Assembly: GCF_009363895.1 (NCBI RefSeq) | Contig: NZ_CP045434.1 | Span: 1,984,001 to 2,048,000 of the forward strand | DNA from: Sphingomonas ginsengisoli An et al. 2013 | GTDB lineage: Bacteria; Pseudomonadota; Alphaproteobacteria; Sphingomonadales; Sphingomonadaceae | Direction of reading: 5' to 3' | Length of the DNA stretch: 64,000 nucleotides | Shown here: positions 1 through 64,000 of the stretch, piece after piece | How positions within the stretch are numbered: position 1 is the stretch's first letter | How the letters are laid out: the number at the start of each line of letters is the position of its first letter | Program-made: the position numbers and the translations under genes | Notes under the pieces: model-generated | Told to the model about the DNA's origin: nothing | Databases searched by the model: none | The model's input: the letters and a program-made list of their open reading frames with translations, nothing else

Positions 1-1127
1 ACCGCGGCGAGCCGCTCGCCGAGCCGCTCGATCCGCTGGTCGAGCAGGCTCCGGCGGAGCAATGGCACCACCCGGTTCATCGCCGCCTCGGCCTTGTGGG
101 TCCGGGCGCCGAGCGCACGCGGCAGGCGATCGCCGACCTCGTCGAGCCGCTGGCGCCGCAGCCCGGTCAGCGCCGCCGGCTCCGGCCAGCGCGAGACGGT
201 TAGCGCCAGCCGCTCGCGCGCATCGTCGGCGCGGCGAGTGAGGCAACGGCGCTGGCGGACCATATAGTCGTCGAGCAAAGCCGCTAATTCGGCACGCACC
301 GGCACCGCCAGCTCGGCGGCGGCGGTCGGCGTCGGCGCGCGCAGGTCGGCGGCGTGGTCGATCAGGGTGGTGTCGGTCTCATGCCCGACCGCACTGATCA
401 GCGGGATCGGCGATTCCGCTGCCGCGCGCACCACTTCCTCTTCGTTGAACGCCCACAGATCCTCGATCGAACCGCCGCCGCGGGCGACGATCAAGAGGTC
501 GGGCTTGTGCTCGAGCTGGGCGAAGCCGCGGATGGCGGCGGCGATCTTGCCGGCCGCGCCCTCGCCCTGCACCGGCACCGGCCAGACGATCACATGGCTT
601 GGACAACGGTCGGCCAGGCGGTGGAGGATGTCGCGGATCACCGCTCCGGTGGGGCTGGTAACCACCCCGATGGTCCGCGGCAGGAACGGCAGACGGCGCT
701 TGCGGCCGGCGTCGAACAGGCCTTCGGCGGCGAGGGCGCGGCGGCGCTTGTCGAGGAGCGCCATCAGCGCGCCCTCCCCCGCCAGTTCCATCCGGTCGAC
801 GACGATCTGATATTTGGAGCGACCGGGGTAGGTCGTCATTCTCCCGCTGGCGATCACCTCGGCCCCGTCCTCGGGGCGGAAGGCGAGTGTCCCTGCGGAG
901 GCGCGCCAGATCACCGCGTCGATGCAGGCATTGTCGTCCTTCAAGGTGAAGTAGCAATGGCCCGAGCTGTGCCGTTTCCAGCCGCTGATCTCACCGCGCA
1001 CGCGGACGCGGCCGAAGCCGCTCTCGACCGCACGCTTCACCGCGCCGGCCAGCTCGCCGACGCTCATCGGGGGCGAATTGTCGCCGGGGGCTTGCTGGGC
1101 TAGGAGGCCGGCGGTGACGGGGTCCAT
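1..1127 (-). CDS. xseA: Exodeoxyribonuclease VII large subunit, 3' end cut by the window
   Basis: This is the large, catalytic subunit of exodeoxyribonuclease VII, which with XseB degrades single-stranded DNA to oligonucleotides in the cytoplasm. About 375 residues are visible of a usual 450-500. The OB-fold segment near the N-terminus ([20 protein letters not shown], about residues 41-60) and the family signature [17 protein letters not shown] (about 154-170) are clear, as is [15 protein letters not shown] further on. I start it at the ATG at 1127, giving [12 protein letters not shown] ahead of the conserved SVGELA; another ATG lies two codons upstream at 1133 and one at 1068. The chosen start overlaps the divergent purD start by some 14 bases. 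No strong ribosome site is visible. Confidence 0.95.
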
Positions 1128-2388
1128 CGACATTCTGCTGCTGGGATCGGGCGGGCGCGAGGATGCGCTTGCCTGGGCCATGCGGCAATCGCCCAGCTGC
1201 GGCAAGCTGCTGGCGGCGCCGGGCAACCCCGGCATCGCCCGCTGGGCCGACTGCGTCGCGATCGATCCGACCGATCCGCGGGCGGTCGTCGCGCTGGCGC
1301 AGGAACAAGGCATCGGCCTGGTCGTGGTCGGGCCCGAGGCGCCGCTGGTCGCCGGAGTCGCCGACGCCTGCCGCGCCGCGGGCATTCCGGTGTTCGGCCC
1401 CAACGCCGCCGCCGCCGCGCTCGAGGGAAGCAAGGGCTTCACCAAGGATCTGTGCGCGGGCGTGGGTATTCCGACCGCCGGCTACATCCGCACAGACCGC
1501 ATGGCAGCGGCGCTGGATTCGCTCGACAAGTTCGGCCTGCCGGTGGTGGTCAAAGCCGACGGGCTCGCCGCGGGCAAGGGCGTTACCGTCGCGGTGACCC
1601 GCGCCGAGGCCGAGGAAGCGATCCGCGCCGCGGGCGATGGCCCTTTGGTGATCGAGCAGTTCCTGGACGGCGAGGAAGCGAGCCTGTTCGCGCTTGTCGA
1701 CGGCGAGGTCGCGGTGGTGCTGGCAAGCGCGCAGGACCACAAGCGCGTCGGCGAAGGCGACACCGGCCCCAACACCGGGGGCATGGGCGCCTACTCCCCG
1801 GCCCGCGTCCTGACCCCCGCGCTCCAACGCCAGGCGATGGATGAAATCGTGCTGCCGACCGCGCGGGCGATGGCGCAGCGGGGAACGCCCTTCAACGGGG
1901 TGCTTTATGCAGGATTGATGCTCACCGCCGACGGACCCCAGCTGATCGAATATAATGTCCGCTTCGGCGATCCCGAATGCGAGGCGATCATGCCGCGCCT
2001 CGACGGCGACGTCGCGCAGCTGCTGCTCGCAGTGGCGAGCGGTCGCCTTGGCGAGATCGCGCCGCCGACGCTCAAGAACCAAGTGAGCGCGACCGTCGTG
2101 GTCGCGGCCGAAGGCTATCCCGGTACCCCGCGCAAGGGTGGCACGATCGACGGGATCGAGGCCGCCGAACAGGTCGAGGGCGTAACCGTTTTCCACGCCG
2201 GCACCGCCCGCCACGGCTCGGGCGCGCTGCTCGCCGCCGGCGGGCGGGTGCTGGCGGTGACCGCGCTCGGCCCGACGCTCGCCGAAGCCCGCGCCCGCGC
2301 TTACCGCGGAGTCGACGCGATCGACTTCGCCGACGGTTTCCACCGCCGCGACATTGGCTGGCGCGAACTGGCGCGCGAACGGGCATGA
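1114..2388 (+). CDS. purD: Phosphoribosylamine-glycine ligase (GAR synthetase)
   Basis: PurD joins glycine to phosphoribosylamine using ATP, the second step of de novo purine synthesis. The 424-residue protein has the N-terminal nucleotide-binding-like motif [10 protein letters not shown] right after the start, the ATP-grasp core, the signature [11 protein letters not shown] in the middle and [11 protein letters not shown] before the C-terminal domain, and matches the usual family length. I chose the GTG at 1114 because an ideal AGGAGG (1102-1107) lies six bases upstream; a TTG at 1078 is possible but lacks this. It diverges from xseA with overlapping 5' ends, and its stop overlaps the ATG of the next gene (ATGA), so it probably heads an operon with three small-protein genes. 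Confidence 0.97.
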
Positions 2389-2762
2389 GCCGCATCCAGC
2401 CGATCCTGCTTGGGGCCGTCGCCACGCTCGCCGTGGCCGAGCTGTTCCATGGCCCGCTCGGCGCTTCGGCCCGCCTCAAGGCCGACATCGAAGGCCACGC
2501 TCAGCGCCTGCTGACCGCCAATGACATGACCCAGATCCAGGCGCATCTCGCCGACACGCCGCTCAGCCGGACGCTGATCCTGTCGGGCCCCGCCGACGAC
2601 TTCCAACGCGGGCTGCTCGCCGAAGGAATGGCGGCACTGCCGGGGGTGGCCAAGGTTGAATGGGACCCCGGCAGCCTGCCGGTCGAGACCAAGCTGGCGC
2701 CCGGCCCGCCGCCCGACAACGTGCTGGCGCCCCCGATCGTCAACATCCCGGCCGCCCGCTGA
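2385..2762 (+). CDS. Hypothetical protein with N-terminal signal or anchor, purD-linked
   Basis: A 125-residue protein that I cannot assign to a named family. It begins with a hydrophobic stretch (PILLGAVATLAVAELFHG, about residues 5-22) that would serve as a signal peptide or membrane anchor. The middle part (about 30-95) has a mixed helix/strand pattern reminiscent of a small periplasmic domain of the BON type, but I cannot confirm this; the tail is rich in proline. The start overlaps the purD stop by four bases and its own stop overlaps the next start, so it is translationally coupled on both sides. Codon use matches its neighbours, which supports it being a real gene. Confidence 0.75.
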   Translation: MSRIQPILLGAVATLAVAELFHGPLGASARLKADIEGHAQRLLTANDMTQIQAHLADTPLSRTLILSGPADDFQRGLLAEGMAALPGVAKVEWDPGSLPVETKLAPGPPPDNVLAPPIVNIPAAR

Positions 2763-2878
2763 TGCCGTTGTTCCTCGAAGTCGCGCTGCTCGGCCTCGCC
2801 GGTTACGCCGTGGGGCTCGGCCTCGCCTGGCTGTCATACAAGATCGTCCGTCATCAAACACGAGGTTGGCATGAGTGA
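2762..2878 (+). CDS. 38-residue single-span membrane protein
   Basis: A very small open frame, MPLFLEVALLGLAGYAVGLG followed by LAWLSYKIVRHQTRGWHE. It is almost entirely one hydrophobic helix with a basic, positive-inside tail. The start codon overlaps the previous stop (TGATG) and its last eight bases overlap the start of the next gene, an arrangement that is hard to explain unless it is translated. No function can be given. Small single-span proteins in such positions often bind or stabilise a larger membrane neighbour, which would here be one of the two adjacent anchored proteins; that is inference only. Confidence 0.6.
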   Translation: MPLFLEVALLGLAGYAVGLGLAWLSYKIVRHQTRGWHE

Positions 2879-3407
2879 ATTGTGGGCCGCTTACTGGCCG
2901 GTGATCCTGATCGCGGTCGCGATCGGCCTGATCGTCGGCATCATGATCTTCCGTCCCAAGCAGCAGGTCACGCTCAGCCGTAGCGACGAGCCGGTGCGGG
3001 CGCACATGCGCCAGCCGGCGATCACCCCGCAGCACGACATCCCGCCGCAGGTGGTGCGCACCGCGCCGCGCCGCGAGGGGCTGGTGGACGAGGTGGCGGC
3101 CGCGACCAGCGACGTGGTCGGCGAAGTGATCGGTTCGCCGGTCCACGCCAACCTGCCCGAAGGCGAAAGGCCCGACGACCTCCAGCGGATGAAGGGCGTC
3201 GGCCCCAAGCTTGCGACCATGCTCAACAGCATGGGCCTGATGACCTACGCCCAGATCGCCGCGCTGACGCCGAGCGACGTCGAGCGGATCGACGCCGAGC
3301 TTGGGGCCTTCCGCGGCCGGCTGACCCGCGACCGGGTGGTCGAGCAGGCGGCGTTCCTCGCCCGCGGCGACCAGCACGGCTACGAAGCGAGCTTCGGCAA
3401 ACTGTAA
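2871..3407 (+). CDS. Membrane-anchored helix-hairpin-helix protein
   Basis: A 178-residue protein. Residues 7-27 (YWPVILIAVAIGLIVGIMIF) form a transmembrane helix; a charged, proline-containing linker follows; the C-terminal 70 residues hold a helix-hairpin-helix of the ribosomal-protein-L21 / RPB1-like type (DDLQRMKGVGPKLATMLNSM, about 102-121). Such domains bind DNA or act as protein adaptors; proteins with one membrane helix plus this domain are common and uncharacterised in alphaproteobacteria. The gene overlaps the 38-residue membrane protein upstream by eight bases and is the last of the purD string. The palindromic repeat region begins 13 bases after its stop. Confidence 0.85.
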   Translation: MSELWAAYWPVILIAVAIGLIVGIMIFRPKQQVTLSRSDEPVRAHMRQPAITPQHDIPPQVVRTAPRREGLVDEVAAATSDVVGEVIGSPVHANLPEGERPDDLQRMKGVGPKLATMLNSMGLMTYAQIAALTPSDVERIDAELGAFRGRLTRDRVVEQAAFLARGDQHGYEASFGKL

Positions 3408-3420
3408 GGTCAGACCTGCC

Positions 3421-3507
3421 CGTCGTCCCGGCGAAGGCCGGTACCTCGGGACACGAACAGATAACGTCTGAAATTCGCTGAGCTCCCGGCCTTCGCCGGG
3501 ACGACGA
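3421..3507. repeat. REP-like palindrome pair, family A
   Basis: Two copies of a 27-base element in opposite orientation, 3421-3447 and 3481-3507, separated by about 33 bases. The core is CGTCGTCCCGGCGAAGGCCG, itself a palindrome (CCGGC / GCCGG). The same element occurs twice more at 58901-58930 and 59254-59284. It fills the space between two convergent genes (HhH protein and CNNM/CBS protein), where transcripts of each strand would fold into a strong hairpin. Confidence 0.85.
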
Positions 3508-3511
3508 AGCG

Positions 3512-4846
3512 TCAGGCCGGCTCTTCCTCGACCTCACGCCGCCGCCGGGGGGCGGTGGCGATCAACTTGTCGATCTTGCGCCCGTCCATGTCGACGATCT
3601 CGAACCGCCAGCCGAGGTGCTCGAAAGTCTCGCCGGTGTGGGGCAGGCGCTTGAGCACCGACAGCGCGAAGCCGGCGACGGTCGAATAGTCGCGCTCGGC
3701 GGGCATGTTGAGCCCGAGCCGGTCCTCGAGCAGATCGGCATTGGCCGCGCCCGACAAGAGCCAGCTGCCGTCGTCGCGCTCGATCGCGGGCGGGTCGTCG
3801 TCCTCGACGTCCGAGCGGAACGCGCCGGCCAGTGCCGCCAGCAGCGACCCCGGGGTGCAGATCCCATCAAGGTGGCCATATTCGTCGTGGACCAGCGCCA
3901 ACGGCACCGCCGCCGAGCGCAGGACCGACAGCGCGTCCATCGCGTCCATCACGTCGGGAATCACCGGCGCCTTGCGCGCCAGCTGCCGCAGGTCGAGCGG
4001 GCGGCCGTTCAGGGCGGCGTCGAGCAGGTCGCGGGTCTGGACCACGCCGACGATCTTCTCGACCGACCCCTCCGCCACCGGCAGGCGGCTGTGCGGAGTC
4101 TCTGCTAGCGCCTGCCGCAGCTCCTCGGGAGTGCTGTCGATATCGATCCAGTCGATCTCGGTGCGCGGGGTCATCACCTCGCGGACCGGACGATCGGCCA
4201 GCCGGACGATGCCGCTGATGATCGCGCGCTCGCTCTCCTCGAGCACGCCCGCGCTCTGCGCCTCGGCGACCACCAGGTGCAGTTCCTCGGCGGTAACCTG
4301 ATTCTCATTCTCACGCTTGAGACCGAGCAGGGTAAAGATCACCCCGCTGGTCTTGTCGAGCACCCACACCACCGGCGCGGTCGCGCGGCTCAGCCAATAC
4401 ATCGGCCGCGCCATCACCACCGCGATCGGCTCGGGGCTGCGCAGCGCGAACTGCTTTGGCACCAGCTCGCCGATGATCAGCGAGACGAAGGTGGTCAGCA
4501 CGATGACGAGCCCGAAGCCGAGCTTGTGCGCAAGGTCCGGATCGAGCCCGAGCAGCGCCAATCGCTGCGACGTCGGCTCGCCCAGGCTCGCGCCCGAGAA
4601 GGCGCCGGCGAGCACGCCGATCAGGGTGATCCCGGTCTGCACGGTGGAGAGGAAGCGCCCGGGGTCGGCGGCGAGCGCCAGCGCGGTGCGGGCGCCGCCG
4701 CTGCCGCTCTTGGCCAGCCCCTTGAGCCGCGCCTCGCGCGCCGAGACGATCGCCAGCTCGCTCATCGACAGGACGCCGTTCAAGGCGACCAGCGCGATGA
4801 TCAGGACAAGGTCGAACCAGGGGAATGGGAGCAAAGGGGTGCTCAT
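3512..4846 (-). CDS. CNNM/CBS/CorC-domain membrane protein (hemolysin-like)
   Basis: A 444-residue inner-membrane protein of the CNNM family, related to CorC, YfjD/PaeA and TlyC proteins linked to magnesium, cobalt or polyamine efflux. Domain order: N-terminal membrane domain with about four helices (residues 10-180, containing SELAIVSAREARLKGLA and IIGELVPKQFALRSPEPIA), a CBS pair (about 210-335, beginning VREVMTPRTEIDWID), and the C-terminal CorC_HlyC domain (about 345-435, with YSTVAGFALSVLKRLPHTGE). I start it at ATG 4846; a TTG three codons upstream is possible. It stands alone between a repeat and tadA, so the substrate cannot be inferred from context. Confidence 0.9.
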   Translation of the reverse strand: MSTPLLPFPWFDLVLIIALVALNGVLSMSELAIVSAREARLKGLAKSGSGGARTALALAADPGRFLSTVQTGITLIGVLAGAFSGASLGEPTSQRLALLGLDPDLAHKLGFGLVIVLTTFVSLIIGELVPKQFALRSPEPIAVVMARPMYWLSRATAPVVWVLDKTSGVIFTLLGLKRENENQVTAEELHLVVAEAQSAGVLEESERAIISGIVRLADRPVREVMTPRTEIDWIDIDSTPEELRQALAETPHSRLPVAEGSVEKIVGVVQTRDLLDAALNGRPLDLRQLARKAPVIPDVMDAMDALSVLRSAAVPLALVHDEYGHLDGICTPGSLLAALAGAFRSDVEDDDPPAIERDDGSWLLSGAANADLLEDRLGLNMPAERDYSTVAGFALSVLKRLPHTGETFEHLGWRFEIVDMDGRKIDKLIATAPRRRREVEEEPA

Positions 4847-4905
4847 CGTGTCCAATCGTTCATAACGGGATTAATGCCCGGCTGCCAAGCGCACCGATGC
4901 AGGCC

Positions 4906-5358
4906 TCAGCGGCGAGCAGCGAAGAAATCGCGCAGCTGCGCCGCTGCTTCCACCTCGCCGAGCCCGCCGAGCACGTCTGGGCGATGGTGGCAGGTCGGCT
5001 GCGCGAACACCCGCGCCCCGTGCACCACCCCGCCTCCCTTGGGGTCGTCGGCGGCGAAGCGCAGCGCGTCGAGCCGCGCCAGCGCGATCGCCCCGGCGCA
5101 CATCGCGCAGGGCTCGAGGCTGACCCACAGAGTGCAGCCGTCGAGCCGTGGACGGCCGAGTGTCTTCGCCGCCCGGCGAATCGCGACCATCTCGGCATGG
5201 GCGGTGGGGTCGAGGCTCTCGCGCATCGCGTTGCGCGCTTCGGCCACCACTTCATTGCCGAGGGTGACCACCGCACCCACCGGCACTTCGCCCGCCCGCG
5301 CCGCTTCGGCGGCGAGGTCGAGCGCGCGTCGCATCGGTGGGGGCATCGGAAAAGCCAT
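4906..5358 (-). CDS. tadA: tRNA-specific adenosine-34 deaminase
   Basis: TadA converts A34 of tRNA-Arg(ACG) to inosine, allowing wobble decoding; it is a cytoplasmic zinc enzyme. The 150-residue protein shows the cytidine/deoxycytidylate deaminase fold with the zinc and proton-shuttle motif HAEMVAIRRA (about residue 57) and the second zinc motif PCAMCAGA (about 87). Length is normal. ATG 5358 gives MAFPMPPPMRRALDLA; an in-frame ATG six codons upstream is less likely. A short anchored protein is encoded 31 bases upstream on the same strand. Confidence 0.95.
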   Translation of the reverse strand: MAFPMPPPMRRALDLAAEAARAGEVPVGAVVTLGNEVVAEARNAMRESLDPTAHAEMVAIRRAAKTLGRPRLDGCTLWVSLEPCAMCAGAIALARLDALRFAADDPKGGGVVHGARVFAQPTCHHRPDVLGGLGEVEAAAQLRDFFAARR

Positions 5359-5389
5359 GCCGCCGTCTAGCGGCAAGCGGACCCAATCG

Positions 5390-5692
5390 TCACTGCTGCG
5401 TCGAGTTGGTGGTCACCGTGGTCGTCTGGGTAGCGGTCCCCGGCGCGCTGCCGGCCGGGCGCACCTCGAGCCGCGGGACCTTGACCGTCGCTTCGCCCTG
5501 GCCGACCGCGATCCGGCCCGCCTCGACCTTGGCCTTGGGCAGTTCGCCACCCTGGACGGTCAGCTTGCCGTCTTGCGCGGCGACGCTCGGCACACGGCCC
5601 TGCTGGGTCGGGGTCAGGTTGAGCAGGCCCGTGGCGAACGCCGCGATCGCCAGCACGACGACCAGGATGAGAGCGAGAATGATGCCGCGCAT
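5390..5692 (-). CDS. Small anchored or secreted hypothetical protein
   Basis: A 100-residue protein without a recognised family. Residues 3-24 (GIILALILVVVLAIAAFATG) form a signal anchor; the remainder is a soluble, Val/Gln/Thr-rich domain ending in a TTTVTTNSTQQ tail, suggesting a periplasmic or exported low-complexity protein. It lies 31 bases upstream of tadA on the same strand, so the two could be cotranscribed, but no functional link is evident. The start ATG at 5692 is the only reasonable choice. Confidence 0.7.
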   Translation of the reverse strand: MRGIILALILVVVLAIAAFATGLLNLTPTQQGRVPSVAAQDGKLTVQGGELPKAKVEAGRIAVGQGEATVKVPRLEVRPAGSAPGTATQTTTVTTNSTQQ

Positions 5693-5761
5693 GAGTCCAG
5701 ATGCCTTTTCGCAAGAGATCGTGTCGCGGGCATAACGTTCGCTGGCCCAAGCGGTTGCGCG

Positions 5762-5790
5762 GTTGACGCGCGGGGCGCCCTTCTGTACTG
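5762..5790 (+). promoter_or_regulatory. Possible sigma-70-type promoter of rpmB
   Basis: TTGACG (5762-5767), a 17-base spacer and TACTGG (5785-5790) lie 60 bases in front of the rpmB start. The -35 is good, the -10 weak, and I offer it only because position and spacing fit. Confidence 0.35.
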
Positions 5791-5849
5791 GCCCCCGCTG
5801 ATCCGGCGCTCACTGGTTGGGCGCCAATCTTTTTTTGCAGGAACACATT

Positions 5850-6152
5850 ATGTCGCGCGTTTGCGAGCTGACCGGCAAGGGCCGGCAGGTGGGTAACAAT
5901 GTTTCCCACGCCAACAACAAGACCAAGCGGACCTTTCTGCCGAACCTGCAGAACGTCACGCTGATCAGCGATGCGCTGGGCAAGAGCGTCAAGCTGCGCG
6001 TCTCGACGCACGGCCTGCGTTCGGTCGAGCATGTCGGCGGCCTCGACAACTGGCTGCAGAAGACGGGCGCCGAGAAGCTGGGGCCGACCGCCCGCAAGCT
6101 CAAGCGCGAGTTGGCCAAGAAGGCTTCGTCGACCGATACGGCCGCGGCCTAG
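5850..6152 (+). CDS. rpmB: 50S ribosomal protein L28
   Basis: Ribosomal protein L28 of the large subunit. The 100-residue sequence starts [20 protein letters not shown], the family signature, followed by [16 protein letters not shown] and the conserved [18 protein letters not shown]; the Ala/Lys/Ser-rich C-terminal tail is typical of alphaproteobacteria. It is the Cys-poor form: only one cysteine, no zinc ribbon. The ATG at 5850 is chosen because it gives the canonical N-terminus and has GCAGGAA upstream. It overlaps the convergent phytase-like gene by four bases. Confidence 0.97.
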
Positions 6153-7162
6153 CACGTCGGCTGCCGGGCGCGCGTGGCGCGCTCCGGCGGCAATTCCATC
6201 TCCAGCAGCACGGTCCGCCGCCAGTCGTCATTGTCGGTGACGGCCCACACACGCGTGCCGCCGCCCGGCAAGCGCTCCGCCGCGAGCCCTTCGACATTGT
6301 CGAGCCAGCCGAGCGGCAGTGTGGCGAAGGTCACCAGCCGGTAACCCAGCCCCTCGCGCTCAAGCCACGCCAGCCGATTGCCGATTCCCAGCCCCAAGTC
6401 CCGCACCGCCACCATGATTCGCCCGTCCGGCAACGTCACCGCGTCCGCGATCCCGCCGGTCCGCCCTACCAGCGGCAGCAAGGTCGCGCGTCCATCGCGC
6501 AGCAACAGCACGCCGCGGGTCGATTCGGGGAACAGCAGCAGCCCGCCGCCTGGGGCGCCGACCAGCGCCTCCACCCCATCGTTCTTCGGCCAGCGCATCA
6601 CTGACAGGTCGGCGACCTGCGCGCCCTGTGTGAAGCCCTGATCGAATCGCCATAGCGAATGACGATATTCGAACGTCACCAGCCAACCGCCGCCGGCCTC
6701 CTGCAGCAGCCCCTCGCTGTCGCGATATTTCTTGTAGGTGGCGAAGCCCGGCCCATCCGGAAGATCGTGCAAGCGCGTGACCGTCCCATCGCCAGGTTTG
6801 GGGAGGTCGATCGTCACCCCCGAATCGGTCAGCGCCAGCAGCCGGTTGCCGCGCACGGCCAGCGCCGACAGCCCGAAGAAGCGCGGATCGCCCGCGGCCA
6901 CCGTCCAGGCCCCGACCAGCCGCAGCGACCCGGCGCTGCTTGCCGCCAGCGGCAATGGCGTGAAGCGGACCGCGACGAGGCGATCGGGCAAAGGACGGCG
7001 GTTGGGCCGATCGACGCCGGTGTCGGATACTGCCAGCAGCGCCAAGACCGCAGCCAGGAACAGTCGGCGGTTCCTGAACCTCGGCTGTGCCACCTGTTCA
7101 GCAGCGTTCAACTGCGAATCACTAGTAAGCCATTCAGCGGACGGGATTTTCTCCCCTGTCAT
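6149..7162 (-). CDS. Esterase-like activity of phytase family protein
   Basis: A 337-residue exported or membrane-anchored protein of the phytase-like beta-propeller family (the group often annotated as esterase-like activity of phytase). A hydrophobic segment ([15 protein letters not shown], about residues 31-45) precedes the propeller, whose blades include [55 protein letters not shown] and [12 protein letters not shown]. Substrate unknown. ATG 7162 is taken as start because frames further upstream would run through a strong hairpin at 7222-7262. It lies downstream of cobT in the same direction and next to rpmB, an order common in alphaproteobacteria. Confidence 0.85.
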
Positions 7163-7221
7163 CCCGTTCCGTCCGTCGGCCACGGCGGACAACGAGTTCC
7201 CTCGCGTCGCGTTTGAGGGCG

Positions 7222-7262
7222 GGTCCGGCACCAGTTGCGTAACTGTGCCGGACCTTTGTTTT
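7222..7262 (+). terminator. Hairpin with T-run on the plus strand, antisense to its neighbours
   Basis: Arms GGTCCGGCACCAGTT (7222-7236) and AACTGTGCCGGACC (7241-7254) close a GCGT loop and are followed by TTTGTTTT (7255-7262). This is a textbook intrinsic terminator on the plus strand, but both adjacent genes (cobT and the phytase-like gene) run on the minus strand. In the minus direction there is no T-run after the hairpin. Confidence 0.75.
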
Positions 7263-7275
7263 CCTGCATCCCGGC

Positions 7276-9093
7276 TCAGCTCTGGTCGAACAGCGCCGCA
7301 AGCTGCTCGACCATCGCCCCGCCCAGCTGCTCGGCGTCCATGATCGTCACCGCGCGCCGGTAATAGCGCGTCACGTCATGGCCGATCCCGATCGCCGCCA
7401 GCTCAACCGGTGACTTGTTCTCGATATAGCCGATCACCTGCCGCAGATGCTTTTCGAGATAGGCGCCGCCATTGGCGCTGGCGGTCGAATCGTCGACCGG
7501 CGCGCCGTCGCTGATCACCATCAGGATGCGCCGCTCCTCAGGCCGGGCGATCAGCCGCTGGTGTGCCCACAACAGCGCCTCGCCGTCGATATTCTCTTTC
7601 AGGAGGCCCTCGCGCATCATCAGCCCGAGGTTGCGGCGCGAGTGACGATACGGCTCGTCGCCGCGCTTGTAGACGATGTGGCGGAGGTCGTTGAGCCGGC
7701 CCGGGCTTGGCGGGCGCCCTTCGCTCAGCCAGCTTTCGCGGCTCTGCCCGCCTTTCCACGCGCGGGTGGTGAAGCCGAGCACCTCGGTCTGCACCCCACA
7801 CCGTTCGAGCGTGCGGGCGAGGATGTCGGCGCAAATCGCGGCGATCGAGATCGGGCGCCCGCGCATCGACCCGCTATTGTCGATCAGCACGCTGACGACC
7901 GTGTCCTTGAAGTCGGTCTCGCGCTCGATCTTGTAGCTGAGCGAATGGCCCGGCGAGACCACCACGCGCGCCAGCCGGCCGGCGTCGAGCAACCCCTCTT
8001 CCTGATCGAAATCCCAGCTGCGCGCCTGCTGGGCCATCAGCCTTCGCTGCAGCCGGTTGGCGAGCCGGGTCACCACGCTCGACAGCGACCCCATCTGCTG
8101 GTCGAGATAGGCGCGCAAGCGATTGAGCTCTTCCTCGTCGCACAGATCGGGAGCCTCGACGATTTCGTCGAAGCGGGTGGTGAAGGCGCGATAATCACCG
8201 GCAAGCTCGGGTTCCGACGGCCGCCGGTTCGGGCGCGGGGCGCTGCTTTCGTCGCCCTCCTCGCCCGGCACCGCGTCCGAATCCTCGCTATCCTCGGCCG
8301 AGACGTCCTCGTCGTCAGCCTCCTGCTGATCCTCCTCGGCGCGCTGTTCCATCTCGCCCGGCACCGGGCTCTGGTCGCTGTCCTGATCCTCGCTGTCGTC
8401 CTCGCCGCGGTCTTCGCCCTGTTCGTCCTCCCCGCCCTCGTCGGGTTGCTCATCGGCGCGGTCGTCGGCGCTGGCGAGTTCGAGATCCTCGAGCAGCTTG
8501 CGTGCCAGCGAGGCGAAGGCGAGCTGGTCGTCGAGCGCCAGCGCGAGCGCATCGAGGTCGCCCCCGGCGCGCTCCTCGATCCAGTCGCGGACCAGCGCCA
8601 GTCCGGCCTTGGCTGCCTGCGGCGGCGCTTCCCCGGTCAGCCGCTCACGCGCCAGGAGGTTAAGCGCGGTGCTGAGCGGCACCTCGTCGGCCGAGCGAGC
8701 GCGAGTGATCGGATCGGTGCGGACGCGGCTTTCGGTCAGCGCGGCGAGATTGTCGCGGACACCCGGCATCGCCCGCGCGCCGAGCGCCTCGATCCGCGCG
8801 CTCTCCAGCGCATCGAACACCGCCCGCGCTTCGGGCTCGAGCGGCGCCTGCCCGTCGTGCAGCCTTCCGTTGTGATGCCGCAGCCGCAGCGCGACCGCGT
8901 CCGCCCCGCCGCGCGCCTCCGCAACCAGTCGCGGATTGAGCCCCGGCCCCGGCGACACCACCCGCGCCACCCGCCCGCCGGTCGCACCGCTCTCGCTGGC
9001 GAAGGCGACCTCGACCTCCGCATCCTGCGCGATCGCTCGCGCCGCGCCAGCCAGCACCTGGCGGAACCGGTCGAGCGGGGTGACTTCGGCCAT
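7276..9093 (-). CDS. cobT: Cobaltochelatase subunit CobT
   Basis: CobT is the large AAA-partner subunit of aerobic cobaltochelatase (CobNST), which inserts cobalt into hydrogenobyrinate diamide during vitamin B12 synthesis. The 605-residue protein has the CobT N-terminal domain, a very acidic central stretch (about residues 235-320, runs of E/D/Q), and a C-terminal von Willebrand A domain with the metal-site motif DNSGSMRG (about 425). The start ATG 9093 gives [20 protein letters not shown], typical for the family. cobS is upstream on the same strand but the two are split by an opposite-strand gene at 9154-9543. No cobN or other B12 genes are in the window. Confidence 0.95.
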
Positions 9094-9153
9094 CAGACTT
9101 GCTTTCGCCCTGCCCCGTCCGCAGCATAATGCCGCGCCAGTCGGGGGAATGTG

Positions 9154-9543
9154 ATGCCGGGAATGTTTGGGATGCAGGTGACGCGCAGTGAGTATCGCGC
9201 CAATCTCGCCGGGCTGAATACCTTTTTCGGGGCCGTGCTCGGCTTCGTACTGGCGGACATTCCTGCCCCGACGCCGCTCGACTTCGCGCAGTTGCTGCTG
9301 TTCACCGCCGCGATCGTGATCGGCATCTTGTATGTGTCGGCCAGCCCGCAGCGCTGGATGTATGCGGCCCTCAACCTGGTGCTGATCTGGTCGTTGCCGC
9401 GACTCCTTTGGCGCGACGGCGGACACGGCAGCGGCCGGTTGCAGGTCACGCTCGCGGTCTGGACCGGCATGGCGATCTTCATCGAGGCGCTGTGGGCCTG
9501 GCAGCAGCGCCGCGCGTCGAGGCGCGAACCGCCCGCCACCTAG
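9154..9543 (+). CDS. Small multi-span membrane protein between cobS and cobT
   Basis: A 129-residue protein of unknown function with about four transmembrane helices (roughly residues 18-36, 43-62, 66-84 and 98-116) and few loops. It runs opposite to the cob genes, overlapping the end of cobS by four bases and starting 60 bases from the cobT start. The hydrophobic periodicity and normal codon pattern argue for a real gene. A GTG one codon upstream of the chosen ATG is also possible. No close family is recognised. Confidence 0.7.
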
Positions 9544-10544
9544 GCCTTGCCCGCGATGCTCTCCGGCAGGTCCTTGCCGAACACGCGCTGATACATCTCG
9601 GCGATGAGCGGCCGCTCGGCCTCGTCGCACTTGTTGAGGAAGCTGACCCGGAAGCTGAATCCGACGTCGCCGAAGATGAGCGCATTCTGCGCCCAGCTGA
9701 TCACCGTGCGCGGGCTCATCACGGTTGAGATGTCGCCGTTGATGAAGGCCTGGCGACTGAGGTCGGCGACCTTGATCATCTTCTCTACCGTCTGGCGGCC
9801 GTCGGCCTTGTCATATTCGCCCGACTTGGCGAGCACGATCTGCGCCTCGACCTGCGCCGGCAGGTAATTGAGCGTCGTGACGATGTTCCAGCGATCCATC
9901 TGCCCCTGATTGATCGCCTGGGTGCCGTGATAGAGCCCGGTCGTATCGCCCAGCCCGATGGTGTTGGTGGTCGCGAACAGGCGGAAGAAGGGGTTGGGGC
10001 GAATCACCCGATTCTGGTCGAGCAGGGTCAGCTTGCCCTCGACCTCGAGGACGCGCTGGATCACGAACATGACGTCGGGGCGGCCGGCGTCATATTCGTC
10101 GAACACCAGCGCGACGGGGTGCTGCAGCGCCCATGGCAGTAGGCCCTCGCGGAATTCGGTCACCTGCTGGCCGTCCTTGAGCACGATGGCGTCGCGGCCG
10201 ATGAGGTCGATGCGGCTGATGTGCGCGTCGAGGTTGATGCGGATGCACGGCCATTTGAGGCGCGCGGCGACCTGCTCGATATGGGTCGACTTGCCGGTAC
10301 CGTGATAGCCCTGGACCATCACCCGGCGGTTGCGGGCGAAGCCGGCGCAGATCGCCAGCGTGGTGTCGGGATCGAACACATAAGCGGGGTCGAGGTCGGG
10401 GACGCGTTCGTCGGCCTCGCTGAAGGCCGGCACTTCCATGTCGCTGTCGATCCCGAAAGCCTCGCGCACCTTCACCATCCGGTCGGGCGCGTCCATCAGC
10501 GTGTCGCCGGTGGGGATCTGGGTCTCGTTCGAAAGGTCGGCCAT
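9540..10544 (-). CDS. cobS: Cobaltochelatase subunit CobS (MoxR-type AAA ATPase)
   Basis: CobS is the ATPase subunit that, as a ring with CobT, powers cobalt insertion by CobN. The 334-residue sequence has a Walker [10 protein letters not shown] (about residue 78), Walker [10 protein letters not shown] (about 139), and the sensor region [20 protein letters not shown] (about 170-190). Length fits the family. Start ATG 10544 gives [20 protein letters not shown]. Its 3' end overlaps the opposite-strand membrane protein by four bases, so transcription of cobST must pass through an antisense gene. Confidence 0.96.
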
Positions 10545-10554
10545 ATCGAGGCCC

Positions 10555-11223
10555 TTAGCTCGCTGCGGGGGGCGTCTCAACCTTCGGCGGCAGCGTAAAT
10601 AGCGTGACGAACCGCCGCGCCGCGGCCTCGTCGCCCTCGACGCCCAGCAATTCGAACGGCGCGCCGCCATAGACTACACCCGCGAGCTCGGTCGGCTTGG
10701 CGGTAATCACCGCGTCCGATCCCTCGACCGGCCCGCGCGTGACCCGGATCCGGCCTTTCTTGACCCGCGCGCTGAAGCTCTCGTCACCGAAGCGGAAGCC
10801 GATCCGCAAATCCGCGCCCCGTGCCTTGTCCTCGTCGATCATGGTGCGAAAGCTGAGCAGGATCGAGACGGCCGACAACGGCAGGGTCGGGTCGTGCCGC
10901 GGCGAGCGCGCCGCCCAGCGTCCGAGCGCCTGGACCACGGCTTCGGCCTCGAGTCCCCACGGCGTCGCCTCATAGACTTCGCGCGCCGCCGGCGGGGGCA
11001 AGCGGGTGCGGCGGACGAGCCCGCGTTGCTCGAGCTCGGTCAGTCGCTGGGTCAGGACATTGGCGCTGAGCCCCGGGATGTCGGCGCGCAGATCGGAGAA
11101 CCGCCGTGGCCCGAACAATAGCTCGCGCAGGACGATCAGCGCCCACCGCTCCCCAATCAATTCGAGCGCGTGGGCGGTGCCACAGGCATCGTCGTAACTG
11201 CGTTTCTGCTCGCCTCGTCGCAC
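10555..11223 (-). CDS. HxlR-type winged-helix regulator with C-terminal SCP2-like domain
   Basis: A 222-residue transcription regulator. The N-terminal 110 residues are an HxlR/MarR-like winged helix ([20 protein letters not shown], then [20 protein letters not shown]), with a single Cys in [12 protein letters not shown] at the position of the redox-sensing cysteine of YodB/HypR-type members. The C-terminal half ([20 protein letters not shown] to the end) resembles a small sterol-carrier-like domain found fused to some HxlR proteins and may bind a hydrophobic effector. GTG 11223 is the likely start; other in-frame starts lie upstream. It diverges from the DoxX/VOC/GST operon, and a palindrome at 11227-11243 lies immediately before it. 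Likely role: repressor of itself and that operon. Confidence 0.85.
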
Positions 11224-11226
11224 TTT

Positions 11227-11243
11227 GGTTATCTTTTCTAACC
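11227..11243. promoter_or_regulatory. Candidate HxlR operator palindrome
   Basis: GGTTA (11227-11231), a 7-base AT-rich spacer and TAACC (11239-11243) form a perfect inverted repeat four bases upstream of the HxlR start and 82 bases before the divergent DoxX gene. HxlR dimers typically bind such short dyads with a seven-base centre. No second copy was found by eye. Confidence 0.45.
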
Positions 11244-11324
11244 TGGTGGTTGTGTTTCCTGATTGGTTGGGTAAATAAGCTTCTATCGAGTCGCAATCAA
11301 GGTTAGGTTTGAGGAGAACGAGCG

Positions 11325-11750
11325 ATGGCAACAGCCCCGTATGACGCCCCGGCAATTCCGCCCTCAGCCAAGCGCCAGGCACGCCTGGCATGGGCGCTGA
11401 GCGGATTGGCGATCGTCTTCCTGGCCGCCGACGCCGCGGGCAAATTGCTCGCGCCCGATCTGATGATCGCCAACAGCCCGCCGCTGGGCCTTCCCGCCGA
11501 TCCCGCTTTCTACCGGTTGCTCGGCGCCATCCTGGCTATCTGCACCCTGCTCTACGCACTGCCCCCAACCGCGGTGCTCGGGGCGGTGTTGCTGACCGGC
11601 TATCTTGGCGGGGCGGTCGCCAGCCATTTGCGGGTCGGTAGCCCGCTGCTCGGTTTTACCCTGTTCGGCGTGTATATCGGAGTCGTGGTCTGGGCCGGAC
11701 TGTGGCTGCGCGAGCCGCGCCTTCGGCAACTCATTCCGCTGCGTCGCTGA
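11325..11750 (+). CDS. DoxX-like membrane protein
   Basis: A 141-residue inner-membrane protein with four predicted helices (about residues 21-42, 62-80, 85-103, 110-130), matching the DoxX-like family; the start of each helix is typical (ARLAWALSGLAIVFLAADA, RLLGAILAICTLLYALP). DoxX proteins have been linked to oxidative-stress and thiol homeostasis complexes in other bacteria, but no activity can be deduced here. An RBS GAGGAGAA (11311-11318) precedes the ATG. It is the first gene of the operon divergent from the HxlR regulator, 27 bases ahead of the next gene. Confidence 0.85.
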   Translation: MATAPYDAPAIPPSAKRQARLAWALSGLAIVFLAADAAGKLLAPDLMIANSPPLGLPADPAFYRLLGAILAICTLLYALPPTAVLGAVLLTGYLGGAVASHLRVGSPLLGFTLFGVYIGVVVWAGLWLREPRLRQLIPLRR

Positions 11751-11777
11751 GCAGCAACCACTAGGAGGAGCTTACCC

Positions 11778-12221
11778 ATGTCCCAGATGATTTTCGTGAA
11801 CCTGCCGGTGACCGACCTCGCCAAGGCCAAGGCCTTCTATTCGGCGATCGGTTTCACCAACGAACCGAAGTTCTCGAACGAGCAGGCGGCGATGATGCAG
11901 CTCAGCGACTCGATCGCGGTGATGCTGCTGACCCACGACTTTTATTCGACCTTCACCCAGCGCCCGATCGCGCCGCCGCATGGCACCAGCCAGGTGCTGT
12001 TGTGCCTGTCGGCCAAGTCGAAGGCCGACGTCGACAAGATGACCGAGGCGGCCAAGGCTGCCGGCGGCAAGGCCGACGTCAGCCAGGAGGACCAGACCGG
12101 CGAGGGGCCGATGTACGGCCGCGACTTCGAAGATCTCGACGGCCATCAGTGGTCGGCGATGTGGATGGACCCGGCCTTCGCGGCGCAGGGCGCGCATCCG
12201 GTCGAAACGGCGGACGCCTGA
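11778..12221 (+). CDS. VOC family protein (glyoxalase/bleomycin-resistance fold)
   Basis: A 147-residue single-unit protein of the vicinal-oxygen-chelate superfamily, beginning MSQMIFVNLPVTDLAKAKAF, with the characteristic paired beta-alpha-beta-beta-beta modules and a closing segment RDFEDLDGHQWSAMW. VOC proteins include glyoxalases, dioxygenases and antibiotic-binding proteins; this sub-branch lacks a proven substrate. A strong RBS TAGGAGGAG lies at 11763-11771. It is the second gene of the HxlR-linked operon; the next gene starts four bases after its stop. Confidence 0.9.
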   Translation: MSQMIFVNLPVTDLAKAKAFYSAIGFTNEPKFSNEQAAMMQLSDSIAVMLLTHDFYSTFTQRPIAPPHGTSQVLLCLSAKSKADVDKMTEAAKAAGGKADVSQEDQTGEGPMYGRDFEDLDGHQWSAMWMDPAFAAQGAHPVETADA

Positions 12222-12224
12222 GCC

Positions 12225-12899
12225 ATGGCGCTGGTTGCTCAGGCTCCAATCGAGCTCACCACCTTCGGCTGGGTCCCGCCCTTCGCGCGCGGCCAGGTCC
12301 GCGACCTTCGCGTCCGCTGGGCGCTGGAGGAGATCGGCGCCGATTATTGCGTCCGCACGGTCGGGCCGATTCCGCCGGGCTACGAGCGCGAGCAGCCCTT
12401 CTGCCAGGTTCCCGCCTATCGCGAGGGCGACCTCCAGCTGTTCGAGAGCGGGGCGATCGTCCAGCATATCGGCGAGAAGGACGAGCGGCTGCTGCCGAGC
12501 GATCCCGTTGCCCGTGCTCGCGCGATACAGTGGACATACGCCGCCTTGAACAGCGTCGAGCCGTTCATGATGAGCTATGCGACCCTCGACGCCTTCTACC
12601 CGAATGAGGAGTGGGCCAAGCTGCGCAAGCCGTCGGCGCGTGCCGAGCTCGGCAAAAGATTCGCGCGGGTCGCGGAATGGCTCGGCGACCGCCAGTGGCT
12701 CGAAGGCGACCGCTTCACCATCGGCGACCTGCTGATGATCGCGGTGCTCCGTATACTCGGCGATGAGGGAGGGCTGGTTGCCGATTATCCGACGCTCGAC
12801 GCCTATCGCGCTCGCGGCATCGCCCGTCCGGCCTTTGCCCAGGCGCTTGCCGACCAGCTCGCGCTGTACGCCGACAAGCCCAAGGGAGAAGCGGCATGA
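12225..12899 (+). CDS. Glutathione S-transferase family protein
   Basis: A 224-residue GST-fold protein. The thioredoxin-like N-terminal domain (about residues 9-90) contains QVPAYREGDLQLFESGAIVQ, where the cis-Pro and the ES/SGAI turn contact glutathione; the C-terminal helical domain has the N-capping motif GDRFTIGDLLMIAVL (about 170). It would conjugate glutathione to electrophiles or reduce peroxides in the cytoplasm. The stop overlaps the ATG of the following DUF1428 gene (ATGA), indicating coupled translation. Confidence 0.9.
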   Translation: MALVAQAPIELTTFGWVPPFARGQVRDLRVRWALEEIGADYCVRTVGPIPPGYEREQPFCQVPAYREGDLQLFESGAIVQHIGEKDERLLPSDPVARARAIQWTYAALNSVEPFMMSYATLDAFYPNEEWAKLRKPSARAELGKRFARVAEWLGDRQWLEGDRFTIGDLLMIAVLRILGDEGGLVADYPTLDAYRARGIARPAFAQALADQLALYADKPKGEAA

Positions 12900-13258
12900 C
12901 CTATATCGATGGCTTCGTCATTCCGGTGAAGCTGGCCGACAAGCAGGCCTTCATCGACCACGCCCGCGCGGCCGACCAATTGCTGATGAACGAAGGCGCG
13001 TTGCGCATCGTCGAATGCTGGCCCGAGGACGTGCCCGAAGGCAAACAGACCGACTTCTATCGCGCCGTCGACCGGCAGGAGGGCGAAACCGCCTGCTTCT
13101 CGTGGATCGAGTGGCCCGACAAGGCGACCCGCGACCGCGCCTTCGGCAAGATGATGGAGAATGAGGAGCTGATGGCCATCCCCGTGCCGTTCGACGGCAA
13201 GAGGATGATCTTCGGCGGGTTTGAACCGATCGTCGAACTGGAGAAGCGCAATGGCTAA
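12896..13258 (+). CDS. DUF1428 (YbaA-type) protein
   Basis: A 120-residue protein of the DUF1428 family, dimeric alpha/beta-barrel proteins related to ferredoxin-like folds. It starts MTYIDGFVIPVKLADKQAFI and contains CWPEDVPEGKQTDFYRAV, SWIEWPDKATRD and the ending RMIFGGFEPIVEL, all typical of YbaA homologues. Function is not established in any species. It overlaps the GST stop by four bases and the next VOC gene by eight, so it is firmly part of the operon. Confidence 0.92.
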   Translation: MTYIDGFVIPVKLADKQAFIDHARAADQLLMNEGALRIVECWPEDVPEGKQTDFYRAVDRQEGETACFSWIEWPDKATRDRAFGKMMENEELMAIPVPFDGKRMIFGGFEPIVELEKRNG

Positions 13259-14057
13259 TCCGACCGGCAGTTTCATCTGGTACGAATTGATGAGCCCCGA
13301 TCCCGATGCGTCCAAGGCGTTCTACGACTCCGTGGTCGGGTGGGACATCGAGGCTAAGCCCGCGGGCGAGATGGACTATCGCATGATCCGCCGCGGCGAC
13401 GGCGGCAACGCCGGCGGCGTGCTCCGGCTCGACGCCGCGATGCAGGAACATGGCGCCAAGCCGATGTGGCTCGGCTATCTCAACGTCGACGATGTCGACC
13501 AGGCGGTCGCCGCCGCCACCGCCGACGGCGCCGCCACGCTGATGCCGCCCTGGTCGGTGCCCGGCATCGGCCGGATGGCGATGATCGCCGATCCGACCGG
13601 CGCACCGATGTATCTGATGAAGCCCGAACCGCCGCAGGGCGCGCCCGATGCGACCAGCGACGTCTTCTCGGTCGACCAGCCGAAGCACGTCCGCTGGAAT
13701 GAGCTGTCGAGCAGCGACCCCGATCGCGCGGTCGACTTCTACAAGCGTCACTTTGGTTGGGGCCAGGAAGGCGAAATGCCGATGGGCGACCTTGGCGCCT
13801 ATCGCTTCATCCAGCATGGCGGCGTCGGCATCGGCGCGGTCATGGGTGTCATGCCGAACCGCCCCGAAGGCGGCTGGACCTATTATCTTGGCGTCGACGA
13901 CATCGACCGCGCGGCCGCGGCGGTGACCGCCGGTGGCGGCACCATCGTCCACGGCCCGATCGAGATTCCGGGCGGCGAATTTTCGCTCAACGGGGTCGAT
14001 CCGCAGGGCGCGGTCTTCGCCGTGGTCGGCCCTCGCCATCAAGGAGCAGCGCAATGA
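13251..14057 (+). CDS. Two-domain VOC family protein
   Basis: A 268-residue protein with two VOC units in tandem: the first (about residues 5-125) opens with [20 protein letters not shown], the second (about 140-262) with [20 protein letters not shown] and closes with [17 protein letters not shown]. Proteins of this layout resemble hydroxylase-like or glyoxalase-like proteins of actinomycetes and alphaproteobacteria, mostly uncharacterised. Metal-binding His/Glu positions are not all conserved by eye, so binding rather than catalysis is possible. Its end overlaps the ATG of the next gene (ATGA). Confidence 0.9.
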
Positions 14058-14554
14058 CCGACGACAAGCTCACCACCTGCCTGTGGTTCGACCATGGCGA
14101 GGCCCGCAAGGCGGCGGAATTCTATGCCGCGACGTTCCCCAACAGCCAGGTCGGTCAGGCGATGGCCGCGCCCGGCGACTTTCCCGGCGGTGCCGAGGGC
14201 ACCGAGCTGACGGTCAATTTCACCGTCCTCGGGCGGGCGTTTTTTGGCTTGAACGGCGGGCCGATGTTCAAGCCGACCATGGCCACCAGCTTTATGGTCA
14301 TCACCGAGAACCAGGACGAAACCGACCGCTACTGGAACGCGATCACCGGCAACGGCGGGTCGGCGCAGGATTGCGGCTGGTGCACCGACCGCTGGGGCTA
14401 TTCGTGGCAGATCACCCCGCGCGTCCTGCTCGAAGGGAATAGCGACCCCGATCCCAAGGTCGCCAAGCGCGTGTTCGACGCGATGATGACCATGCAGAAA
14501 ATCGATCACGCCAAGATCGAGGCGGCGCGGCGTGGGGAGACCATCGATGCGTAA
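14054..14554 (+). CDS. PhnB-like VOC protein (3-demethylubiquinone-9 3-methyltransferase-like domain)
   Basis: A 166-residue protein of the PhnB / 3-dmu-9_3-mt group of the VOC superfamily; despite the family name it is not a methyltransferase. Characteristic segments are [20 protein letters not shown] at the start, [20 protein letters not shown] in the middle and [20 protein letters not shown] before the C-terminal helix ([15 protein letters not shown]). Substrate unknown. AAGGAG sits upstream at 14041-14046, and the gene overlaps both neighbours, keeping it within the operon. Confidence 0.92.
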
Positions 14555-15269
14555 GATCCGCGGCTGCGCCTTCGTCAGCCTTGACGGCGTCATGCAGGCG
14601 CCCGGCGGCCCGACCGAGGACCCGACCGGCGGGTTCGCGCACGGCGGCTGGCTCCCGCAATTCTTCGACGAGGGTGTTGGCGAGGCGATCGATGCCTTCT
14701 TCACCAAGCCCTACGATCTCCTGCTCGGTCGCCGGACCTACGACATCTTCTCGGCCTACTGGCCCTATGTCGGGCAGGAGCCAAAGGGCATCGGCGAAGT
14801 GTTTGAATTGCAGGGCAAGGACGACGGCGAAAAGGCCGCGATCCAGATGGGCGAGGACTTCACCCGGGCGACGAAATATGTCGTCACGCATGGCGAGCCC
14901 GAGCTCGGCTGGTCCAACAGCGTGGCGGTTCGCAGCATGGAGGAGCTGGCCGAGGTCAAGCGCGGCGACGGGCCGGACCTGCTCATCCAGGGCAGCAGCA
15001 GCCTTTACCCGCAGCTGATCGCCGCTGGCCTGCTCGACCGGCTGACGCTGATGATCTTCCCCGCCATCCTCGGTCAGGGCAAGCGCCTGCTCGGCGACGG
15101 TCCGGCCGCCACGGCGATGCGCCTGGTCGATCAGAAGACGACGGACGCCGGAGCGGTCATCGCCACCTACGAGCCGGGCGGCGAAATCCGGCAGGAATGG
15201 GCGGGGCCGCAGATCGTCAGCCCCCGCGAGGAAGTCCGCCAGCAAGCGATGAAGGAGGGCCGCTGGTGA
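14547..15269 (+). CDS. Dihydrofolate-reductase-like (RibD C-terminal domain) protein
   Basis: A 240-residue protein of the RibD_C/DHFR-like fold, beginning [20 protein letters not shown], with the nucleotide-binding segments [17 protein letters not shown] (about 55-71) and [20 protein letters not shown] (about 143-162) and [15 protein letters not shown]. These are NADPH-dependent reductases of unknown physiological substrate, not the folate enzyme. The C-terminus carries an extra 25-residue tail ([20 protein letters not shown] and beyond). It starts within the previous gene and its stop overlaps the GTG of the next (GTGA). Confidence 0.9.
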
Positions 15270-15937
15270 GCCCCTCGACGCCGCTCGGGACAGACGGCCT
15301 CATCCTCTATGGCCACGAGTTCAGCAGCTACACCTGGAAGGCGCTGATCCCGCTCTATGCCGACGACACTGACTTCGAGTTCCGCTCGGTCGAGCAGCAT
15401 GGCGCCGAGTTCGCGGCTTGCGCGCCGTTCGGGCAGTTCCCTTTGCTCGTCGACGATGGCGAGGTGATCGCCGAAAGCTCGATCATCATCGAGCATCTGC
15501 AGCGCCATCACCCCGGACCCAACCGCTGGATCCCCGATGGCGACGCGGGGCTGCGCGTGCGCTTCCTCGACCGGGTGTTCGATCTCAGAGTGATGGACCG
15601 TGCCAATGTGCCGGTCGCCAATGCCCTGCGCCCGGCCGAAGCAAAGGACCCGTACGGCGTCGAGCAAGCGCTGACCAAGCTGCGCGCCGCCTACGACTGG
15701 CTCGACCGCAACCTCGCCGAGGACGGCTGGGCCGCGGGAGAAGCATTCACCATGGCCGACTGCGCCGCCGCGCCCGCGCTCTTCTACGCTGATTGGATCG
15801 AGCCAATCGGTGATCATCGCCCTAGGCTCGCACGCTATCGCCAGCGATTGCTTGCTCACCCTGCGGTCAGCCGCGCGGTCGAGCAGGCGCGGCAATTCCG
15901 CCATTATTTCCCGCTCGGCGCGCCCGACCGGGATTAA
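15266..15937 (+). CDS. Glutathione S-transferase family protein, last gene of the operon
   Basis: A 223-residue GST. The N-terminal domain has YGHEFSSYTWKALIPLYADD, a Ser/Tyr-containing active-site turn, and FPLLVDDGEVIAESSIIIEH with the cis-Pro and Glu-Ser glutathione contacts (about 56-75); the C-terminal domain includes GEAFTMADCAAAPALFYADW (about 154-173). It begins at GTG 15266, overlapping the previous stop, with GAAGGAGGG upstream at 15251-15259. Its 3' end overlaps the convergent J-domain gene by four bases. Sequence is distinct from the other two GSTs in the window. Confidence 0.9.
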   Translation: MSPSTPLGTDGLILYGHEFSSYTWKALIPLYADDTDFEFRSVEQHGAEFAACAPFGQFPLLVDDGEVIAESSIIIEHLQRHHPGPNRWIPDGDAGLRVRFLDRVFDLRVMDRANVPVANALRPAEAKDPYGVEQALTKLRAAYDWLDRNLAEDGWAAGEAFTMADCAAAPALFYADWIEPIGDHRPRLARYRQRLLAHPAVSRAVEQARQFRHYFPLGAPDRD

Positions 15938-16536
15938 GCGAACGCCGGCGCCTTCCGCAGTGTCTGCCAGGCGTCGATAACGTTCCTGAGCTTGCCCTCG
16001 TGCCGCCGGTCGCCGCCGTTGCGGTCGGGGTGGTAGCGCCGGACCAATTCGGAATAGCGCTGCCGCACCGCGTTGAGCGTCGTATCGTCGCCCAGGCCGA
16101 GCACCGACAGCGCGGCCTGCTCGTCCCGGCCGAAGCGCGCCGGCGCGGCGCCCGGACCGGCGAACCCGCGCCCGCGAAACCGACCCGCGATCGCGTCGAG
16201 CGGATCCTTGAAGTCGCTCCACGGTGGCGCCGGATCGCCCCCGCCGACATGGGCGAAAGCGCGAGCGTGGCGGTCCCAGCCGGCGACCGGCGATTGCGCC
16301 GCCTCGATCTCCTCGGTGCTCATGCCCGAGAAGAAGTTGTAGCGGCTGTTATGCTCGCGGACGTGAGCGAGGCACAGCCAGCGCCACTGGCCCGGCCCGT
16401 CGAAATCGGGCTCGGTCAGCGGCGCCTTGAATTCGCCGGGTTCGTCGCAGCCGGGAACGGCGCAGCGATCCGCCGCACCTTCGACCCGGCCATGGAATTT
16501 TGGACTTCGTGACGCCAATGCTGCCTCTATTGCCAA
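15934..16536 (-). CDS. J-domain (DnaJ-like) protein
   Basis: A 200-residue co-chaperone-like protein with an unusual layout: an N-terminal region with a possible zinc-binding pair (CAVPGCDEPGEF and WLCLAH, about residues 25-57), a linker, and a J domain at the C-terminus whose HPD motif is intact (RRYHPDRNGGDRRHEGKLRN). This architecture is typical of the alphaproteobacterial J protein found beside bolA and cobS. It would stimulate a DnaK-type chaperone. The start is uncertain: only TTG codons (16536 or 16518) fit before the conserved KFHGRVEG. It diverges from bolA. Confidence 0.9.
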   Translation of the reverse strand: MAIEAALASRSPKFHGRVEGAADRCAVPGCDEPGEFKAPLTEPDFDGPGQWRWLCLAHVREHNSRYNFFSGMSTEEIEAAQSPVAGWDRHARAFAHVGGGDPAPPWSDFKDPLDAIAGRFRGRGFAGPGAAPARFGRDEQAALSVLGLGDDTTLNAVRQRYSELVRRYHPDRNGGDRRHEGKLRNVIDAWQTLRKAPAFA

Positions 16537-16555
16537 GCCGCCCTATATAGTCGCG

Positions 16556-16846
16556 ATGAACGCTGACTTCACGGGCCCGGTCGCACAGGACATCACGCAT
16601 CGTCTCACCCAGGCGCTCAGCCCGACGCGGCTCGAGCTCGTCGACGACAGCGCCAAGCACCACGGCCACGCCGGACACAATCCGGCGGGCGAGTCGCATT
16701 TCAGCCTGCTGATCGAGAGCGCCGCCTTCGCCGGGCAGAGCCGCATCGCGCGCCAGCGGCTGGTCTATCGCGCGCTCGGCGAGTTGATGGACGCGCGGGT
16801 CCATGCGCTGACGATTCGCGCCGTCGCCCCTGGCGAAGGGGTCTGA
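16556..16846 (+). CDS. bolA: BolA family protein
   Basis: A 96-residue BolA protein; the family binds monothiol glutaredoxins and takes part in Fe-S cluster trafficking and stress-linked regulation. Seen are the helix-turn region ITHRLTQALSPTRLELVDDS, the conserved His-rich loop KHHGHAGHNPAGESHF, and the invariant RQRLVYRALGELM near the end. ATG 16556 yields MNADFTGPVAQDI. It diverges from the J-domain gene with 19 bases between proposed starts and lies 12 bases upstream of the pirin gene. Confidence 0.94.
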   Translation: MNADFTGPVAQDITHRLTQALSPTRLELVDDSAKHHGHAGHNPAGESHFSLLIESAAFAGQSRIARQRLVYRALGELMDARVHALTIRAVAPGEGV

Positions 16847-16858
16847 TAGGAGGGCCTC

Positions 16859-17758
16859 ATGGAAGGTCCTCCGATCCTGCTCGATCTCGCCCCGGTCAGC
16901 CACGACCTCGGTGGCTTCAAGGTCCACCGCACCCTGCCGCATAAGCAGCGGACGATGGTCGGACCGTTCATCTTCTTCGACCAGATGGGTCCCGCCCGGC
17001 TGGGGGTCGGCGAGGGCATCGACGTGCGCCCCCACCCGCACATCAACCTCGCCACCGTCACTTATTTGTTCGAGGGCGCGATCCAGCATCACGACAGCCT
17101 CGGCACCGTCCAGCGGATTGAGCCCGGGGCGGTCAATCTGATGACCGCGGGCAAGGGCATCACCCATTCGGAGCGCTCGCCCGCCGACCAGCGGAGCGTG
17201 GGCCCGCTGCTCGACGGCATCCAGACCTGGCTCGCGCTGCCGCAGGCCAAGGAGGAGGTCGATCCAGCCTTCGAGCATGTCGCCGCCGACGCGCTGCCGT
17301 GGGTCGAGGGCGACGGGGTCCGGCTCAACCTCATCATGGGCGAGGCGTTCGGAGTCCGCTCGCCGGTCACCCAGCATAGCGCGACGCTCTACGCCGCCAT
17401 CCACCTCGCCCCCGGTGCCTCGCTCCAGATCGACAAGGAAGTCGACGAGCGCGCGCTTTATCTGCTCGACGGCGACGCCAGCGTCGACGGGCTGGCGCTG
17501 ACCCAGCAGCACCTCGTCCTCCTCGCCCCCGGCCACCGCCCGGTGCTCCGTTCGACCAGCGGGGCGCGGCTGATGCTGTGCGGCGGCGAGCCGATGGACG
17601 GTCCGCGCCATGTCTGGTGGAACTTCGTCAGCTCGAGCCGCGAGCGGCTGAACGAAGCCAAGCGCGCCTGGCGCGCCGGCGAGTTCGCTTTACCGCCCGA
17701 CGATCATGACGAATGGATCCCGTTGCCCGAGATGCCGTTGACCGTCAGCTATCCCTGA
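16859..17758 (+). CDS. Pirin family protein
   Basis: A 299-residue bicupin of the pirin family. The N-terminal cupin holds the iron-binding residues in VRPHPHINLATVTYLFEGAI (His pair and further His/Glu), followed by QHHDSLGTVQRIEPGAVNLM and GKGITHSERSP, and the C-terminal cupin ends with the family motif GEPMDGPRHVWWNFV. Some pirins act as quercetin dioxygenases or redox-sensing cofactors; which applies is unknown. It follows bolA closely, so the two are likely cotranscribed, with a GST 16 bases after its stop. Confidence 0.95.
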   Translation: MEGPPILLDLAPVSHDLGGFKVHRTLPHKQRTMVGPFIFFDQMGPARLGVGEGIDVRPHPHINLATVTYLFEGAIQHHDSLGTVQRIEPGAVNLMTAGKGITHSERSPADQRSVGPLLDGIQTWLALPQAKEEVDPAFEHVAADALPWVEGDGVRLNLIMGEAFGVRSPVTQHSATLYAAIHLAPGASLQIDKEVDERALYLLDGDASVDGLALTQQHLVLLAPGHRPVLRSTSGARLMLCGGEPMDGPRHVWWNFVSSSRERLNEAKRAWRAGEFALPPDDHDEWIPLPEMPLTVSYP

Positions 17759-17774
17759 CGAAAGGCATCCAACC

Positions 17775-18476
17775 ATGGCCTACGACCTCTGGTACTGGCC
17801 GACCATTCCCGGTCGCGGCGAATTCGTCCGGCTGGCGCTCGAGGCGGGCAAGATCGCCTATCGCGATCGCGCCCGCGAGGAGGGCGAGGACGCGCTCATG
17901 AAGGATCTGGCGGCGCGGACCGAGCGCGGTCCGTTCGCCCCGCCCTACCTGGTCGACGGCGACTTCGTGATCGCGCAGGCGCCGCATATCTGCGCCTGGC
18001 TCGGCGAGAAGCACGGGCTCGCCAGCGGCAACCTTGCGACCGACCTGTGGCTGATCCAGCTCCAGCTGACCATCGCCGACGCCGTGGCCGAAGCGCACAA
18101 CGTTCATCACCCGGTCGCGCTGATGGCGACCTACGAGGAACAGAAGGCCGAGGCAGCGCGGGCGGCGCAGGGCTTCCGCGACAAGCGCATCCCCAAATTC
18201 CTCAAATATTTCGAGCAGTCGCTCGGCGGTCGCGACTGGTTCATCGACACCAAATGGACCTACGTCGACCTGTCGCTGTTCCAGCTGGTCGAAGGCCTGC
18301 GCTACGCCTTTCCGCGGCGGATGGCGGCGGTCGAACCTGATGCCCCCTGCGTCGCCGCCCTCCGCGACCGGGTCGCCGCGCTGCCCGAGCTGCAGGACTA
18401 TTTCGCCAGCGACCGCCGCATCGGCTTCAACGAGAACGGCATCTTCCGCCACTATCCCGAGCTCGACGGCGACTGA
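17775..18476 (+). CDS. Glutathione S-transferase family protein
   Basis: A 233-residue GST, third in the window. It starts MAYDLWYWPTIPGRGEFVRL, where Tyr and the PGRGEFVRLALE stretch align with the sigma/alpha-class-like N-terminal helix, then FAPPYLVDGDFVIAQAPHIC for the glutathione contacts. The C-terminal domain contains WTYVDLSLFQLVEGLRYAFP. Members of this branch are annotated as GSTs in sphingomonads and rhizobia without known substrate. It lies directly behind pirin and is closed by a strong hairpin at 18510-18541. Confidence 0.9.
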   Translation: MAYDLWYWPTIPGRGEFVRLALEAGKIAYRDRAREEGEDALMKDLAARTERGPFAPPYLVDGDFVIAQAPHICAWLGEKHGLASGNLATDLWLIQLQLTIADAVAEAHNVHHPVALMATYEEQKAEAARAAQGFRDKRIPKFLKYFEQSLGGRDWFIDTKWTYVDLSLFQLVEGLRYAFPRRMAAVEPDAPCVAALRDRVAALPELQDYFASDRRIGFNENGIFRHYPELDGD

Positions 18477-18509
18477 TCGGTCGGTCGTTCTGGTCCTGCC
18501 AAACGAGAT

Positions 18510-18541
18510 GGCCCCGCCCCTGCCGAAGCAGGGACGGGGCC
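18510..18541. terminator. Strong hairpin between convergent GST and adhesin genes
   Basis: Arms GGCCCCGCCCCTGC (18510-18523) and GCAGGGACGGGGCC (18528-18541) with a CGAA tetraloop. There is no T-run on either side, so termination may be Rho-assisted or the hairpin may protect 3' ends; its place between two convergent stops supports a bidirectional terminator. Confidence 0.65.
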
Positions 18542-18562
18542 ACCGACACCTTAACCCAAGCT

Positions 18563-20824
18563 CTAGAACTGGAACCCGTAGCCGGCATTGGCACCGACGC
18601 GTTCATTGGTGTCGTAGGTAAGGCCGACGCGGAACACGCTGCGGCCGTCGTCGGAGGCGTGGCTCGCGCCGATCGCGAGCGCCGAGCGGCCACCGTAGGT
18701 GCCGACGCCGCCGGCGATCATGCTGCGGCCGGGCTCGAGCGGCTGCGGCAGCGCGGCGGCGGCCAGCGCCGCGGCGCTCCCCGCCCGCGCTTCCCGCCGG
18801 ACCGCGCGCAGGTCGTAATTCATCGCCAGGAAGCGGGCGTCGGTGTAGGCATTGGCCTGGCTGACCGCGGTGTTGACGGCGCTGGTCACCGCGCCGCTGG
18901 CGACCGCCTGCAACTGGGCGACGTTGACCGCGTCGGTGGCGGCGGTGCCGGTCGCGACATTGCTGAAGCGCGTCGCCGAGCCGCCGGGATTGAGCGTGGC
19001 CGAGGTCCGCTGCGCATTGTCGTACTGGACGCTGTTATTGGCGAGCACGAGCGCCTGCGTCGCCGTCCCCTGCGCCTGGGTCGCAGTGGTCTGGGCCTGC
19101 GTGGCCGTCGCCTGCGCCTGGTTGGCGGTGGTCTGAGCGGTCTGCACCGCGACATTGGTGGCCGCGAGCTGGCTGCCGTTGACCGCGTCGGTCGAGCCGG
19201 CGGCGACGACCCCGGCCGCGACATTGTGCACTGTGACCGAACCGGCATTCGCGCCGACAATCGTCACGTCGTTGGTGGCGACACCCCCGTTCGATGTCGT
19301 CGGCGTGGCGGGGTTGCTGTACTGCACCGGGCTGCCCCCGGCGACAGTCAGGTTGGCGATCTGCACCTGGATGGCGTTGATGTCGCCGGTGTTGGTGTTC
19401 ACCTGGGTGGTGAGGTTGGCGATGTTGGCGGTGTTCGTCGCGACCTGGGCATTGGTCGCGGCAAGCTGGCCACCGTTGACGGCGTCGGTCGAACCGGCGG
19501 CGATGTTGCCGGCGGCGACATTGGTGACCACCGTCCCGGCGGCTTCGCCCAGCGTCACCTGCGCCTGCGTCGCGTCGTCATACTGGACCCCGTTGGCAGT
19601 CGCGTTGGCGAGGCCGGTGACCTGCTGGCTCAGCGTGAACAGCTGATCGCCGTTGACCGCGTCGGTCGATCCCGCGACGACGGTGCCCGCCGCAACATTG
19701 GTGAGAACCGTCCCGCCGGCGCCGCCGAAGGTGACGCTGGTCTGCGACGCGCCGCCATACTGGACTGAGTTGGCGGCGGTGGTCGCGGCGGCGCTCGCCT
19801 GCTGCTGCACGGCAAACAGCTGGCTGCCGTTGACCGCATCGCTCGACGTGGCGGCGACATTGCCCGCCGCGAGGTTGGTGATGGTAGTGCCGCCCGCTCC
19901 GCTCAGCGTGATGCCGGTGTGGCTCGAGCCGTTGTAGACGACCGGATCGGTCGGCACGAGCGCGGCCAGTGCCTGGAGCTGGGCGATGTTGGCGGCATCG
20001 GTCGGCGCCGAGCCGGGCGCGACGTTGGTCAGCTGGCGAAGCGCCCCTGGCGCGCCGACGCTGATCTCGCCAGCGCTATTGTAGGTGCCCGACAGGAGGG
20101 GCGCCGAATAGCCGCTGACGGCGCCGCGGCTGGCGACCGATCCCGCGCCCAGCGCGACGCTGTTGGCGGCGGTGGCACTAGCGGCCGAGCCGAGCGCGAC
20201 CGAATTGCTCCCGCCCGCGCCCACCGCGGCGTCGGGACCGATGGCGATGCTGTTGACCGCCAAGGCATCGGTCTGGGCGCGGTTGCCGAGGGCGACCGAG
20301 TTGATCTCGCCGGCAGTGGCCTGCTGGCCGCTGGCGCCGAGACCGGAGATCATGTTGCCGCCGATCGCCAGGCCCTGTGGCGTGTCGAGCGTGTAGCCGT
20401 CGGCCGTCGCGTTACAGGTACTTGCCGGACCGACCAGCGTGCCATCCTGCGCGACGACGTTGAGGCCGATGTTGCTGCCCGAGGCGGCGGTCGTAAGCAG
20501 CCCGTTGACGTTGACGCTGAGCGGCGCTGGCTGGCCGGTGAGGTTCAGGACGAGCGGGTTGAGTGTGAGCACGCCGAGGATGCCGTTGACGCGATTTTCG
20601 ACCGGTCCGTAGATGCCCGTCAGCACCGGGCTCATGATGTCGGTCACCACCGATCGCGGCAGGCTGACACCCGAGCAGACGCTGACCAGGGTCGACGGTG
20701 CGGGCACCGACTGCGCGGCAGCCGGCCCGGCAAGGGCGGCGATGGCGAGAGGCGCGGTGAGGGCCGAGCCGACGACGCGGGCGAGCCGCCGGTGCCGCGG
20801 CCTCGACGAGGTGGTGAAGGGCAT
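18563..20824 (-). CDS. YadA-like trimeric autotransporter adhesin
   Basis: A 753-residue surface adhesin. After a signal peptide (residues 1-40, RVVGSALTAPLAIAALAGPA) comes a head domain with YadA-type left-handed repeats (NSVALGNRAQTDALAVNSIA, about 195-255), then six connector/neck modules of the form NVAAG...STDAVNGSQL spaced through the stalk with Val/Thr/Gln-rich coiled coil (TANQAQATATQAQTTATQAQ), and a C-terminal YadA membrane anchor (QANAYTDARFLAMNYDLRAV to the terminal Phe). Three chains form one outer-membrane barrel and pass the stalk to the surface. AGGAG precedes the ATG at 20824. It stands alone, divergent from a Crp/Fnr regulator 221 bases away. Confidence 0.93.
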   Translation of the reverse strand: MPFTTSSRPRHRRLARVVGSALTAPLAIAALAGPAAAQSVPAPSTLVSVCSGVSLPRSVVTDIMSPVLTGIYGPVENRVNGILGVLTLNPLVLNLTGQPAPLSVNVNGLLTTAASGSNIGLNVVAQDGTLVGPASTCNATADGYTLDTPQGLAIGGNMISGLGASGQQATAGEINSVALGNRAQTDALAVNSIAIGPDAAVGAGGSNSVALGSAASATAANSVALGAGSVASRGAVSGYSAPLLSGTYNSAGEISVGAPGALRQLTNVAPGSAPTDAANIAQLQALAALVPTDPVVYNGSSHTGITLSGAGGTTITNLAAGNVAATSSDAVNGSQLFAVQQQASAAATTAANSVQYGGASQTSVTFGGAGGTVLTNVAAGTVVAGSTDAVNGDQLFTLSQQVTGLANATANGVQYDDATQAQVTLGEAAGTVVTNVAAGNIAAGSTDAVNGGQLAATNAQVATNTANIANLTTQVNTNTGDINAIQVQIANLTVAGGSPVQYSNPATPTTSNGGVATNDVTIVGANAGSVTVHNVAAGVVAAGSTDAVNGSQLAATNVAVQTAQTTANQAQATATQAQTTATQAQGTATQALVLANNSVQYDNAQRTSATLNPGGSATRFSNVATGTAATDAVNVAQLQAVASGAVTSAVNTAVSQANAYTDARFLAMNYDLRAVRREARAGSAAALAAAALPQPLEPGRSMIAGGVGTYGGRSALAIGASHASDDGRSVFRVGLTYDTNERVGANAGYGFQF

Positions 20825-20915
20825 GGTGAGTCTCCTGCTGAAGCCGCAAAAAGTTCGGCAATCACAGGACATTAACCCAAGCGGGTTGAAGCAATCTTGG
20901 TCTTGCAACCGACGC

Positions 20916-20928
20916 TTCCGTAACGGAA
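20916..20928. promoter_or_regulatory. Palindrome in the adhesin/regulator intergenic space
   Basis: TTCCG-TAA-CGGAA is a perfect 13-base inverted repeat lying about 90 bases before the adhesin start and 118 before the Crp-like gene. A weaker dyad, CCTG-N5-CAGG, lies at 20978-20990. The first is a candidate operator; it does not match the classical TGTGA-N6-TCACA Crp site. Confidence 0.35.
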
Positions 20929-21045
20929 CAATGTCGTTTGCTTTACGTTTTTTTCTTAACCTGTGTATGGTGGCTTACCTGCCCAACAGGTCTACTACTG
21001 CTTTTTGCTCGGTAATTGGTCAGCACAGTGAAAGGGGACGTGCGC

Positions 21046-21756
21046 GTGCCCAATAATAAGCTGTTGTCCTTGATGCCGACGGATTGCGCGGACGAACTGA
21101 TGGCGAGTGGGGGCGACTTCTCGGTCGAGACCGGCGCCACCGTCCCCGACGAGCTACTCGACGGCAGCCAAGTCTTCATCGTGACCGAAGGCGTCGCGTC
21201 GAAATTCCAGCTCTCCCCAAGCGGCAAATTCTCCGAGGTGGGGATGGTCGGGTGCGAGGGGATGTTCCCGGTCTCGGCACTGCTCAGTGTCCCGGGAGCG
21301 CGCCATGTGGTGCTGGTCCAGGTCGGCCCCCTGCGCGGTCGCCGGGTGCGGACCAAGGATTTCCAGCGGATCATCGCCGATTCCGCCGAGGCGCGCGAGG
21401 TGGTGCAGCGATATCTCTATGCCTTCATCACGCAGGTCTCCTCCAACCTGCTGTGCGCCGAACAGTCGGTAACCTCGCGCCTCGCGCGCTGGTTGCTGAT
21501 GTGCCAGGACCGGCTGCCCGACGATGCGATCGAGGTGACCCACGACGCGCTGGCGCAGATGACGGTGTCGCATCGGCCGACCGTCACCAACATGCTCAAG
21601 GCCCTGCGCGCGGAGGGTCTGATCGAGATGTGCCGCGGCTGTATCACCATCCGCGATCGCGAAGGCCTGATCGGCGCCAGCGAAGGTGGCTATGGCGCGG
21701 CGGAGCGATATTGGCAGGACTATCTCGCCCCGCTCGGTAAAGGCGGATCGGCTTAG
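21046..21756 (+). CDS. Crp/Fnr family transcription regulator
   Basis: A 236-residue regulator with an N-terminal cNMP-binding-like beta barrel (about residues 12-130) and a C-terminal Crp winged helix. The recognition region is intact (THDALAQMTVSHRPTVTNML, about 165-184, followed by KALRAEGLIEMCRG). The barrel lacks the canonical RGE-x-ARSA phosphate cassette and has no N-terminal Fe-S cysteine cluster, so the signal is not cAMP or oxygen in the classical way; the subgroup is typical of sphingomonads and rhizobia. GTG 21046 is preferred because AAGGGGA lies eight bases upstream. It diverges from the adhesin and precedes the DUF4349 lipoprotein. Confidence 0.9.
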   Translation: MPNNKLLSLMPTDCADELMASGGDFSVETGATVPDELLDGSQVFIVTEGVASKFQLSPSGKFSEVGMVGCEGMFPVSALLSVPGARHVVLVQVGPLRGRRVRTKDFQRIIADSAEAREVVQRYLYAFITQVSSNLLCAEQSVTSRLARWLLMCQDRLPDDAIEVTHDALAQMTVSHRPTVTNMLKALRAEGLIEMCRGCITIRDREGLIGASEGGYGAAERYWQDYLAPLGKGGSA

Positions 21757-21843
21757 CGCCCACGCTTGACGCGACTCGCGCCCTGCGTTCTCCTCCGAGG
21801 CAGCAGCCGACAGAAGCTGCAGGAACGAAAGGGATGGTGTCTG

Positions 21844-22689
21844 ATGCGTGTGATGGGGCTTGCCGCCGCAGCCTTACTGCTGGCCGGCTGTTCGCAACGA
21901 GCGAACGACTCTTCTTCATCGGTAGCCAAGGACAGCGCGGGACCGGGCGCGACGCCCGGTGTCGCGTGGAAATTCTCCTACGACTATCTGCTTGGCAACT
22001 CGCAGATCGAAGCCGTGCAGGAGCGCCATGCCGAGCGTTGCGAACAGCTTGGCCTGGCGCGGTGCCGGATCACCGGAATGCAATATTCGGTCGGCGAGGA
22101 CGATGCGGTCTCGGGCAGCCTCACGGTCAAGGTCGACCCGCGGATCGCTCGGCAGTTCGGGCGGATGGCCCTCGCCGACGTCCGTTCGGCCGACGGCAAG
22201 CTTGTCCGCAGCGATTATGAAGGCGAGGATGTCGGTAGCACGGTCGCGGCGGCCAATAATGCCGCGACCGACATCGAGGCGCAGGCTACCGACCTGCGCA
22301 AACGGATCGACGCGGCCAAGCCCGGCAGCACCGAGCGCGCCGAATTGCAGCGCCAGCTCAGCGACCTGATCGCCGCGGCCCAGCAGCAGCGCCGGTCCGC
22401 CGACGAGGGGCAGCAACAACTGGCCGCCACGCCAATCACCTTCAATTACGACGGTGAAGGCGGCATCCCGGGTTTCCGGGAGAATCCGATCAAGGCCGGC
22501 GTCAAGGCGCTGGTAGCGAGCTTCGTCACCATGATCAGCGTGGTGCTCCAGGCGATCGGCTTCCTCCTACCGTGGCTGCTGCTACTGGGTCTCGTCATCC
22601 TCGTCTGGCGCTCGCCGCCCGTGCGGGTGGTCAGGCGCTGGTTGTGGCAAAATGTGGGCGAGGACGCTCACCTCGTGACGAAGCACTAA
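21844..22689 (+). CDS. DUF4349 lipoprotein
   Basis: A 281-residue membrane lipoprotein. A lipobox LLLAGC (Cys about residue 17) follows a short signal peptide. The DUF4349 domain covers most of the chain: a two-stranded pattern around YSVGEDDAVSGSLTVKVDPR, a coiled coil (about 145-190, DIEAQATDLRKRIDAAKPGS and on), and a C-terminal membrane segment (about 230-255, VLQAIGFLLPWLLLLGLVIL) with a basic tail. Unlike most DUF4349 proteins it has both an acylation site and a C-terminal helix. ATG 21844 has GAAAGG upstream. Function unknown; it follows the Crp-like gene by 87 bases. Confidence 0.88.
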   Translation: MRVMGLAAAALLLAGCSQRANDSSSSVAKDSAGPGATPGVAWKFSYDYLLGNSQIEAVQERHAERCEQLGLARCRITGMQYSVGEDDAVSGSLTVKVDPRIARQFGRMALADVRSADGKLVRSDYEGEDVGSTVAAANNAATDIEAQATDLRKRIDAAKPGSTERAELQRQLSDLIAAAQQQRRSADEGQQQLAATPITFNYDGEGGIPGFRENPIKAGVKALVASFVTMISVVLQAIGFLLPWLLLLGLVILVWRSPPVRVVRRWLWQNVGEDAHLVTKH

Positions 22690-22700
22690 GCCGCAACAAT

Positions 22701-22779
22701 CGTTGCGATGTTGGCGACGCAATCCGGTTTCCTTGACCAACGGGGCAGGAACTGGATTGCTTCGCCGCGATCGCAACGA
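22701..22779. repeat. REP-like palindrome pair, family B
   Basis: Two inverted, imperfect copies: CGTTGCGATGTTGGCGACGC (22701-22720, continuing to AATCC) and the reverse complement of CGTTGCGATCGCGGCGAAGC (22752-22779). A better preserved pair is at 24160-24245. It fills the space between the DUF4349 gene and the hydrolase. Confidence 0.75.
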
Positions 22780-22793
22780 CCAAGGATGGTGAC

Positions 22794-23690
22794 ATGCGCT
22801 TCGAGAAAATGGCCCTGCCGACCGGCGTCGCCCTCAACGTGGGCTTCGCAGGGCCCGAGGACGGGCCAGCGATCGTGCTGCTGCACGGCTTTCCCGAAAG
22901 CCATCGGACATGGCGCGGGCTGGTGCCGCTGCTCGAGGACAGATATCGCCTGATCATGCCCGACCAGCGCGGCTTCGCCGGGTCGGACGCGCCGCAGGAT
23001 CCGGGCGACTACAGCACCGACAAGATCCTCGCCGACCTGTTCGCCCTGGTCGACCGGCTGGGCCTTAACGACTTCACCCTGGTCGGCCACGATTGGGGCG
23101 GCGCGGTGTCGTGGGCGGCGGCGCTGAAGAACGATCCGCGGCTCAAACGCCTCGTCATCATCAACGCGCCGCATCCGGTCGTCTTCCAGAAGAGCCTGAT
23201 CGAGGATGCCGACCAGCGCGCGGCGAGCCAGTATATCACCGCCTTCCGCACGCCCGGCTTCGAGGCGGCGGTCGAGGCGATGGGGTGGGAGACCTTTTTC
23301 GACAAAAGCTTCGGCGGCCATGTCGACCTTGCCAACATCAGCGCGGACGAGCGCGCCGAATATTTCGAGGAATGGCGCCAGCCGGGGGTCTTCACCGGGA
23401 TGCTCAACTGGTATCGCGGGGCGGCGGTGATGGTCCCGCCGCCCGGCGTCACCGTTCCGCTGCCGGACTTCCTCCTGCGCGCCTTTCCCAAGGTGAAGGT
23501 TCCGACGCTGGTGGTGTGGGGAATGAAGGACAAGGCGCTGCTGCCGCTACAGCTCCACGGGCTCGATGCGCTGGTCGAGAACCTCACGATCGTCCGGGTC
23601 GAGGATGCCGGCCACTTCGTCCCGTGGGAGCAGCCCGCGGCGGTGGCGCAGGCGCTCGATGCTTTCCTTGGCGCACCTGAACGGGCATAG
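22794..23690 (+). CDS. Alpha/beta hydrolase, epoxide-hydrolase or dehalogenase type
   Basis: A 298-residue alpha/beta hydrolase. The oxyanion motif HGFPESHRTWRGL (about residue 29), the nucleophile elbow GHDWGG with Asp as nucleophile (about 98-103), the lid domain, WGMKDKAL (acid region) and the catalytic-His segment DAGHFVPWEQP (about 274) are all present. An Asp nucleophile with the HGFPE motif points to epoxide hydrolase or haloalkane/fluoroacetate dehalogenase; substrate cannot be told. It begins right after a family-B repeat and is followed 11 bases later by nusB, probably cotranscribed. Confidence 0.9.
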   Translation: MRFEKMALPTGVALNVGFAGPEDGPAIVLLHGFPESHRTWRGLVPLLEDRYRLIMPDQRGFAGSDAPQDPGDYSTDKILADLFALVDRLGLNDFTLVGHDWGGAVSWAAALKNDPRLKRLVIINAPHPVVFQKSLIEDADQRAASQYITAFRTPGFEAAVEAMGWETFFDKSFGGHVDLANISADERAEYFEEWRQPGVFTGMLNWYRGAAVMVPPPGVTVPLPDFLLRAFPKVKVPTLVVWGMKDKALLPLQLHGLDALVENLTIVRVEDAGHFVPWEQPAAVAQALDAFLGAPERA

Positions 23691-23701
23691 GCCGCCGCCT
23701 C

Positions 23702-24154
23702 ATGACCGCTCCCGCCCGCTCCCGCTCGCGCTCCGCCGCGCGGCTCGCCGCCGTCCAGGCGCTCTACCAGCTCGAGATGGAGCCCAAGCCGCTCGCCCAG
23801 CTGCTCCATGAATTCCACCAGCACCGGCTCGGCGCGACGATCGACGGCGACGAGCTGGCCGACGCCGAGGTCGACTTCTTCGATGACATCGTCCGCGGGG
23901 TCGATGCCCGCCGCGACGAGATCGATGCGCAGGTCGAGGGCAAGCTCGCCGACGGCTGGAAGCTCGACCGGCTCGATCGCCCGATGCGCGCGATCCTGCG
24001 CGCCGGCACCTACGAGTTGATCGCGCGGCGCGATGTGCCGGTGGGCAGCGTGATCAGCGAATATCTCGACGTCGCCCACGCCTTCTTCGACAAGAAGGAA
24101 GTCTCGTTCGTGAACGGGCTGCTCGACGCCATCGCCAAGGAAGCGCGGACCTGA
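23702..24154 (+). CDS. nusB: Transcription antitermination protein NusB
   Basis: NusB (150 residues) binds boxA RNA together with S10 (NusE) to prevent early termination in rRNA operons. Seen are the N-terminal helix SAARLAAVQALYQLEM, the FFDDIVRGVDARRDEIDAQV segment, and the conserved C-terminal RLDRPMRAILRAGTYELIAR and FVNGLLDAIAKE. Length is normal. In many alphaproteobacteria nusB follows the riboflavin genes; here it follows an unrelated hydrolase and leads toward thiL with a repeat between. Confidence 0.96.
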   Translation: MTAPARSRSRSAARLAAVQALYQLEMEPKPLAQLLHEFHQHRLGATIDGDELADAEVDFFDDIVRGVDARRDEIDAQVEGKLADGWKLDRLDRPMRAILRAGTYELIARRDVPVGSVISEYLDVAHAFFDKKEVSFVNGLLDAIAKEART

Positions 24155-24159
24155 GCTTG

Positions 24160-24245
24160 CGTCATTGCGAGCCGAAGGCGCGGCAATCCAGTGCCTTCTC
24201 GGGGCAGAAGGAGCAGTGGATTGCTTCGCTGCGCTCGCAATGACG
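24160..24245. repeat. REP-like palindrome pair, family B (well preserved)
   Basis: Left arm CGTCATTGCGAGCCGAAGGC through CAATCCA (24160-24190) and right arm 24217-24245, whose reverse complement reads CGTCATTGCGAGCGCAGCGA then AGCAATCCA. A transcript would form a long hairpin. It lies between nusB and thiL, which otherwise look cotranscribed. Confidence 0.85.
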
Positions 24246-24258
24246 ATAGAGTGACCTG

Positions 24259-25194
24259 ATGCCGTCCGAATCCGCTTTCCTGCCCCAACTGCGACGGATC
24301 GCCACCGACCCCGCCGCGCGCGGGCTGCTCGACGATGTGGCGGTGCTTGGCGACCTCGTACTGACCCACGACAGCATCGCCGAGGGCATCCATTACCTAC
24401 CGTCCGATCCGCCGGCCTCGGTCGGGTGGAAGCTGGCGGCGGTCAACCTGTCCGACCTTGCGGCGAAGGGTGCCGAACCGATTGCTGCCTTGCTGTCGCT
24501 GACGCTGGCGGGCGATGGCGCATGGGAGAATGCCTTCCTCGACGGTCTCGCAGCTGCTTGCGAGAGCTACGGCCTGCCCCTGGTCGGGGGCGACACCATC
24601 GCGTTGCCGCTGGGGGCGCCGCGCGTGCTCGGGCTGACCGTGGTCGGACGGACCGCCACGCCCGCCCCGGCGCGCGCGGGCGGACGGCCGGGCGACGAAC
24701 TGTGGCTGGCGGGGACGCTCGGTGACAGTGCCGCCGGACTGGCGTTGCTCACGAGCGATCCGGCGACCGAGGGGCCGCTGGTCGACATCTTCCGTCGCCC
24801 GGTCCCGCTGCTCGCCGCCGGCCGCGCGCTGGCGCCGCTGGCGACCGCGATGATGGACGTGTCGGACGGGCTGCTGCTCGATGCCCAGCGACTGTGCGCG
24901 GCGAGCGGCTGCGGCGCGGCGCTCGACCTCGAGGCGCTGCCGCTGTCGAGCGCCTTCGTCGCCGAGCGCGGTGGCGGCCGGGCCGAACGTCTGTTCGCCG
25001 CGACCGGTGGCGACGACTATGCGCTGCTCGCCGCACTGCCCGCCGGGACCGACCTCCTAACGCTTTCTTTACCCGAGCAGCCCAGGTTCACCCGCATCGG
25101 CACCCTGACCGACGGCGAGGCAATCGTGCTCACCGACAAACGGGGCGTCGTCCCACTGCCGGAGCGCCTGGGCCATGAACATCGCACTCATTGA
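24259..25194 (+). CDS. thiL: Thiamine-monophosphate kinase
   Basis: ThiL phosphorylates thiamine monophosphate to the active cofactor thiamine diphosphate with ATP. The 311-residue protein shows the family pattern: DDVAVLGDLVLTHDSIAEGI (metal and ATP site, about residues 27-46), VNLSDLAAKGAEPIAALLSL (about 67-86), LVGGDTIALP, MDVSDGLLLDAQRLCAASG (about 200-218) and TGGDDYALLAALP. Length is usual. A family-B repeat sits just upstream, 14 bases before the ATG; a tiny open frame overlaps its 3' end. Confidence 0.96.
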   Translation: MPSESAFLPQLRRIATDPAARGLLDDVAVLGDLVLTHDSIAEGIHYLPSDPPASVGWKLAAVNLSDLAAKGAEPIAALLSLTLAGDGAWENAFLDGLAAACESYGLPLVGGDTIALPLGAPRVLGLTVVGRTATPAPARAGGRPGDELWLAGTLGDSAAGLALLTSDPATEGPLVDIFRRPVPLLAAGRALAPLATAMMDVSDGLLLDAQRLCAASGCGAALDLEALPLSSAFVAERGGGRAERLFAATGGDDYALLAALPAGTDLLTLSLPEQPRFTRIGTLTDGEAIVLTDKRGVVPLPERLGHEHRTH

Positions 25195-25264
25195 CTGGCG
25201 CCGACTGTCGATCCTCGCCGCCGGGCTGATCTGCGGTTCGCTGAGCGCATTTTGGCTGGCCTAG
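25175..25264 (+). CDS. Possible 29-residue membrane peptide at the thiL 3' end
   Basis: MNIALIDWRRLSILAAGLIC then GSLSAFWLA. The frame starts 20 bases before the thiL stop and ends at 25264; it encodes one hydrophobic helix with a basic flank on the N-side. Overlap with thiL and the single-span pattern make translation plausible, but such a short frame could occur by chance. No function is suggested. Confidence 0.35.
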   Translation: MNIALIDWRRLSILAAGLICGSLSAFWLA

Positions 25265-25360
25265 ACAGGTCTCGTTAAGCCGTTACAACTCCCGCCGTCT
25301 TCTCTCCCGGAGGCGCGCCAGCGTCGCCGGACATAAGCGAACAAGGGGTTGTTCTCTACC

Positions 25361-27508
25361 ATGACTGTCACAGTGATCGCGATCGTCTGCGGACTGATTG
25401 CCGTGCTCTACGGACTTGTCACCAGCCGCCAGGTGCTGAGCGCGCCGGCCGGCGACCAGCGCATGGTCGATATCGCCGGCGCCATTCAGGAAGGCGCGCA
25501 GGCCTACCTCGGCCGGCAGTACACCACCATCGGCATCGTCGGGGTGATCGTCGCGGCGATCATCTTCTTCACGCTGGGCGGCCTCAGCACCGCCGGCTTC
25601 CTGCTTGGCGCGGTCCTGTCGGGCGTCGCCGGCTATGTGGGGATGAACATCTCGGTCCGCGCCAACGTCCGCACCGCGGAAGCCGCGCGGACTTCGCTTC
25701 AGGGCGGGCTCACCATGGCGTTCCGCTCGGGCGCGATCACCGGCATGCTGGTGGCGGGCCTCGGCCTGCTCTCGATCGCCGGCCTGTACTGGTATCTGAC
25801 CGGCCCCGGCGGGCGTGACCTGGCGGTCGAGGCCGATCGTCATGCCATCACCCAGGCGCTCACCGCGCTGGCGTTCGGCGCCTCGCTCATCTCGATCTTC
25901 GCGCGTCTCGGCGGCGGCATCTTCACCAAGGCCGCCGACGTCGGCGCCGACCTCGTCGGCAAGGTCGAAGCAGGCATCCCCGAGGACGACCCCCGCAATC
26001 CGGCGGTGATCGCCGACAACGTCGGCGACAATGTCGGCGACTGCGCCGGCATGGCCGCCGACCTGTTCGAAACCTACGTCGTGACGATCGGCCTTACGAT
26101 GGTCTCCATCGCCCTGCTGCTGCCCAATTCGCCGCTGCTCGGTCAGTTGATCGTGCTGCCGCTGCTGGTCGGCGGGGTGTGCATCATCACCTCGATCATC
26201 GGCACCTACATGGTCCGGCTGGGCAAGGGCCAGTCGATCATGGGCGCGCTCTACAAGGGCTTCTGGACCACCGCTGTCCTGTCGATCCCGGCGATCTATC
26301 TCGCTGCGCAATATGCGCTCGGCGACATGCACGCGGCGATCGGGGGCGGCGGTATCGTCAATCCCGACGGCACCGCCAACATCATCGACAGCGTGACCGG
26401 CATGGACCTGTTCTGGTGCATGCTGATCGGCCTCGCCGTCACCGGCCTTTTGGTCTGGATCACCGAATATTACACCGGCACCAACTATCGCCCGGTCAAG
26501 TCGATCGCCAAGGCGTCGGAGACCGGTCACGGCACCAACGTCATTCAGGGCCTCGCGATCAGCCTGGAGTCGACCGCACTGCCGACGCTGGTGATCGTGG
26601 TCGCGGTGGTCGCGACCTTCCAGATCGCGGGCATCATTGGCGTCGCCTTCGCCGCCACCAGCCTGCTCGCGCTGGCCGGCATGGTGGTCGCCTTGGACGC
26701 CTACGGACCGGTCACCGACAACGCCGGGGGCATCGCCGAGATGGCGGGTCTTCCCGACGACGTACGCGCGCGCACCGACGCGCTCGACGCGGTTGGCAAC
26801 ACCACCAAGGCGGTGACCAAGGGCTATGCGATCGGCTCGGCCGCGCTCGCCGCGCTGGTGCTGTTCGGCGCCTACACCACCGACCTCGCCCGCTACTTCC
26901 CCGGCCTCAAGGTCGATTTCGCGCTGAGCAATCCGTACGTCATCGTCGGCCTGCTTTTGGGCGCGCTGTTGCCCTATTTGTTCGGCGCCTTCGGCATGAC
27001 CGCGGTCGGCCGGGCGGCGGGCAGCGTGGTCGAGGACGTCCGCGAGCAGTTCCGCAACGACAGCGGCATCATGGCCGGGACCAGCCGTCCCAACTACGCC
27101 CGCACTGTCGACATCGTCACCAAGGCGGCGATCAAGGAGATGATCATCCCCTCGCTGCTGCCGGTGCTAAGCCCCGTCGCGGTCTATTACATCATCACCG
27201 CTGTCGCGGGCCAGGCGCAGGGCTTCGCGGCGCTGGGCGCGATGCTGTTGGGCGTAATCGTGTCGGGCCTGTTCGTTGCCATCTCGATGACCTCGGGCGG
27301 CGGCGCGTGGGACAATGCCAAGAAGTACATCGAGGACGGCAACCACGGCGGCAAGGGCAGTGAAGCCCACAAGGCCGCGGTGACCGGCGACACGGTCGGC
27401 GATCCCTACAAGGACACCGCCGGCCCGGCGGTCAATCCGATGATCAAGATCACCAACATCGTGGCGCTGCTGCTGCTCGCGGCCCTGGCGGCGCACGGCG
27501 CCGGCTGA
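25361..27508 (+). CDS. hppA: Membrane-bound proton-translocating pyrophosphatase
   Basis: HppA hydrolyses pyrophosphate and pumps protons (some relatives Na+) across the inner membrane. The 715-residue sequence has about 16 helices and the catalytic motifs [20 protein letters not shown] (about residues 193-212), [20 protein letters not shown] (about 213-232) and, near the end, [20 protein letters not shown]. The decisive GNTTKA segment (about 485) carries Lys, as in K+-independent H+-pumps, rather than Ala. ATG 25361 is preferred to an upstream in-frame codon at 25349. It ends at a strong terminator, so it is likely a single-gene unit. Confidence 0.97.
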
Positions 27509-27527
27509 TCGTCAAATCGAGCCATTG

Positions 27528-27569
27528 AAAAGCCCCGTTCCGACACCGGTCGGAGCGGGGCTTTTCTTT
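27528..27569 (+). terminator. Intrinsic terminator of hppA
   Basis: AAAAGCCCCGTTCCGACACC and its inverted complement GGTCGGAGCGGGGCTTTTCT form a long GC-rich stem directly followed by TTTTCTTT, 20 bases after the hppA stop. Confidence 0.9.
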
Positions 27570-27616
27570 AACCGCAATCAAGTTAGGCTGGGCCGCCAAA
27601 CAAGGGGGCTTGTTGC

Positions 27617-29563
27617 ATGTTGTGGTTGCGTTTGATCGCGCTGGGCGCGGTTGCGAGTGGCGCGCTGGGGGCGAACGGACCGGCGCAGACGACGCCGGCC
27701 GCTGCTGTGGTCGGAGCGACGACCGCCAAGCCGAGCATCGCCGATTTTGCTACCCCGCCGTCCCTGCGCTCGCCGATGATGTCGCCCGACGGCCGCTGGC
27801 TCGCCGCCCGCGCGGGAACCGGCAAGGACCAGCGCATCCTCATCATCAACGTCGACGACCCAGCCGGGCGGCCGCGCGCGCTGCAGACCGGCGACGTACT
27901 GTTTCGCTCGCTCTATTGGGCCGGGAACAACCGTCTCCTCATGACGGTGATCAAGCAGACACGCATCGGCGCGTTGTTCTTTCCCTACACGCGCCTGCTC
28001 ATCGTCGACCTTACCACTGGCCAGATCAAAGTCGGCGATCCCAAGAGCGACGGCTTATTCGTCGGCGAAGTCCTGTTCGTCGATCCCGACGGTCAATACG
28101 CCTTGGTGGCGAGTCAAAAGGACATCTACAGCAATCCGCAGGTGAAACGCGTCGATCTCGGCACCGGCGCCGCCGTGGTCGTCGAGAAGGAACGGCCCAA
28201 TGTCTGGGACTGGTTCGTCGACACCAATGGCACCGTCCGCGCCGGACTCGCCTACGACGATCGCAGCTGGAAGCTCTTCTACCGCGACAAGCCCGAGGAA
28301 TCGTTGCGCATCGTCAAGGGCCATTTCGACAAGGATGACGACAGCCGGATCGAGCGCTTCACCTTCGGGCCCTCCGGCAAGGGCACGATCATCACCAACG
28401 AGCGCACCGGTCGCTTCGGCGTCTACCACTACGACTTTGCCACCGGCGCCATTGGCGCGCCGATCTTCGAACATCCCAATGTCGATGTCGGTGAAGTCTA
28501 CGCCGACCAGTGGAGCGGCGACGTCGGCGGCGTCTCCTACGAAGACGACCGGACCCGCTTCCAGTGGTTCGACGCCGACATGCGCAAGGTCCAGAGTTCG
28601 ATCGACCGCGCCTTGCCGGACAAAGTCAACGAAGTGGTGAGCTTCAGCCGCGACAAGAACCGCGTGCTCGTGCGGTCGAGCGCGGCGACCGATCCTGGCG
28701 CTTATTACGTGCTCGATCGACGGCAATTGCGGATGAGCCCGGTCGCCAATCCCTACGACCGGATCGATCCGGCGGCGATGAGCAACGTCAAGAGCGTCAG
28801 CTTCAAGACGCGCGATGGCCTCGAGATTCCCGCTTACCTGACCTTGCCGCGCACTGCGGAGAAAGGCCCGCCACCACTGATCATGCTGCCGCATGGCGGA
28901 CCGTTCGCCCGCGACGACTGGCAATATGATCCCCTTGTGCAGTTTCTCGCCAGCCGCGGCTATGCCGTGTTCCAGCCCCAGTTCCGCGGATCGACGGGGT
29001 TCGGCCGCGCGTTCGCCGAACGGGGTTATGGCCAGTGGGGTCGAGCCATGCAGGACGACCTCGACGATGGCCTCGACTGGTTAGTGAAGAGCGGCCAGGT
29101 CGATCCCAAGCGGGTCTGCATCATGGGCCTGTCGTACGGCGGCTATGCGGCATTGTGGGGCGCCATCCGCAACCCGGAGCGCTATCGCTGCGCTGTCAGC
29201 TATGCCGGGGTTACCGACCTCGAAGCCCAACTTCGCGACAATCGCGAATCCTTTTCGGCGACCCGCTACTTCCGCGAATGGCGGACCCGCGTCGCGGGGC
29301 CCCAGAAGATCGATCTTGGGACCGTCTCACCGCTTCAGCAGGTTGCGCATCTCAACACGCCGGTACTGATCGCGCATGGTGAGAGCGACGGCACCGTGTC
29401 GTCCAAGCAAAGCCACGCGTTGGTGACCGCGCTCGAGCATCGCCATGCGCCGGTGACGTCCGTCTTCTACAAGGATCACGGTCACGACCTCGGCAACGAG
29501 GCCGACGAGACCGATTTCTTCGGCCGTCTCGAGACCTTCCTGGCCAAATACAACCCGGCCTGA
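27617..29563 (+). CDS. S9 family serine peptidase (prolyl-oligopeptidase / dipeptidyl-aminopeptidase type)
   Basis: A 648-residue exported peptidase. It has a signal peptide (residues 1-19, LIALGAVASGALG), a beta-propeller domain (about 45-390) that screens substrates, and a C-terminal alpha/beta hydrolase domain with the nucleophile GLSYGGYAAL (Ser about 508), the acid HGESDGTVSSK (about 596) and the His in KDHGHDLGNEADE (about 625). Likely acts in the periplasm on short peptides. It lies alone between two terminators; nothing in its neighbourhood suggests a specific pathway. Confidence 0.93.
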   Translation: MLWLRLIALGAVASGALGANGPAQTTPAAAVVGATTAKPSIADFATPPSLRSPMMSPDGRWLAARAGTGKDQRILIINVDDPAGRPRALQTGDVLFRSLYWAGNNRLLMTVIKQTRIGALFFPYTRLLIVDLTTGQIKVGDPKSDGLFVGEVLFVDPDGQYALVASQKDIYSNPQVKRVDLGTGAAVVVEKERPNVWDWFVDTNGTVRAGLAYDDRSWKLFYRDKPEESLRIVKGHFDKDDDSRIERFTFGPSGKGTIITNERTGRFGVYHYDFATGAIGAPIFEHPNVDVGEVYADQWSGDVGGVSYEDDRTRFQWFDADMRKVQSSIDRALPDKVNEVVSFSRDKNRVLVRSSAATDPGAYYVLDRRQLRMSPVANPYDRIDPAAMSNVKSVSFKTRDGLEIPAYLTLPRTAEKGPPPLIMLPHGGPFARDDWQYDPLVQFLASRGYAVFQPQFRGSTGFGRAFAERGYGQWGRAMQDDLDDGLDWLVKSGQVDPKRVCIMGLSYGGYAALWGAIRNPERYRCAVSYAGVTDLEAQLRDNRESFSATRYFREWRTRVAGPQKIDLGTVSPLQQVAHLNTPVLIAHGESDGTVSSKQSHALVTALEHRHAPVTSVFYKDHGHDLGNEADETDFFGRLETFLAKYNPA

Positions 29564-29579
29564 GACGCAGCGAGGGCGC

Positions 29580-29614
29580 AAAAAAAAACGCCGCGGCGAG
29601 GGATCGCCGCGGCG
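29580..29614 (-). terminator. Intrinsic terminator of the Ala-rich lipoprotein gene
   Basis: A perfect 11-bp stem, CGCCGCGGCGA (29589-29599) and TCGCCGCGGCG (29604-29614), loop GGGA. On the minus strand it is followed by a run of nine T (29580-29588 read as A on the plus strand), placing it about 50 bases after the lipoprotein stop. Confidence 0.9.
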
Positions 29615-29663
29615 CTTCATGCTCTCGGGTCGGGAGTCTAGCCGGCCGTTGAGAAAGGCGTGC

Positions 29664-29960
29664 TTAGTGAGCGGCGTCCTTGGCCTTGTCACCGGCGTCC
29701 TTGGCGGCGTCGCCGGCCTTTTCGGCCGCCTTGCCAGCCGCGGCGGCATTGTCGCCGGCAGCCTGCATCGCCTGGTCGTTGCCGGTCGCCATCGCATTCA
29801 TGGTCTCGTTGGACGCGGCGTTGGCGGCATCGGCCGCATTGCTCGCCTCGACCGCCGCATTGGCGCTCTCGTTGGCGGCGGTGGCCGTGTCGGTCTTATG
29901 GCCGCAAGCGGCGAGCGTCAGCGCGCCACCAGCGAGCGCGATCATCAGAACTTTGCGCAT
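29664..29960 (-). CDS. Small Ala-rich lipoprotein
   Basis: A 98-residue lipoprotein. A signal peptide MRKVLMIALAGGALTLAACG ends in a lipobox LAAC (Cys at 19). The mature part is almost pure Ala/Asn/Asp/Lys helix with heptad-like repeats (NAADAANAASNETMNAMATG; AAEKAGDAAKDAGDKAKDAA), like Lpp-type or entericidin-type stress lipoproteins, but it has no clear C-terminal Lys-anchoring motif. It is its own unit with a strong terminator. Confidence 0.85.
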   Translation of the reverse strand: MRKVLMIALAGGALTLAACGHKTDTATAANESANAAVEASNAADAANAASNETMNAMATGNDQAMQAAGDNAAAAGKAAEKAGDAAKDAGDKAKDAAH

Positions 29961-30267
29961 ATTCCCTCCAACATTCCTATCAACTGCCCTGCCCGGCTGG
30001 CGTCTGTCACCGGCCGCGAGTCAGCCTCCCTGTTCAGGAACGCGAAAGGTTAGTGAGGGGTGCGGCCCGCAGCAAATGAACTTCCTGACAGCATCGGCTG
30101 GCTTGGCGCGTTGACGGCGCGGCGTCGACTTCCCATCTGGAGATCAGACGCTCGGGAGCGCTTCCCCGTCGGCACGCTTGCCGGGCCGGTCCTCCCTGTG
30201 CGCCTTCCCTTTTTGCCGCCGTCCCGCTAAGGGGCCGCGACTTTCACTTTTCGTCACAAGGAATTGC
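29961..30267. other. Intergenic space between divergent lipoprotein and infA genes
   Basis: 307 bases with no supported gene. It must carry the promoters of both genes. TTGACG at 30111-30116 is the only good -35-like word toward infA, but its -10 partner 17 bases on (CATCTG) is poor. A CT-rich stretch lies just before infA. I see no tRNA, riboswitch or repeat in it. Confidence 0.5.
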
Positions 30268-30519
30268 ATGGCCAAGGAAGAACTTCTCGAGATGCGCGGG
30301 CGGGTAGTCGAACTGCTCCCCAACGCGATGTTCCGCGTCGAACTCGAGAACGGCCATGAGATTTTGGGGCACACCGCCGGCAAGATGCGCAAGAACCGCA
30401 TCCGCGTGCTGACCGGCGACGAAGTGCTGGTCGAACTGACCCCCTACGACCTCACCAAGGGGCGGATCACCTACCGCTTCATGCCCGGCCGCGCCGGACC
30501 GCCCGGCTATAACGGCTAA
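30268..30519 (+). CDS. infA: Translation initiation factor IF-1 with extended C-terminus
   Basis: IF-1 is the small OB-fold factor that occupies the ribosomal A site during initiation. The chain reads [20 protein letters not shown] then [20 protein letters not shown] and [16 protein letters not shown], all canonical. Typical IF-1 ends at that point with 72 residues; this one has eleven further residues ([12 protein letters not shown]) for a total of 83. ATG 30268 has AAGGAA upstream. It leads a run infA-maf-RNase-like-yacG-tRNA-Phe, common in alphaproteobacteria. Confidence 0.97.
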
Positions 30520-30528
30520 GCGCGGCCG

Positions 30529-31101
30529 ATGCGGCTGATCCTCGCTTCGGCGAGTCCGCGCCGCCTCGACCTGCTGGCGCGGATCGGGGTCGTACCCGAT
30601 GCCATCCTCCCCGCCGACATCGACGAGAGCGTGCCCGCCGGCGAGCGTCCAGGCGACCATGCGTTGCGCCTGGCAGCCGAGAAGGCGCAAGCCGTCGCCG
30701 CGCGCGAACCGGACGCGCTGGTACTCGCCGCCGATACGGTGGTCGCGGTCGGCCGCCGGATCCTGCCCAAAGTCGAGGACGAGGCGACGCTGCGCGCGTG
30801 CATGGCGCTGCTGAGCGGCCGCCGGCACCGGGTGATGACCGGGGTCGCGCTCGCCGCTCCGGGACAGCCGCTGCGCACCCGGCTGGTCGAGACGACCATC
30901 GCGATGAAGCGGCTGTCCGAGCAGGAAATCGACTATTACGCCGGGCACGGCGAATGGCGCGGCAAGGCCGGCGGCTATGCGCTGCAGGGCTATGGTGAGG
31001 TCTATGTCCGCCACATCGGCGGGAGCTATTCCAACGTCGTCGGCCTGCCGCTGGCCGAGACACGGCACCTGCTCAAGGCGGCGGGATATCCCCTTGCCTG
31101 A
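30529..31101 (+). CDS. maf: Maf-type nucleotide pyrophosphatase
   Basis: A 190-residue Maf protein that hydrolyses non-canonical or free nucleoside triphosphates to monophosphates. The N-terminal phosphate loop LILASASPRRLDLL, the substrate segment VLAADTVVAV (about residue 65), the motif LSGRRHRVMTGVAL and EWRGKAGGYALQGYG (about 142) are clear. Starts nine bases after the infA stop and overlaps the next gene. Which nucleotide (dTTP/UTP or m7GTP) it prefers cannot be fixed from the motifs I checked. Confidence 0.95.
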   Translation: MRLILASASPRRLDLLARIGVVPDAILPADIDESVPAGERPGDHALRLAAEKAQAVAAREPDALVLAADTVVAVGRRILPKVEDEATLRACMALLSGRRHRVMTGVALAAPGQPLRTRLVETTIAMKRLSEQEIDYYAGHGEWRGKAGGYALQGYGEVYVRHIGGSYSNVVGLPLAETRHLLKAAGYPLA

Positions 31102-32032
31102 ATGGGTCCACGAGCGCGGGATCGGGGAGACCCGGTGCGCGCTGGTCGACCGTGAGGCGATCGTCGAGGCGCGTGTCGTGCTCGATGGTACGCTGGCAGC
31201 CGGAAGCGTGGTCGACGCACGGCTGACGAGCGTCGGGACGAACGGCCGCAATGCGCTGGCGGTCGCCCAGGACGGGACCGAACTGCTGCTGCCGCACCGC
31301 CCCGCCGGGGTCAGCGAGGGCGGCGCGCTCCACCTCGAGATCACCCGCGAGGCGATTGCCTCGGTAGAGCGATGGAAGCGGCCGCTGGCGCGGGTCACCG
31401 ATGCCGCGCCGCAGTCAGCCCCGTTGCCGGGGCGACTGGCACGGCCGGGCGAACTCGCCGCCGCCGACTGGGACGAGATCGTCGAGCAGGCGCAGAGCGG
31501 GAGCGTGTCCTTCCCCGGTGGCAGCCTCGGCCTTTTCGCGACCCCTGCGATGACGCTGATCGACGTCGACGGCCATTTGCCGCCCGGCGAGCTGGCGGTG
31601 GCCGGGGCGCGCGCCGCCGCGCAGGCGATCCGGCGGCTCGGCATCGGCGGCTCGATCGGGATCGACCTGCCGACGGTCGCGGGCAAGGCCCCGCGCGCCG
31701 CCTCCGCCGAGGCAATCGACGCGGTGCTTACCGGCACCCGGTTCGAGCGGACCGCGGTCAACGGCTTCGGTTTCCTTCAGCTGGTCCGCCCGCGCCGGCA
31801 CGCCTCCCTGCTCGAGCTGGCGCTCGACCGCCCGGCGTTCGCGGCACGGCAGCTGCTGCGCCAGGCCGCGAGCGCGCACGGGCCGGCGACGCTGGTCGCC
31901 GCGCCGGCCGTCGTCAGCCTGCTCGAGGCGCAGCAATCGTGGCTCGAACAGCTAGCCCGGGCGCGCGGCGGCGCGATCGCCTTGCGCGCCGACCCCGGCC
32001 TCGCCATCTGGGCGGGCCATGCCGAAGACTGA
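31094..32032 (+). CDS. Ribonuclease E/G-like protein
   Basis: A 312-residue protein of the RNase E/G family in a shortened form that lacks the long C-terminal scaffold. The N-terminal part (MPEWVHERGIGETRCALVDR, then IVEARVVLDGT) matches the start of RNase G-like proteins; the catalytic DNase-I-like part includes LIDVDGHLP and the family LPTVAGKAPR region. The length is under that of RNase G (about 490), and the zinc-link Cys pair is not evident, so activity may be altered. The start is TTG 31094, overlapping the maf stop by eight bases. Its 3' end overlaps yacG. Confidence 0.85.
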   Translation: MPEWVHERGIGETRCALVDREAIVEARVVLDGTLAAGSVVDARLTSVGTNGRNALAVAQDGTELLLPHRPAGVSEGGALHLEITREAIASVERWKRPLARVTDAAPQSAPLPGRLARPGELAAADWDEIVEQAQSGSVSFPGGSLGLFATPAMTLIDVDGHLPPGELAVAGARAAAQAIRRLGIGGSIGIDLPTVAGKAPRAASAEAIDAVLTGTRFERTAVNGFGFLQLVRPRRHASLLELALDRPAFAARQLLRQAASAHGPATLVAAPAVVSLLEAQQSWLEQLARARGGAIALRADPGLAIWAGHAED

Positions 32033-32198
32033 TCCCAAGCCCTGTCCGCTGTGCGGCCAGCCGCCCGCGCCCCAGCACCAGCCCTTCTGCAGCCGCGGCT
32101 GCAAGGATCGCGATCTGCTGCAATGGCTTGGTGAGGGCTACCGCATTCCCGGCCCGCCCGCCGCGGACGGGCTGGACAGCGACGAGGGGCACAGCTAG
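32019..32198 (+). CDS. yacG: DNA gyrase inhibitor YacG (zinc-binding)
   Basis: A 59-residue zinc-binding protein whose E. coli relative binds GyrB and blocks gyrase. Four cysteines CPLCG (9, 12) and CSRGC (24, 28) form the zinc knuckle, followed by the family helix KDRDLLQWLGEGYRIPG and an acidic tail. ATG 32019 lies inside the previous gene's 3' end, giving a coupled start. Length is normal. Confidence 0.93.
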   Translation: MPKTDPKPCPLCGQPPAPQHQPFCSRGCKDRDLLQWLGEGYRIPGPPAADGLDSDEGHS

Positions 32199-32238
32199 GG
32201 AGCCGCCTGCCCCGCAGCCGGTCTGGCTGCAGACGTGG

Positions 32239-32314
32239 GCCCAGGTAGCTCAGTTGGTAGAGCATGCGACTGAAAATCGCAGTGTCGGCGGTTCGACCCC
32301 GTCCCTGGGCACCA
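32239..32314 (+). tRNA. tRNA-Phe (GAA)
   Basis: 76 bases including the encoded CCA. Acceptor GCCCAGG (32239-32245) pairs with CCTGGGC (32304-32310); the D arm is GCTCAGTTGGTAGAGC, the anticodon stem TGCGA/TCGCA encloses loop CTGAAAA with anticodon GAA, and the T arm contains GGTTCGACC. It follows yacG by 40 bases, a common alphaproteobacterial arrangement. Confidence 0.97.
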
Positions 32315-32421
32315 TCGTTTCGAAGTGAAGTGGCCTAATGCCAGTTCCACCTTGCCGCCTATTCACTAGCCGCCGCCGCTGACTCCGCTAGGCTCGTCCT
32401 CTTCTTTCGATGAGGTGAGCG

Positions 32422-33414
32422 ATGCGCCGGCTGATCCCGTTCATGACGCTGATGGCGAGCGCCGCCGCCGCCCATGCCGCGTCGCCGCCATACAAGGTGG
32501 TCGCGCAGCTGCCCGCGGGCGACGGCGGCTGGGACCTGCTCAGCGTCGCCTCGGCCGACCGTCGGCTTTATGTTGCGCACGGAGACGGGGTGACCGCAAT
32601 CGATCTCCGCACCGGGCAAGCGACCGACCGGATCGTCGCCGGAGAGCGAGTCCACGCCGCGCTGGCCATCCCCGGCACGCACGAGGTGCTTTCGACCAAC
32701 GGCGGCACCAACACCGCCATCCTGTTCGACGGGCGCACCGGCAAGGTCCGCGCGACGATCCCGACCGGGACCAAGCCCGATGCCGCGGCCTGGGACCCGC
32801 TGACCCGCACGGTGTGGATCATGAACCCGGGCAGCGGCGACATCACCGTGATCGACCCGGTGACGGCCAAGGTCCTCTCGACGATCGCGGTCGGCGGCTC
32901 GCTCGAGCTTGGCGTCGCCGACGGGCGCGGCCGCCTCTACGTCAATGTCGAGGACAAGAATGAGGTCGTGGTGCTCGACACCAAGGCCCGCAAGCTGGTC
33001 GGCCGCTTCCCGCTGGCCGGCTGCGAAGGGCCGACCGGGATCGCACTCGACCCCGCCCTGAATGAGCTCGTCTCGGCCTGCGGGGAAAATGCGGTGGCGA
33101 TCGTCTCCGCGCCGGACGGCCGTCAGCTCGCCAAGCTGCCGATCGGCCGCGGCGCCGACGGGGCCGAAGTCGACGCCGCCCGCCACCTGGCGCTGATCCC
33201 CGCCGGCCGCGACGGGACGATCACGCTGATCCAGCTCGGCGCCAGACCGACCGTCGCGGGGCAGGTCGCGACCGCGGTCAGCGCGCGCACCATCGCGCTC
33301 GATCTCACCACCGGCCGGGCCTATCTGCCGTCGGCGCGCCTCGGCGCGGCCGTCGGAGCCGAACGACCGAAGGCGGTGCCGGGCTCATTCCGCGTCCTGG
33401 TGATCGCGCCCTAG
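32422..33414 (+). CDS. YncE-like beta-propeller protein, exported
   Basis: A 330-residue protein with a signal peptide (residues 1-20, LMASAAAAHA) and a seven-bladed propeller of the YncE / 40-residue YVTN type; repeated segments include RRLYVAHGDGVTAIDLRTGQ, DITVIDPVTAKVLSTIAVGG and NEVVVLDTKARKLVG. It is periplasmic. Ligand unknown; such proteins bind DNA, lipids or other proteins in different species. Its stop overlaps the opposite-strand outer-membrane-like gene by four bases. Confidence 0.85.
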   Translation: MRRLIPFMTLMASAAAAHAASPPYKVVAQLPAGDGGWDLLSVASADRRLYVAHGDGVTAIDLRTGQATDRIVAGERVHAALAIPGTHEVLSTNGGTNTAILFDGRTGKVRATIPTGTKPDAAAWDPLTRTVWIMNPGSGDITVIDPVTAKVLSTIAVGGSLELGVADGRGRLYVNVEDKNEVVVLDTKARKLVGRFPLAGCEGPTGIALDPALNELVSACGENAVAIVSAPDGRQLAKLPIGRGADGAEVDAARHLALIPAGRDGTITLIQLGARPTVAGQVATAVSARTIALDLTTGRAYLPSARLGAAVGAERPKAVPGSFRVLVIAP

Positions 33415-34148
33415 CGCGTCAGCCCGAGCGCCAGGTAGAAATGATAACCGGTGCGGTGGTCGGCCCAGGTTGGCCCGCCCGATAACAGGATCGAGGCATG
33501 CTCGCTCAGGCGCAGGATCGAGCCCAGCCCGGCGCGCGTCTGCGCGGTGCCGCCCTGCTGGTCGGCGCCTTGGCGGGTGATTTCGGCGCCGAGCGAGAGG
33601 GTGCGGCCCATGTCCTGGGTCACCGCAATCCCGGCCTGCCAGAAATCGCGATTGCCGCTCCCGGGATTGAGAGTGAAGCCGCCCCCGCCGAACAGGCTGG
33701 TGCCTCCCGCGAAATCCTTTTCCGCCCACACCGGCAGTAAGAGGCGAGTGCGCTCCCCCGGGCTGTGCGCCGCGGTCGGCAAGATCACGCGCGGGAAGAT
33801 GGCGATCGCGACCCCCGCCTTCTCATCATGAAGGAAGCGATATTTGACCCCGAGCTCGACGTCACCCGACCCACCGCGCCAGCCCTCGCCGGGGACATGG
33901 CTGAAGCTCAGCGGCAGCGTGGCGGTGAGCTGGACGCCCTTGGCCGCGCCATAGTTGAGGTCGAGCCCGGCGTCGGCGTCGATGGTCGAGCGGCGCCCTT
34001 CGCCGGCGCTGAAGGCGTACAACTCCCAATGGCCGAGGTCCGTCGGGACCGGATCGTCGGTGAGGTAGGGTGGGCCAGCCAGGGCCGGCCCCGCGCTTCC
34101 CAGCAGAGCGAGCGCCAGGACCCCCCTCGCTATAACCGACAAGGTCAC
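33411..34148 (-). CDS. Outer-membrane beta-barrel protein (phenol-MetA-degradation-like)
   Basis: A 245-residue exported barrel-like protein of the family named putative MetA-pathway of phenol degradation. A signal peptide (residues 3-25, VIARGVLALALLGSAGPALA) is followed by alternating strands (GHWELYAFSAGEGRRSTID, LDLNYGAAKGVQLTATLPLS, GDVELGVKYRFLHDEKAG) and a C-terminal strand with terminal hydrophobic pattern. Likely a small channel or lipid-binding barrel; substrate unknown. GTG 34148 overlaps the end of the SMP-30 gene (GTGA), so the two are coupled. Confidence 0.8.
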   Translation of the reverse strand: MTLSVIARGVLALALLGSAGPALAGPPYLTDDPVPTDLGHWELYAFSAGEGRRSTIDADAGLDLNYGAAKGVQLTATLPLSFSHVPGEGWRGGSGDVELGVKYRFLHDEKAGVAIAIFPRVILPTAAHSPGERTRLLLPVWAEKDFAGGTSLFGGGGFTLNPGSGNRDFWQAGIAVTQDMGRTLSLGAEITRQGADQQGGTAQTRAGLGSILRLSEHASILLSGGPTWADHRTGYHFYLALGLTR

Positions 34149-35035
34149 GGCCAGCCTGCGCGCGGGACGCGCACGTGCGCGATCTCGATCCGCCCATTCG
34201 CGCTCGCCGACGCCTGCCTGGAATCGCTGGTCGGCGCGGTCATGGCGAAGAGCGTGCGGCCATCCTCGCCGCCGAGCATGCAGGCGAAGCTGGGCTGGCC
34301 GGTCGTCACCACCTCGAGCACGTCCCCGCCCTCGGCATAGCGGACGCACTCGGGCGCGGTGGGGTTGGCGATCCAGATCGCGCCCTCGGCGTCGAGGCAG
34401 ATGCCGTCGGGCAGGCGGGGCGCGTTGGGATCGGTCAGGGTCTGCGCCCACAGCCGCCGATTGGCGAGACGACCGTCGGGCAGAATGTCGAACGCCGTGA
34501 GCTGTCCGCTCAGCGTCTCGCCGACGATCAGCGTCCCGCCGTCGGGGGTGATCACGCTGCCGTTGGGAAAGTGCAGCCCGTCCGCCGCCTGCTCGACCCG
34601 GCCGTCGGGGTGGACCAGCGCGATCGCCGCGGTCGGATGATCGGCGAGCACGGCGAGGTCGCCGCGCGTCCGGATCTCACCGTGCAGGTCGAAACCGAAG
34701 TTGCCGACGTAGGCGCGGCCGTCGGCGTCGACCACCATGTCATTGCTGAGGAAGGTGTGGACCGCTGACAGATCGGCATGAACGACAAGCGAGCCGTCGG
34801 CCTCGCGCCGAAGCAGCTGGCGCCCGCGCATCGCCACCACCAGCAAACGCCCGTCGGGCAGCCAGCCGAGCCCCGATGGCTGGTCGTCGAGCTCGACCTC
34901 GGTCCTGAGATCGCCAGCGAGCGAGACCGAACGGGCCGCGTGGGCATAGAAATCGCTGAACCACAGCCGCCCTTCGTGCCAGCGCGGTCCCTCGCCGAAG
35001 AAAATGCCGTCGGCCAATACACGCGCCTGGGTCAT
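34145..35035 (-). CDS. SMP-30/gluconolactonase family protein
   Basis: A 296-residue six-bladed propeller enzyme of the SMP-30/LRE family. The metal and active-site positions are visible: Glu in DGIFFGEGPRWHEGRLWFSD, Asn in LHFPNGSVITPDG, and Asp in PRLPDGICLDAEGAIWIANP. It would hydrolyse a sugar lactone or related ester. ATG 35035 gives MTQARVLADG. It overlaps the barrel protein gene, so both probably act in one uptake or degradation step, but no sugar genes are nearby. Confidence 0.9.
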   Translation of the reverse strand: MTQARVLADGIFFGEGPRWHEGRLWFSDFYAHAARSVSLAGDLRTEVELDDQPSGLGWLPDGRLLVVAMRGRQLLRREADGSLVVHADLSAVHTFLSNDMVVDADGRAYVGNFGFDLHGEIRTRGDLAVLADHPTAAIALVHPDGRVEQAADGLHFPNGSVITPDGGTLIVGETLSGQLTAFDILPDGRLANRRLWAQTLTDPNAPRLPDGICLDAEGAIWIANPTAPECVRYAEGGDVLEVVTTGQPSFACMLGGEDGRTLFAMTAPTSDSRQASASANGRIEIAHVRVPRAGWP

Positions 35036-35092
35036 GCGCTGCTCCTCGCCGGTCAGCCTAGCAGGCCCGAACGAAGGGGCAACGCCCGCTCG

Positions 35093-36268
35093 TCAGCCGA
35101 GGGCTTCCTCAGGCTCGGTCATGCGCTCACCCTCGTCGACGTCGGGTTCATCGTTAGCAGCGACACCCTGTTCAAGCGCGCGTTCCTCGGCCGCCAACTC
35201 GTCGGCATCGGCGGCGGTGATTCCGAAACGGGCGGCGACATCGGGGGCGAAGCGGAGCAGGTCGGGGCGCAGCTTGATGATCGATACGTCCTTGGCCTTG
35301 CCCTCCATCATCACGTCGAACTCGAGCCCGTCGACCGCGCGCATGAAGGTCGCGAACTCGAACGGATTGGTGAAGTCGCTGTGGCCGGTCCAGATCGGCG
35401 GGAGCAGCACGGTTTTCACGCGCGCCGTCGCCTTCACCGGGGCCTTGGTCAGCCCCCTCGCTTTAGGTGCCTTGCCTGCCTTCGCCGCGTCGCGCTGCTT
35501 GGCGGTAACCTTGCGTTTCACCTCGCGCATCTCAGTGCGCGGCGAGGAGAAGTGCATCTTGGGCCGTACCCCGTCGGGCCAGGTCGCGAGGAACTTCTCG
35601 AACGTGTCGCGCAGCTCAAACCGCTCGGGGTTCAAGCACCAGAAGTGCTGATAGTCGAACACGCAGCGGACCCCGGTCCGCTCGTGGATCCACAGCACGT
35701 CGGCGGCGGAAAAGCGGATGTCGTCATTCTCGAGCACCAGCCGGCGGCGGACATGCTCGGGGCATTGGTTCCAGCCGTCGATCCATCGCGCCCGCGCCGC
35801 CTCGCGGTCGTCATAGACCCCGCCGACATGGGTGACGAGCACCGCTTCGGGGCCGCAGCCCATCCGGTCGAGCATCTCGGCCTGGCTGGCGAGGTCCCAG
35901 ATCGACTTGGCGGTCAGGTCCGGGTTCGGGCTGTTGAGCAGCACATATTGCGAGGGGTGGAAGGACAGGCGGATGTCGAGCTCGCGCGCCTTCCGGCCGA
36001 ACGCGGCCAGTTCGGCATCGCTCTCGGCCACCATGTTGTGGAATTGCGGCAGGCCGGGATGGGTGGCGTAGGGCGCGATGTCCGACGACAGCCGGTACAT
36101 GTCGATCTCGACTTTCCGGAGATAGTCGAGGACGTGGTCGAGCAGCTCGAGGCTGCACTTGAGATGCGGATTCTTCTGCCAGCGGCGGCTGTCGCCCGAC
36201 TTCAGGCCGGGCACTCCCATCACCTTGACCGGGAAGCCGAGGCGGAGGGGACGGGCGGGGATAGTCAT
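35093..36268 (-). CDS. uvsE: UV damage endonuclease UvsE/UVDE
   Basis: UVDE nicks DNA 5' to UV photoproducts and other lesions, starting a repair path independent of UvrABC. The 391-residue protein has the TIM-barrel core with metal ligands in LSSDIAPYATHPGLP (about 58-72), LSFHPSQYVLLNSPN (about 100-114), THVGGVYDDREAAR, RLVLENDDIRFSA and FDYQHFWCL. Relative to the usual ~300 residues it carries a Lys/Ala-rich insert (about 250-290, VKRKVTAKQRDAAKAGKAPK) between the HFSSPRTE and GHSDF motifs and an acidic tail. Start ATG 36268; upstream ATG at 36295 is possible. It diverges from osmC. Confidence 0.92.
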   Translation of the reverse strand: MTIPARPLRLGFPVKVMGVPGLKSGDSRRWQKNPHLKCSLELLDHVLDYLRKVEIDMYRLSSDIAPYATHPGLPQFHNMVAESDAELAAFGRKARELDIRLSFHPSQYVLLNSPNPDLTAKSIWDLASQAEMLDRMGCGPEAVLVTHVGGVYDDREAARARWIDGWNQCPEHVRRRLVLENDDIRFSAADVLWIHERTGVRCVFDYQHFWCLNPERFELRDTFEKFLATWPDGVRPKMHFSSPRTEMREVKRKVTAKQRDAAKAGKAPKARGLTKAPVKATARVKTVLLPPIWTGHSDFTNPFEFATFMRAVDGLEFDVMMEGKAKDVSIIKLRPDLLRFAPDVAARFGITAADADELAAEERALEQGVAANDEPDVDEGERMTEPEEALG

Positions 36269-36358
36269 GTTCGAATGAACGAGCGCTCGTCTCATCCGTT
36301 GCAGGGGTGAGTGGCGTTCCACCGGTCCGTCGGACCTTAGCCAAAGGAGCATTCCAAC

Positions 36359-36799
36359 ATGGTCACCCGCACCGCCAACGCCCGCTACGAAGGCATGGGC
36401 AAGACCGGCAAGGGTTGGGTCTCGACCCAGTCAGGCGTGCTCAACGAGCAGCGCTACGGCTTCAACAGCCGCTTCGAGGACGGTCCCGGGACCAATCCGG
36501 AGGAGCTGATCGCCGCCGCCCACGCGGGCTGCTTCACCATGGCGCTGAGCTTCGCGCTGGCGGGCGCGGGCGTGACCGATGGGACGCTCGAAACCGAAGC
36601 CAAGGTGACGCTCGAGCAGGATGGCGCGGGCTTCACCGTCACTCGATCGGACCTCAAACTGCGCGCGACCGTGCCGGGCATCGACGAAGCCAAATTGCGC
36701 GAGCTGGCCGAAGGGGCAAAGACCAATTGCCCGATCTCCAAGCTGCTCAAGGCCGAGACGAGCCTTGAGGTCGAGGTCGGCCAGCCAGCGGCCGCCTGA
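36359..36799 (+). CDS. osmC: OsmC family peroxidase
   Basis: A 146-residue OsmC-type thiol peroxidase that reduces organic hydroperoxides. The catalytic cysteines are in HAGCFTMALSFALAG (about residue 58) and KTNCPISKLLKAE (about 124), with RYGFNSRFEDGPGTNPEELI for the conserved N-terminal half. In the osmC branch (not Ohr) the first motif reads AAHAGCF, as here. ATG 36359; AAAGGAG lies upstream. It is divergent from uvsE across 90 bases and followed by nhaA. Confidence 0.93.
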   Translation: MVTRTANARYEGMGKTGKGWVSTQSGVLNEQRYGFNSRFEDGPGTNPEELIAAAHAGCFTMALSFALAGAGVTDGTLETEAKVTLEQDGAGFTVTRSDLKLRATVPGIDEAKLRELAEGAKTNCPISKLLKAETSLEVEVGQPAAA

Positions 36800-36843
36800 C
36801 GCCTTTCGGTTGCGCCGCGGGGCGCCGGTGGCCATGAAACGGC

Positions 36844-38061
36844 ATGGCCGCCAGCAACAACCACGATCGCAACGCCGGCCTTGCGTTGATGGGTGCGGCG
36901 GCGGCGGCGCTGCTGATCGCCAACACCCCGCTGGCGGCGGGCTACCACGACTTGCTCCACACCCAGCTGGGGCCGTTGACTGTCCACTACTGGATCGCCG
37001 ACGCGCTGATGGCGCTGTTCTTCCTGCTCGTCGGGCTGGAGGTGAAGCGCGAATGGTATGACGGGCGATTGGCGGGGGCCGAGGCGCGGCGGCTGCCGAT
37101 CATCGCTGCCGCCGCGGGCATGGCGGTTCCCGCCGCTTTCTATCTGGCAGTCACTGGCGGCGACGCCGCGCTGTTTCGCGGCTGGGCGATCCCCGCCGCC
37201 ACCGACATCGCCTTTGCGCTGGGCGTGCTGGCGCTGCTCGGCAGCCGCGCGCCGGCGTCGATCAAGCTGCTGCTCGTGACGATCGCGATCGTCGACGACA
37301 TCGGCGCGGTGATCATCATCGCTTTGTTCTACACCGCCGACCTCAACGTCCCCGCGCTCGCCGCGGCGGCGGTGCTGCTCGGCTTGATGGCCAGCCTGAC
37401 CATGTTCGGGGTGCGGCGGCTGTGGCCCTATTTGCTGCTGTTCTGCGGGCTATGGGTGGCGGTGTTCCAGTCGGGCGTCCACGCGACGATCGCCGGCGTG
37501 CTCGCCGCGCTGACCATCCCGCTCGGCCGCGGAGAGCCGTCCTCCCCGCTCAAGAAGCTCGAGCATCGGCTGCACCCGTGGGTGATGTTCGGCGTAGTTC
37601 CGCTGTTCGGCTTCGCCAGCGCCGGCGTGACCTTGGGCGGGATCGACCAGCTGACCCACCCGCTCCCGCTCGGGATCGCCGCCGGCCTGTTCCTCGGCAA
37701 GCAGCTCGGCGTCTTTGCCGCGATCCTGCTCGCCGTCCGACTGGGCGCGGCGCGGCGTCCGGCGGGCGTCACCTGGCGGCAGGTCTATGGCGCGGCGCTG
37801 CTATGCGGGATCGGTTTCACCATGAGCCTGTTCATCGGCGCGCTCGCCTTCGCCGACCCGGCGCTGGTGGACGAGGCGAAGATCGGCACGCTGGCCGGCT
37901 CGCTGCTCGCCGGGCTGCTCGGCTATGTCGTGCTGCGGACCGCGCCGCCGATGGAGGCGCCCGACCTCGACCGCGAGCTGGCGTCGGAAATCTTCGGCGA
38001 CGATGCCGACGAGGATCCCGCGATCGGCAGTTCCGAACGCCACACCGCGACCGCCAAGTGA
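36844..38061 (+). CDS. nhaA: Na+/H+ antiporter NhaA
   Basis: NhaA extrudes Na+ (or Li+) in exchange for protons, giving salt and alkaline-pH tolerance. The 405-residue protein has about 12 helices and the conserved pair of aspartates in TIAIVDDIGAVIIIALFYTA (about residues 140-159), the site that binds Na+ and H+, and TDIAFALGVLALLG just before. Two further family motifs (GFTMSLFIGALAF near the end) are present. Its stop shares one base with the ATG of the following deacetylase gene. Confidence 0.95.
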   Translation: MAASNNHDRNAGLALMGAAAAALLIANTPLAAGYHDLLHTQLGPLTVHYWIADALMALFFLLVGLEVKREWYDGRLAGAEARRLPIIAAAAGMAVPAAFYLAVTGGDAALFRGWAIPAATDIAFALGVLALLGSRAPASIKLLLVTIAIVDDIGAVIIIALFYTADLNVPALAAAAVLLGLMASLTMFGVRRLWPYLLLFCGLWVAVFQSGVHATIAGVLAALTIPLGRGEPSSPLKKLEHRLHPWVMFGVVPLFGFASAGVTLGGIDQLTHPLPLGIAAGLFLGKQLGVFAAILLAVRLGAARRPAGVTWRQVYGAALLCGIGFTMSLFIGALAFADPALVDEAKIGTLAGSLLAGLLGYVVLRTAPPMEAPDLDRELASEIFGDDADEDPAIGSSERHTATAK

Positions 38062-39044
38062 TGCGCTGCTTCTGGGATGAGCGGCAGCGAGCGCACACGC
38101 CGCAGACCGAATTCTTCAACGGCGCGCTGCACCCGGCGGCGGACACGGTCGACAGGGTCGATTCAATCCTCACCGCGATCGGGCCGACTGAGACGCCCGC
38201 GCACCGCGCGGAGGACGAATTGCTCGAACTGCTCGGCAGGGTGCATGACCCGGACTATCTCGACCTGCTGCGTACCGCCTACGACGAGTGGCAGGCGACG
38301 GGGCGGAGCGGCGACGTGCTGCCCTACGCCTTCCCGGTGCACCGCGGTCCACGCCAGCTCACCCGCATCGACGCGCGGCTCGGCGCCCACGCCTACGACA
38401 CCTGCGCGCCGATCACCGCCGGGACTTGGAGCGCGCTCTTGGCGGCCTGCGGGACGCTGCTCGGCGGCCTCGACGCCGTGCTCGGCGGTGAGCACGCGTT
38501 CGCGTTGACTCGCCCGCCGGGCCACCACGCCGGCCCCGATTATATGGGCGGTTATTCCTACCTCAACTGGGCGGCGATCGCGGCGGTCGTCTCGGGCCGG
38601 AGGGCCGCGATCCTCGACCTCGACTACCACCACGGCAATGGGACGCAGGACATTGTGCGTGGGCGCGAGGGCATCGCTTTCGCCTCGCTCCATGCCGACC
38701 CCGCCACCGACTACCCCTTCTTCTGGGGTCACGCCGAGGAGAGCGGCGGCAACATCCTCAACCGGTCGCTACCGCGCGGAACGGCGTTCGCCGCCTACGA
38801 CAAGGCGCTGGCCGAGACGCTCGAGTGGCTCGCCGCCGACCGCCCCGAACTGCTGATCGTCAGCTTCGGCGCCGACACGTTCGTCGACGATCCGATCAGC
38901 TATTTCGCACTGGAGACCGCCGACTATGCCCGGCTGGCGACCCGCATCGGGCGGCTCGGGGTGCCGACGCTCACGGTGCTCGAAGGCGGCTATGCGGTCG
39001 ACGCACTCGGCGCCAATGTTGCGAGCTTTCTGGGTGGGCTCTAG
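38061..39044 (+). CDS. Histone-deacetylase-like acetylpolyamine amidohydrolase
   Basis: A 327-residue zinc deacetylase of the HDAC superfamily, closest in layout to bacterial acetylpolyamine amidohydrolases. The active-site residues are seen in RPPGHHAGPDYMGGYSYLNW (His pair, about 147-166), ILDLDYHHGNGTQDIV (Asp/His zinc ligands, about 188-203) and the later SFGADTFVDDPISYF and LEGGYAVD. It would deacetylate small acetylated amines in the cytoplasm. The start ATG 38061 overlaps the nhaA stop. Confidence 0.9.
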   Translation: MRCFWDERQRAHTPQTEFFNGALHPAADTVDRVDSILTAIGPTETPAHRAEDELLELLGRVHDPDYLDLLRTAYDEWQATGRSGDVLPYAFPVHRGPRQLTRIDARLGAHAYDTCAPITAGTWSALLAACGTLLGGLDAVLGGEHAFALTRPPGHHAGPDYMGGYSYLNWAAIAAVVSGRRAAILDLDYHHGNGTQDIVRGREGIAFASLHADPATDYPFFWGHAEESGGNILNRSLPRGTAFAAYDKALAETLEWLAADRPELLIVSFGADTFVDDPISYFALETADYARLATRIGRLGVPTLTVLEGGYAVDALGANVASFLGGL

Positions 39045-39053
39045 GCGGCCGGC

Positions 39054-39737
39054 TCAGCGGCAGGCGCTTGCGTCGTACCACGGCTCCCGTAGGGCGCCGG
39101 GGTAGATGTCGATGCAAATCGGCTTGCCAACTGCAACCTGCTCATAGGCTGTGCGACCCACATCCCAGTCGTCACGCTCCTTCACCGGGCCAAACGGCGG
39201 CAGGGTCACGTAATAGCTCCTATGCCGGCCATTGCCGATGCGATGATCGAGCACGCGCACCGCAAAGTGTTCGGGTGCCGCCTGGGGGAAGATGTCGTTC
39301 GCCAATGCGAGCAGCGCCCACGCATAGCAGATGGCCCCGAGAGCGCCGCAGAGCAGCAGGGTCCACTGTTCCTTTCCGCGGGGCAAGCCTTTGGCAAACA
39401 GCCACAGCCCAATCAGGGTCAGCAGGCCGCCGAGCGCGAGGCTCCATTCGAACAGAGCCCAACCGTCGACCAACGGGAAGTCGAGGAGGAGGCGCAACGC
39501 CAAAACGATCGGCGGCAGCATCAAGAACTGAGACGGACCCTCGTCCTTGTTGAGATCGATCGCACCTTTCGAGAGCTGCGCCGCAACGACTGCGATTACG
39601 GGGGTTAGCCCAAGCAGCGCCAAGACCGGCAGGTACGGCCTTGGATAGAAGAAGCCCCACGCGCACAGCCCCGCGCTCACCGGACCCGCCCAGCGCACGC
39701 TATGGCGCCAAGCGGTGCGAGCTCTGCTTCCGCTCAA
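39054..39737 (-). CDS. Hypothetical membrane protein
   Basis: A 227-residue protein with about five hydrophobic segments (roughly residues 15-31, 35-54, 72-92, 94-113 and 126-147) followed by a soluble C-terminal domain (about 155-227) that has two cysteines. No known family is recognised. It ends 10 bases from the convergent deacetylase stop and starts 15 bases upstream of the etfA stop region on the same strand, so it may be cotranscribed with etfBA. Function unknown. Confidence 0.7.
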   Translation of the reverse strand: MSGSRARTAWRHSVRWAGPVSAGLCAWGFFYPRPYLPVLALLGLTPVIAVVAAQLSKGAIDLNKDEGPSQFLMLPPIVLALRLLLDFPLVDGWALFEWSLALGGLLTLIGLWLFAKGLPRGKEQWTLLLCGALGAICYAWALLALANDIFPQAAPEHFAVRVLDHRIGNGRHRSYYVTLPPFGPVKERDDWDVGRTAYEQVAVGKPICIDIYPGALREPWYDASACR

Positions 39738-39752
39738 TGCAGCGACCGGCGC

Positions 39753-40685
39753 TTAAAGCTTCTCGGTCAGCTCCGGTACGATCTTGAACAGGTCACCGAC
39801 CAGGCCGACGTCCGCCACCTGGAAGATCGGGGCTTCCTCGTCCTTGTTGATGGCGACGATTACCTTCGAGTCTTTCATTCCGGCGAGGTGCTGAATCGCG
39901 CCCGAGATGCCGATGGCGACGTAAAGCTCCGGGGCGACGATCTTCCCGGTCTGGCCGACCTGATAATCGTTGGGGGCGTAGCCCGCGTCGACCGCCGCGC
40001 GGCTGGCGCCGACTGCGGCGCCGAGCTTGTCGGCGAGCGGGTCGATATATTGGTGGAATGCCTCGCCCGAGCCCAATGCTCGGCCGCCCGAGACGATGAT
40101 CTTGGCGCTGGTCAGCTCGGGACGTTCGCTGACGCTCTCCTCCATCGAGACGAAGCGCGACTTTTCGTTGGCGGCGCCGGCGGGAACGTCCTCGACGCTT
40201 CCCGCGCCCGACCCGCGCTCGGCTTTTGCGAATGCGGTGCCGCGGACGGTGATGACCTTCTTGGCATCCTTCGAACGCACGGTGGCGATCGCATTGCCGG
40301 CGTAGATCGGGCGCTGGAAGGTGTCCGGCCCCTCGACCGCGATGATGTCGCTGACCTGCGCGACGTCGAGCAATGCGGCGACGCGCGGGGCGATGTTGCG
40401 CCCGGTGGTGGTCGAGCCGAACAGGACATAATCGTAATTGGCCGCCAGCCCGGCGACGAGCGGCGCGACGGCCTCTGCCAGCTCATGATCGAGCGCGGCG
40501 TCGGCGGCGACCAGCACCTTGGCGACCCCGCCGATCGTCTTGGCGTCGTCGGCCGCGGCGGTGGCGCCGCTGTCGGTCAGCAGCAGATGCACGTCGCCGC
40601 CGATCTTGGCCGCGGCGCCGAGGGTGGCGAGGGTCGAATCCTTGACCTTGCCGTGGGCGTGCTCGCCGAGAACCAGGATCGTCAT
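39753..40685 (-). CDS. etfA: Electron transfer flavoprotein alpha subunit
   Basis: EtfA binds FAD and, with EtfB, carries electrons from acyl-CoA and other dehydrogenases to the membrane quinone pool. The 310-residue sequence has the N-terminal domain ([20 protein letters not shown]) and the C-terminal FAD domain with [20 protein letters not shown] (about 180-199), [20 protein letters not shown] and [20 protein letters not shown]. Its start overlaps the etfB stop (ATGA), consistent with translational coupling. No ETF-quinone oxidoreductase gene is in the window. Confidence 0.96.
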
Positions 40686-41431
40686 GCCACCACTCCCAAG
40701 GACTTCAGTTTGGACACGAGTTCGTCGACCGAGCCGACCTTGATTCCGGCCGAACGCTTGGCCGGTTCGACCACCTTTAGCGTCTCGAGCCGCGGAGCAG
40801 TGTCGACGCCGTAGTCGGCCGGCGTCTTGTTCGCGAGCGGCTTCGACTTCGCCTTCATGATGTTGGGAAGGCTTGCGTAGCGCGGCTCGTTCAAGCGCAG
40901 GTCGGTCGTGACGATCGCTGGGACCGTCAGCGCCACAGTCTCGAGCCCGCCGTCGACCTCACGGGTGACGTTGACGCTGTCGCCCGCAACCTCGACCTTG
41001 GAGGCGAAAGTGCCCTGGCCCCAGCCGGTCAGCGCGCCGAGCATTTGCCCGACCTGCGAGCTGTCATCGTCGATCGCCTGCTTGCCGAGCAGCACAAGGC
41101 CCGGCTGCTCTTCCTCGGCGATCTTCGCCAGGATCTTGGCGACGGCGAGCGGCTCGACCTCGTCGTCGGTCTGGACGAGGATCGCGCGGTCGCTGCCCAT
41201 CGCCAGTGCGGTGCGCAGCGTCTCCTGCGCCTTGGCCGGGCCGACCGAGACCACGACGATCTCGCTCGCGGCGCCCTTTTCCTTGAGGCGGATGGCTTCC
41301 TCGACCGCGATCTCGTCGAATGGGTTCATGCTCATCTTGACGTTGGCGAGGTCGACCCCCGAGCCATCCATCTTGACCCGCGGTTTGACGTTGTAATCGA
41401 TCACCCGCTTGACCGCGACTAAGACCTTCAT
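40682..41431 (-). CDS. etfB: Electron transfer flavoprotein beta subunit
   Basis: EtfB (249 residues) pairs with EtfA and holds AMP at the interface. The family signature is complete: [40 protein letters not shown] (about 36-55), [20 protein letters not shown] and [20 protein letters not shown] (about 164-183). Order etfB-etfA with a four-base overlap is usual. A strong RBS GAGAGAAAG is seen before the ATG on the minus strand. Confidence 0.96.
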
Positions 41432-41486
41432 CGCTTTCTCTCTCCATCACGGCGCCGCGGCGGACCGCGCGCCCGGCTCCATCCGC

Positions 41487-41885
41487 TTAAACGCCCGGCC
41501 GTTCCCGCAGCATTGTATTGTGTAGGGCGACGATCAGCGGTTTGGAACCGGACCCATCGACCACGATCGACATCAGCGCACGATGCGTTCCCGCCATCGG
41601 TCCGCCCGGGACGTCGAGGGTCGCGGACACGTGCATGAGCGATATCCGATCGTCGAGCGCGCGAAGATCCTCGACAGCCATCCGATTGCGACTGCCCCGG
41701 TAGATGCCGTCGAAAATTTCCTGATGCCCCGCGCCAATCGCGGCCCGTCCGCGGGCGTGCTGCCCGAGGACGTTCACGAAGTCGGCGTCCTCGGCAAAAC
41801 TCGCGGCCCAGCCCGCGCCGTCACCGGCATTCCAAGCATCCTCCATGGAGGCGCAAAGGGCGTCGGCATCGGCGCGAGCCAGCAT
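41487..41885 (-). CDS. NTF2-like / SgcJ-type protein
   Basis: A 132-residue protein of the SgcJ/EcaC-type NTF2-like superfamily: cone-shaped alpha+beta folds used as small enzymes or binding proteins. Segments [20 protein letters not shown] and [20 protein letters not shown] match the family. No catalytic residues can be assigned. It starts four bases after the sucC stop on the same strand, so it is probably cotranscribed with sucC, an unusual partner. Confidence 0.8.
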
Positions 41886-41889
41886 CGTG

Positions 41890-43104
<1,215 letters not shown>

Positions 43105-43143
43105 GAGGGTTTCCGCGCAAGTGGGGTTTGGCGGCCCTAAAGC

Positions 43144-44265
43144 ATGACTCCGGCGACAAGCCAAGTTAGGGAACGGGGAGTGAACGCTGAAGCGCCGAAT
43201 CCGCTCCGCAAGATCATCCATGTCGACATGGACGCCTTTTTCGCGAGCGTGGAGCAACGCGACGATCCCTCGCTCAAAGGCAAGCCGGTGGCGGTCGGCG
43301 GCGGTCACCGCGGGGTGGTCGCGGCAGCGAGCTACGAGGCAAGGGTGTTCGGAGTCCGCTCGGCGATGCCCTCGGTCACCGCCAAGCGGCGCTGCCCTGA
43401 CCTCATCTTCGTCAAGCCGCGGTTCGACGCCTATCGCGAAGTCAGCCAACAGATCCGCGCGATCTTCGCCGATTACACCGACCTCATTGAGCCGCTGAGC
43501 CTCGACGAGGCCTATCTCGACGTCACCGAGGACCGCTTGGGGCTCGGCTCGGCGAAGGCGATCGCCGAGGACATTCGCCGCCGCATCGCCCAGGAAACCC
43601 GGCTGACCGCCTCGGCCGGGGTCAGTTACTGCAAGTTCGTCGCCAAGCTCGCCTCCGACCAGAACAAGCCCAACGGCCTGTGCGTCATCCGCCCGCACGA
43701 GGCGGCGCGCTACATCGGCTCGCTGCCGGTCGGGCGCTTTCACGGAATCGGTCCCAAAACCGCCGAGCGACTGAACGCGCTCGGCATTCACACCGGCGCC
43801 GATCTCCAGCAGATGAGCCTCGAGGAACTGACCGGGCGGTTCGGCAGCTCGGGCGAATGGTATCACCGCATCTGCCGCGGGATCGACGAGCGCGCGGTCC
43901 GCTCCGAACGCGAAACCAAGTCGGTCAGTGCCGAGCGGACCTTCAACGAGGATTTGCGCGATCCGGAAGCCTTGCACGCCGAGCTCGAGCGGGTCGCCGG
44001 CTACGCCTGGACGCGGATCGAGCGGCACGGGGTCGCCGGGCGGACGGTGACGCTCAAGGTCAAATATGCCGACTTCCAGCTGATCAGCCGCGCCTGCAGC
44101 CATCAGGTGCCGATCGATCGCTACGGCCCCTTCGCCGCGGCCGGCCATGTCCTGCTCGAGCGGCTCCTGCCGGTCACCAAGGGAATTCGCCTGCTCGGGC
44201 TCGGGCTGTCGGGATTAAACGAGGTTAATGAGGATGTTCCGAGGCAGCTCGGACTGGAAATCTGA
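43144..44265 (+). CDS. dinB: DNA polymerase IV
   Basis: A 373-residue Y-family polymerase for translesion synthesis. The catalytic acidic motifs are [20 protein letters not shown] (about residues 26-45) and [14 protein letters not shown] (about 116-129); [20 protein letters not shown] and the little-finger domain follow. The C-terminus RQLGLEI fits a beta-clamp-binding QLxL-type motif. The ATG at 43144 is possible; a GTG at 43180 ([11 protein letters not shown]) has AGGGA eight bases upstream and may be the real start. No SOS (LexA) box is evident to me. Confidence 0.95.
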
Positions 44266-44294
44266 ATCCATTTGTGTTAAATACTCGACACGGA

Positions 44295-44318
44295 AGGCCG
44301 CTCGACCCTGAGCGGCCT
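44295..44318. terminator. Hairpin after dinB
   Basis: AGGCCGCTC and GAGCGGCCT make a perfect nine-base stem with a six-base loop, 30 bases after the dinB stop. No T-run follows, so it is a weak terminator or part of the carD leader. Confidence 0.45.
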
Positions 44319-44346
44319 CGCTCGCAACAGCAGGTCTGTTCACACA

Positions 44347-44404
44347 GCACGGCACCACGACCGTCGGTCGACTTGGGGGACATCGGTTGAGTCCGGTGCC
44401 GCGC
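44347..44404 (+). promoter_or_regulatory. Structured leader region in front of carD
   Basis: GCACGGCACC (44347-44356) can pair with GGTGCCGCGC (44395-44404), one mismatch, enclosing an inner dyad GACCGTCGGTC (44359-44369). The closing arm ends just before the carD ribosome site GAGAAAGG (44408-44415). If transcribed, this would form a compact two-level structure at the start of the carD mRNA. Confidence 0.4.
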
Positions 44405-44421
44405 GCAGAGAAAGGTTAGTA

Positions 44422-44973
44422 ATGGCAGCGAAGGCGCTTAGCTTCGACGTTGGCGATTATGTTGTTTACCCCAAGCATGGTGTGGGCCGCGTCGTTGAGC
44501 TGCAGAGCACCGAGATCGCCGGCACCCGGCTCGATCTCTACGTGCTCCGCTTCGAAAAAGAGAAGATGACGCTGCGCGTCCCCGTCCTCAAGGCGGACTC
44601 GGTCGGCATGCGCAAGCTGTCGAGCGACAAGACCATGCAGGCGGCGCTCGAGACGCTCAAGGGCAAGCCCAAGGTCAAGCGCACCATGTGGTCGCGCCGG
44701 GCCCAGGAATATGAGGCGAAGATCAATTCGGGCGACCTCACGTCGATCGCCGAAGTGACCCGCGACCTGTTCCGCCCGGACGACGCGCCCGAGCAGAGCT
44801 ATTCGGAGCGGCAGATCTTCGAAGCCGCCTCGTCGCGCCTGGCGCGGGAGCTCGGCGCGATGGAGCAGACCGACGAGAAGGCCGCGCTGGCCAAGATCCT
44901 CGAGATCCTGAACAAGGCCGCGGTCATCCATCAGAAGAACAAGGAAGTGGTCGAGACCGAAGACGCCGACTGA
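44422..44973 (+). CDS. carD: CarD family transcription regulator
   Basis: A 183-residue CarD/CdnL protein that binds RNA polymerase beta through its N-terminal Tudor-like domain and stabilises open complexes at rRNA and other promoters. The N-terminal part FDVGDYVVYPKHGVGRVVEL (about 9-28) and LKADSVGMRKLSSDKTMQAA are typical; the C-terminal half is helical with RAQEYEAKINSGDLTSIAEV and DLFRPDDAPEQSYSERQIFE. ATG 44422, RBS GAGAAAGG upstream. It is followed by an intrinsic terminator and stands alone. Confidence 0.95.
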   Translation: MAAKALSFDVGDYVVYPKHGVGRVVELQSTEIAGTRLDLYVLRFEKEKMTLRVPVLKADSVGMRKLSSDKTMQAALETLKGKPKVKRTMWSRRAQEYEAKINSGDLTSIAEVTRDLFRPDDAPEQSYSERQIFEAASSRLARELGAMEQTDEKAALAKILEILNKAAVIHQKNKEVVETEDAD

Positions 44974-44997
44974 GCGCCTTCACTCGATGCTTCTTGC

Positions 44998-45035
44998 AAA
45001 GGGGCGTCTCCTCTCCCGAGAAGGCGCCCTTTTTG
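44998..45035 (+). terminator. Intrinsic terminator of carD
   Basis: GGGCGTCT and AGGCGCCC (one G-T pair) with a loop of about 12 bases, preceded by AAAG and followed by TTTTTGC, 25-60 bases after the carD stop. Confidence 0.8.
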
Positions 45036-45097
45036 CATGCTTGCACGCCGCGGCCGGGCGTGTATTATGCTGGCAACACAGCATTAGGGGAATTGCC

Positions 45098-45823
45098 ATG
45101 CGCCTCGTCCATTTCGCCGTCCCGATGACCGCCCTTGCCACGCTCTCCGCCTGCCAGATGGGCCAGGCGCGCGATGCCGGACCGCAGACCACCCGCAGTT
45201 TCCCCGCTGGCAATGCCACGCGGCTGGCGGTCGCCGGCTCCTACGATGTCACCGTCAGCACCGGCAGCGCGCCGGGCGTGCAGGCGACTGGTGGGCAGAA
45301 CCGGCTCGACGACATCGTGGTCGAGCAGGATGGCGACACCCTCAAAATCCACCCCAAGCCGAGCAACGGCATGAACTGGACGCGCTGGACCAACGACAAG
45401 GGCGTCAAGATTTCGGTTACCCTGCCGACGTTGGCGTCGGTGGCGATGGCCGGATCGGGCGACGTCACCGTCAACAAGGTCGCCGGCGACAGTTTCGAGG
45501 CCAATCTCGCCGGTTCGGGCGGGCTCAAGCTCGACTCGGTGCAGGCGCGCCAGCTGGCGATCAAGATCGCCGGGTCGGGCGATGTCTCGGCCAAGGGCAC
45601 GGTCGGCGCGACCCAGATGTCGGTCGCGGGATCGGGCGACGTCGACGCCGCCGATCTCGTCGCCGACACCGCCGAGATCAAGGTGATGGGCTCGGGCAAT
45701 GTCCGGCTGCAGGCGAAGCAATCGGCCAATGTCTCGGTCGCCGGCTCAGGCGATGTCGAGATCAAGGGCGGCGCCAAGTGCCAGATCAGCAAGGCCGGCT
45801 CGGGCGAGGTGCGCTGCTCCTAA
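45098..45823 (+). CDS. GIN-domain (DUF2807) lipoprotein
   Basis: A 241-residue lipoprotein with a head GIN domain, a right-handed beta-solenoid fold. A signal peptide ends at the lipobox LSACQ (Cys about residue 19). The solenoid coils are obvious as repeated AGSGDV units: ASVAMAGSGDVTVNKVAGDS, LAIKIAGSGDVSAKGTVGAT, MSVAGSGDVDAADLVA, IKVMGSGNVRL and VSVAGSGDVEIKGGA. Such proteins are common in alphaproteobacteria and Bacteroidota, with unknown ligand. A second, weaker relative follows directly. Confidence 0.9.
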   Translation: MRLVHFAVPMTALATLSACQMGQARDAGPQTTRSFPAGNATRLAVAGSYDVTVSTGSAPGVQATGGQNRLDDIVVEQDGDTLKIHPKPSNGMNWTRWTNDKGVKISVTLPTLASVAMAGSGDVTVNKVAGDSFEANLAGSGGLKLDSVQARQLAIKIAGSGDVSAKGTVGATQMSVAGSGDVDAADLVADTAEIKVMGSGNVRLQAKQSANVSVAGSGDVEIKGGAKCQISKAGSGEVRCS

Positions 45824-45869
45824 GGCGGCGCTGACGAAGCGTTAACCATGACGGTGCGAGGGTGAGGGC

Positions 45870-46586
45870 ATGATCCGCTTCCTTCCCCTCGCCGCCCTGC
45901 TCGCCGCCGGTCTCGCCGCTCCGGCGGCCGCCGAGACCCGCAGCTACACAATCACCAGCTTCGACCGAGTCCGCATCGACGGGCCCTATACGGTGACCAT
46001 CACCACCAACAGCGGTTCCTTCGCCCGCGCGACCGGTTCGGCCGCCGCGATCGACCGGGTCAAGGTGAGGGTCGAGGGCACGACCCTGATCGTCAGCGTC
46101 GATCCCGGCGGCTGGGGCGGCTCGCCCGACGGACCGGCCGGGCCCGTGGCGATCGAGGCGGGCACCGGCAACCTCGCAATCGCCACGGTCAACGGCGCGG
46201 GCTCGCTCACAGCCAGCGACATCCGCGGGCCCGAATTCGCGCTCAACATGCAGGGCAGCGGCATCGCCACTATCCAGCGCCTCGACGTCGACCGGTTGAA
46301 GATCGGTGTCGCGGGCGCCGGCTCGGCCCGGCTCGGCGGGCAGGCCCTCAACTTGACCGCTATCGTCCGCGGCGCCGGAAGCATCGACGCGGCGGGCGTC
46401 AACGCCCACGATGCGACCATCGGTGCCGAGGGGCCGGCGCTGGTCCGCGCCACCGTCAGCGGCACCGCCAAGGTCGACGCCACCGGGGTCGCCGCGGTGA
46501 CGCTCGCGGGCGATCCGGGCTGCCAGTCCAAGACCACCGGCACCGCGACCATCACCGGCTGCCGCGAGCAGGTAGGCCGGCGCTAG
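45870..46586 (+). CDS. GIN-domain (DUF2807) protein, secreted
   Basis: A 238-residue paralogue of the preceding protein but with a cleavable signal peptide (PLAALLAAGLAAPAAAE) instead of a lipobox. Its solenoid is more degenerate: LAIATVNGAGSLTASDIRG, FALNMQGSGIATIQRLD, KIGVAGAGSARLGGQALN, TAIVRGAGSIDAAGV. The two genes are 46 bases apart, so one operon is likely, and one protein would be lipid-anchored and the other soluble in the periplasm. Its end overlaps a convergent DUF1489 gene by four bases. Confidence 0.88.
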   Translation: MIRFLPLAALLAAGLAAPAAAETRSYTITSFDRVRIDGPYTVTITTNSGSFARATGSAAAIDRVKVRVEGTTLIVSVDPGGWGGSPDGPAGPVAIEAGTGNLAIATVNGAGSLTASDIRGPEFALNMQGSGIATIQRLDVDRLKIGVAGAGSARLGGQALNLTAIVRGAGSIDAAGVNAHDATIGAEGPALVRATVSGTAKVDATGVAAVTLAGDPGCQSKTTGTATITGCREQVGRR

Positions 46587-47008
46587 ATCAGCGCAAGCGC
46601 GCTAAGCTTCCCATAGAGCAGCGGCGGCAACAGCCCGAGCCCGCTGTCGTCATGGTCGCCCGGTTTCGGCGCGGCCTCGGATTCGAGATAGCGCCAGCCC
46701 TGGTGCGCACGCTTGGTGGTCGGGGGAATGGCGAGCAGAGCATCACTGCAGACGATGTCGAGTCGGCCGTCCTTGCGATCATCGAACCGCAGGATCGTCT
46801 GGCAGGCGACCAACCGATGCTTGACGATCCAGTAGAGCGAGCCGCCGATCAGCTCGGCCATCCGCTTGGGCCGCATCCGGGTGACCACCCGCACCTCACC
46901 GTCGGCGGCCCGCCCGGCGATCCGCCGCTCAAGCGATGCGACATCGCGGCAGCCGACCGCGACCTTGGTGAGATGGAGATTGGGCACGCCCGTCCATTTG
47001 CGGGCCAC
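46583..47008 (-). CDS. DUF1489 family protein
   Basis: A 141-residue cytoplasmic protein of the DUF1489 family, nearly confined to alphaproteobacteria. Recognised parts are HLTKVAVGCRDVASLERRIA at the start, VVTRMRPKRMAELIGGSLYW in the middle and AHQGWRYLESEAAPKPGD toward the C-terminus. No function is known for any member. It lies between the GIN-domain pair and mgtE, overlapping the first by four bases. Confidence 0.9.
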   Translation of the reverse strand: MARKWTGVPNLHLTKVAVGCRDVASLERRIAGRAADGEVRVVTRMRPKRMAELIGGSLYWIVKHRLVACQTILRFDDRKDGRLDIVCSDALLAIPPTTKRAHQGWRYLESEAAPKPGDHDDSGLGLLPPLLYGKLSALALI

Positions 47009-47026
47009 GCCTGAGAAATCAACCGC

Positions 47027-48466
47027 TTAGGTAAGGAGCAGCGAGGCGAGGCCGAGGAAGGTGAAGAAGCCCATCACGTCGGTCATGGTGGTGACGAACA
47101 CCGCCGAGGCGACCGCGGGATCGAGCCGGAATTTGTCGAGCGTGACGGGGACGAGCACCCCGACCAGCCCCGCGACCAGACTGTTGATCAGCATCGCCAG
47201 CGCGAAGACGACCGACAGCGTCGGATTGCCAAGCACCAGCCAGCTCCCGACCGCGCCGACCAGCCCGAGCGAAAAACCGTTGGCGATGGCGATGCGGAAT
47301 TCGCGGAGCAGCATCCAGGCGGTGTTGGCGCTGGTCAACTGATTGGTGGCGAGCGCGCGGACCACCACCGCTAGCGTTTGGGTGCCGGCATTGCCGCCCA
47401 GCGCCGAGACGATGGGCATCAGCGCGGCCAGGATCGCGTAGCGCCCGATCTCGCCCTGGAAGAGGCCGACCACCGAGGCGGTGCAGATGGTCGCGGCGAG
47501 GTTGACCACCAGCCACAGCACGCGGGTGCGCACCGTCAAGCGGATCGGCTCGTTGATGTCGCCATCGCCCGCGCCGGCCAGCTGGGTGGTGTCCTCGCCC
47601 GCCTCTTCCTGGATGATGTGGACGATGTCGTCGACGGTGATCATCCCGACCAGTCGCCCGCTCGCGTCGACCACCGCAGCCGAGATGAGCGCATATTTCT
47701 GGAACCGCAGCGCCACGTCTTCCTGGTCCATGTCGACCGGGATCAGCGTCTGCTCCTCGGCCATGATGGCGCTCACCGGCATGGTCCGCGGCGAGCGCAG
47801 GATCGCCGACAATTGGCAGGTGCCGACCGGGTGGTGGATCGGCGAGACGACGAACACTTCCCAGAAATTGTTGGTGAGTTCTTCGTCGGAGCGGAGATAG
47901 TCGATGACCTGGCCGACGGTCCAATGCTCGGGCACCGCGATCAGGTCGCGCTGCATCAGGCGGCCGGCGGTTTCCTCACCGTAGCTGAGCGCTTCCTCGA
48001 TCGCTGCGCGCTCGTCAGGCTCCATCGCGCGAAGAACCGCGCGCTGCTCGTCCTCCTCGAGATCCTCGATGATCGCGACCGCGTCGTCGGTCTCGAGTTC
48101 GCCCGCGATCTCGGCGACGCGCTCGGGCGCCATTTCGCCGACCAGCACTTCGCGGACGTGCTCGTTCATCTCGGCGATGACGTCGGCGTCGACCAGTTCG
48201 GCGAGCGCTGCGACCAGGCCCTCGCGCTCGTCGGCGCGGGCGAGCTCGATCAGGTCGGCGACATCGGCGGGGTGGAGCGGCTCGACCAGCCGGCGGGCAG
48301 TCTCGACATCGCCGTCATCGACGGCGTCGAGCACCTCGGCGACGAAGCGGGGACGCAGGCGGTCCTCGTCGTCCATCACCGTGCTTTCAGGGTCTGGGGC
48401 GGGCGCTGCAACGACAGCCTCATCCTCGGCCAGGACGGCGGTGGCAGCGGTTTCCCGTTCGCTCAT
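47027..48466 (-). CDS. mgtE: Magnesium transporter MgtE
   Basis: MgtE is a dimeric Mg2+ (and Co2+) channel gated by cytoplasmic Mg2+. The 479-residue chain has the N domain (about 40-160, acidic, LHPADVADLIELARADEREG), two CBS domains (about 160-285) and five helices with the pore motif ALGGNAGTQTLAVVVRALA (about 365) and the conserved PAVASAVFVTTMTDVMGFFT near the end. Numerous acidic residues at the N/CBS interface suit Mg2+ sensing. It is convergent with no gene on the 3' side other than DUF1489 (18 bases). Confidence 0.95.
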   Translation of the reverse strand: MSERETAATAVLAEDEAVVAAPAPDPESTVMDDEDRLRPRFVAEVLDAVDDGDVETARRLVEPLHPADVADLIELARADEREGLVAALAELVDADVIAEMNEHVREVLVGEMAPERVAEIAGELETDDAVAIIEDLEEDEQRAVLRAMEPDERAAIEEALSYGEETAGRLMQRDLIAVPEHWTVGQVIDYLRSDEELTNNFWEVFVVSPIHHPVGTCQLSAILRSPRTMPVSAIMAEEQTLIPVDMDQEDVALRFQKYALISAAVVDASGRLVGMITVDDIVHIIQEEAGEDTTQLAGAGDGDINEPIRLTVRTRVLWLVVNLAATICTASVVGLFQGEIGRYAILAALMPIVSALGGNAGTQTLAVVVRALATNQLTSANTAWMLLREFRIAIANGFSLGLVGAVGSWLVLGNPTLSVVFALAMLINSLVAGLVGVLVPVTLDKFRLDPAVASAVFVTTMTDVMGFFTFLGLASLLLT

Positions 48467-48574
48467 TCCCGCTCTCCCTGGCCCGCGACGCCGCCCTCCT
48501 ATGGCGCGGCCTGCTCTGGCGCAAGGCGGGAGGCGCGCCTACATGCGCCGCTTCCCATTCACGGAGCATCCTTC

Positions 48575-49033
48575 ATGGCCGATACGCCGCAGACCCTTAC
48601 CCTGACCCTTTCGAGCGGCGGCGACGTCGTCATCCGGCTGCGGCCCGACCTCGCCCCTGGCCATGTCGAGCGCATCACCAGCCTCGCGAAGGACGGCTTC
48701 TACGACGGCGTCGTGTTCCACCGCGTCATCCCGGGTTTCATGGCGCAGGGCGGCGACCCGTCGGGCACCGGCATGGGCGGCTCCAAGCTCCCCGACCTCA
48801 AGGCCGAGTTCAACGCCGAGCCACACGTGCGCGGCACCTGCTCGATGGCGCGGACCAACCAGCCCGACACCGCCAACAGCCAGTTCTTCATCTGTTTCGA
48901 CGACGCCCGCTTCCTCGACCGGCAATACACCGTCTGGGGTAAGGTCGAGAGCGGGATGGAGCATGTCGACGCGCTCCCGGTCGGCGAGCCGCCGCGCAAT
49001 CCGGGCAAGATCGAGAAAGCGACCGTCGCGTAA
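48575..49033 (+). CDS. Peptidyl-prolyl isomerase, cyclophilin type
   Basis: A 152-residue cyclophilin. The chain contains VFHRVIPGFMAQGGDPSGTG (Arg and Phe/Met of the active site, about 47-66), CSMARTNQPDTANSQFFICF and TVWGKVESGMEHVDALP, as in bacterial cytoplasmic PpiB. No signal peptide is present, so it acts in the cytoplasm. ATG 48575 is the start; GGAGCAT lies upstream. A repeat element follows its stop by 13 bases. Confidence 0.94.
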   Translation: MADTPQTLTLTLSSGGDVVIRLRPDLAPGHVERITSLAKDGFYDGVVFHRVIPGFMAQGGDPSGTGMGGSKLPDLKAEFNAEPHVRGTCSMARTNQPDTANSQFFICFDDARFLDRQYTVWGKVESGMEHVDALPVGEPPRNPGKIEKATVA

Positions 49034-49046
49034 GCAAGTCCCTGCC

Positions 49047-49144
49047 CCGCTCGTCCCGAGCGGAGCGAAGCGTAGTCGAGGGGCGCCCCACGCGGTATAC
49101 GCCCCTCGACTACGGACCTGCGGTCCTCCGCTCGGGACGAGCGG
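49047..49144. repeat. REP-like palindrome pair, family C
   Basis: Left arm CCGCTCGTCCCGAGCGGAGC through GGGGCG (49047-49085) and right arm 49100-49144, whose reverse complement reads CCGCTCGTCCCGAGCGGAGG with an inserted GACCGCAGGTCC hairpin before TAGTCGAGGGGCG. A second pair of the family is at 54373-54452. Confidence 0.8.
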
Positions 49145-49172
49145 ACGGTGGTCGGCATTGGAGCACTCCGCC

Positions 49173-49934
49173 ATGACCAAGCCCGTCGTCCTAATTACCG
49201 GCGCATCGGCCGGGCTCGGCGTCGATTTCGCGCGGCAATTGTCAGGGGACGGCAGCCGGCTGGTGCTGGTCGCCAGGCGCAAGGACCGGCTCGACGAGTT
49301 GGCCGCCGAGCTGGGCAATGCCCGCGCGGTCGAGCTCGACCTCGCCGAGGCCGGCGCGGCCGACCGGCTGCTGGCCGACCTCGCCGCCCACGACGAGCAT
49401 GTCGACTGCCTGATCAACAATGCCGGCTTCGGGCTCAGCGGAACGGTCGCTGAGCTCGACGGCGCGCGGCAGCGGCAGATGATCGACCTCAATTGCGGGG
49501 TGCTGACCGAGCTGTGCCACGCGGTGCTTCCGGGCATGATCGACCGTAAGCGCGGCGGCATCCTCAACGTCGCCTCGACCGCCGCCTTCCAGCCCGGTCC
49601 CTTCTCGGCGGTCTATTATGCGACCAAGGCCTATGTGCTGAGCTTTACCGAGGCGCTGCACGTCGAAGTCAAAGACAAGGGCATCCACGTCAGCGCGCTG
49701 TGCCCGGGACCGACCAAGACCGAATTCTTCCGGGTCGCCGGCTACGGCGAGGGCAACATGCTCGAGAAGATGGCGATGCCGAGCGCGCCGGTCGTCGCCG
49801 CCGGCCTCGCCGGACTGGCGAAGAACCAGGCGGTGGTCATCCCCGGCGCGCTCAACAAGGTCGGTGCGCAGGGCCACCGCATCCTCCCCCGTTCGGTGCT
49901 GCGCAAGGTCGCGGCGATGATCAAGGCAAACTGA
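49173..49934 (+). CDS. Short-chain dehydrogenase/reductase
   Basis: A 253-residue SDR of the classical type: nucleotide motif ITGASAGLGVDFARQL (about 8-23), NNAGFG (about 86), and the catalytic Ser/Tyr/Lys in NVASTAAFQPGPFSAVYYAT then KAYVLSFTEALHVE (Tyr-x3-Lys about 148-153), with CPGPTKTEFF after it. Similar proteins act on ketoacyl or steroid-like substrates; the exact one is unknown. It follows a repeat and precedes the CDC48-type gene by 94 bases. Confidence 0.9.
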   Translation: MTKPVVLITGASAGLGVDFARQLSGDGSRLVLVARRKDRLDELAAELGNARAVELDLAEAGAADRLLADLAAHDEHVDCLINNAGFGLSGTVAELDGARQRQMIDLNCGVLTELCHAVLPGMIDRKRGGILNVASTAAFQPGPFSAVYYATKAYVLSFTEALHVEVKDKGIHVSALCPGPTKTEFFRVAGYGEGNMLEKMAMPSAPVVAAGLAGLAKNQAVVIPGALNKVGAQGHRILPRSVLRKVAAMIKAN

Positions 49935-50028
49935 ACGGCAGGCGCCGGCGGATTTGCATCGCCGCCGCCTCGCCCCACATTGAACCGAAACCGTCGCCCC
50001 CCGTTGGGCGGCGTCAAGGGAGCAATGA

Positions 50029-52332
50029 ATGGCCGACGTCGAGACAGAAACCCGCCGCCTTCAGGTGGCCAACCTGCCGCCCGCCGACAGCGGCCGCGGA
50101 ATCGCGCGGCTGCCGCGCAAGTTCATGGACGACCTCGGTCTTAGCGACGGCGACGTGATCGAGATCGTCGGCAAGCGCCCGACCCCGGCGCGCGCGATCG
50201 GCCCCTATGGCGACGACGAGGGCCTCGACATCATCCGCCTCGACGGGCTGCAACGGGCCAATGCCGGCGCCGGCTCGGGCGATTTCGTCGAAGTGCGCAA
50301 GGCGGTCAGCCGTCCCGCCACCCGCGTCGTCTTCGCGCCCGCGCAGAACAACATCCGGCTCGCCGGCTCGACCGAAGCGCTGAGCCGCAGCTTCGCCAGC
50401 CGTCCGATCACCGCCGGTGACACCGTCGCGACGACCGGCCACCAGCGTGTCAACGCCGACATGCCCGAGCATGTCCGCGCGCTGTTCAACGCCCCGGCCT
50501 ATGCGCTGCAGGAAATCCGCCTGACCGTGGTCAGCACCGCGCCGCGCGGGATCGTCCACATCGACCGCGACACGGTGGTCGAACTGCTCCCCGAATATAG
50601 CGAGCAGCAGGGCGAGCGCCGCGCCGACGTCACCTACGACGACCTCGGCGGGCTCAAGAGCACGATCGACGCGCTGCGAGAGATGGTCGAATTGCCGCTG
50701 CGCCATCCCGAATTGTTCCAGCGCCTTGGGGTCGACCCGCCCAAGGGTGTGCTGCTCCATGGCCCGCCCGGCACCGGCAAGACCCGGCTGGCGCGCGCCG
50801 TCGCCAATGAGAGCGATGCGCAATTCTTCCACATCGCCGGGCCGGAGATCATGGGCTCGGCCTATGGCGAATCCGAGAAGCGCCTGCGCGAGGTGTTCGA
50901 GCAGGCCGCCCAGTCGGCGCCCTCGATCATCTTCATCGACGAGATCGACTCGATCGCACCCAAGCGCGACCAGGTCAGCGGCGAGGCCGAGAAGCGGCTG
51001 GTCGCGCAATTGCTGACGCTGATGGACGGGCTCGAGCCGCGACAGAATCTGGTGGTGATCGCGGCCACCAATCGGCCCGAGGCGATCGACGAGGCGCTGC
51101 GCCGGCCAGGCCGGTTCGACCGCGAGATCGTGGTCGGCGTCCCCGACGAGACCGGCCGCCGCGAGATTCTCGGAATCCATACCCGCGCGATGCCGCTCGA
51201 CCCCAAGGTCGACCTCGACGACCTTGCCCGGCGGACCTACGGCTTCGTCGGCGCCGACCTTGCCGCGCTCGTCCGCGAGGCCGCGCTCGAGGCGGTGCGG
51301 CGGATCATGCCCGAGCTGAATCTCGCCGAGGGCACCATCCCGACCGAGGTGCTCGACAAGCTGGCGGTGCTAGGCAGCGACTTCGACGGTGCGCTCAAGC
51401 GAGTCCAGCCCTCGGCGATGCGCGAAGTCATGGTCCAGGTGCCCAACCTCACCTGGGACGATGTTGGCGGGCTCGACGCCGCCGCGACCAAGCTGAAGGA
51501 AGGCGTCGAGCTGCCGTTGAAGCATCCCGAAGCCTTCAAGCGGCTCGGCATCCGGCCGGCCAAGGGCTTCCTGCTCTATGGTCCGCCCGGAACCGGCAAG
51601 ACGCTGCTGGCCAAGGCCACGGCGCGCGAAAGCCAAGCCAATTTCATCGCCACCAAGAGCTCGGACCTCTTGAGCAAATGGTATGGCGAGAGCGAGCAGC
51701 AGATCGCCCGGCTGTTCGCCCGCGCCCGCCAGGTCGCGCCGACGGTGATCTTCATCGACGAGCTCGACAGCCTCGTCCCCGCGCGCGGCGGCGGGCTGGG
51801 CGAGCCGCAGGTCACCGAGCGAGTGGTCAACACCATCCTCGCCGAGATGGACGGGCTCGAGGAACTGCAGGGCGTGGTGCTGATCGGTGCCACCAACCGG
51901 CCCAACCTCATCGACCCAGCCTTGCTTCGCCCGGGCCGGCTCGACGAGCTGATCTATGTCGGCCCGCCCGACACGGCGGGACGGCGGCGGATCCTCGCGA
52001 TCCATACCAAGGGGATGCCGTTGGCGCCCGACGTCGACCTTGAGGCGCTCGCCCGGCGGACCGACAATTTCACCGGTGCCGACTTGGAAGACCTCACCCG
52101 CCGCGCGGGCCTCGTCGCGCTACGCCGCGGTCTCGATGCCGCGAGCGTGACGATGGCCGACTTCGAGAGCGCGTTGCAGGATACGCGCGCGTCGGTCACC
52201 GCCGAGATGCTCGAGGAATATGAGCGGATCCAGGACACGCTCAAGTCGGACGCGGTGCGGCCCGACCGCGGCGGGATCGGGTTCGTCTCGCCCGGCATGC
52301 TGCGGCCGCGCGACCCGACCAAGCAGGGTTAG
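50029..52332 (+). CDS. CDC48-type AAA ATPase
   Basis: A 767-residue tandem AAA ATPase with an N-terminal double-psi barrel domain (about residues 10-190) like archaeal VAT and eukaryotic CDC48/p97. D1: Walker A HGPPGTGKTRLARAVANES (about 243) and Walker B IIFIDEIDSIAPKRDQ; D2: YGPPGTGKTLLAKATARES (about 517) and VIFIDELDSLVPARGG, each with second-region-of-homology arginines. It would unfold or extract protein substrates with ATP. Present in many alphaproteobacteria without a known adaptor or proteasome. It ends overlapping the MFS gene. Confidence 0.95.
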   Translation: MADVETETRRLQVANLPPADSGRGIARLPRKFMDDLGLSDGDVIEIVGKRPTPARAIGPYGDDEGLDIIRLDGLQRANAGAGSGDFVEVRKAVSRPATRVVFAPAQNNIRLAGSTEALSRSFASRPITAGDTVATTGHQRVNADMPEHVRALFNAPAYALQEIRLTVVSTAPRGIVHIDRDTVVELLPEYSEQQGERRADVTYDDLGGLKSTIDALREMVELPLRHPELFQRLGVDPPKGVLLHGPPGTGKTRLARAVANESDAQFFHIAGPEIMGSAYGESEKRLREVFEQAAQSAPSIIFIDEIDSIAPKRDQVSGEAEKRLVAQLLTLMDGLEPRQNLVVIAATNRPEAIDEALRRPGRFDREIVVGVPDETGRREILGIHTRAMPLDPKVDLDDLARRTYGFVGADLAALVREAALEAVRRIMPELNLAEGTIPTEVLDKLAVLGSDFDGALKRVQPSAMREVMVQVPNLTWDDVGGLDAAATKLKEGVELPLKHPEAFKRLGIRPAKGFLLYGPPGTGKTLLAKATARESQANFIATKSSDLLSKWYGESEQQIARLFARARQVAPTVIFIDELDSLVPARGGGLGEPQVTERVVNTILAEMDGLEELQGVVLIGATNRPNLIDPALLRPGRLDELIYVGPPDTAGRRRILAIHTKGMPLAPDVDLEALARRTDNFTGADLEDLTRRAGLVALRRGLDAASVTMADFESALQDTRASVTAEMLEEYERIQDTLKSDAVRPDRGGIGFVSPGMLRPRDPTKQG

Positions 52333-53621
52333 GTCAGCCGCCGCCCCCACACCGCCAGCGCCGCCATGATGGCGGTGCAGGCGGCGAAGGGCAGGTGCGG
52401 GTTCACCCCGTAGAGCGCCATGCCGAGGCCGGGCGCGAGGATGTAGCTGATCCCGTTGGCCGAGGTGATCACCCCGGCCACCCCGCCCTGTTCGGCGGTC
52501 GGTACCGCCAGGCTCGCGCCCGAGGTGAAGCCGGGTCGGGTGAAGCCGAAGCCGATCGAGGTCAGCCCGAAGCCGACCACGAGCCCGTAGAGGTCGCGTC
52601 CGGCCATGGTCATCACCAGCCCCGCGCCGGCGATCACCGCGCCCCACAGGATCAGCTTGCGGGGACGCAGGTGGAGGCGCGGGATCATCCCCCACTGGGC
52701 CGCCAGCGTCCCTGCCGCGCCGGCCATCATCACCAGCGAGATCGGTCCCCCGGCATGGTGCGGGTCGAGATGGAGCGTGTCGATGACGAAAAAGCCGATG
52801 CAGGTCAGCCCGGCGGCCTGGGCGTGCCCCGCGGTCACCCCGGCGAGAATCCACGGCTTGATCCGCGGATCGCGCCACGACAGCCGCCGACGGCGACCCG
52901 GCGCGGTCGCCGCGCGGACGCTGGCGCCGGTCACCATCGAGGCGATGCTCGGATAGCTCATCGCCGCCCCGCGCCCCTCGCGTCGGCCGTGGGCGTCGTC
53001 GGGTAGCCAGCGCAGCACCGCGCCGAACACGATCAGTCCGATCAATGCGAACACGAACAGGGGTCCGGGGAGGCCAATGAACGGCAGCACGAACAGGGGC
53101 GCCAGCGCCGGCCCGATGATCGTGCCGAGCCCGAAGCTGCTCGACAGCGAGGACAAGGCCGCGGTGCGCGCGGCGCGCCGGGTCTTCGAGGCGAGATAGG
53201 CCTGGGTCGCGCTCGGCGTCGCGCAGCCGAGGCTGCCGTAGACCGTGCGGAATATCGCGAACAGGCCGAAGGTCAGACCGCCGCTCCACCAGCCGTGCAG
53301 CCCGCCGACCAGCGCCAGCCCGCACAGCGCCATCGACACGACGAACCCGCCCAGCCCGAGCAGGGTCAGCGACTTGCGCCCGTGATGGTCGCTCTTCTCG
53401 GCCCAGTAAGGCGCGAGCAGCACCCACAGCACCGCGCTCCACGTGTAGGCGAGCGCGACCCACAAATCCGCGATGCCAATCGCACGGCCGATCGCGGGCA
53501 TGATCGACTGCAGTGCGGTATTGCCCGCTGCCGCGACCAGCATTGCCGCGAACAGCAGCAGGAAGTGAGTCCTGCTCAGCGCCGAGCCGGCGACTTTCTG
53601 GCGGGTGCGCGGGGCATCCAT
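52329..53621 (-). CDS. MFS transporter
   Basis: A 430-residue major-facilitator protein with 12 predicted helices. The loop motif between helices 2 and 3 reads APYWAEKSDHHGRKSLTLLG, typical of DHA1-type drug/metabolite exporters; a basic, Arg-rich central loop (about 225-265) separates the halves. No substrate can be given. The stop overlaps that of the CDC48 gene by four bases (convergent); the next gene upstream diverges. Confidence 0.9.
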   Translation of the reverse strand: MDAPRTRQKVAGSALSRTHFLLLFAAMLVAAAGNTALQSIMPAIGRAIGIADLWVALAYTWSAVLWVLLAPYWAEKSDHHGRKSLTLLGLGGFVVSMALCGLALVGGLHGWWSGGLTFGLFAIFRTVYGSLGCATPSATQAYLASKTRRAARTAALSSLSSSFGLGTIIGPALAPLFVLPFIGLPGPLFVFALIGLIVFGAVLRWLPDDAHGRREGRGAAMSYPSIASMVTGASVRAATAPGRRRRLSWRDPRIKPWILAGVTAGHAQAAGLTCIGFFVIDTLHLDPHHAGGPISLVMMAGAAGTLAAQWGMIPRLHLRPRKLILWGAVIAGAGLVMTMAGRDLYGLVVGFGLTSIGFGFTRPGFTSGASLAVPTAEQGGVAGVITSANGISYILAPGLGMALYGVNPHLPFAACTAIMAALAVWGRRLT

Positions 53622-53725
53622 CGTATCAGGGTCTAATCTCAACGACCTGTGTCGCAAGGGAACTTGCGCATTGCGGCGGCATTTGCTTGACGGTCCACCC
53701 CTGTTCCGTCCCATCCGGAGTAATC

Positions 53726-54358
53726 ATGCACGCCACGTCCGCCCGAGCGCTCAAAGAGCAGCGCCGCCTTGCGCGCCGCCGGGGCCGTGCGACCAATCCG
53801 CGCCTGGCGTTCCTGCGCGGCTTCATGAAGCACCCGGTGATGGTCGGCTCGATCATCCCCTCCTCGACCAAGCTGATCAACAAGATGCTCGGCCCGGTCG
53901 ACTGGGCCAACACCAAGGTGTTCGTCGAATATGGTCCGGGGGTCGGCACCTTCACCCGTCCGATCCTCGAGCGGATGTGTCCCGACGCGACGCTGATCAC
54001 GATCGACACCAACGCCGAGTTCACCGACTATCTGCGCGAGGACATCGACGACGAGCGGCTGATCCCGGTCACCGGCTCGGCCGCCGACGTCGAGAAGATC
54101 CTTGCCGACCGCGGCTTCGCCCACGCCGACTATGTCCTCTCGGGGCTGCCCTTCTCGACCCTGCCGCCGGGCGTCGGCGACGCCATCGGCGCGGCCACCA
54201 GCCGGGTGATCCGCCCGGGCGGGGCGTTCCTAGTCTATCAGTTCAGCCCCAAGGTGCGCGACTTCATCGCCCCGGTGTTCGAGCGGATCGAGCGTGGGTT
54301 CGAATGGATCAACGTGCCGCCGGCGACGCTCTTCTGGGCCTATCGTGAACCCAAGTAA
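53726..54358 (+). CDS. SAM-dependent methyltransferase, phospholipid-N-methyltransferase-like
   Basis: A 210-residue class I methyltransferase. The glycine-rich SAM motif is VFVEYGPGVGTFTRPILERM (about 65-84), followed by the acidic ITIDTNAEF and a basic, amphipathic N-terminus (ALKEQRRLARRRGRATNPRL) that could attach to the inner face of the membrane. The layout matches the PmtA group that makes phosphatidylcholine from phosphatidylethanolamine, and also rRNA-methyltransferase-like proteins, so the assignment is tentative. A cardiolipin-synthase-like gene follows on the other strand. Confidence 0.8.
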   Translation: MHATSARALKEQRRLARRRGRATNPRLAFLRGFMKHPVMVGSIIPSSTKLINKMLGPVDWANTKVFVEYGPGVGTFTRPILERMCPDATLITIDTNAEFTDYLREDIDDERLIPVTGSAADVEKILADRGFAHADYVLSGLPFSTLPPGVGDAIGAATSRVIRPGGAFLVYQFSPKVRDFIAPVFERIERGFEWINVPPATLFWAYREPK

Positions 54359-54372
54359 GCGAGGAGCAGATT

Positions 54373-54452
54373 CGCTCGTCCTGAGCGGAGGTCCGCAGGA
54401 CCGCAGTCGAAGGGCGCCCTTCGACTTCGCTTTGCTCCGCTCAGCACGAGCG
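54373..54452. repeat. REP-like palindrome pair, family C (overlapping arms)
   Basis: Left arm CGCTCGTCCTGAGCGGAGGT through AGTCGAAGGGCG (54373-54416) and right arm 54415-54452, whose reverse complement reads CGCTCGTGCTGAGCGGAGCA then AAGCGAAGTCGAAGGGCG. Arms share two bases, giving one continuous hairpin of about 38 bp interrupted by a mini-hairpin, between two convergent genes. Confidence 0.8.
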
Positions 54453-54468
54453 GGAAATTAGCGAAGGC

Positions 54469-55626
54469 CTATTGCTCCGCCCGGAAGTTGAGCCGCCGGG
54501 TCACCGTGTAATCGACCGCGGTCACCAGCCAGTGGCTGATCGTCCACTTCAGCCGCCGCAGCCAGCCGGCGCGCGCGCGGTGGATGGCGGGGGTGATCTG
54601 CTGGCAGTCGACGAGTTCACGCTCGAAATAACCGCGCAGCTGCGCCGCAAAGCCCGCGTCGTCGATCCGCAGCATGATCTCGAGATTGAGGTAGAGGCTG
54701 CGGAAGTCGAGGTTCGATGACCCGAGGTGAACCACGTCGTCGCAGATGACGAGCTTGGTGTGCAGCTTGGCCGGCTGATATTCGTACATCCCCACCCGAT
54801 GCCGCAGCAGCCGGGCATAGGTGTGTCGCGCCGCCGCGATGGTGGCGTTGTTGTCGGACCTGGCGGCGGTGACGATTCGCACCTGCCCGCGCCGACCGAG
54901 CCGTCCGATCCGCCGCAACATCGCGAACGGCGGCGAGAAGTAAGCGCTGATGACGTCGAGCCGGGTGCCGGCGATGATCTCGCGGGCCAATTGCCCCGGC
55001 CACGGATTGTGCCGCGCGACCGGGCCCGACAGCTTCCATTGCAGCGCACCTTTGTGCTGGCTGTACCGCCGGACGATCCGCCGCAGGTCGCGCAGGCGGC
55101 TCCCTTCGTGGCTGCTCCAGCGATAAATCGCATCATAATAGCGCGCGAGGTGCTGCACGGCGGCCCCGTCGAGCCGCAGCCACAGGTCGCGCCAGCGCTG
55201 GAGGTCGTGATCGCTGAGATAATGGCGGTCGATGTTGGCCCCGCCGATCAGCGCCAGCCGCTCGTCGACCACCACAATTTTCTGATGATTGCGCAGCAGG
55301 TAGCGCCGGCTCAATTTCGGATGGAACAGGATGAACGCGCCGCCGGCCTCGACCAGCGGCTGGAGAAAGGCGGCGTTGACGTCGGAGCCGAAGCCGTCGA
55401 GCAGCACCCGCACCTCGACCCCGCGCCGCGCCGCCCGGACCAAAGCGTCGCGCACTGCCTCGCCCGCCGCGTCGGGGTTCATCATGTAGAAGAGGAAGCG
55501 CACGCTGGTCGCCGCGCCGTCGAGCAGGTCGAGCAGCACCTCCAGCCGCTCGGTCCCGCTCTCCAGCAGGAGAAGGTCGGTGCCGGCGATGTTCGCGCTT
55601 ATGGGTGCGGGCGTCGCCTCGGACAT
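54469..55626 (-). CDS. Phospholipase-D-family protein, cardiolipin-synthase-like
   Basis: A 385-residue protein with two HKD motifs: HQKIVVVDERLALIGGANID (about 120-139) and HTKLVICDDVVHLGSSNLDF (about 303-322). Two intact HxKxxxxD motifs make one active site; with no long N-terminal membrane helices it resembles ClsB/ClsC-type cardiolipin synthases or transphosphatidylases. ATG 55626 gives MSEATPAPISANIAG. The neighbouring methyltransferase-like gene suggests a shared place in phospholipid metabolism. Confidence 0.88.
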   Translation of the reverse strand: MSEATPAPISANIAGTDLLLLESGTERLEVLLDLLDGAATSVRFLFYMMNPDAAGEAVRDALVRAARRGVEVRVLLDGFGSDVNAAFLQPLVEAGGAFILFHPKLSRRYLLRNHQKIVVVDERLALIGGANIDRHYLSDHDLQRWRDLWLRLDGAAVQHLARYYDAIYRWSSHEGSRLRDLRRIVRRYSQHKGALQWKLSGPVARHNPWPGQLAREIIAGTRLDVISAYFSPPFAMLRRIGRLGRRGQVRIVTAARSDNNATIAAARHTYARLLRHRVGMYEYQPAKLHTKLVICDDVVHLGSSNLDFRSLYLNLEIMLRIDDAGFAAQLRGYFERELVDCQQITPAIHRARAGWLRRLKWTISHWLVTAVDYTVTRRLNFRAEQ

Positions 55627-55783
55627 GCGTCGTTGTTGGGGCGGCGGAGGGCGGGTGGCAAGCATCGTTGCGGTAACGAACCAGCGCGCCGCCGGAGCCG
55701 CTTTTCTTGACTTTGCGTGGTCGCCGCCCTAGCTCAGCCGCTCTCCCGTTCAACGGAAACTGTTCAAGAGGCTAGGCCCCGCC

Positions 55784-56125
55784 ATGGCGCGCGTCACCGT
55801 CGAAGATTGCGTCGACAAGATCCCCAACCGGTTCGACCTGGTCCTGCTCGCCGCTCAGCGCGCGCGGCAGATCTCGGGCGGCGCCGATCTCACCATTGAC
55901 CGCGACCGTGACAAGAATCCGGTCGTCGCCCTGCGCGAGATCGCCGAGGAGACCGTTCGCCCGCGTCACCTTGAGGAAGCGGTGGTGCAGAGCCTGCAGC
56001 GCGTCCAGATGGACGAAGAGGACGCCACCGATGAGCTGGCGAGCCTGAGCGAATCGGCCGAGGCGCTGCGCCTCACCGCCGCCGCCCCGCCGCGCCCGAC
56101 GCCGAGCGGCAACGACTACGAATAA
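55784..56125 (+). CDS. rpoZ: RNA polymerase omega subunit
   Basis: The omega subunit (113 residues) helps assemble RNA polymerase and contributes to a ppGpp-binding site in some bacteria. Seen are [40 protein letters not shown] and [16 protein letters not shown], the canonical omega sequence, then an acidic helix-rich tail. It normally sits directly before rsh; here an opposite-strand HxlR gene lies between them. Confidence 0.96.
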
Positions 56126-56140
56126 GCCGTTCGGCGCCGC

Positions 56141-56659
56141 TCAGGCGGCGTCGACCGCATCGCCCGGCGGGACGATCCGTTCGGGCAGGCGATAGCCTTT
56201 CCCCTCGGGATCGAGCCACATCAGCTCGTCGAGCGCGAGTTCGCGCCCGTCATGGGCGAGGATGGCGATCTTGCGGATCGGCTGGCCGTCACGGATGTCG
56301 GCCGCCACCCGGTCGTTCGAGCCATGGCCCCAGTCGAGGCCCCACTGGCGCAGCGCCAGCACCACCGGCAGCAGCGCCTCGCCCTTGCGGGTCAGCGAAT
56401 AGATGACCTTGCGGCGGTCGTCCGGATCGGCGGCGCGGCGCAGGATGCCCCCGGCAACCATCTTGGCGAGCCGGTCGGACAGGATGTTGCGGGCGATCCC
56501 GAGGCAGCCCTGGAATTCCTCGAAATGCTGGAGGCCGTTCAATGCCCCGCGCACGATCAGGAACGCCCAGCGTTCACCGACCAGGTCGATCGAGCTGGGC
56601 AACGGACACCGCAACGCCGCCGCCTTGAAGGCTTCGATCTGCTTGTGATCCCGAGCCAA
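56141..56659 (-). CDS. HxlR-type winged-helix regulator, between rpoZ and rsh
   Basis: A 172-residue HxlR protein with LRCPLPSSIDLVGERWAFLI in the N-terminal helix (the Cys before the helix as in thiol-sensing members), RNILSDRLAKMVAGGILRRA for the recognition helix, and a C-terminal extension RKIAILAHDGRELALDELMW of unknown role. It is transcribed toward rpoZ, opposite to rpoZ and rsh, and thereby splits the usual rpoZ-rsh pair. Its targets are unknown. Confidence 0.88.
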   Translation of the reverse strand: MARDHKQIEAFKAAALRCPLPSSIDLVGERWAFLIVRGALNGLQHFEEFQGCLGIARNILSDRLAKMVAGGILRRAADPDDRRKVIYSLTRKGEALLPVVLALRQWGLDWGHGSNDRVAADIRDGQPIRKIAILAHDGRELALDELMWLDPEGKGYRLPERIVPPGDAVDAA

Positions 56660-56784
56660 ACTTCACCCCTTTTCCATTCGGCCTGCAAAATGAAGCACAT
56701 ATCGCGGGGTCTGAACAGAGTGTAAGGCAAGCCGACAGGTCCGCGGCGGTCGCCGCAGACCATTTCGCACTTGCAACGCGAGCG

Positions 56785-58899
56785 ATGCTCGCCCCACATG
56801 GGGCGGTGCTTCGTCAATATGAGCTGGTCGAGCGGGTCCGCGCCTACGACCCCGATGCCGATGAGGGCCTGATCAACCGCGCCTACGTCTTCTCGATGAA
56901 GGCACACGGCAGCCAGACCCGCGCCTCGGGCGACCCTTATTTCAGCCATCCGATCGAAGTCGCCGGCATCCTCACCGACCTCAAGCTCGACGACGAGACG
57001 ATCGCCACCGGCATCCTCCACGACACGATCGAGGATACGGTCGCGACCCCCGAGGAGATCGAGCGGCTGTTCGGCGGCAACGTCGCGCGGCTGGTCGACG
57101 GGGTCACCAAGCTCTCCAAGATCGAGGCGCAGTCGGAAAATGAGCGCGCCGCCGAAAACCTCCGCAAGTTCCTGCTCGCATTGAGCGACGACATCCGCGT
57201 GCTGCTGGTCAAGCTCGCCGACCGACTTCACAACATGCGGACGCTCTATCACATCAAGGCCGAGGACAAGCGCCGCCGCATCGCCCGCGAGACCATGGAT
57301 ATCTATGCCCCGCTCGCCGAGCGGATCGGCATGTACGAGATCATGAACGAGATGCAGACGCTGGCCTTCCGCGAGCTGGAGCCCGACGCCTACGCCTCGA
57401 TCACCCGGCGTCTGGCGCAGCTCCACGCCGAGGGCGGCGACGTGATCGGCCGGATCGGCCTGGGGTTGCAGCTTCACCTCGCCGACAACGGCCTCACCGC
57501 CGAGGTGACCGGGCGCGAGAAGCATCCCTACAGCATCTGGAAGAAGATGGCCGAGCGGCACATCAGCTTCGAACAACTGTCCGACGTGATGGCCTTCCGG
57601 GTGATCGTCGACAGCGTCGAGGACTGCTACCGCGCGCTCGGCCTCATCCACCGCCGCTGGCCGATGGTCCCGGGCCGGTTCAAGGACTTCATCTCGACCC
57701 CCAAGCGCAACGGCTATCGGTCGCTGCACAGCTCGGTCATCCACGACAGCAAGATGCGGATCGAGGTGCAGATCCGCACCCGCGAGATGCACCTCCAGGC
57801 CGAAAAGGGCCTCGCCGCCCACTGGGCCTATAAGGAAGGCCGCCCGTCGGCCGACATTCGCGTGCCGTGGATCGATGATCTGGTCGAAATCCTCGACCAT
57901 GCCGACAGCCCCGAGGAGCTGCTCGAGCATACCCGGATGGCGATGTACCAGGACCGCATCTTCGCCTTCACCCCCAAGGGCGAACTGATCCAGCTCCCAA
58001 AGGGCGCGACCCCGGTCGACTTTGCCTATGCCGTCCACACCCGGCTCGGCGACCAGAATGTCGGCGCCAAGGTCAACGGCCGGGTCGTCCCGCTCCGCAC
58101 ATTGCTCGAGAATGGCGACCAGGTCGAAATCCTGACCAGCGACGCCCAGCATCCCCAGCCGAGCTGGCTGCGCTTCGTCGCCACCGGCAAGGCGCGTTCG
58201 GCGGTCCGTCGCTTCGTCCGCCACAAGGAGCGCGACGAGACGGTCGAATTGGGTCGCAAGATCTACGACGAGATCGTCGCCCGCCTGCCCGTCCCGCTGC
58301 CCAAGGAGGCGCTGCCGCGCGCCCTCAAGAAGCTGAAGCAGGAAAGCGAGGACGCGCTGATGATCGCGATCGCGCGCAAGCGGGTCACCGACGAGGCGCT
58401 GATGGAAGCGTTGATGCCGGGCTCGACCGGGGGCGATGTCGCCGCGCCGCGCCGCTCGGCCCAGCGCAAGGCGATCTCGGTCAAGGGGCTGACCCCTGGC
58501 GTCGCCTTCCACCTCGCGCCCTGCTGTCACCCGATCCCGGGCGACCGCATCGTCGGCCTGCGCCGCGAGGACGAGGGGATCGAGGTCCATGCGATCGGCT
58601 GCGACAGCCTCGCGACCGGGGTCGACGCGGACTGGCTCGACCTCGCCTGGGGCGACGGTTCGGACGGCGCGACCGCGCGGCTGCGGGTGATCCTGCGCGA
58701 CCAGGCCGGCGCGCTCGGCGCGATGGCGGGCATCCTCGGCGCCAAGGACGCCAACATCATCAACCTCCAGCAGGTCCACCGCGACGGCAGCTTCCACACC
58801 TTCGACCTCGACGTCGAAGTGCACGACCTCGCCCACCTCCACACCATCCTCGCCGCGCTGCGCGGAAGCGACGCGGTGTCGAGCGCCGAGCGGCTCTAA
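56785..58899 (+). CDS. Bifunctional (p)ppGpp synthetase/hydrolase (RelA/SpoT homologue)
   Basis: RSH makes and removes the alarmone (p)ppGpp. The 704-residue chain shows the HD hydrolase domain (HPIEVAGILTDLKLDDETIA; GILHDTIEDTVATPEEIERL, about 50-90), the synthetase domain (DFISTPKRNGYRSLHSSVI and EVQIRTREMHLQAEKGLAAH, about 315-345), a TGS domain (FAFTPKGELIQLPKGATPVD, about 393-412), an RIS/ZFD-type segment with LAPCCHPIPGDRIVGL (about 575) and a C-terminal ACT domain. Both active sites look intact. The ATG at 56785 or GTG at 56806 (MLRQYELVERVRAYDP) is the start; the latter is typical of the family. Confidence 0.95.
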   Translation: MLAPHGAVLRQYELVERVRAYDPDADEGLINRAYVFSMKAHGSQTRASGDPYFSHPIEVAGILTDLKLDDETIATGILHDTIEDTVATPEEIERLFGGNVARLVDGVTKLSKIEAQSENERAAENLRKFLLALSDDIRVLLVKLADRLHNMRTLYHIKAEDKRRRIARETMDIYAPLAERIGMYEIMNEMQTLAFRELEPDAYASITRRLAQLHAEGGDVIGRIGLGLQLHLADNGLTAEVTGREKHPYSIWKKMAERHISFEQLSDVMAFRVIVDSVEDCYRALGLIHRRWPMVPGRFKDFISTPKRNGYRSLHSSVIHDSKMRIEVQIRTREMHLQAEKGLAAHWAYKEGRPSADIRVPWIDDLVEILDHADSPEELLEHTRMAMYQDRIFAFTPKGELIQLPKGATPVDFAYAVHTRLGDQNVGAKVNGRVVPLRTLLENGDQVEILTSDAQHPQPSWLRFVATGKARSAVRRFVRHKERDETVELGRKIYDEIVARLPVPLPKEALPRALKKLKQESEDALMIAIARKRVTDEALMEALMPGSTGGDVAAPRRSAQRKAISVKGLTPGVAFHLAPCCHPIPGDRIVGLRREDEGIEVHAIGCDSLATGVDADWLDLAWGDGSDGATARLRVILRDQAGALGAMAGILGAKDANIINLQQVHRDGSFHTFDLDVEVHDLAHLHTILAALRGSDAVSSAERL

Positions 58900-58900
58900 A

Positions 58901-58930
58901 CGTCGTCCCGGCGAAGGCCGGGACCTCAGG
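58901..58930. repeat. REP-like palindrome, family A, left of the GIY-YIG gene
   Basis: CGTCGTCCCGGCGAAGGCCG followed by GGACCTCAGG; inverted against the copy at 59254-59284 with one difference in 30 bases. It starts two bases after the rsh stop. Confidence 0.85.
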
Positions 58931-58934
58931 TCGG

Positions 58935-59213
58935 CTAGGAACCGGAAAGATCAATCCACTCTGGATTGGCCTCGTGGATCAGGCGGAGCTTCCACAGCCG
59001 CGGCCATTCCTTGATCCGTTTTTCCCGCTGGATCGCGTCCTCGATTCGCTCATGCTCTTCGGCATAGACGAGGGTGTGGCATTGATACTTGTGCGCAAAG
59101 CGCGACCCGCGACCAGCACGGTGTTGGAAAACACGCTCAACAAGGTCAGCGGTCACGCCGGTATAAAGAACGCCATGAGGCTTGTTGGTGAGAATGTAGA
59201 CCCAGCCTGGCAT
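58935..59213 (-). CDS. Small GIY-YIG nuclease-domain protein
   Basis: A 92-residue protein that is one GIY-YIG domain of the URI/YhbQ-like type. The two strands are VYILTN (5-10) and LYTGVT (16-21); Arg27 (LVERV), His/Arg31-32 and the acidic residue Glu64 in IQREKRIKEW (61-70) fit the catalytic positions. It would cut DNA once dimerised or guided; no partner domain is attached. ATG 59213 (MPGWVYILTNKPHG) is the canonical start. The whole gene sits between inverted copies of palindrome family A, four bases from one and 41 from the other. Confidence 0.9.
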   Translation of the reverse strand: MPGWVYILTNKPHGVLYTGVTADLVERVFQHRAGRGSRFAHKYQCHTLVYAEEHERIEDAIQREKRIKEWPRLWKLRLIHEANPEWIDLSGS

Positions 59214-59253
59214 CGGACCAGCGTAGCGCAGCGCTGATGTTCTGCCAGCTTTC

Positions 59254-59283
59254 CCTGAGGTCCCGGCCTGCGCCGGGACGACG

Positions 59284-59284
<1 letters not shown>
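59254..59284. repeat. REP-like palindrome, family A, right of the GIY-YIG gene
   Basis: Reverse complement reads CGTCGTCCCGGCGCAGGCCG then GGACCTCAGG, matching 58901-58930 at 29 of 30 positions. It ends at the maeB stop codon. Confidence 0.85.
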
Positions 59285-61554
<2,270 letters not shown>

Positions 61555-61594
61555 GGGGTGGCGGTTACACCCCTGTCCCACTAACGTCACCCCC

Positions 61595-64000
61595 ATGGCC
61601 CGGGCCGACGACCCCACCCCCATGATGCAGCAATACCACCGCCTCAAGGCCGAGGCCGGTGACGCGCTCCTGTTCTACCGGATGGGCGACTTCTTCGAAC
61701 TGTTCTTCGACGACGCCAAGGCCGCCGCGGCGACGCTCGACATCGCGCTGACCAAGCGCGGCGCCGACGCGGGTGAGCCGATCCCGATGTGCGGCGTCCC
61801 CGTCCATTCGGCCGAGGGCTATCTCGCGCGGCTAATCAAGGCCGGCCACCGCGTCGCCATCGCCGAGCAGACCGAGAGCCCCGCCGAAGCCCGCAAAGCG
61901 CGCGGTTCCAAGGCGCTGGTCGACCGCGCGATCGTGCGGCTGGTCACCCCCGGCACGCTGACCGAGGAAACACTGCTCGACAGTGGCGCCGCAAACTGGC
62001 TCGCCGCCATCGGCCGCGCGGGCGAGGATTATGCGCTTGCCGCCGCCGACATCTCGACCGGGCGGTTCGAACTGATCGCCTGCGGGCCGGGCGACCTCCT
62101 GGCCGAGCTGGCGCGGCTGTCGCCCGCCGAGACCATCGCCGACGCCTCGGTCCCCGGCATCCGCACCACACCGGGCAAGGGCGGCTTCGACAGCGGCGGC
62201 GGCGAACGCGCGCTCAAGGCGCGGTTCGGGGTCGCCAGCCTCGACGGCTTCGGCGAGCTGTCGCGCGCCGAACTGGCGGCGGCGGGCGGCCTCCTCGCCT
62301 ACCTCGACGCAACCCAGAAGGGCGCCACTGCTTTCCTCGCCGCACCGCGCCGGATCGCGCGGCTGCAGCATATGGCGATCGACGCCGCGACCCGGACCAG
62401 CCTCGAAATCTGCCGCACCGCCGATGGGCAGGTCGCCGGCTCGCTACTCGCCGAGGTCGATCGCTGCGTCACCGCCGCCGGACGCCGCCTGCTCGGATCG
62501 GACCTTTCCGCGCCGTTGCTCGACCGAACCGCGATCGAGGCGCGGCTGACCCTCGTCGGCTGGCTGAACGAAGATGCGCTGCGCCGCGGCCGGGTGCGCG
62601 AAGCGTTGCGTGCGCTCCCCGATCTCGGCCGCGCGCTTGGGCGGCTGGTGGCGAGCCGCGGCTCTCCCCGCGACCTCGCCTCGGTGCGCGACGCCCTCGT
62701 CGCCGCGGCCGCCATGGGCCAGGCGCTCACCGCCGAACCCGATCTCCCGCCGCTCCTCGCCAGCCTACTGCCCCGCCTTGCCGGTCACGAGCGGCTTACG
62801 CAGCGTCTCGCCGCGGCGCTTGTCGATTCGCCCCCGCTCGACGCGGCCAAGGGCGGCTTCATCGCCTCCGGATTCGACCCCGAACTCGACGCCCTGCGCG
62901 ACGCGAGCAGCAACGGCCGCCAGGCCATCGCCGCCCTCGAAGCGCGCTATCGCGACTCGACCGGCGTCGCCGCGCTCAAGATCCGCCACAACGCCGTGCT
63001 CGGCTATCATGTCGAGGTCGCCGCGCGGCACGCCGATCGACTGCTCGCCCCCGACAGCGGCTTCACCCACCGCCAGACCCTCGCCGGCGTGGTCCGCTTC
63101 AACTCTCCCGACCTCCATGCCGAGGCTAGCAAGGTCGTCGAGGCCGGTGCCCACGCGCTCGCCGTCGAGCAGGCGCATCTCGCCGCGCTGACCGCGCTCG
63201 CGGTCGCCGACGCGGCGCGGATCGCCGACACCGCCGAGGCGATCGCCCGGATCGACGTCGCCGCCGGCCTCGCCGAACGCGCCGCCGAGGGCGGCTGGTG
63301 CCGTCCGGCGGTGGTCGAGCAGCCCTGCCTCGAGATCGACGGCGGCCGCCACCCGGTGGTCGAAAGCGCGCTCGCCCGCGCCGGCGACCGGTTCATCGCC
63401 AACGACGTCGCGCTCGGGCCGCACGACCGATTGTGGCTGATCACCGGCCCCAACATGGGCGGCAAATCGACCTTCCTCCGCCAGGTCGCCCTGATCGCAT
63501 TGCTCGCGCAGGCCGGCAGCTTCGTCCCCGCATCGCGCGCCAAGGTCGGGCTGGTCGACCGCCTGTTCAGCCGGGTTGGCGCGAGCGACAATCTCGCCCG
63601 CGGTCGTTCGACTTTCATGGTCGAGATGGTCGAGACCGCCGCCATCCTTGCCCAGGCGACGAAGAACAGCCTGGTCATCCTCGACGAGATCGGGCGCGGC
63701 ACGTCGACCTACGACGGGCTGGCGATCGCCTGGGCGGTGGTCGAGGCGATGCACGACACGGTCGTCGCGCGGACCCTGTTCGCGACCCATTATCACGAGC
63801 TGACGCGCCTCGCCGACCGCCTCGACGCGCTGTCGCTCCACCACGTCCGCGCGCGCGAATGGAAGGGCGACCTCGTCCTCCTCCACGAGGTCGCCGGCGG
63901 CCCCGCCGACCGCAGCTACGGGATCGCGGTTGCGCGGCTCGCCGGGCTGCCGCCAGACGTCGTCACCCGCGCCAAGGCGGTGCTGGCAAAGCTCGAAGCC
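61595..64000 (+). CDS. mutS: DNA mismatch repair protein MutS, 3' end cut by the window
   Basis: MutS recognises mismatches and recruits MutL. 802 codons are visible of an expected ~870. The mismatch-contact motif is [20 protein letters not shown] (Phe-x-Glu, about residues 28-47). The ATPase domain has Walker [21 protein letters not shown] (about 617-636), Walker [21 protein letters not shown] and [11 protein letters not shown]. Start ATG 61595 gives [20 protein letters not shown], as in other alphaproteobacteria. The stop lies beyond the window. Confidence 0.97.

Follow-up and report, generated by a model that had tools for sequence, protein, structure and literature searches.

The GIY-YIG domain occurs in homing enzymes, and the roles of its active-site residues are known from the superfamily. 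Chenal, Veyrier and co-workers (Nat Commun, 2025) reportedly described the Ssn family, GIY-YIG nucleases that cut single strands site-specifically and have repeats as their targets, first in Neisseria. With regard to the repeats, REPs sit chiefly downstream of genes, and those with a GTAG tag are tied to Y1 transposases, as stated in the available part of PMC3733652. The same part of that paper (Di Nocera, 2013) describes the CGTC REPs as a superfamily apparently without a dedicated transposase, in which the tail is given as fitting CCA for most and the first stem pair as almost invariably A-T.

The window analyzed here, a stretch of 64,000 nucleotides from Sphingomonas ginsengisoli, contains a small GIY-YIG gene between two inverted palindromes, and the features concerned are the following:

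58900-58930, plus strand: left REP arm, with the CGTC head outward, an 8-bp stem and a 4-nt loop
58935-59213 (stop included), minus strand: GIY-YIG mini-nuclease gene of 92 amino acids (ORF with a PF01541 match)
59254-59284, minus strand: right REP arm, an inverted copy with the CGTC head outward
3421-3507, no strand assigned: REPIN-like short pair of the window's repeat, without nuclease (pattern match and fold)
56785-58899, plus strand: neighbor rsh, convergent (ORF seen; name taken from the initial annotation)
59284-61647, minus strand: neighbor maeB, convergent (longest ORF, start uncertain; name taken from the initial annotation)

The gap between the rsh stop codon (58897-58899) and the maeB stop codon (59284-59286) is entirely occupied by the unit, the final base of which (59284) also belongs to the maeB stop codon. 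The ORF runs on the minus strand from an ATG at 59213 to a stop codon at 58935-58937, and PF01541 is its only domain (53.9 bits in the domain search). The initial annotation, made from the sequence of the window, had placed a 92-residue GIY-YIG gene between inverted copies of a palindrome in the rsh/maeB gap, with arms identical at 29 of 30 bases and a nuclease-less pair at 3421-3507, and all of this was reproduced: the two inverted arms are 31 nt each and 97% complementary, and the distant pair is real and folds as a single long hairpin (z -8.5). Each arm of the window unit, folded on its own as DNA, forms a hairpin of 8 stem base pairs and 4 loop nucleotides (-10.5 kcal/mol; z -2.95 and -3.36), with an unpaired ACGTC head in front of it. 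No known RNA family reached the gathering cut-off in 56000-62000, and a consensus scan of 58850-59350 gave neither a promoter nor a T-tract terminator. A phage origin was rejected: 4 phage records matched, each with less than 60% identity.

When the repeat pattern of the window was searched in the whole genome with up to 3 mismatches, 45 matches were obtained in comparison to 4 with the reversed pattern. Apart from one unpaired copy and a few weak matches scattered elsewhere, these are arranged as 12 short head-outward pairs (73-92 bp) and the pair that bears the nuclease. Of the 12 short pairs, at least 8 consist of one G-form and one A-form arm; the spacers show no conservation. The short pairs are REPIN-like, and those without a nuclease have the look of a non-autonomous form. 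CGTC REPs are characterized by an unpaired CGTC head, a stem of 8-9 bp and a loop of 4-5 nt, for which the window arms show ACGTC, 8 bp and 4 nt, and by mostly head-to-head pairing, for which the genome shows 13 head-outward pairs versus one unpaired copy. In comparison to the available part of PMC3733652, the window repeat thus agrees with CGTC REPs in head, stem, loop, head-outward pairs and alphaproteobacterial host group, while it differs from them in its CTCAGG tail, the tails listed there mostly fitting CCA, and in the G-C first pair of the gene-side arms (in the short pairs, at least 8 of 12 contain one A-T arm). It differs further in that a GIY-YIG gene lies between the arms, whereas that part of the paper reports no associated enzyme. 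The arrangement also resembles RAYT/REPIN, as presented in the available parts of PMC2817692, PMC3116915 and PMC3733652, in having a small nuclease gene between inverted REPs together with dispersed short pairs, and is unlike it in fold (GIY-YIG versus HUH/Y1) and in tag (CGTC versus GTAG). An identity with RAYTs or GTAG REPs was rejected, since PF01541 is the sole domain, with no HUH/Y1, and the tag is CGTC. The palindrome had been linked to REPs in the initial annotation, which its CGTC head, 8-bp stem and 4-nt loop bear out; its tag is CGTC and not the Y1-linked GTAG.

Six residues of the nuclease, Y6, Y17, R27, H31, E64 and K68, were invariant or nearly so in 40 sequences, and the same six are kept at matching positions in the bracketed set described below. 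The earlier reservation that the catalytic residues might be unable to cut did not apply, as judged from the conservation of these residues. The AlphaFold2 model of the nuclease had a mean pLDDT of 96, and the best PDB match was the UPF0213 protein BH0048 (PDB 1zg2), with a sequence E of 2.7e-4, a structure E of 8.6e-4 and a TM of 0.61; this was the sole structural match with E below 0.001, and the next was Slx1. The window nuclease is thus predicted to have the same fold as UPF0213. Like the Ssn nucleases as reportedly described, it is small, with a single GIY-YIG domain and conserved catalytic residues, and its cognate repeat is present in many genomic copies, with 12 short pairs besides the unit. 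Ssn enzymes are said to cut single strands only, at specific sites, and the window nuclease is likened to them from its sequence and its repeats. A homologue from Neisseria gonorrhoeae, with 48% identity over 92% of the query, is itself bracketed by CGTCATTCCCGCG-type repeats.

To quantify bracketing, the two 250-nt flanks of the domain were compared and the highest-scoring inverted repeat without gaps was taken, with a threshold of 14; the control windows were not genes but shifted positions within the same loci. Five GIY-YIG matches are present in the host genome, of which four are small genes, each bracketed by a different inverted palindrome (scores 29, 27, 28 and 19). The fifth, of uvrC size, had no bracket in the stretch inspected, which lies partly within the gene; uvrC is a weak control because its domain is inside a long gene, the ends of which were not scored. 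In the main set, 110 of 163 small GIY-YIG genes were bracketed in comparison to 7 of 1304 control windows, the other 53 genes being below the threshold, and the window locus, with a score of 28, exceeded the maximum of those controls (26). A second set, made up of two named contigs and 29 loci from a search across the phylum, had brackets in 22 of 31 cases in comparison to 2 of 248 controls. The main set was non-random, comprising up to 30 best-scoring loci per search, picks from score-sorted tables, the longest of them truncated, and 12 plasmid-collection records, and because the samples were score-ranked the bracketed fractions are not prevalences. It was given as 172 loci, of which nine had no family match (eight uvrC-size genes and L137), and one of 164 genes was excluded because it lay at the edge of a contig. 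Eight of the 12 plasmid-collection records reached a score of 14 (N. gonorrhoeae, two Sinorhizobium, Novosphingobium, Aeromonas, Sphingobium, one Rhizobium and Shinella), and the homologues of Planktothrix, Spirosoma, Photobacterium and another Rhizobium were below it. By a simple text rule, the tags of the 110 bracketed genes point outward in 73 cases and inward in 9, with 28 unclassified. The enrichment check proposed in the initial annotation therefore gave a clear answer, with repeats strongly enriched beside small GIY-YIG genes, and a coincidence of one repeat pair was rejected, as the enrichment is general in the samples. Two loci of one genus (g67; L258 and L261) have far longer bracketing repeats, with 66-73 nt matched between the sides and an insert between the stem halves. 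Another locus (L159) carries a tandem of small GIY-YIG genes, at G049:C5:159053-159274 and 159631-159852, which have the same family score and are about 580 bp apart, possibly a duplicated unit.

Bracketing tracks a GIY-YIG subfamily. When the Trp of the K.W.R motif is present, 106 of 122 proteins are bracketed, while sampled proteins without it, which may be UPF0213/YhbQ, are seldom bracketed (4 of 41), a difference from the window nuclease. The type of repeat also follows the type of nuclease. For 107 of the 110 bracketed genes (arms longer than 60 nt were excluded), protein distance and repeat similarity were correlated with a rho of -0.395, and of -0.391 for pairs of different genera; in both cases none of 300 permutations was as strong. 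The repeat types, like the tag orientations, were assigned by simple text rules, under which the GVT clade has perfect-stem CGTC repeats in 63 of 69 cases and the GHTD/GQTD clade has GTCGA-type repeats in 35 of 36. Because physical linkage alone could yield such a correlation without recognition, we also counted unlinked repeat copies, with the flanking pair subtracted, in 41 genomes, the nuclease type of each genome being assigned from the main bracketing set. Nuclease-bearing genomes held 12 and 34 copies for type A, 4, 9, 10 and 20 for type B, 3, 5, 6, 9 and 15 for type C, and 0, 2, 4, 21, 39 and 40 for type D, in comparison to a median of 0 for each type in genomes without the matching nuclease. 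The one-sided p values for the four types were 4e-4, 8e-5, 6e-5 and 5e-4; within genus they were 0.003 for A, 0.0009 for B and 0.001 for C, with no within-genus association for type D (p 0.28). Possession of a given nuclease type thus tends to go with a larger number of unlinked copies of the cognate repeat, but there are exceptions: one genome (G020) holds 11, 7 and 4 copies of the A, B and C repeats and another (G033) holds 30 of D, neither with a small GIY-YIG gene, and orphan repeats therefore persist. The window nuclease is of type A, the other type A nuclease being at L025 of genome G017, and a listed relative of the window protein is from Sphingomonas kaistensis. The partnership of nuclease and palindrome suggested in the initial annotation is very likely, given the type-specific pairing and the copy-number association.

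A parallel case was found in the yqeY-dnaG gap, where, of 23 same-genus loci, 5 contain the type C GIY-YIG unit and 3 a DUF559 gene that is flanked by inverted palindromes belonging to another family; in two further loci (L276 and L282) the gap is occupied by an unrelated ORF, about 140-156 codons long, that seems to encode a membrane protein. Across 93 loci of the order (the yqeY-dnaG loci L270, L271 and L279, and L299-L388), DUF559 genes (PF04480, Vsr-like) were bracketed by inverted CCCTCCC..GGGAGGG-type palindromes in 75 cases in comparison to 6 of 744 controls at a score of 14, and in 68 cases in comparison to 0 of 744 at a score of 16. When the three yqeY-dnaG loci that gave the idea are left out, a score of 14 is attained by 72 of 90 loci and one of 16 by 65 of 90. 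These repeats also covary with the protein (rho -0.296; -0.303 for different genera; 0 of 300 permutations as strong) in 74 of the 75 bracketed genes. The nearest repeat was within the own family for all 107 GIY-YIG genes and for 73 of 74 DUF559 genes, which gives two distinct repeat families. The window's own genome had no DUF559 match. Work on a Caulobacter protein that carries a DUF559 domain treats it as a Vsr-like PD-(D/E)XK endonuclease, and the available part of that paper has no word beginning with palindrom (PMC12907096).

The rsh-maeB junction could be read in 23 same-genus relatives, and the nuclease was present there in none of them, so that with regard to empty and filled sites, as raised initially, the gene is not conserved at this place. 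The two stop codons overlap by 4 nt in 12 of the 23, two relatives (L041 and L048) have in the gap a short CGTC-type pair of another repeat type than that of the window, and eight further junctions show short overlaps, small gaps or unrelated sequence. In L038 the gap is 115 bp with an apparent CTCCCC-type pair that by eye resembles the DUF559-side palindromes. Among the genomes compared, the unit at rsh-maeB is thus in the window's genome only, and three relatives carry other short repeat pairs there. On Sphingobium plasmids, seven records span a whole filled site, and among eight aligned plasmids the unit is present in four, one of them with a frameshifted gene; two others have a single, chimeric hairpin of this type on its own, and the last two have no such hairpin. 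The lone hairpin (L231 and L232, plasmids pTomTYG74a and pTomTYG64a, in the fnrL-response regulator gap) is single and symmetrical, resembles the outer halves of two REPs, and is possibly a deletion scar or an ancestral form. The nuclease copy of plasmid pTomTYG73a (L236) at the same site is frameshifted and unannotated. No target-site duplication was seen at the unfilled rsh-maeB and Sphingobium sites, where the divergence of the relatives prevents the ends of the unit from being fixed. Elsewhere, synteny is seen for type C in 5 of 6 genomes, and each of the six type B pairs has at least one flanking ORF match in common, while for type A three pairs have none and for type D a match is present in 1 of 15 pairs. 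The picture is one of long residence, because of the synteny of types C and B, with occasional relocation and loss, and not of frequent transposition. Of the small transposable unit that had been proposed initially, the non-autonomous-looking pairs were borne out; movement by the nuclease found no such support, as no target-site duplication was identified and several nuclease loci are syntenic.

An active transposon, with the nuclease as transposase of a REP-ended element, the short pairs as MITE-like derivatives and a recent insertion at rsh-maeB, would account for a gene that is restricted to the window's genome at a junction where stop codons often overlap, for the unrelated neighborhoods of types A and D in different genomes, and for the filled and unfilled states on the Sphingobium plasmids. 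The long residence of types C and B and the lack of a visible target duplication argue against it, we know of no lone GIY-YIG domain that serves as a transposase, and we regard this explanation as unlikely. The short repeat pairs at rsh-maeB in L041, L048 and L038, and the lone same-type hairpin in two Sphingobium plasmids where four aligned ones carry the gene, are what homing might leave, in which the nuclease would cut gene-less short REP pairs and repair would copy the gene in, as GIY-YIG homing endonucleases do at intron sites. The rsh-maeB pairs of the relatives differ in repeat type from the window's unit, however, the lone hairpin is equally well a deletion product, and the support includes no demonstrated flow of sequence between sites, so homing appears quite improbable. 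The location between two convergent genes would also suit ordinary intergenic REPs, acting as terminators or insulators, that had settled beside an unrelated small gene, as REPs lie chiefly downstream of genes according to the available part of PMC3733652. This is very unlikely in view of the type-specific pairing across genera, the copy-number association, the rarity of brackets beside GIY-YIG proteins without the motif Trp, and the finding of no T-tract terminator at the window locus.

The unit in the window probably pairs a minimal, Ssn-like GIY-YIG endonuclease with the CGTC-tagged REP hairpin that is cognate to it. The enzyme would recognize the REP when it is single-stranded and folded, be it on the lagging strand, in repair or in incoming DNA, and may nick the folded REP site-specifically, by analogy with what is said of Ssn. 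Cutting, followed by repair or recombination, could keep or spread the REPs, and now and then the nuclease-bearing pair too, and the short pairs would be non-autonomous, REPIN-like copies.

In a wider and more tentative reading, which we consider possible yet somewhat short of probable, the palindrome-bracketed mini-nuclease would be a general replicator design that has been realized with at least three unrelated folds, namely HUH (RAYT) with GTAG REPs, GIY-YIG with CGTC REPs, and the DUF559/Vsr-like PD-(D/E)XK fold with CCCTCCC..GGGAGGG-type repeats; each palindrome superfamily would be kept by its cognate enzyme, and the units would compete for intergenic sites such as yqeY-dnaG. Among the literature matches listed, neither an association of GIY-YIG with palindromes or REPs nor a bracketing of DUF559 by palindromes was reported, and of the two the DUF559 bracketing may be the greater novelty. 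Alphaproteobacteria commonly carry CGTC REPs, which according to the 2013 account seem to have no dedicated transposase (PMC3733652, available part), and the type-specific GIY-YIG linkage gives these families a testable partner. The likely target of an uncharacterized GIY-YIG mini-nuclease could be read from its flanks, and the DUF559 parallel would carry the link between repeat and nuclease to another nuclease fold.
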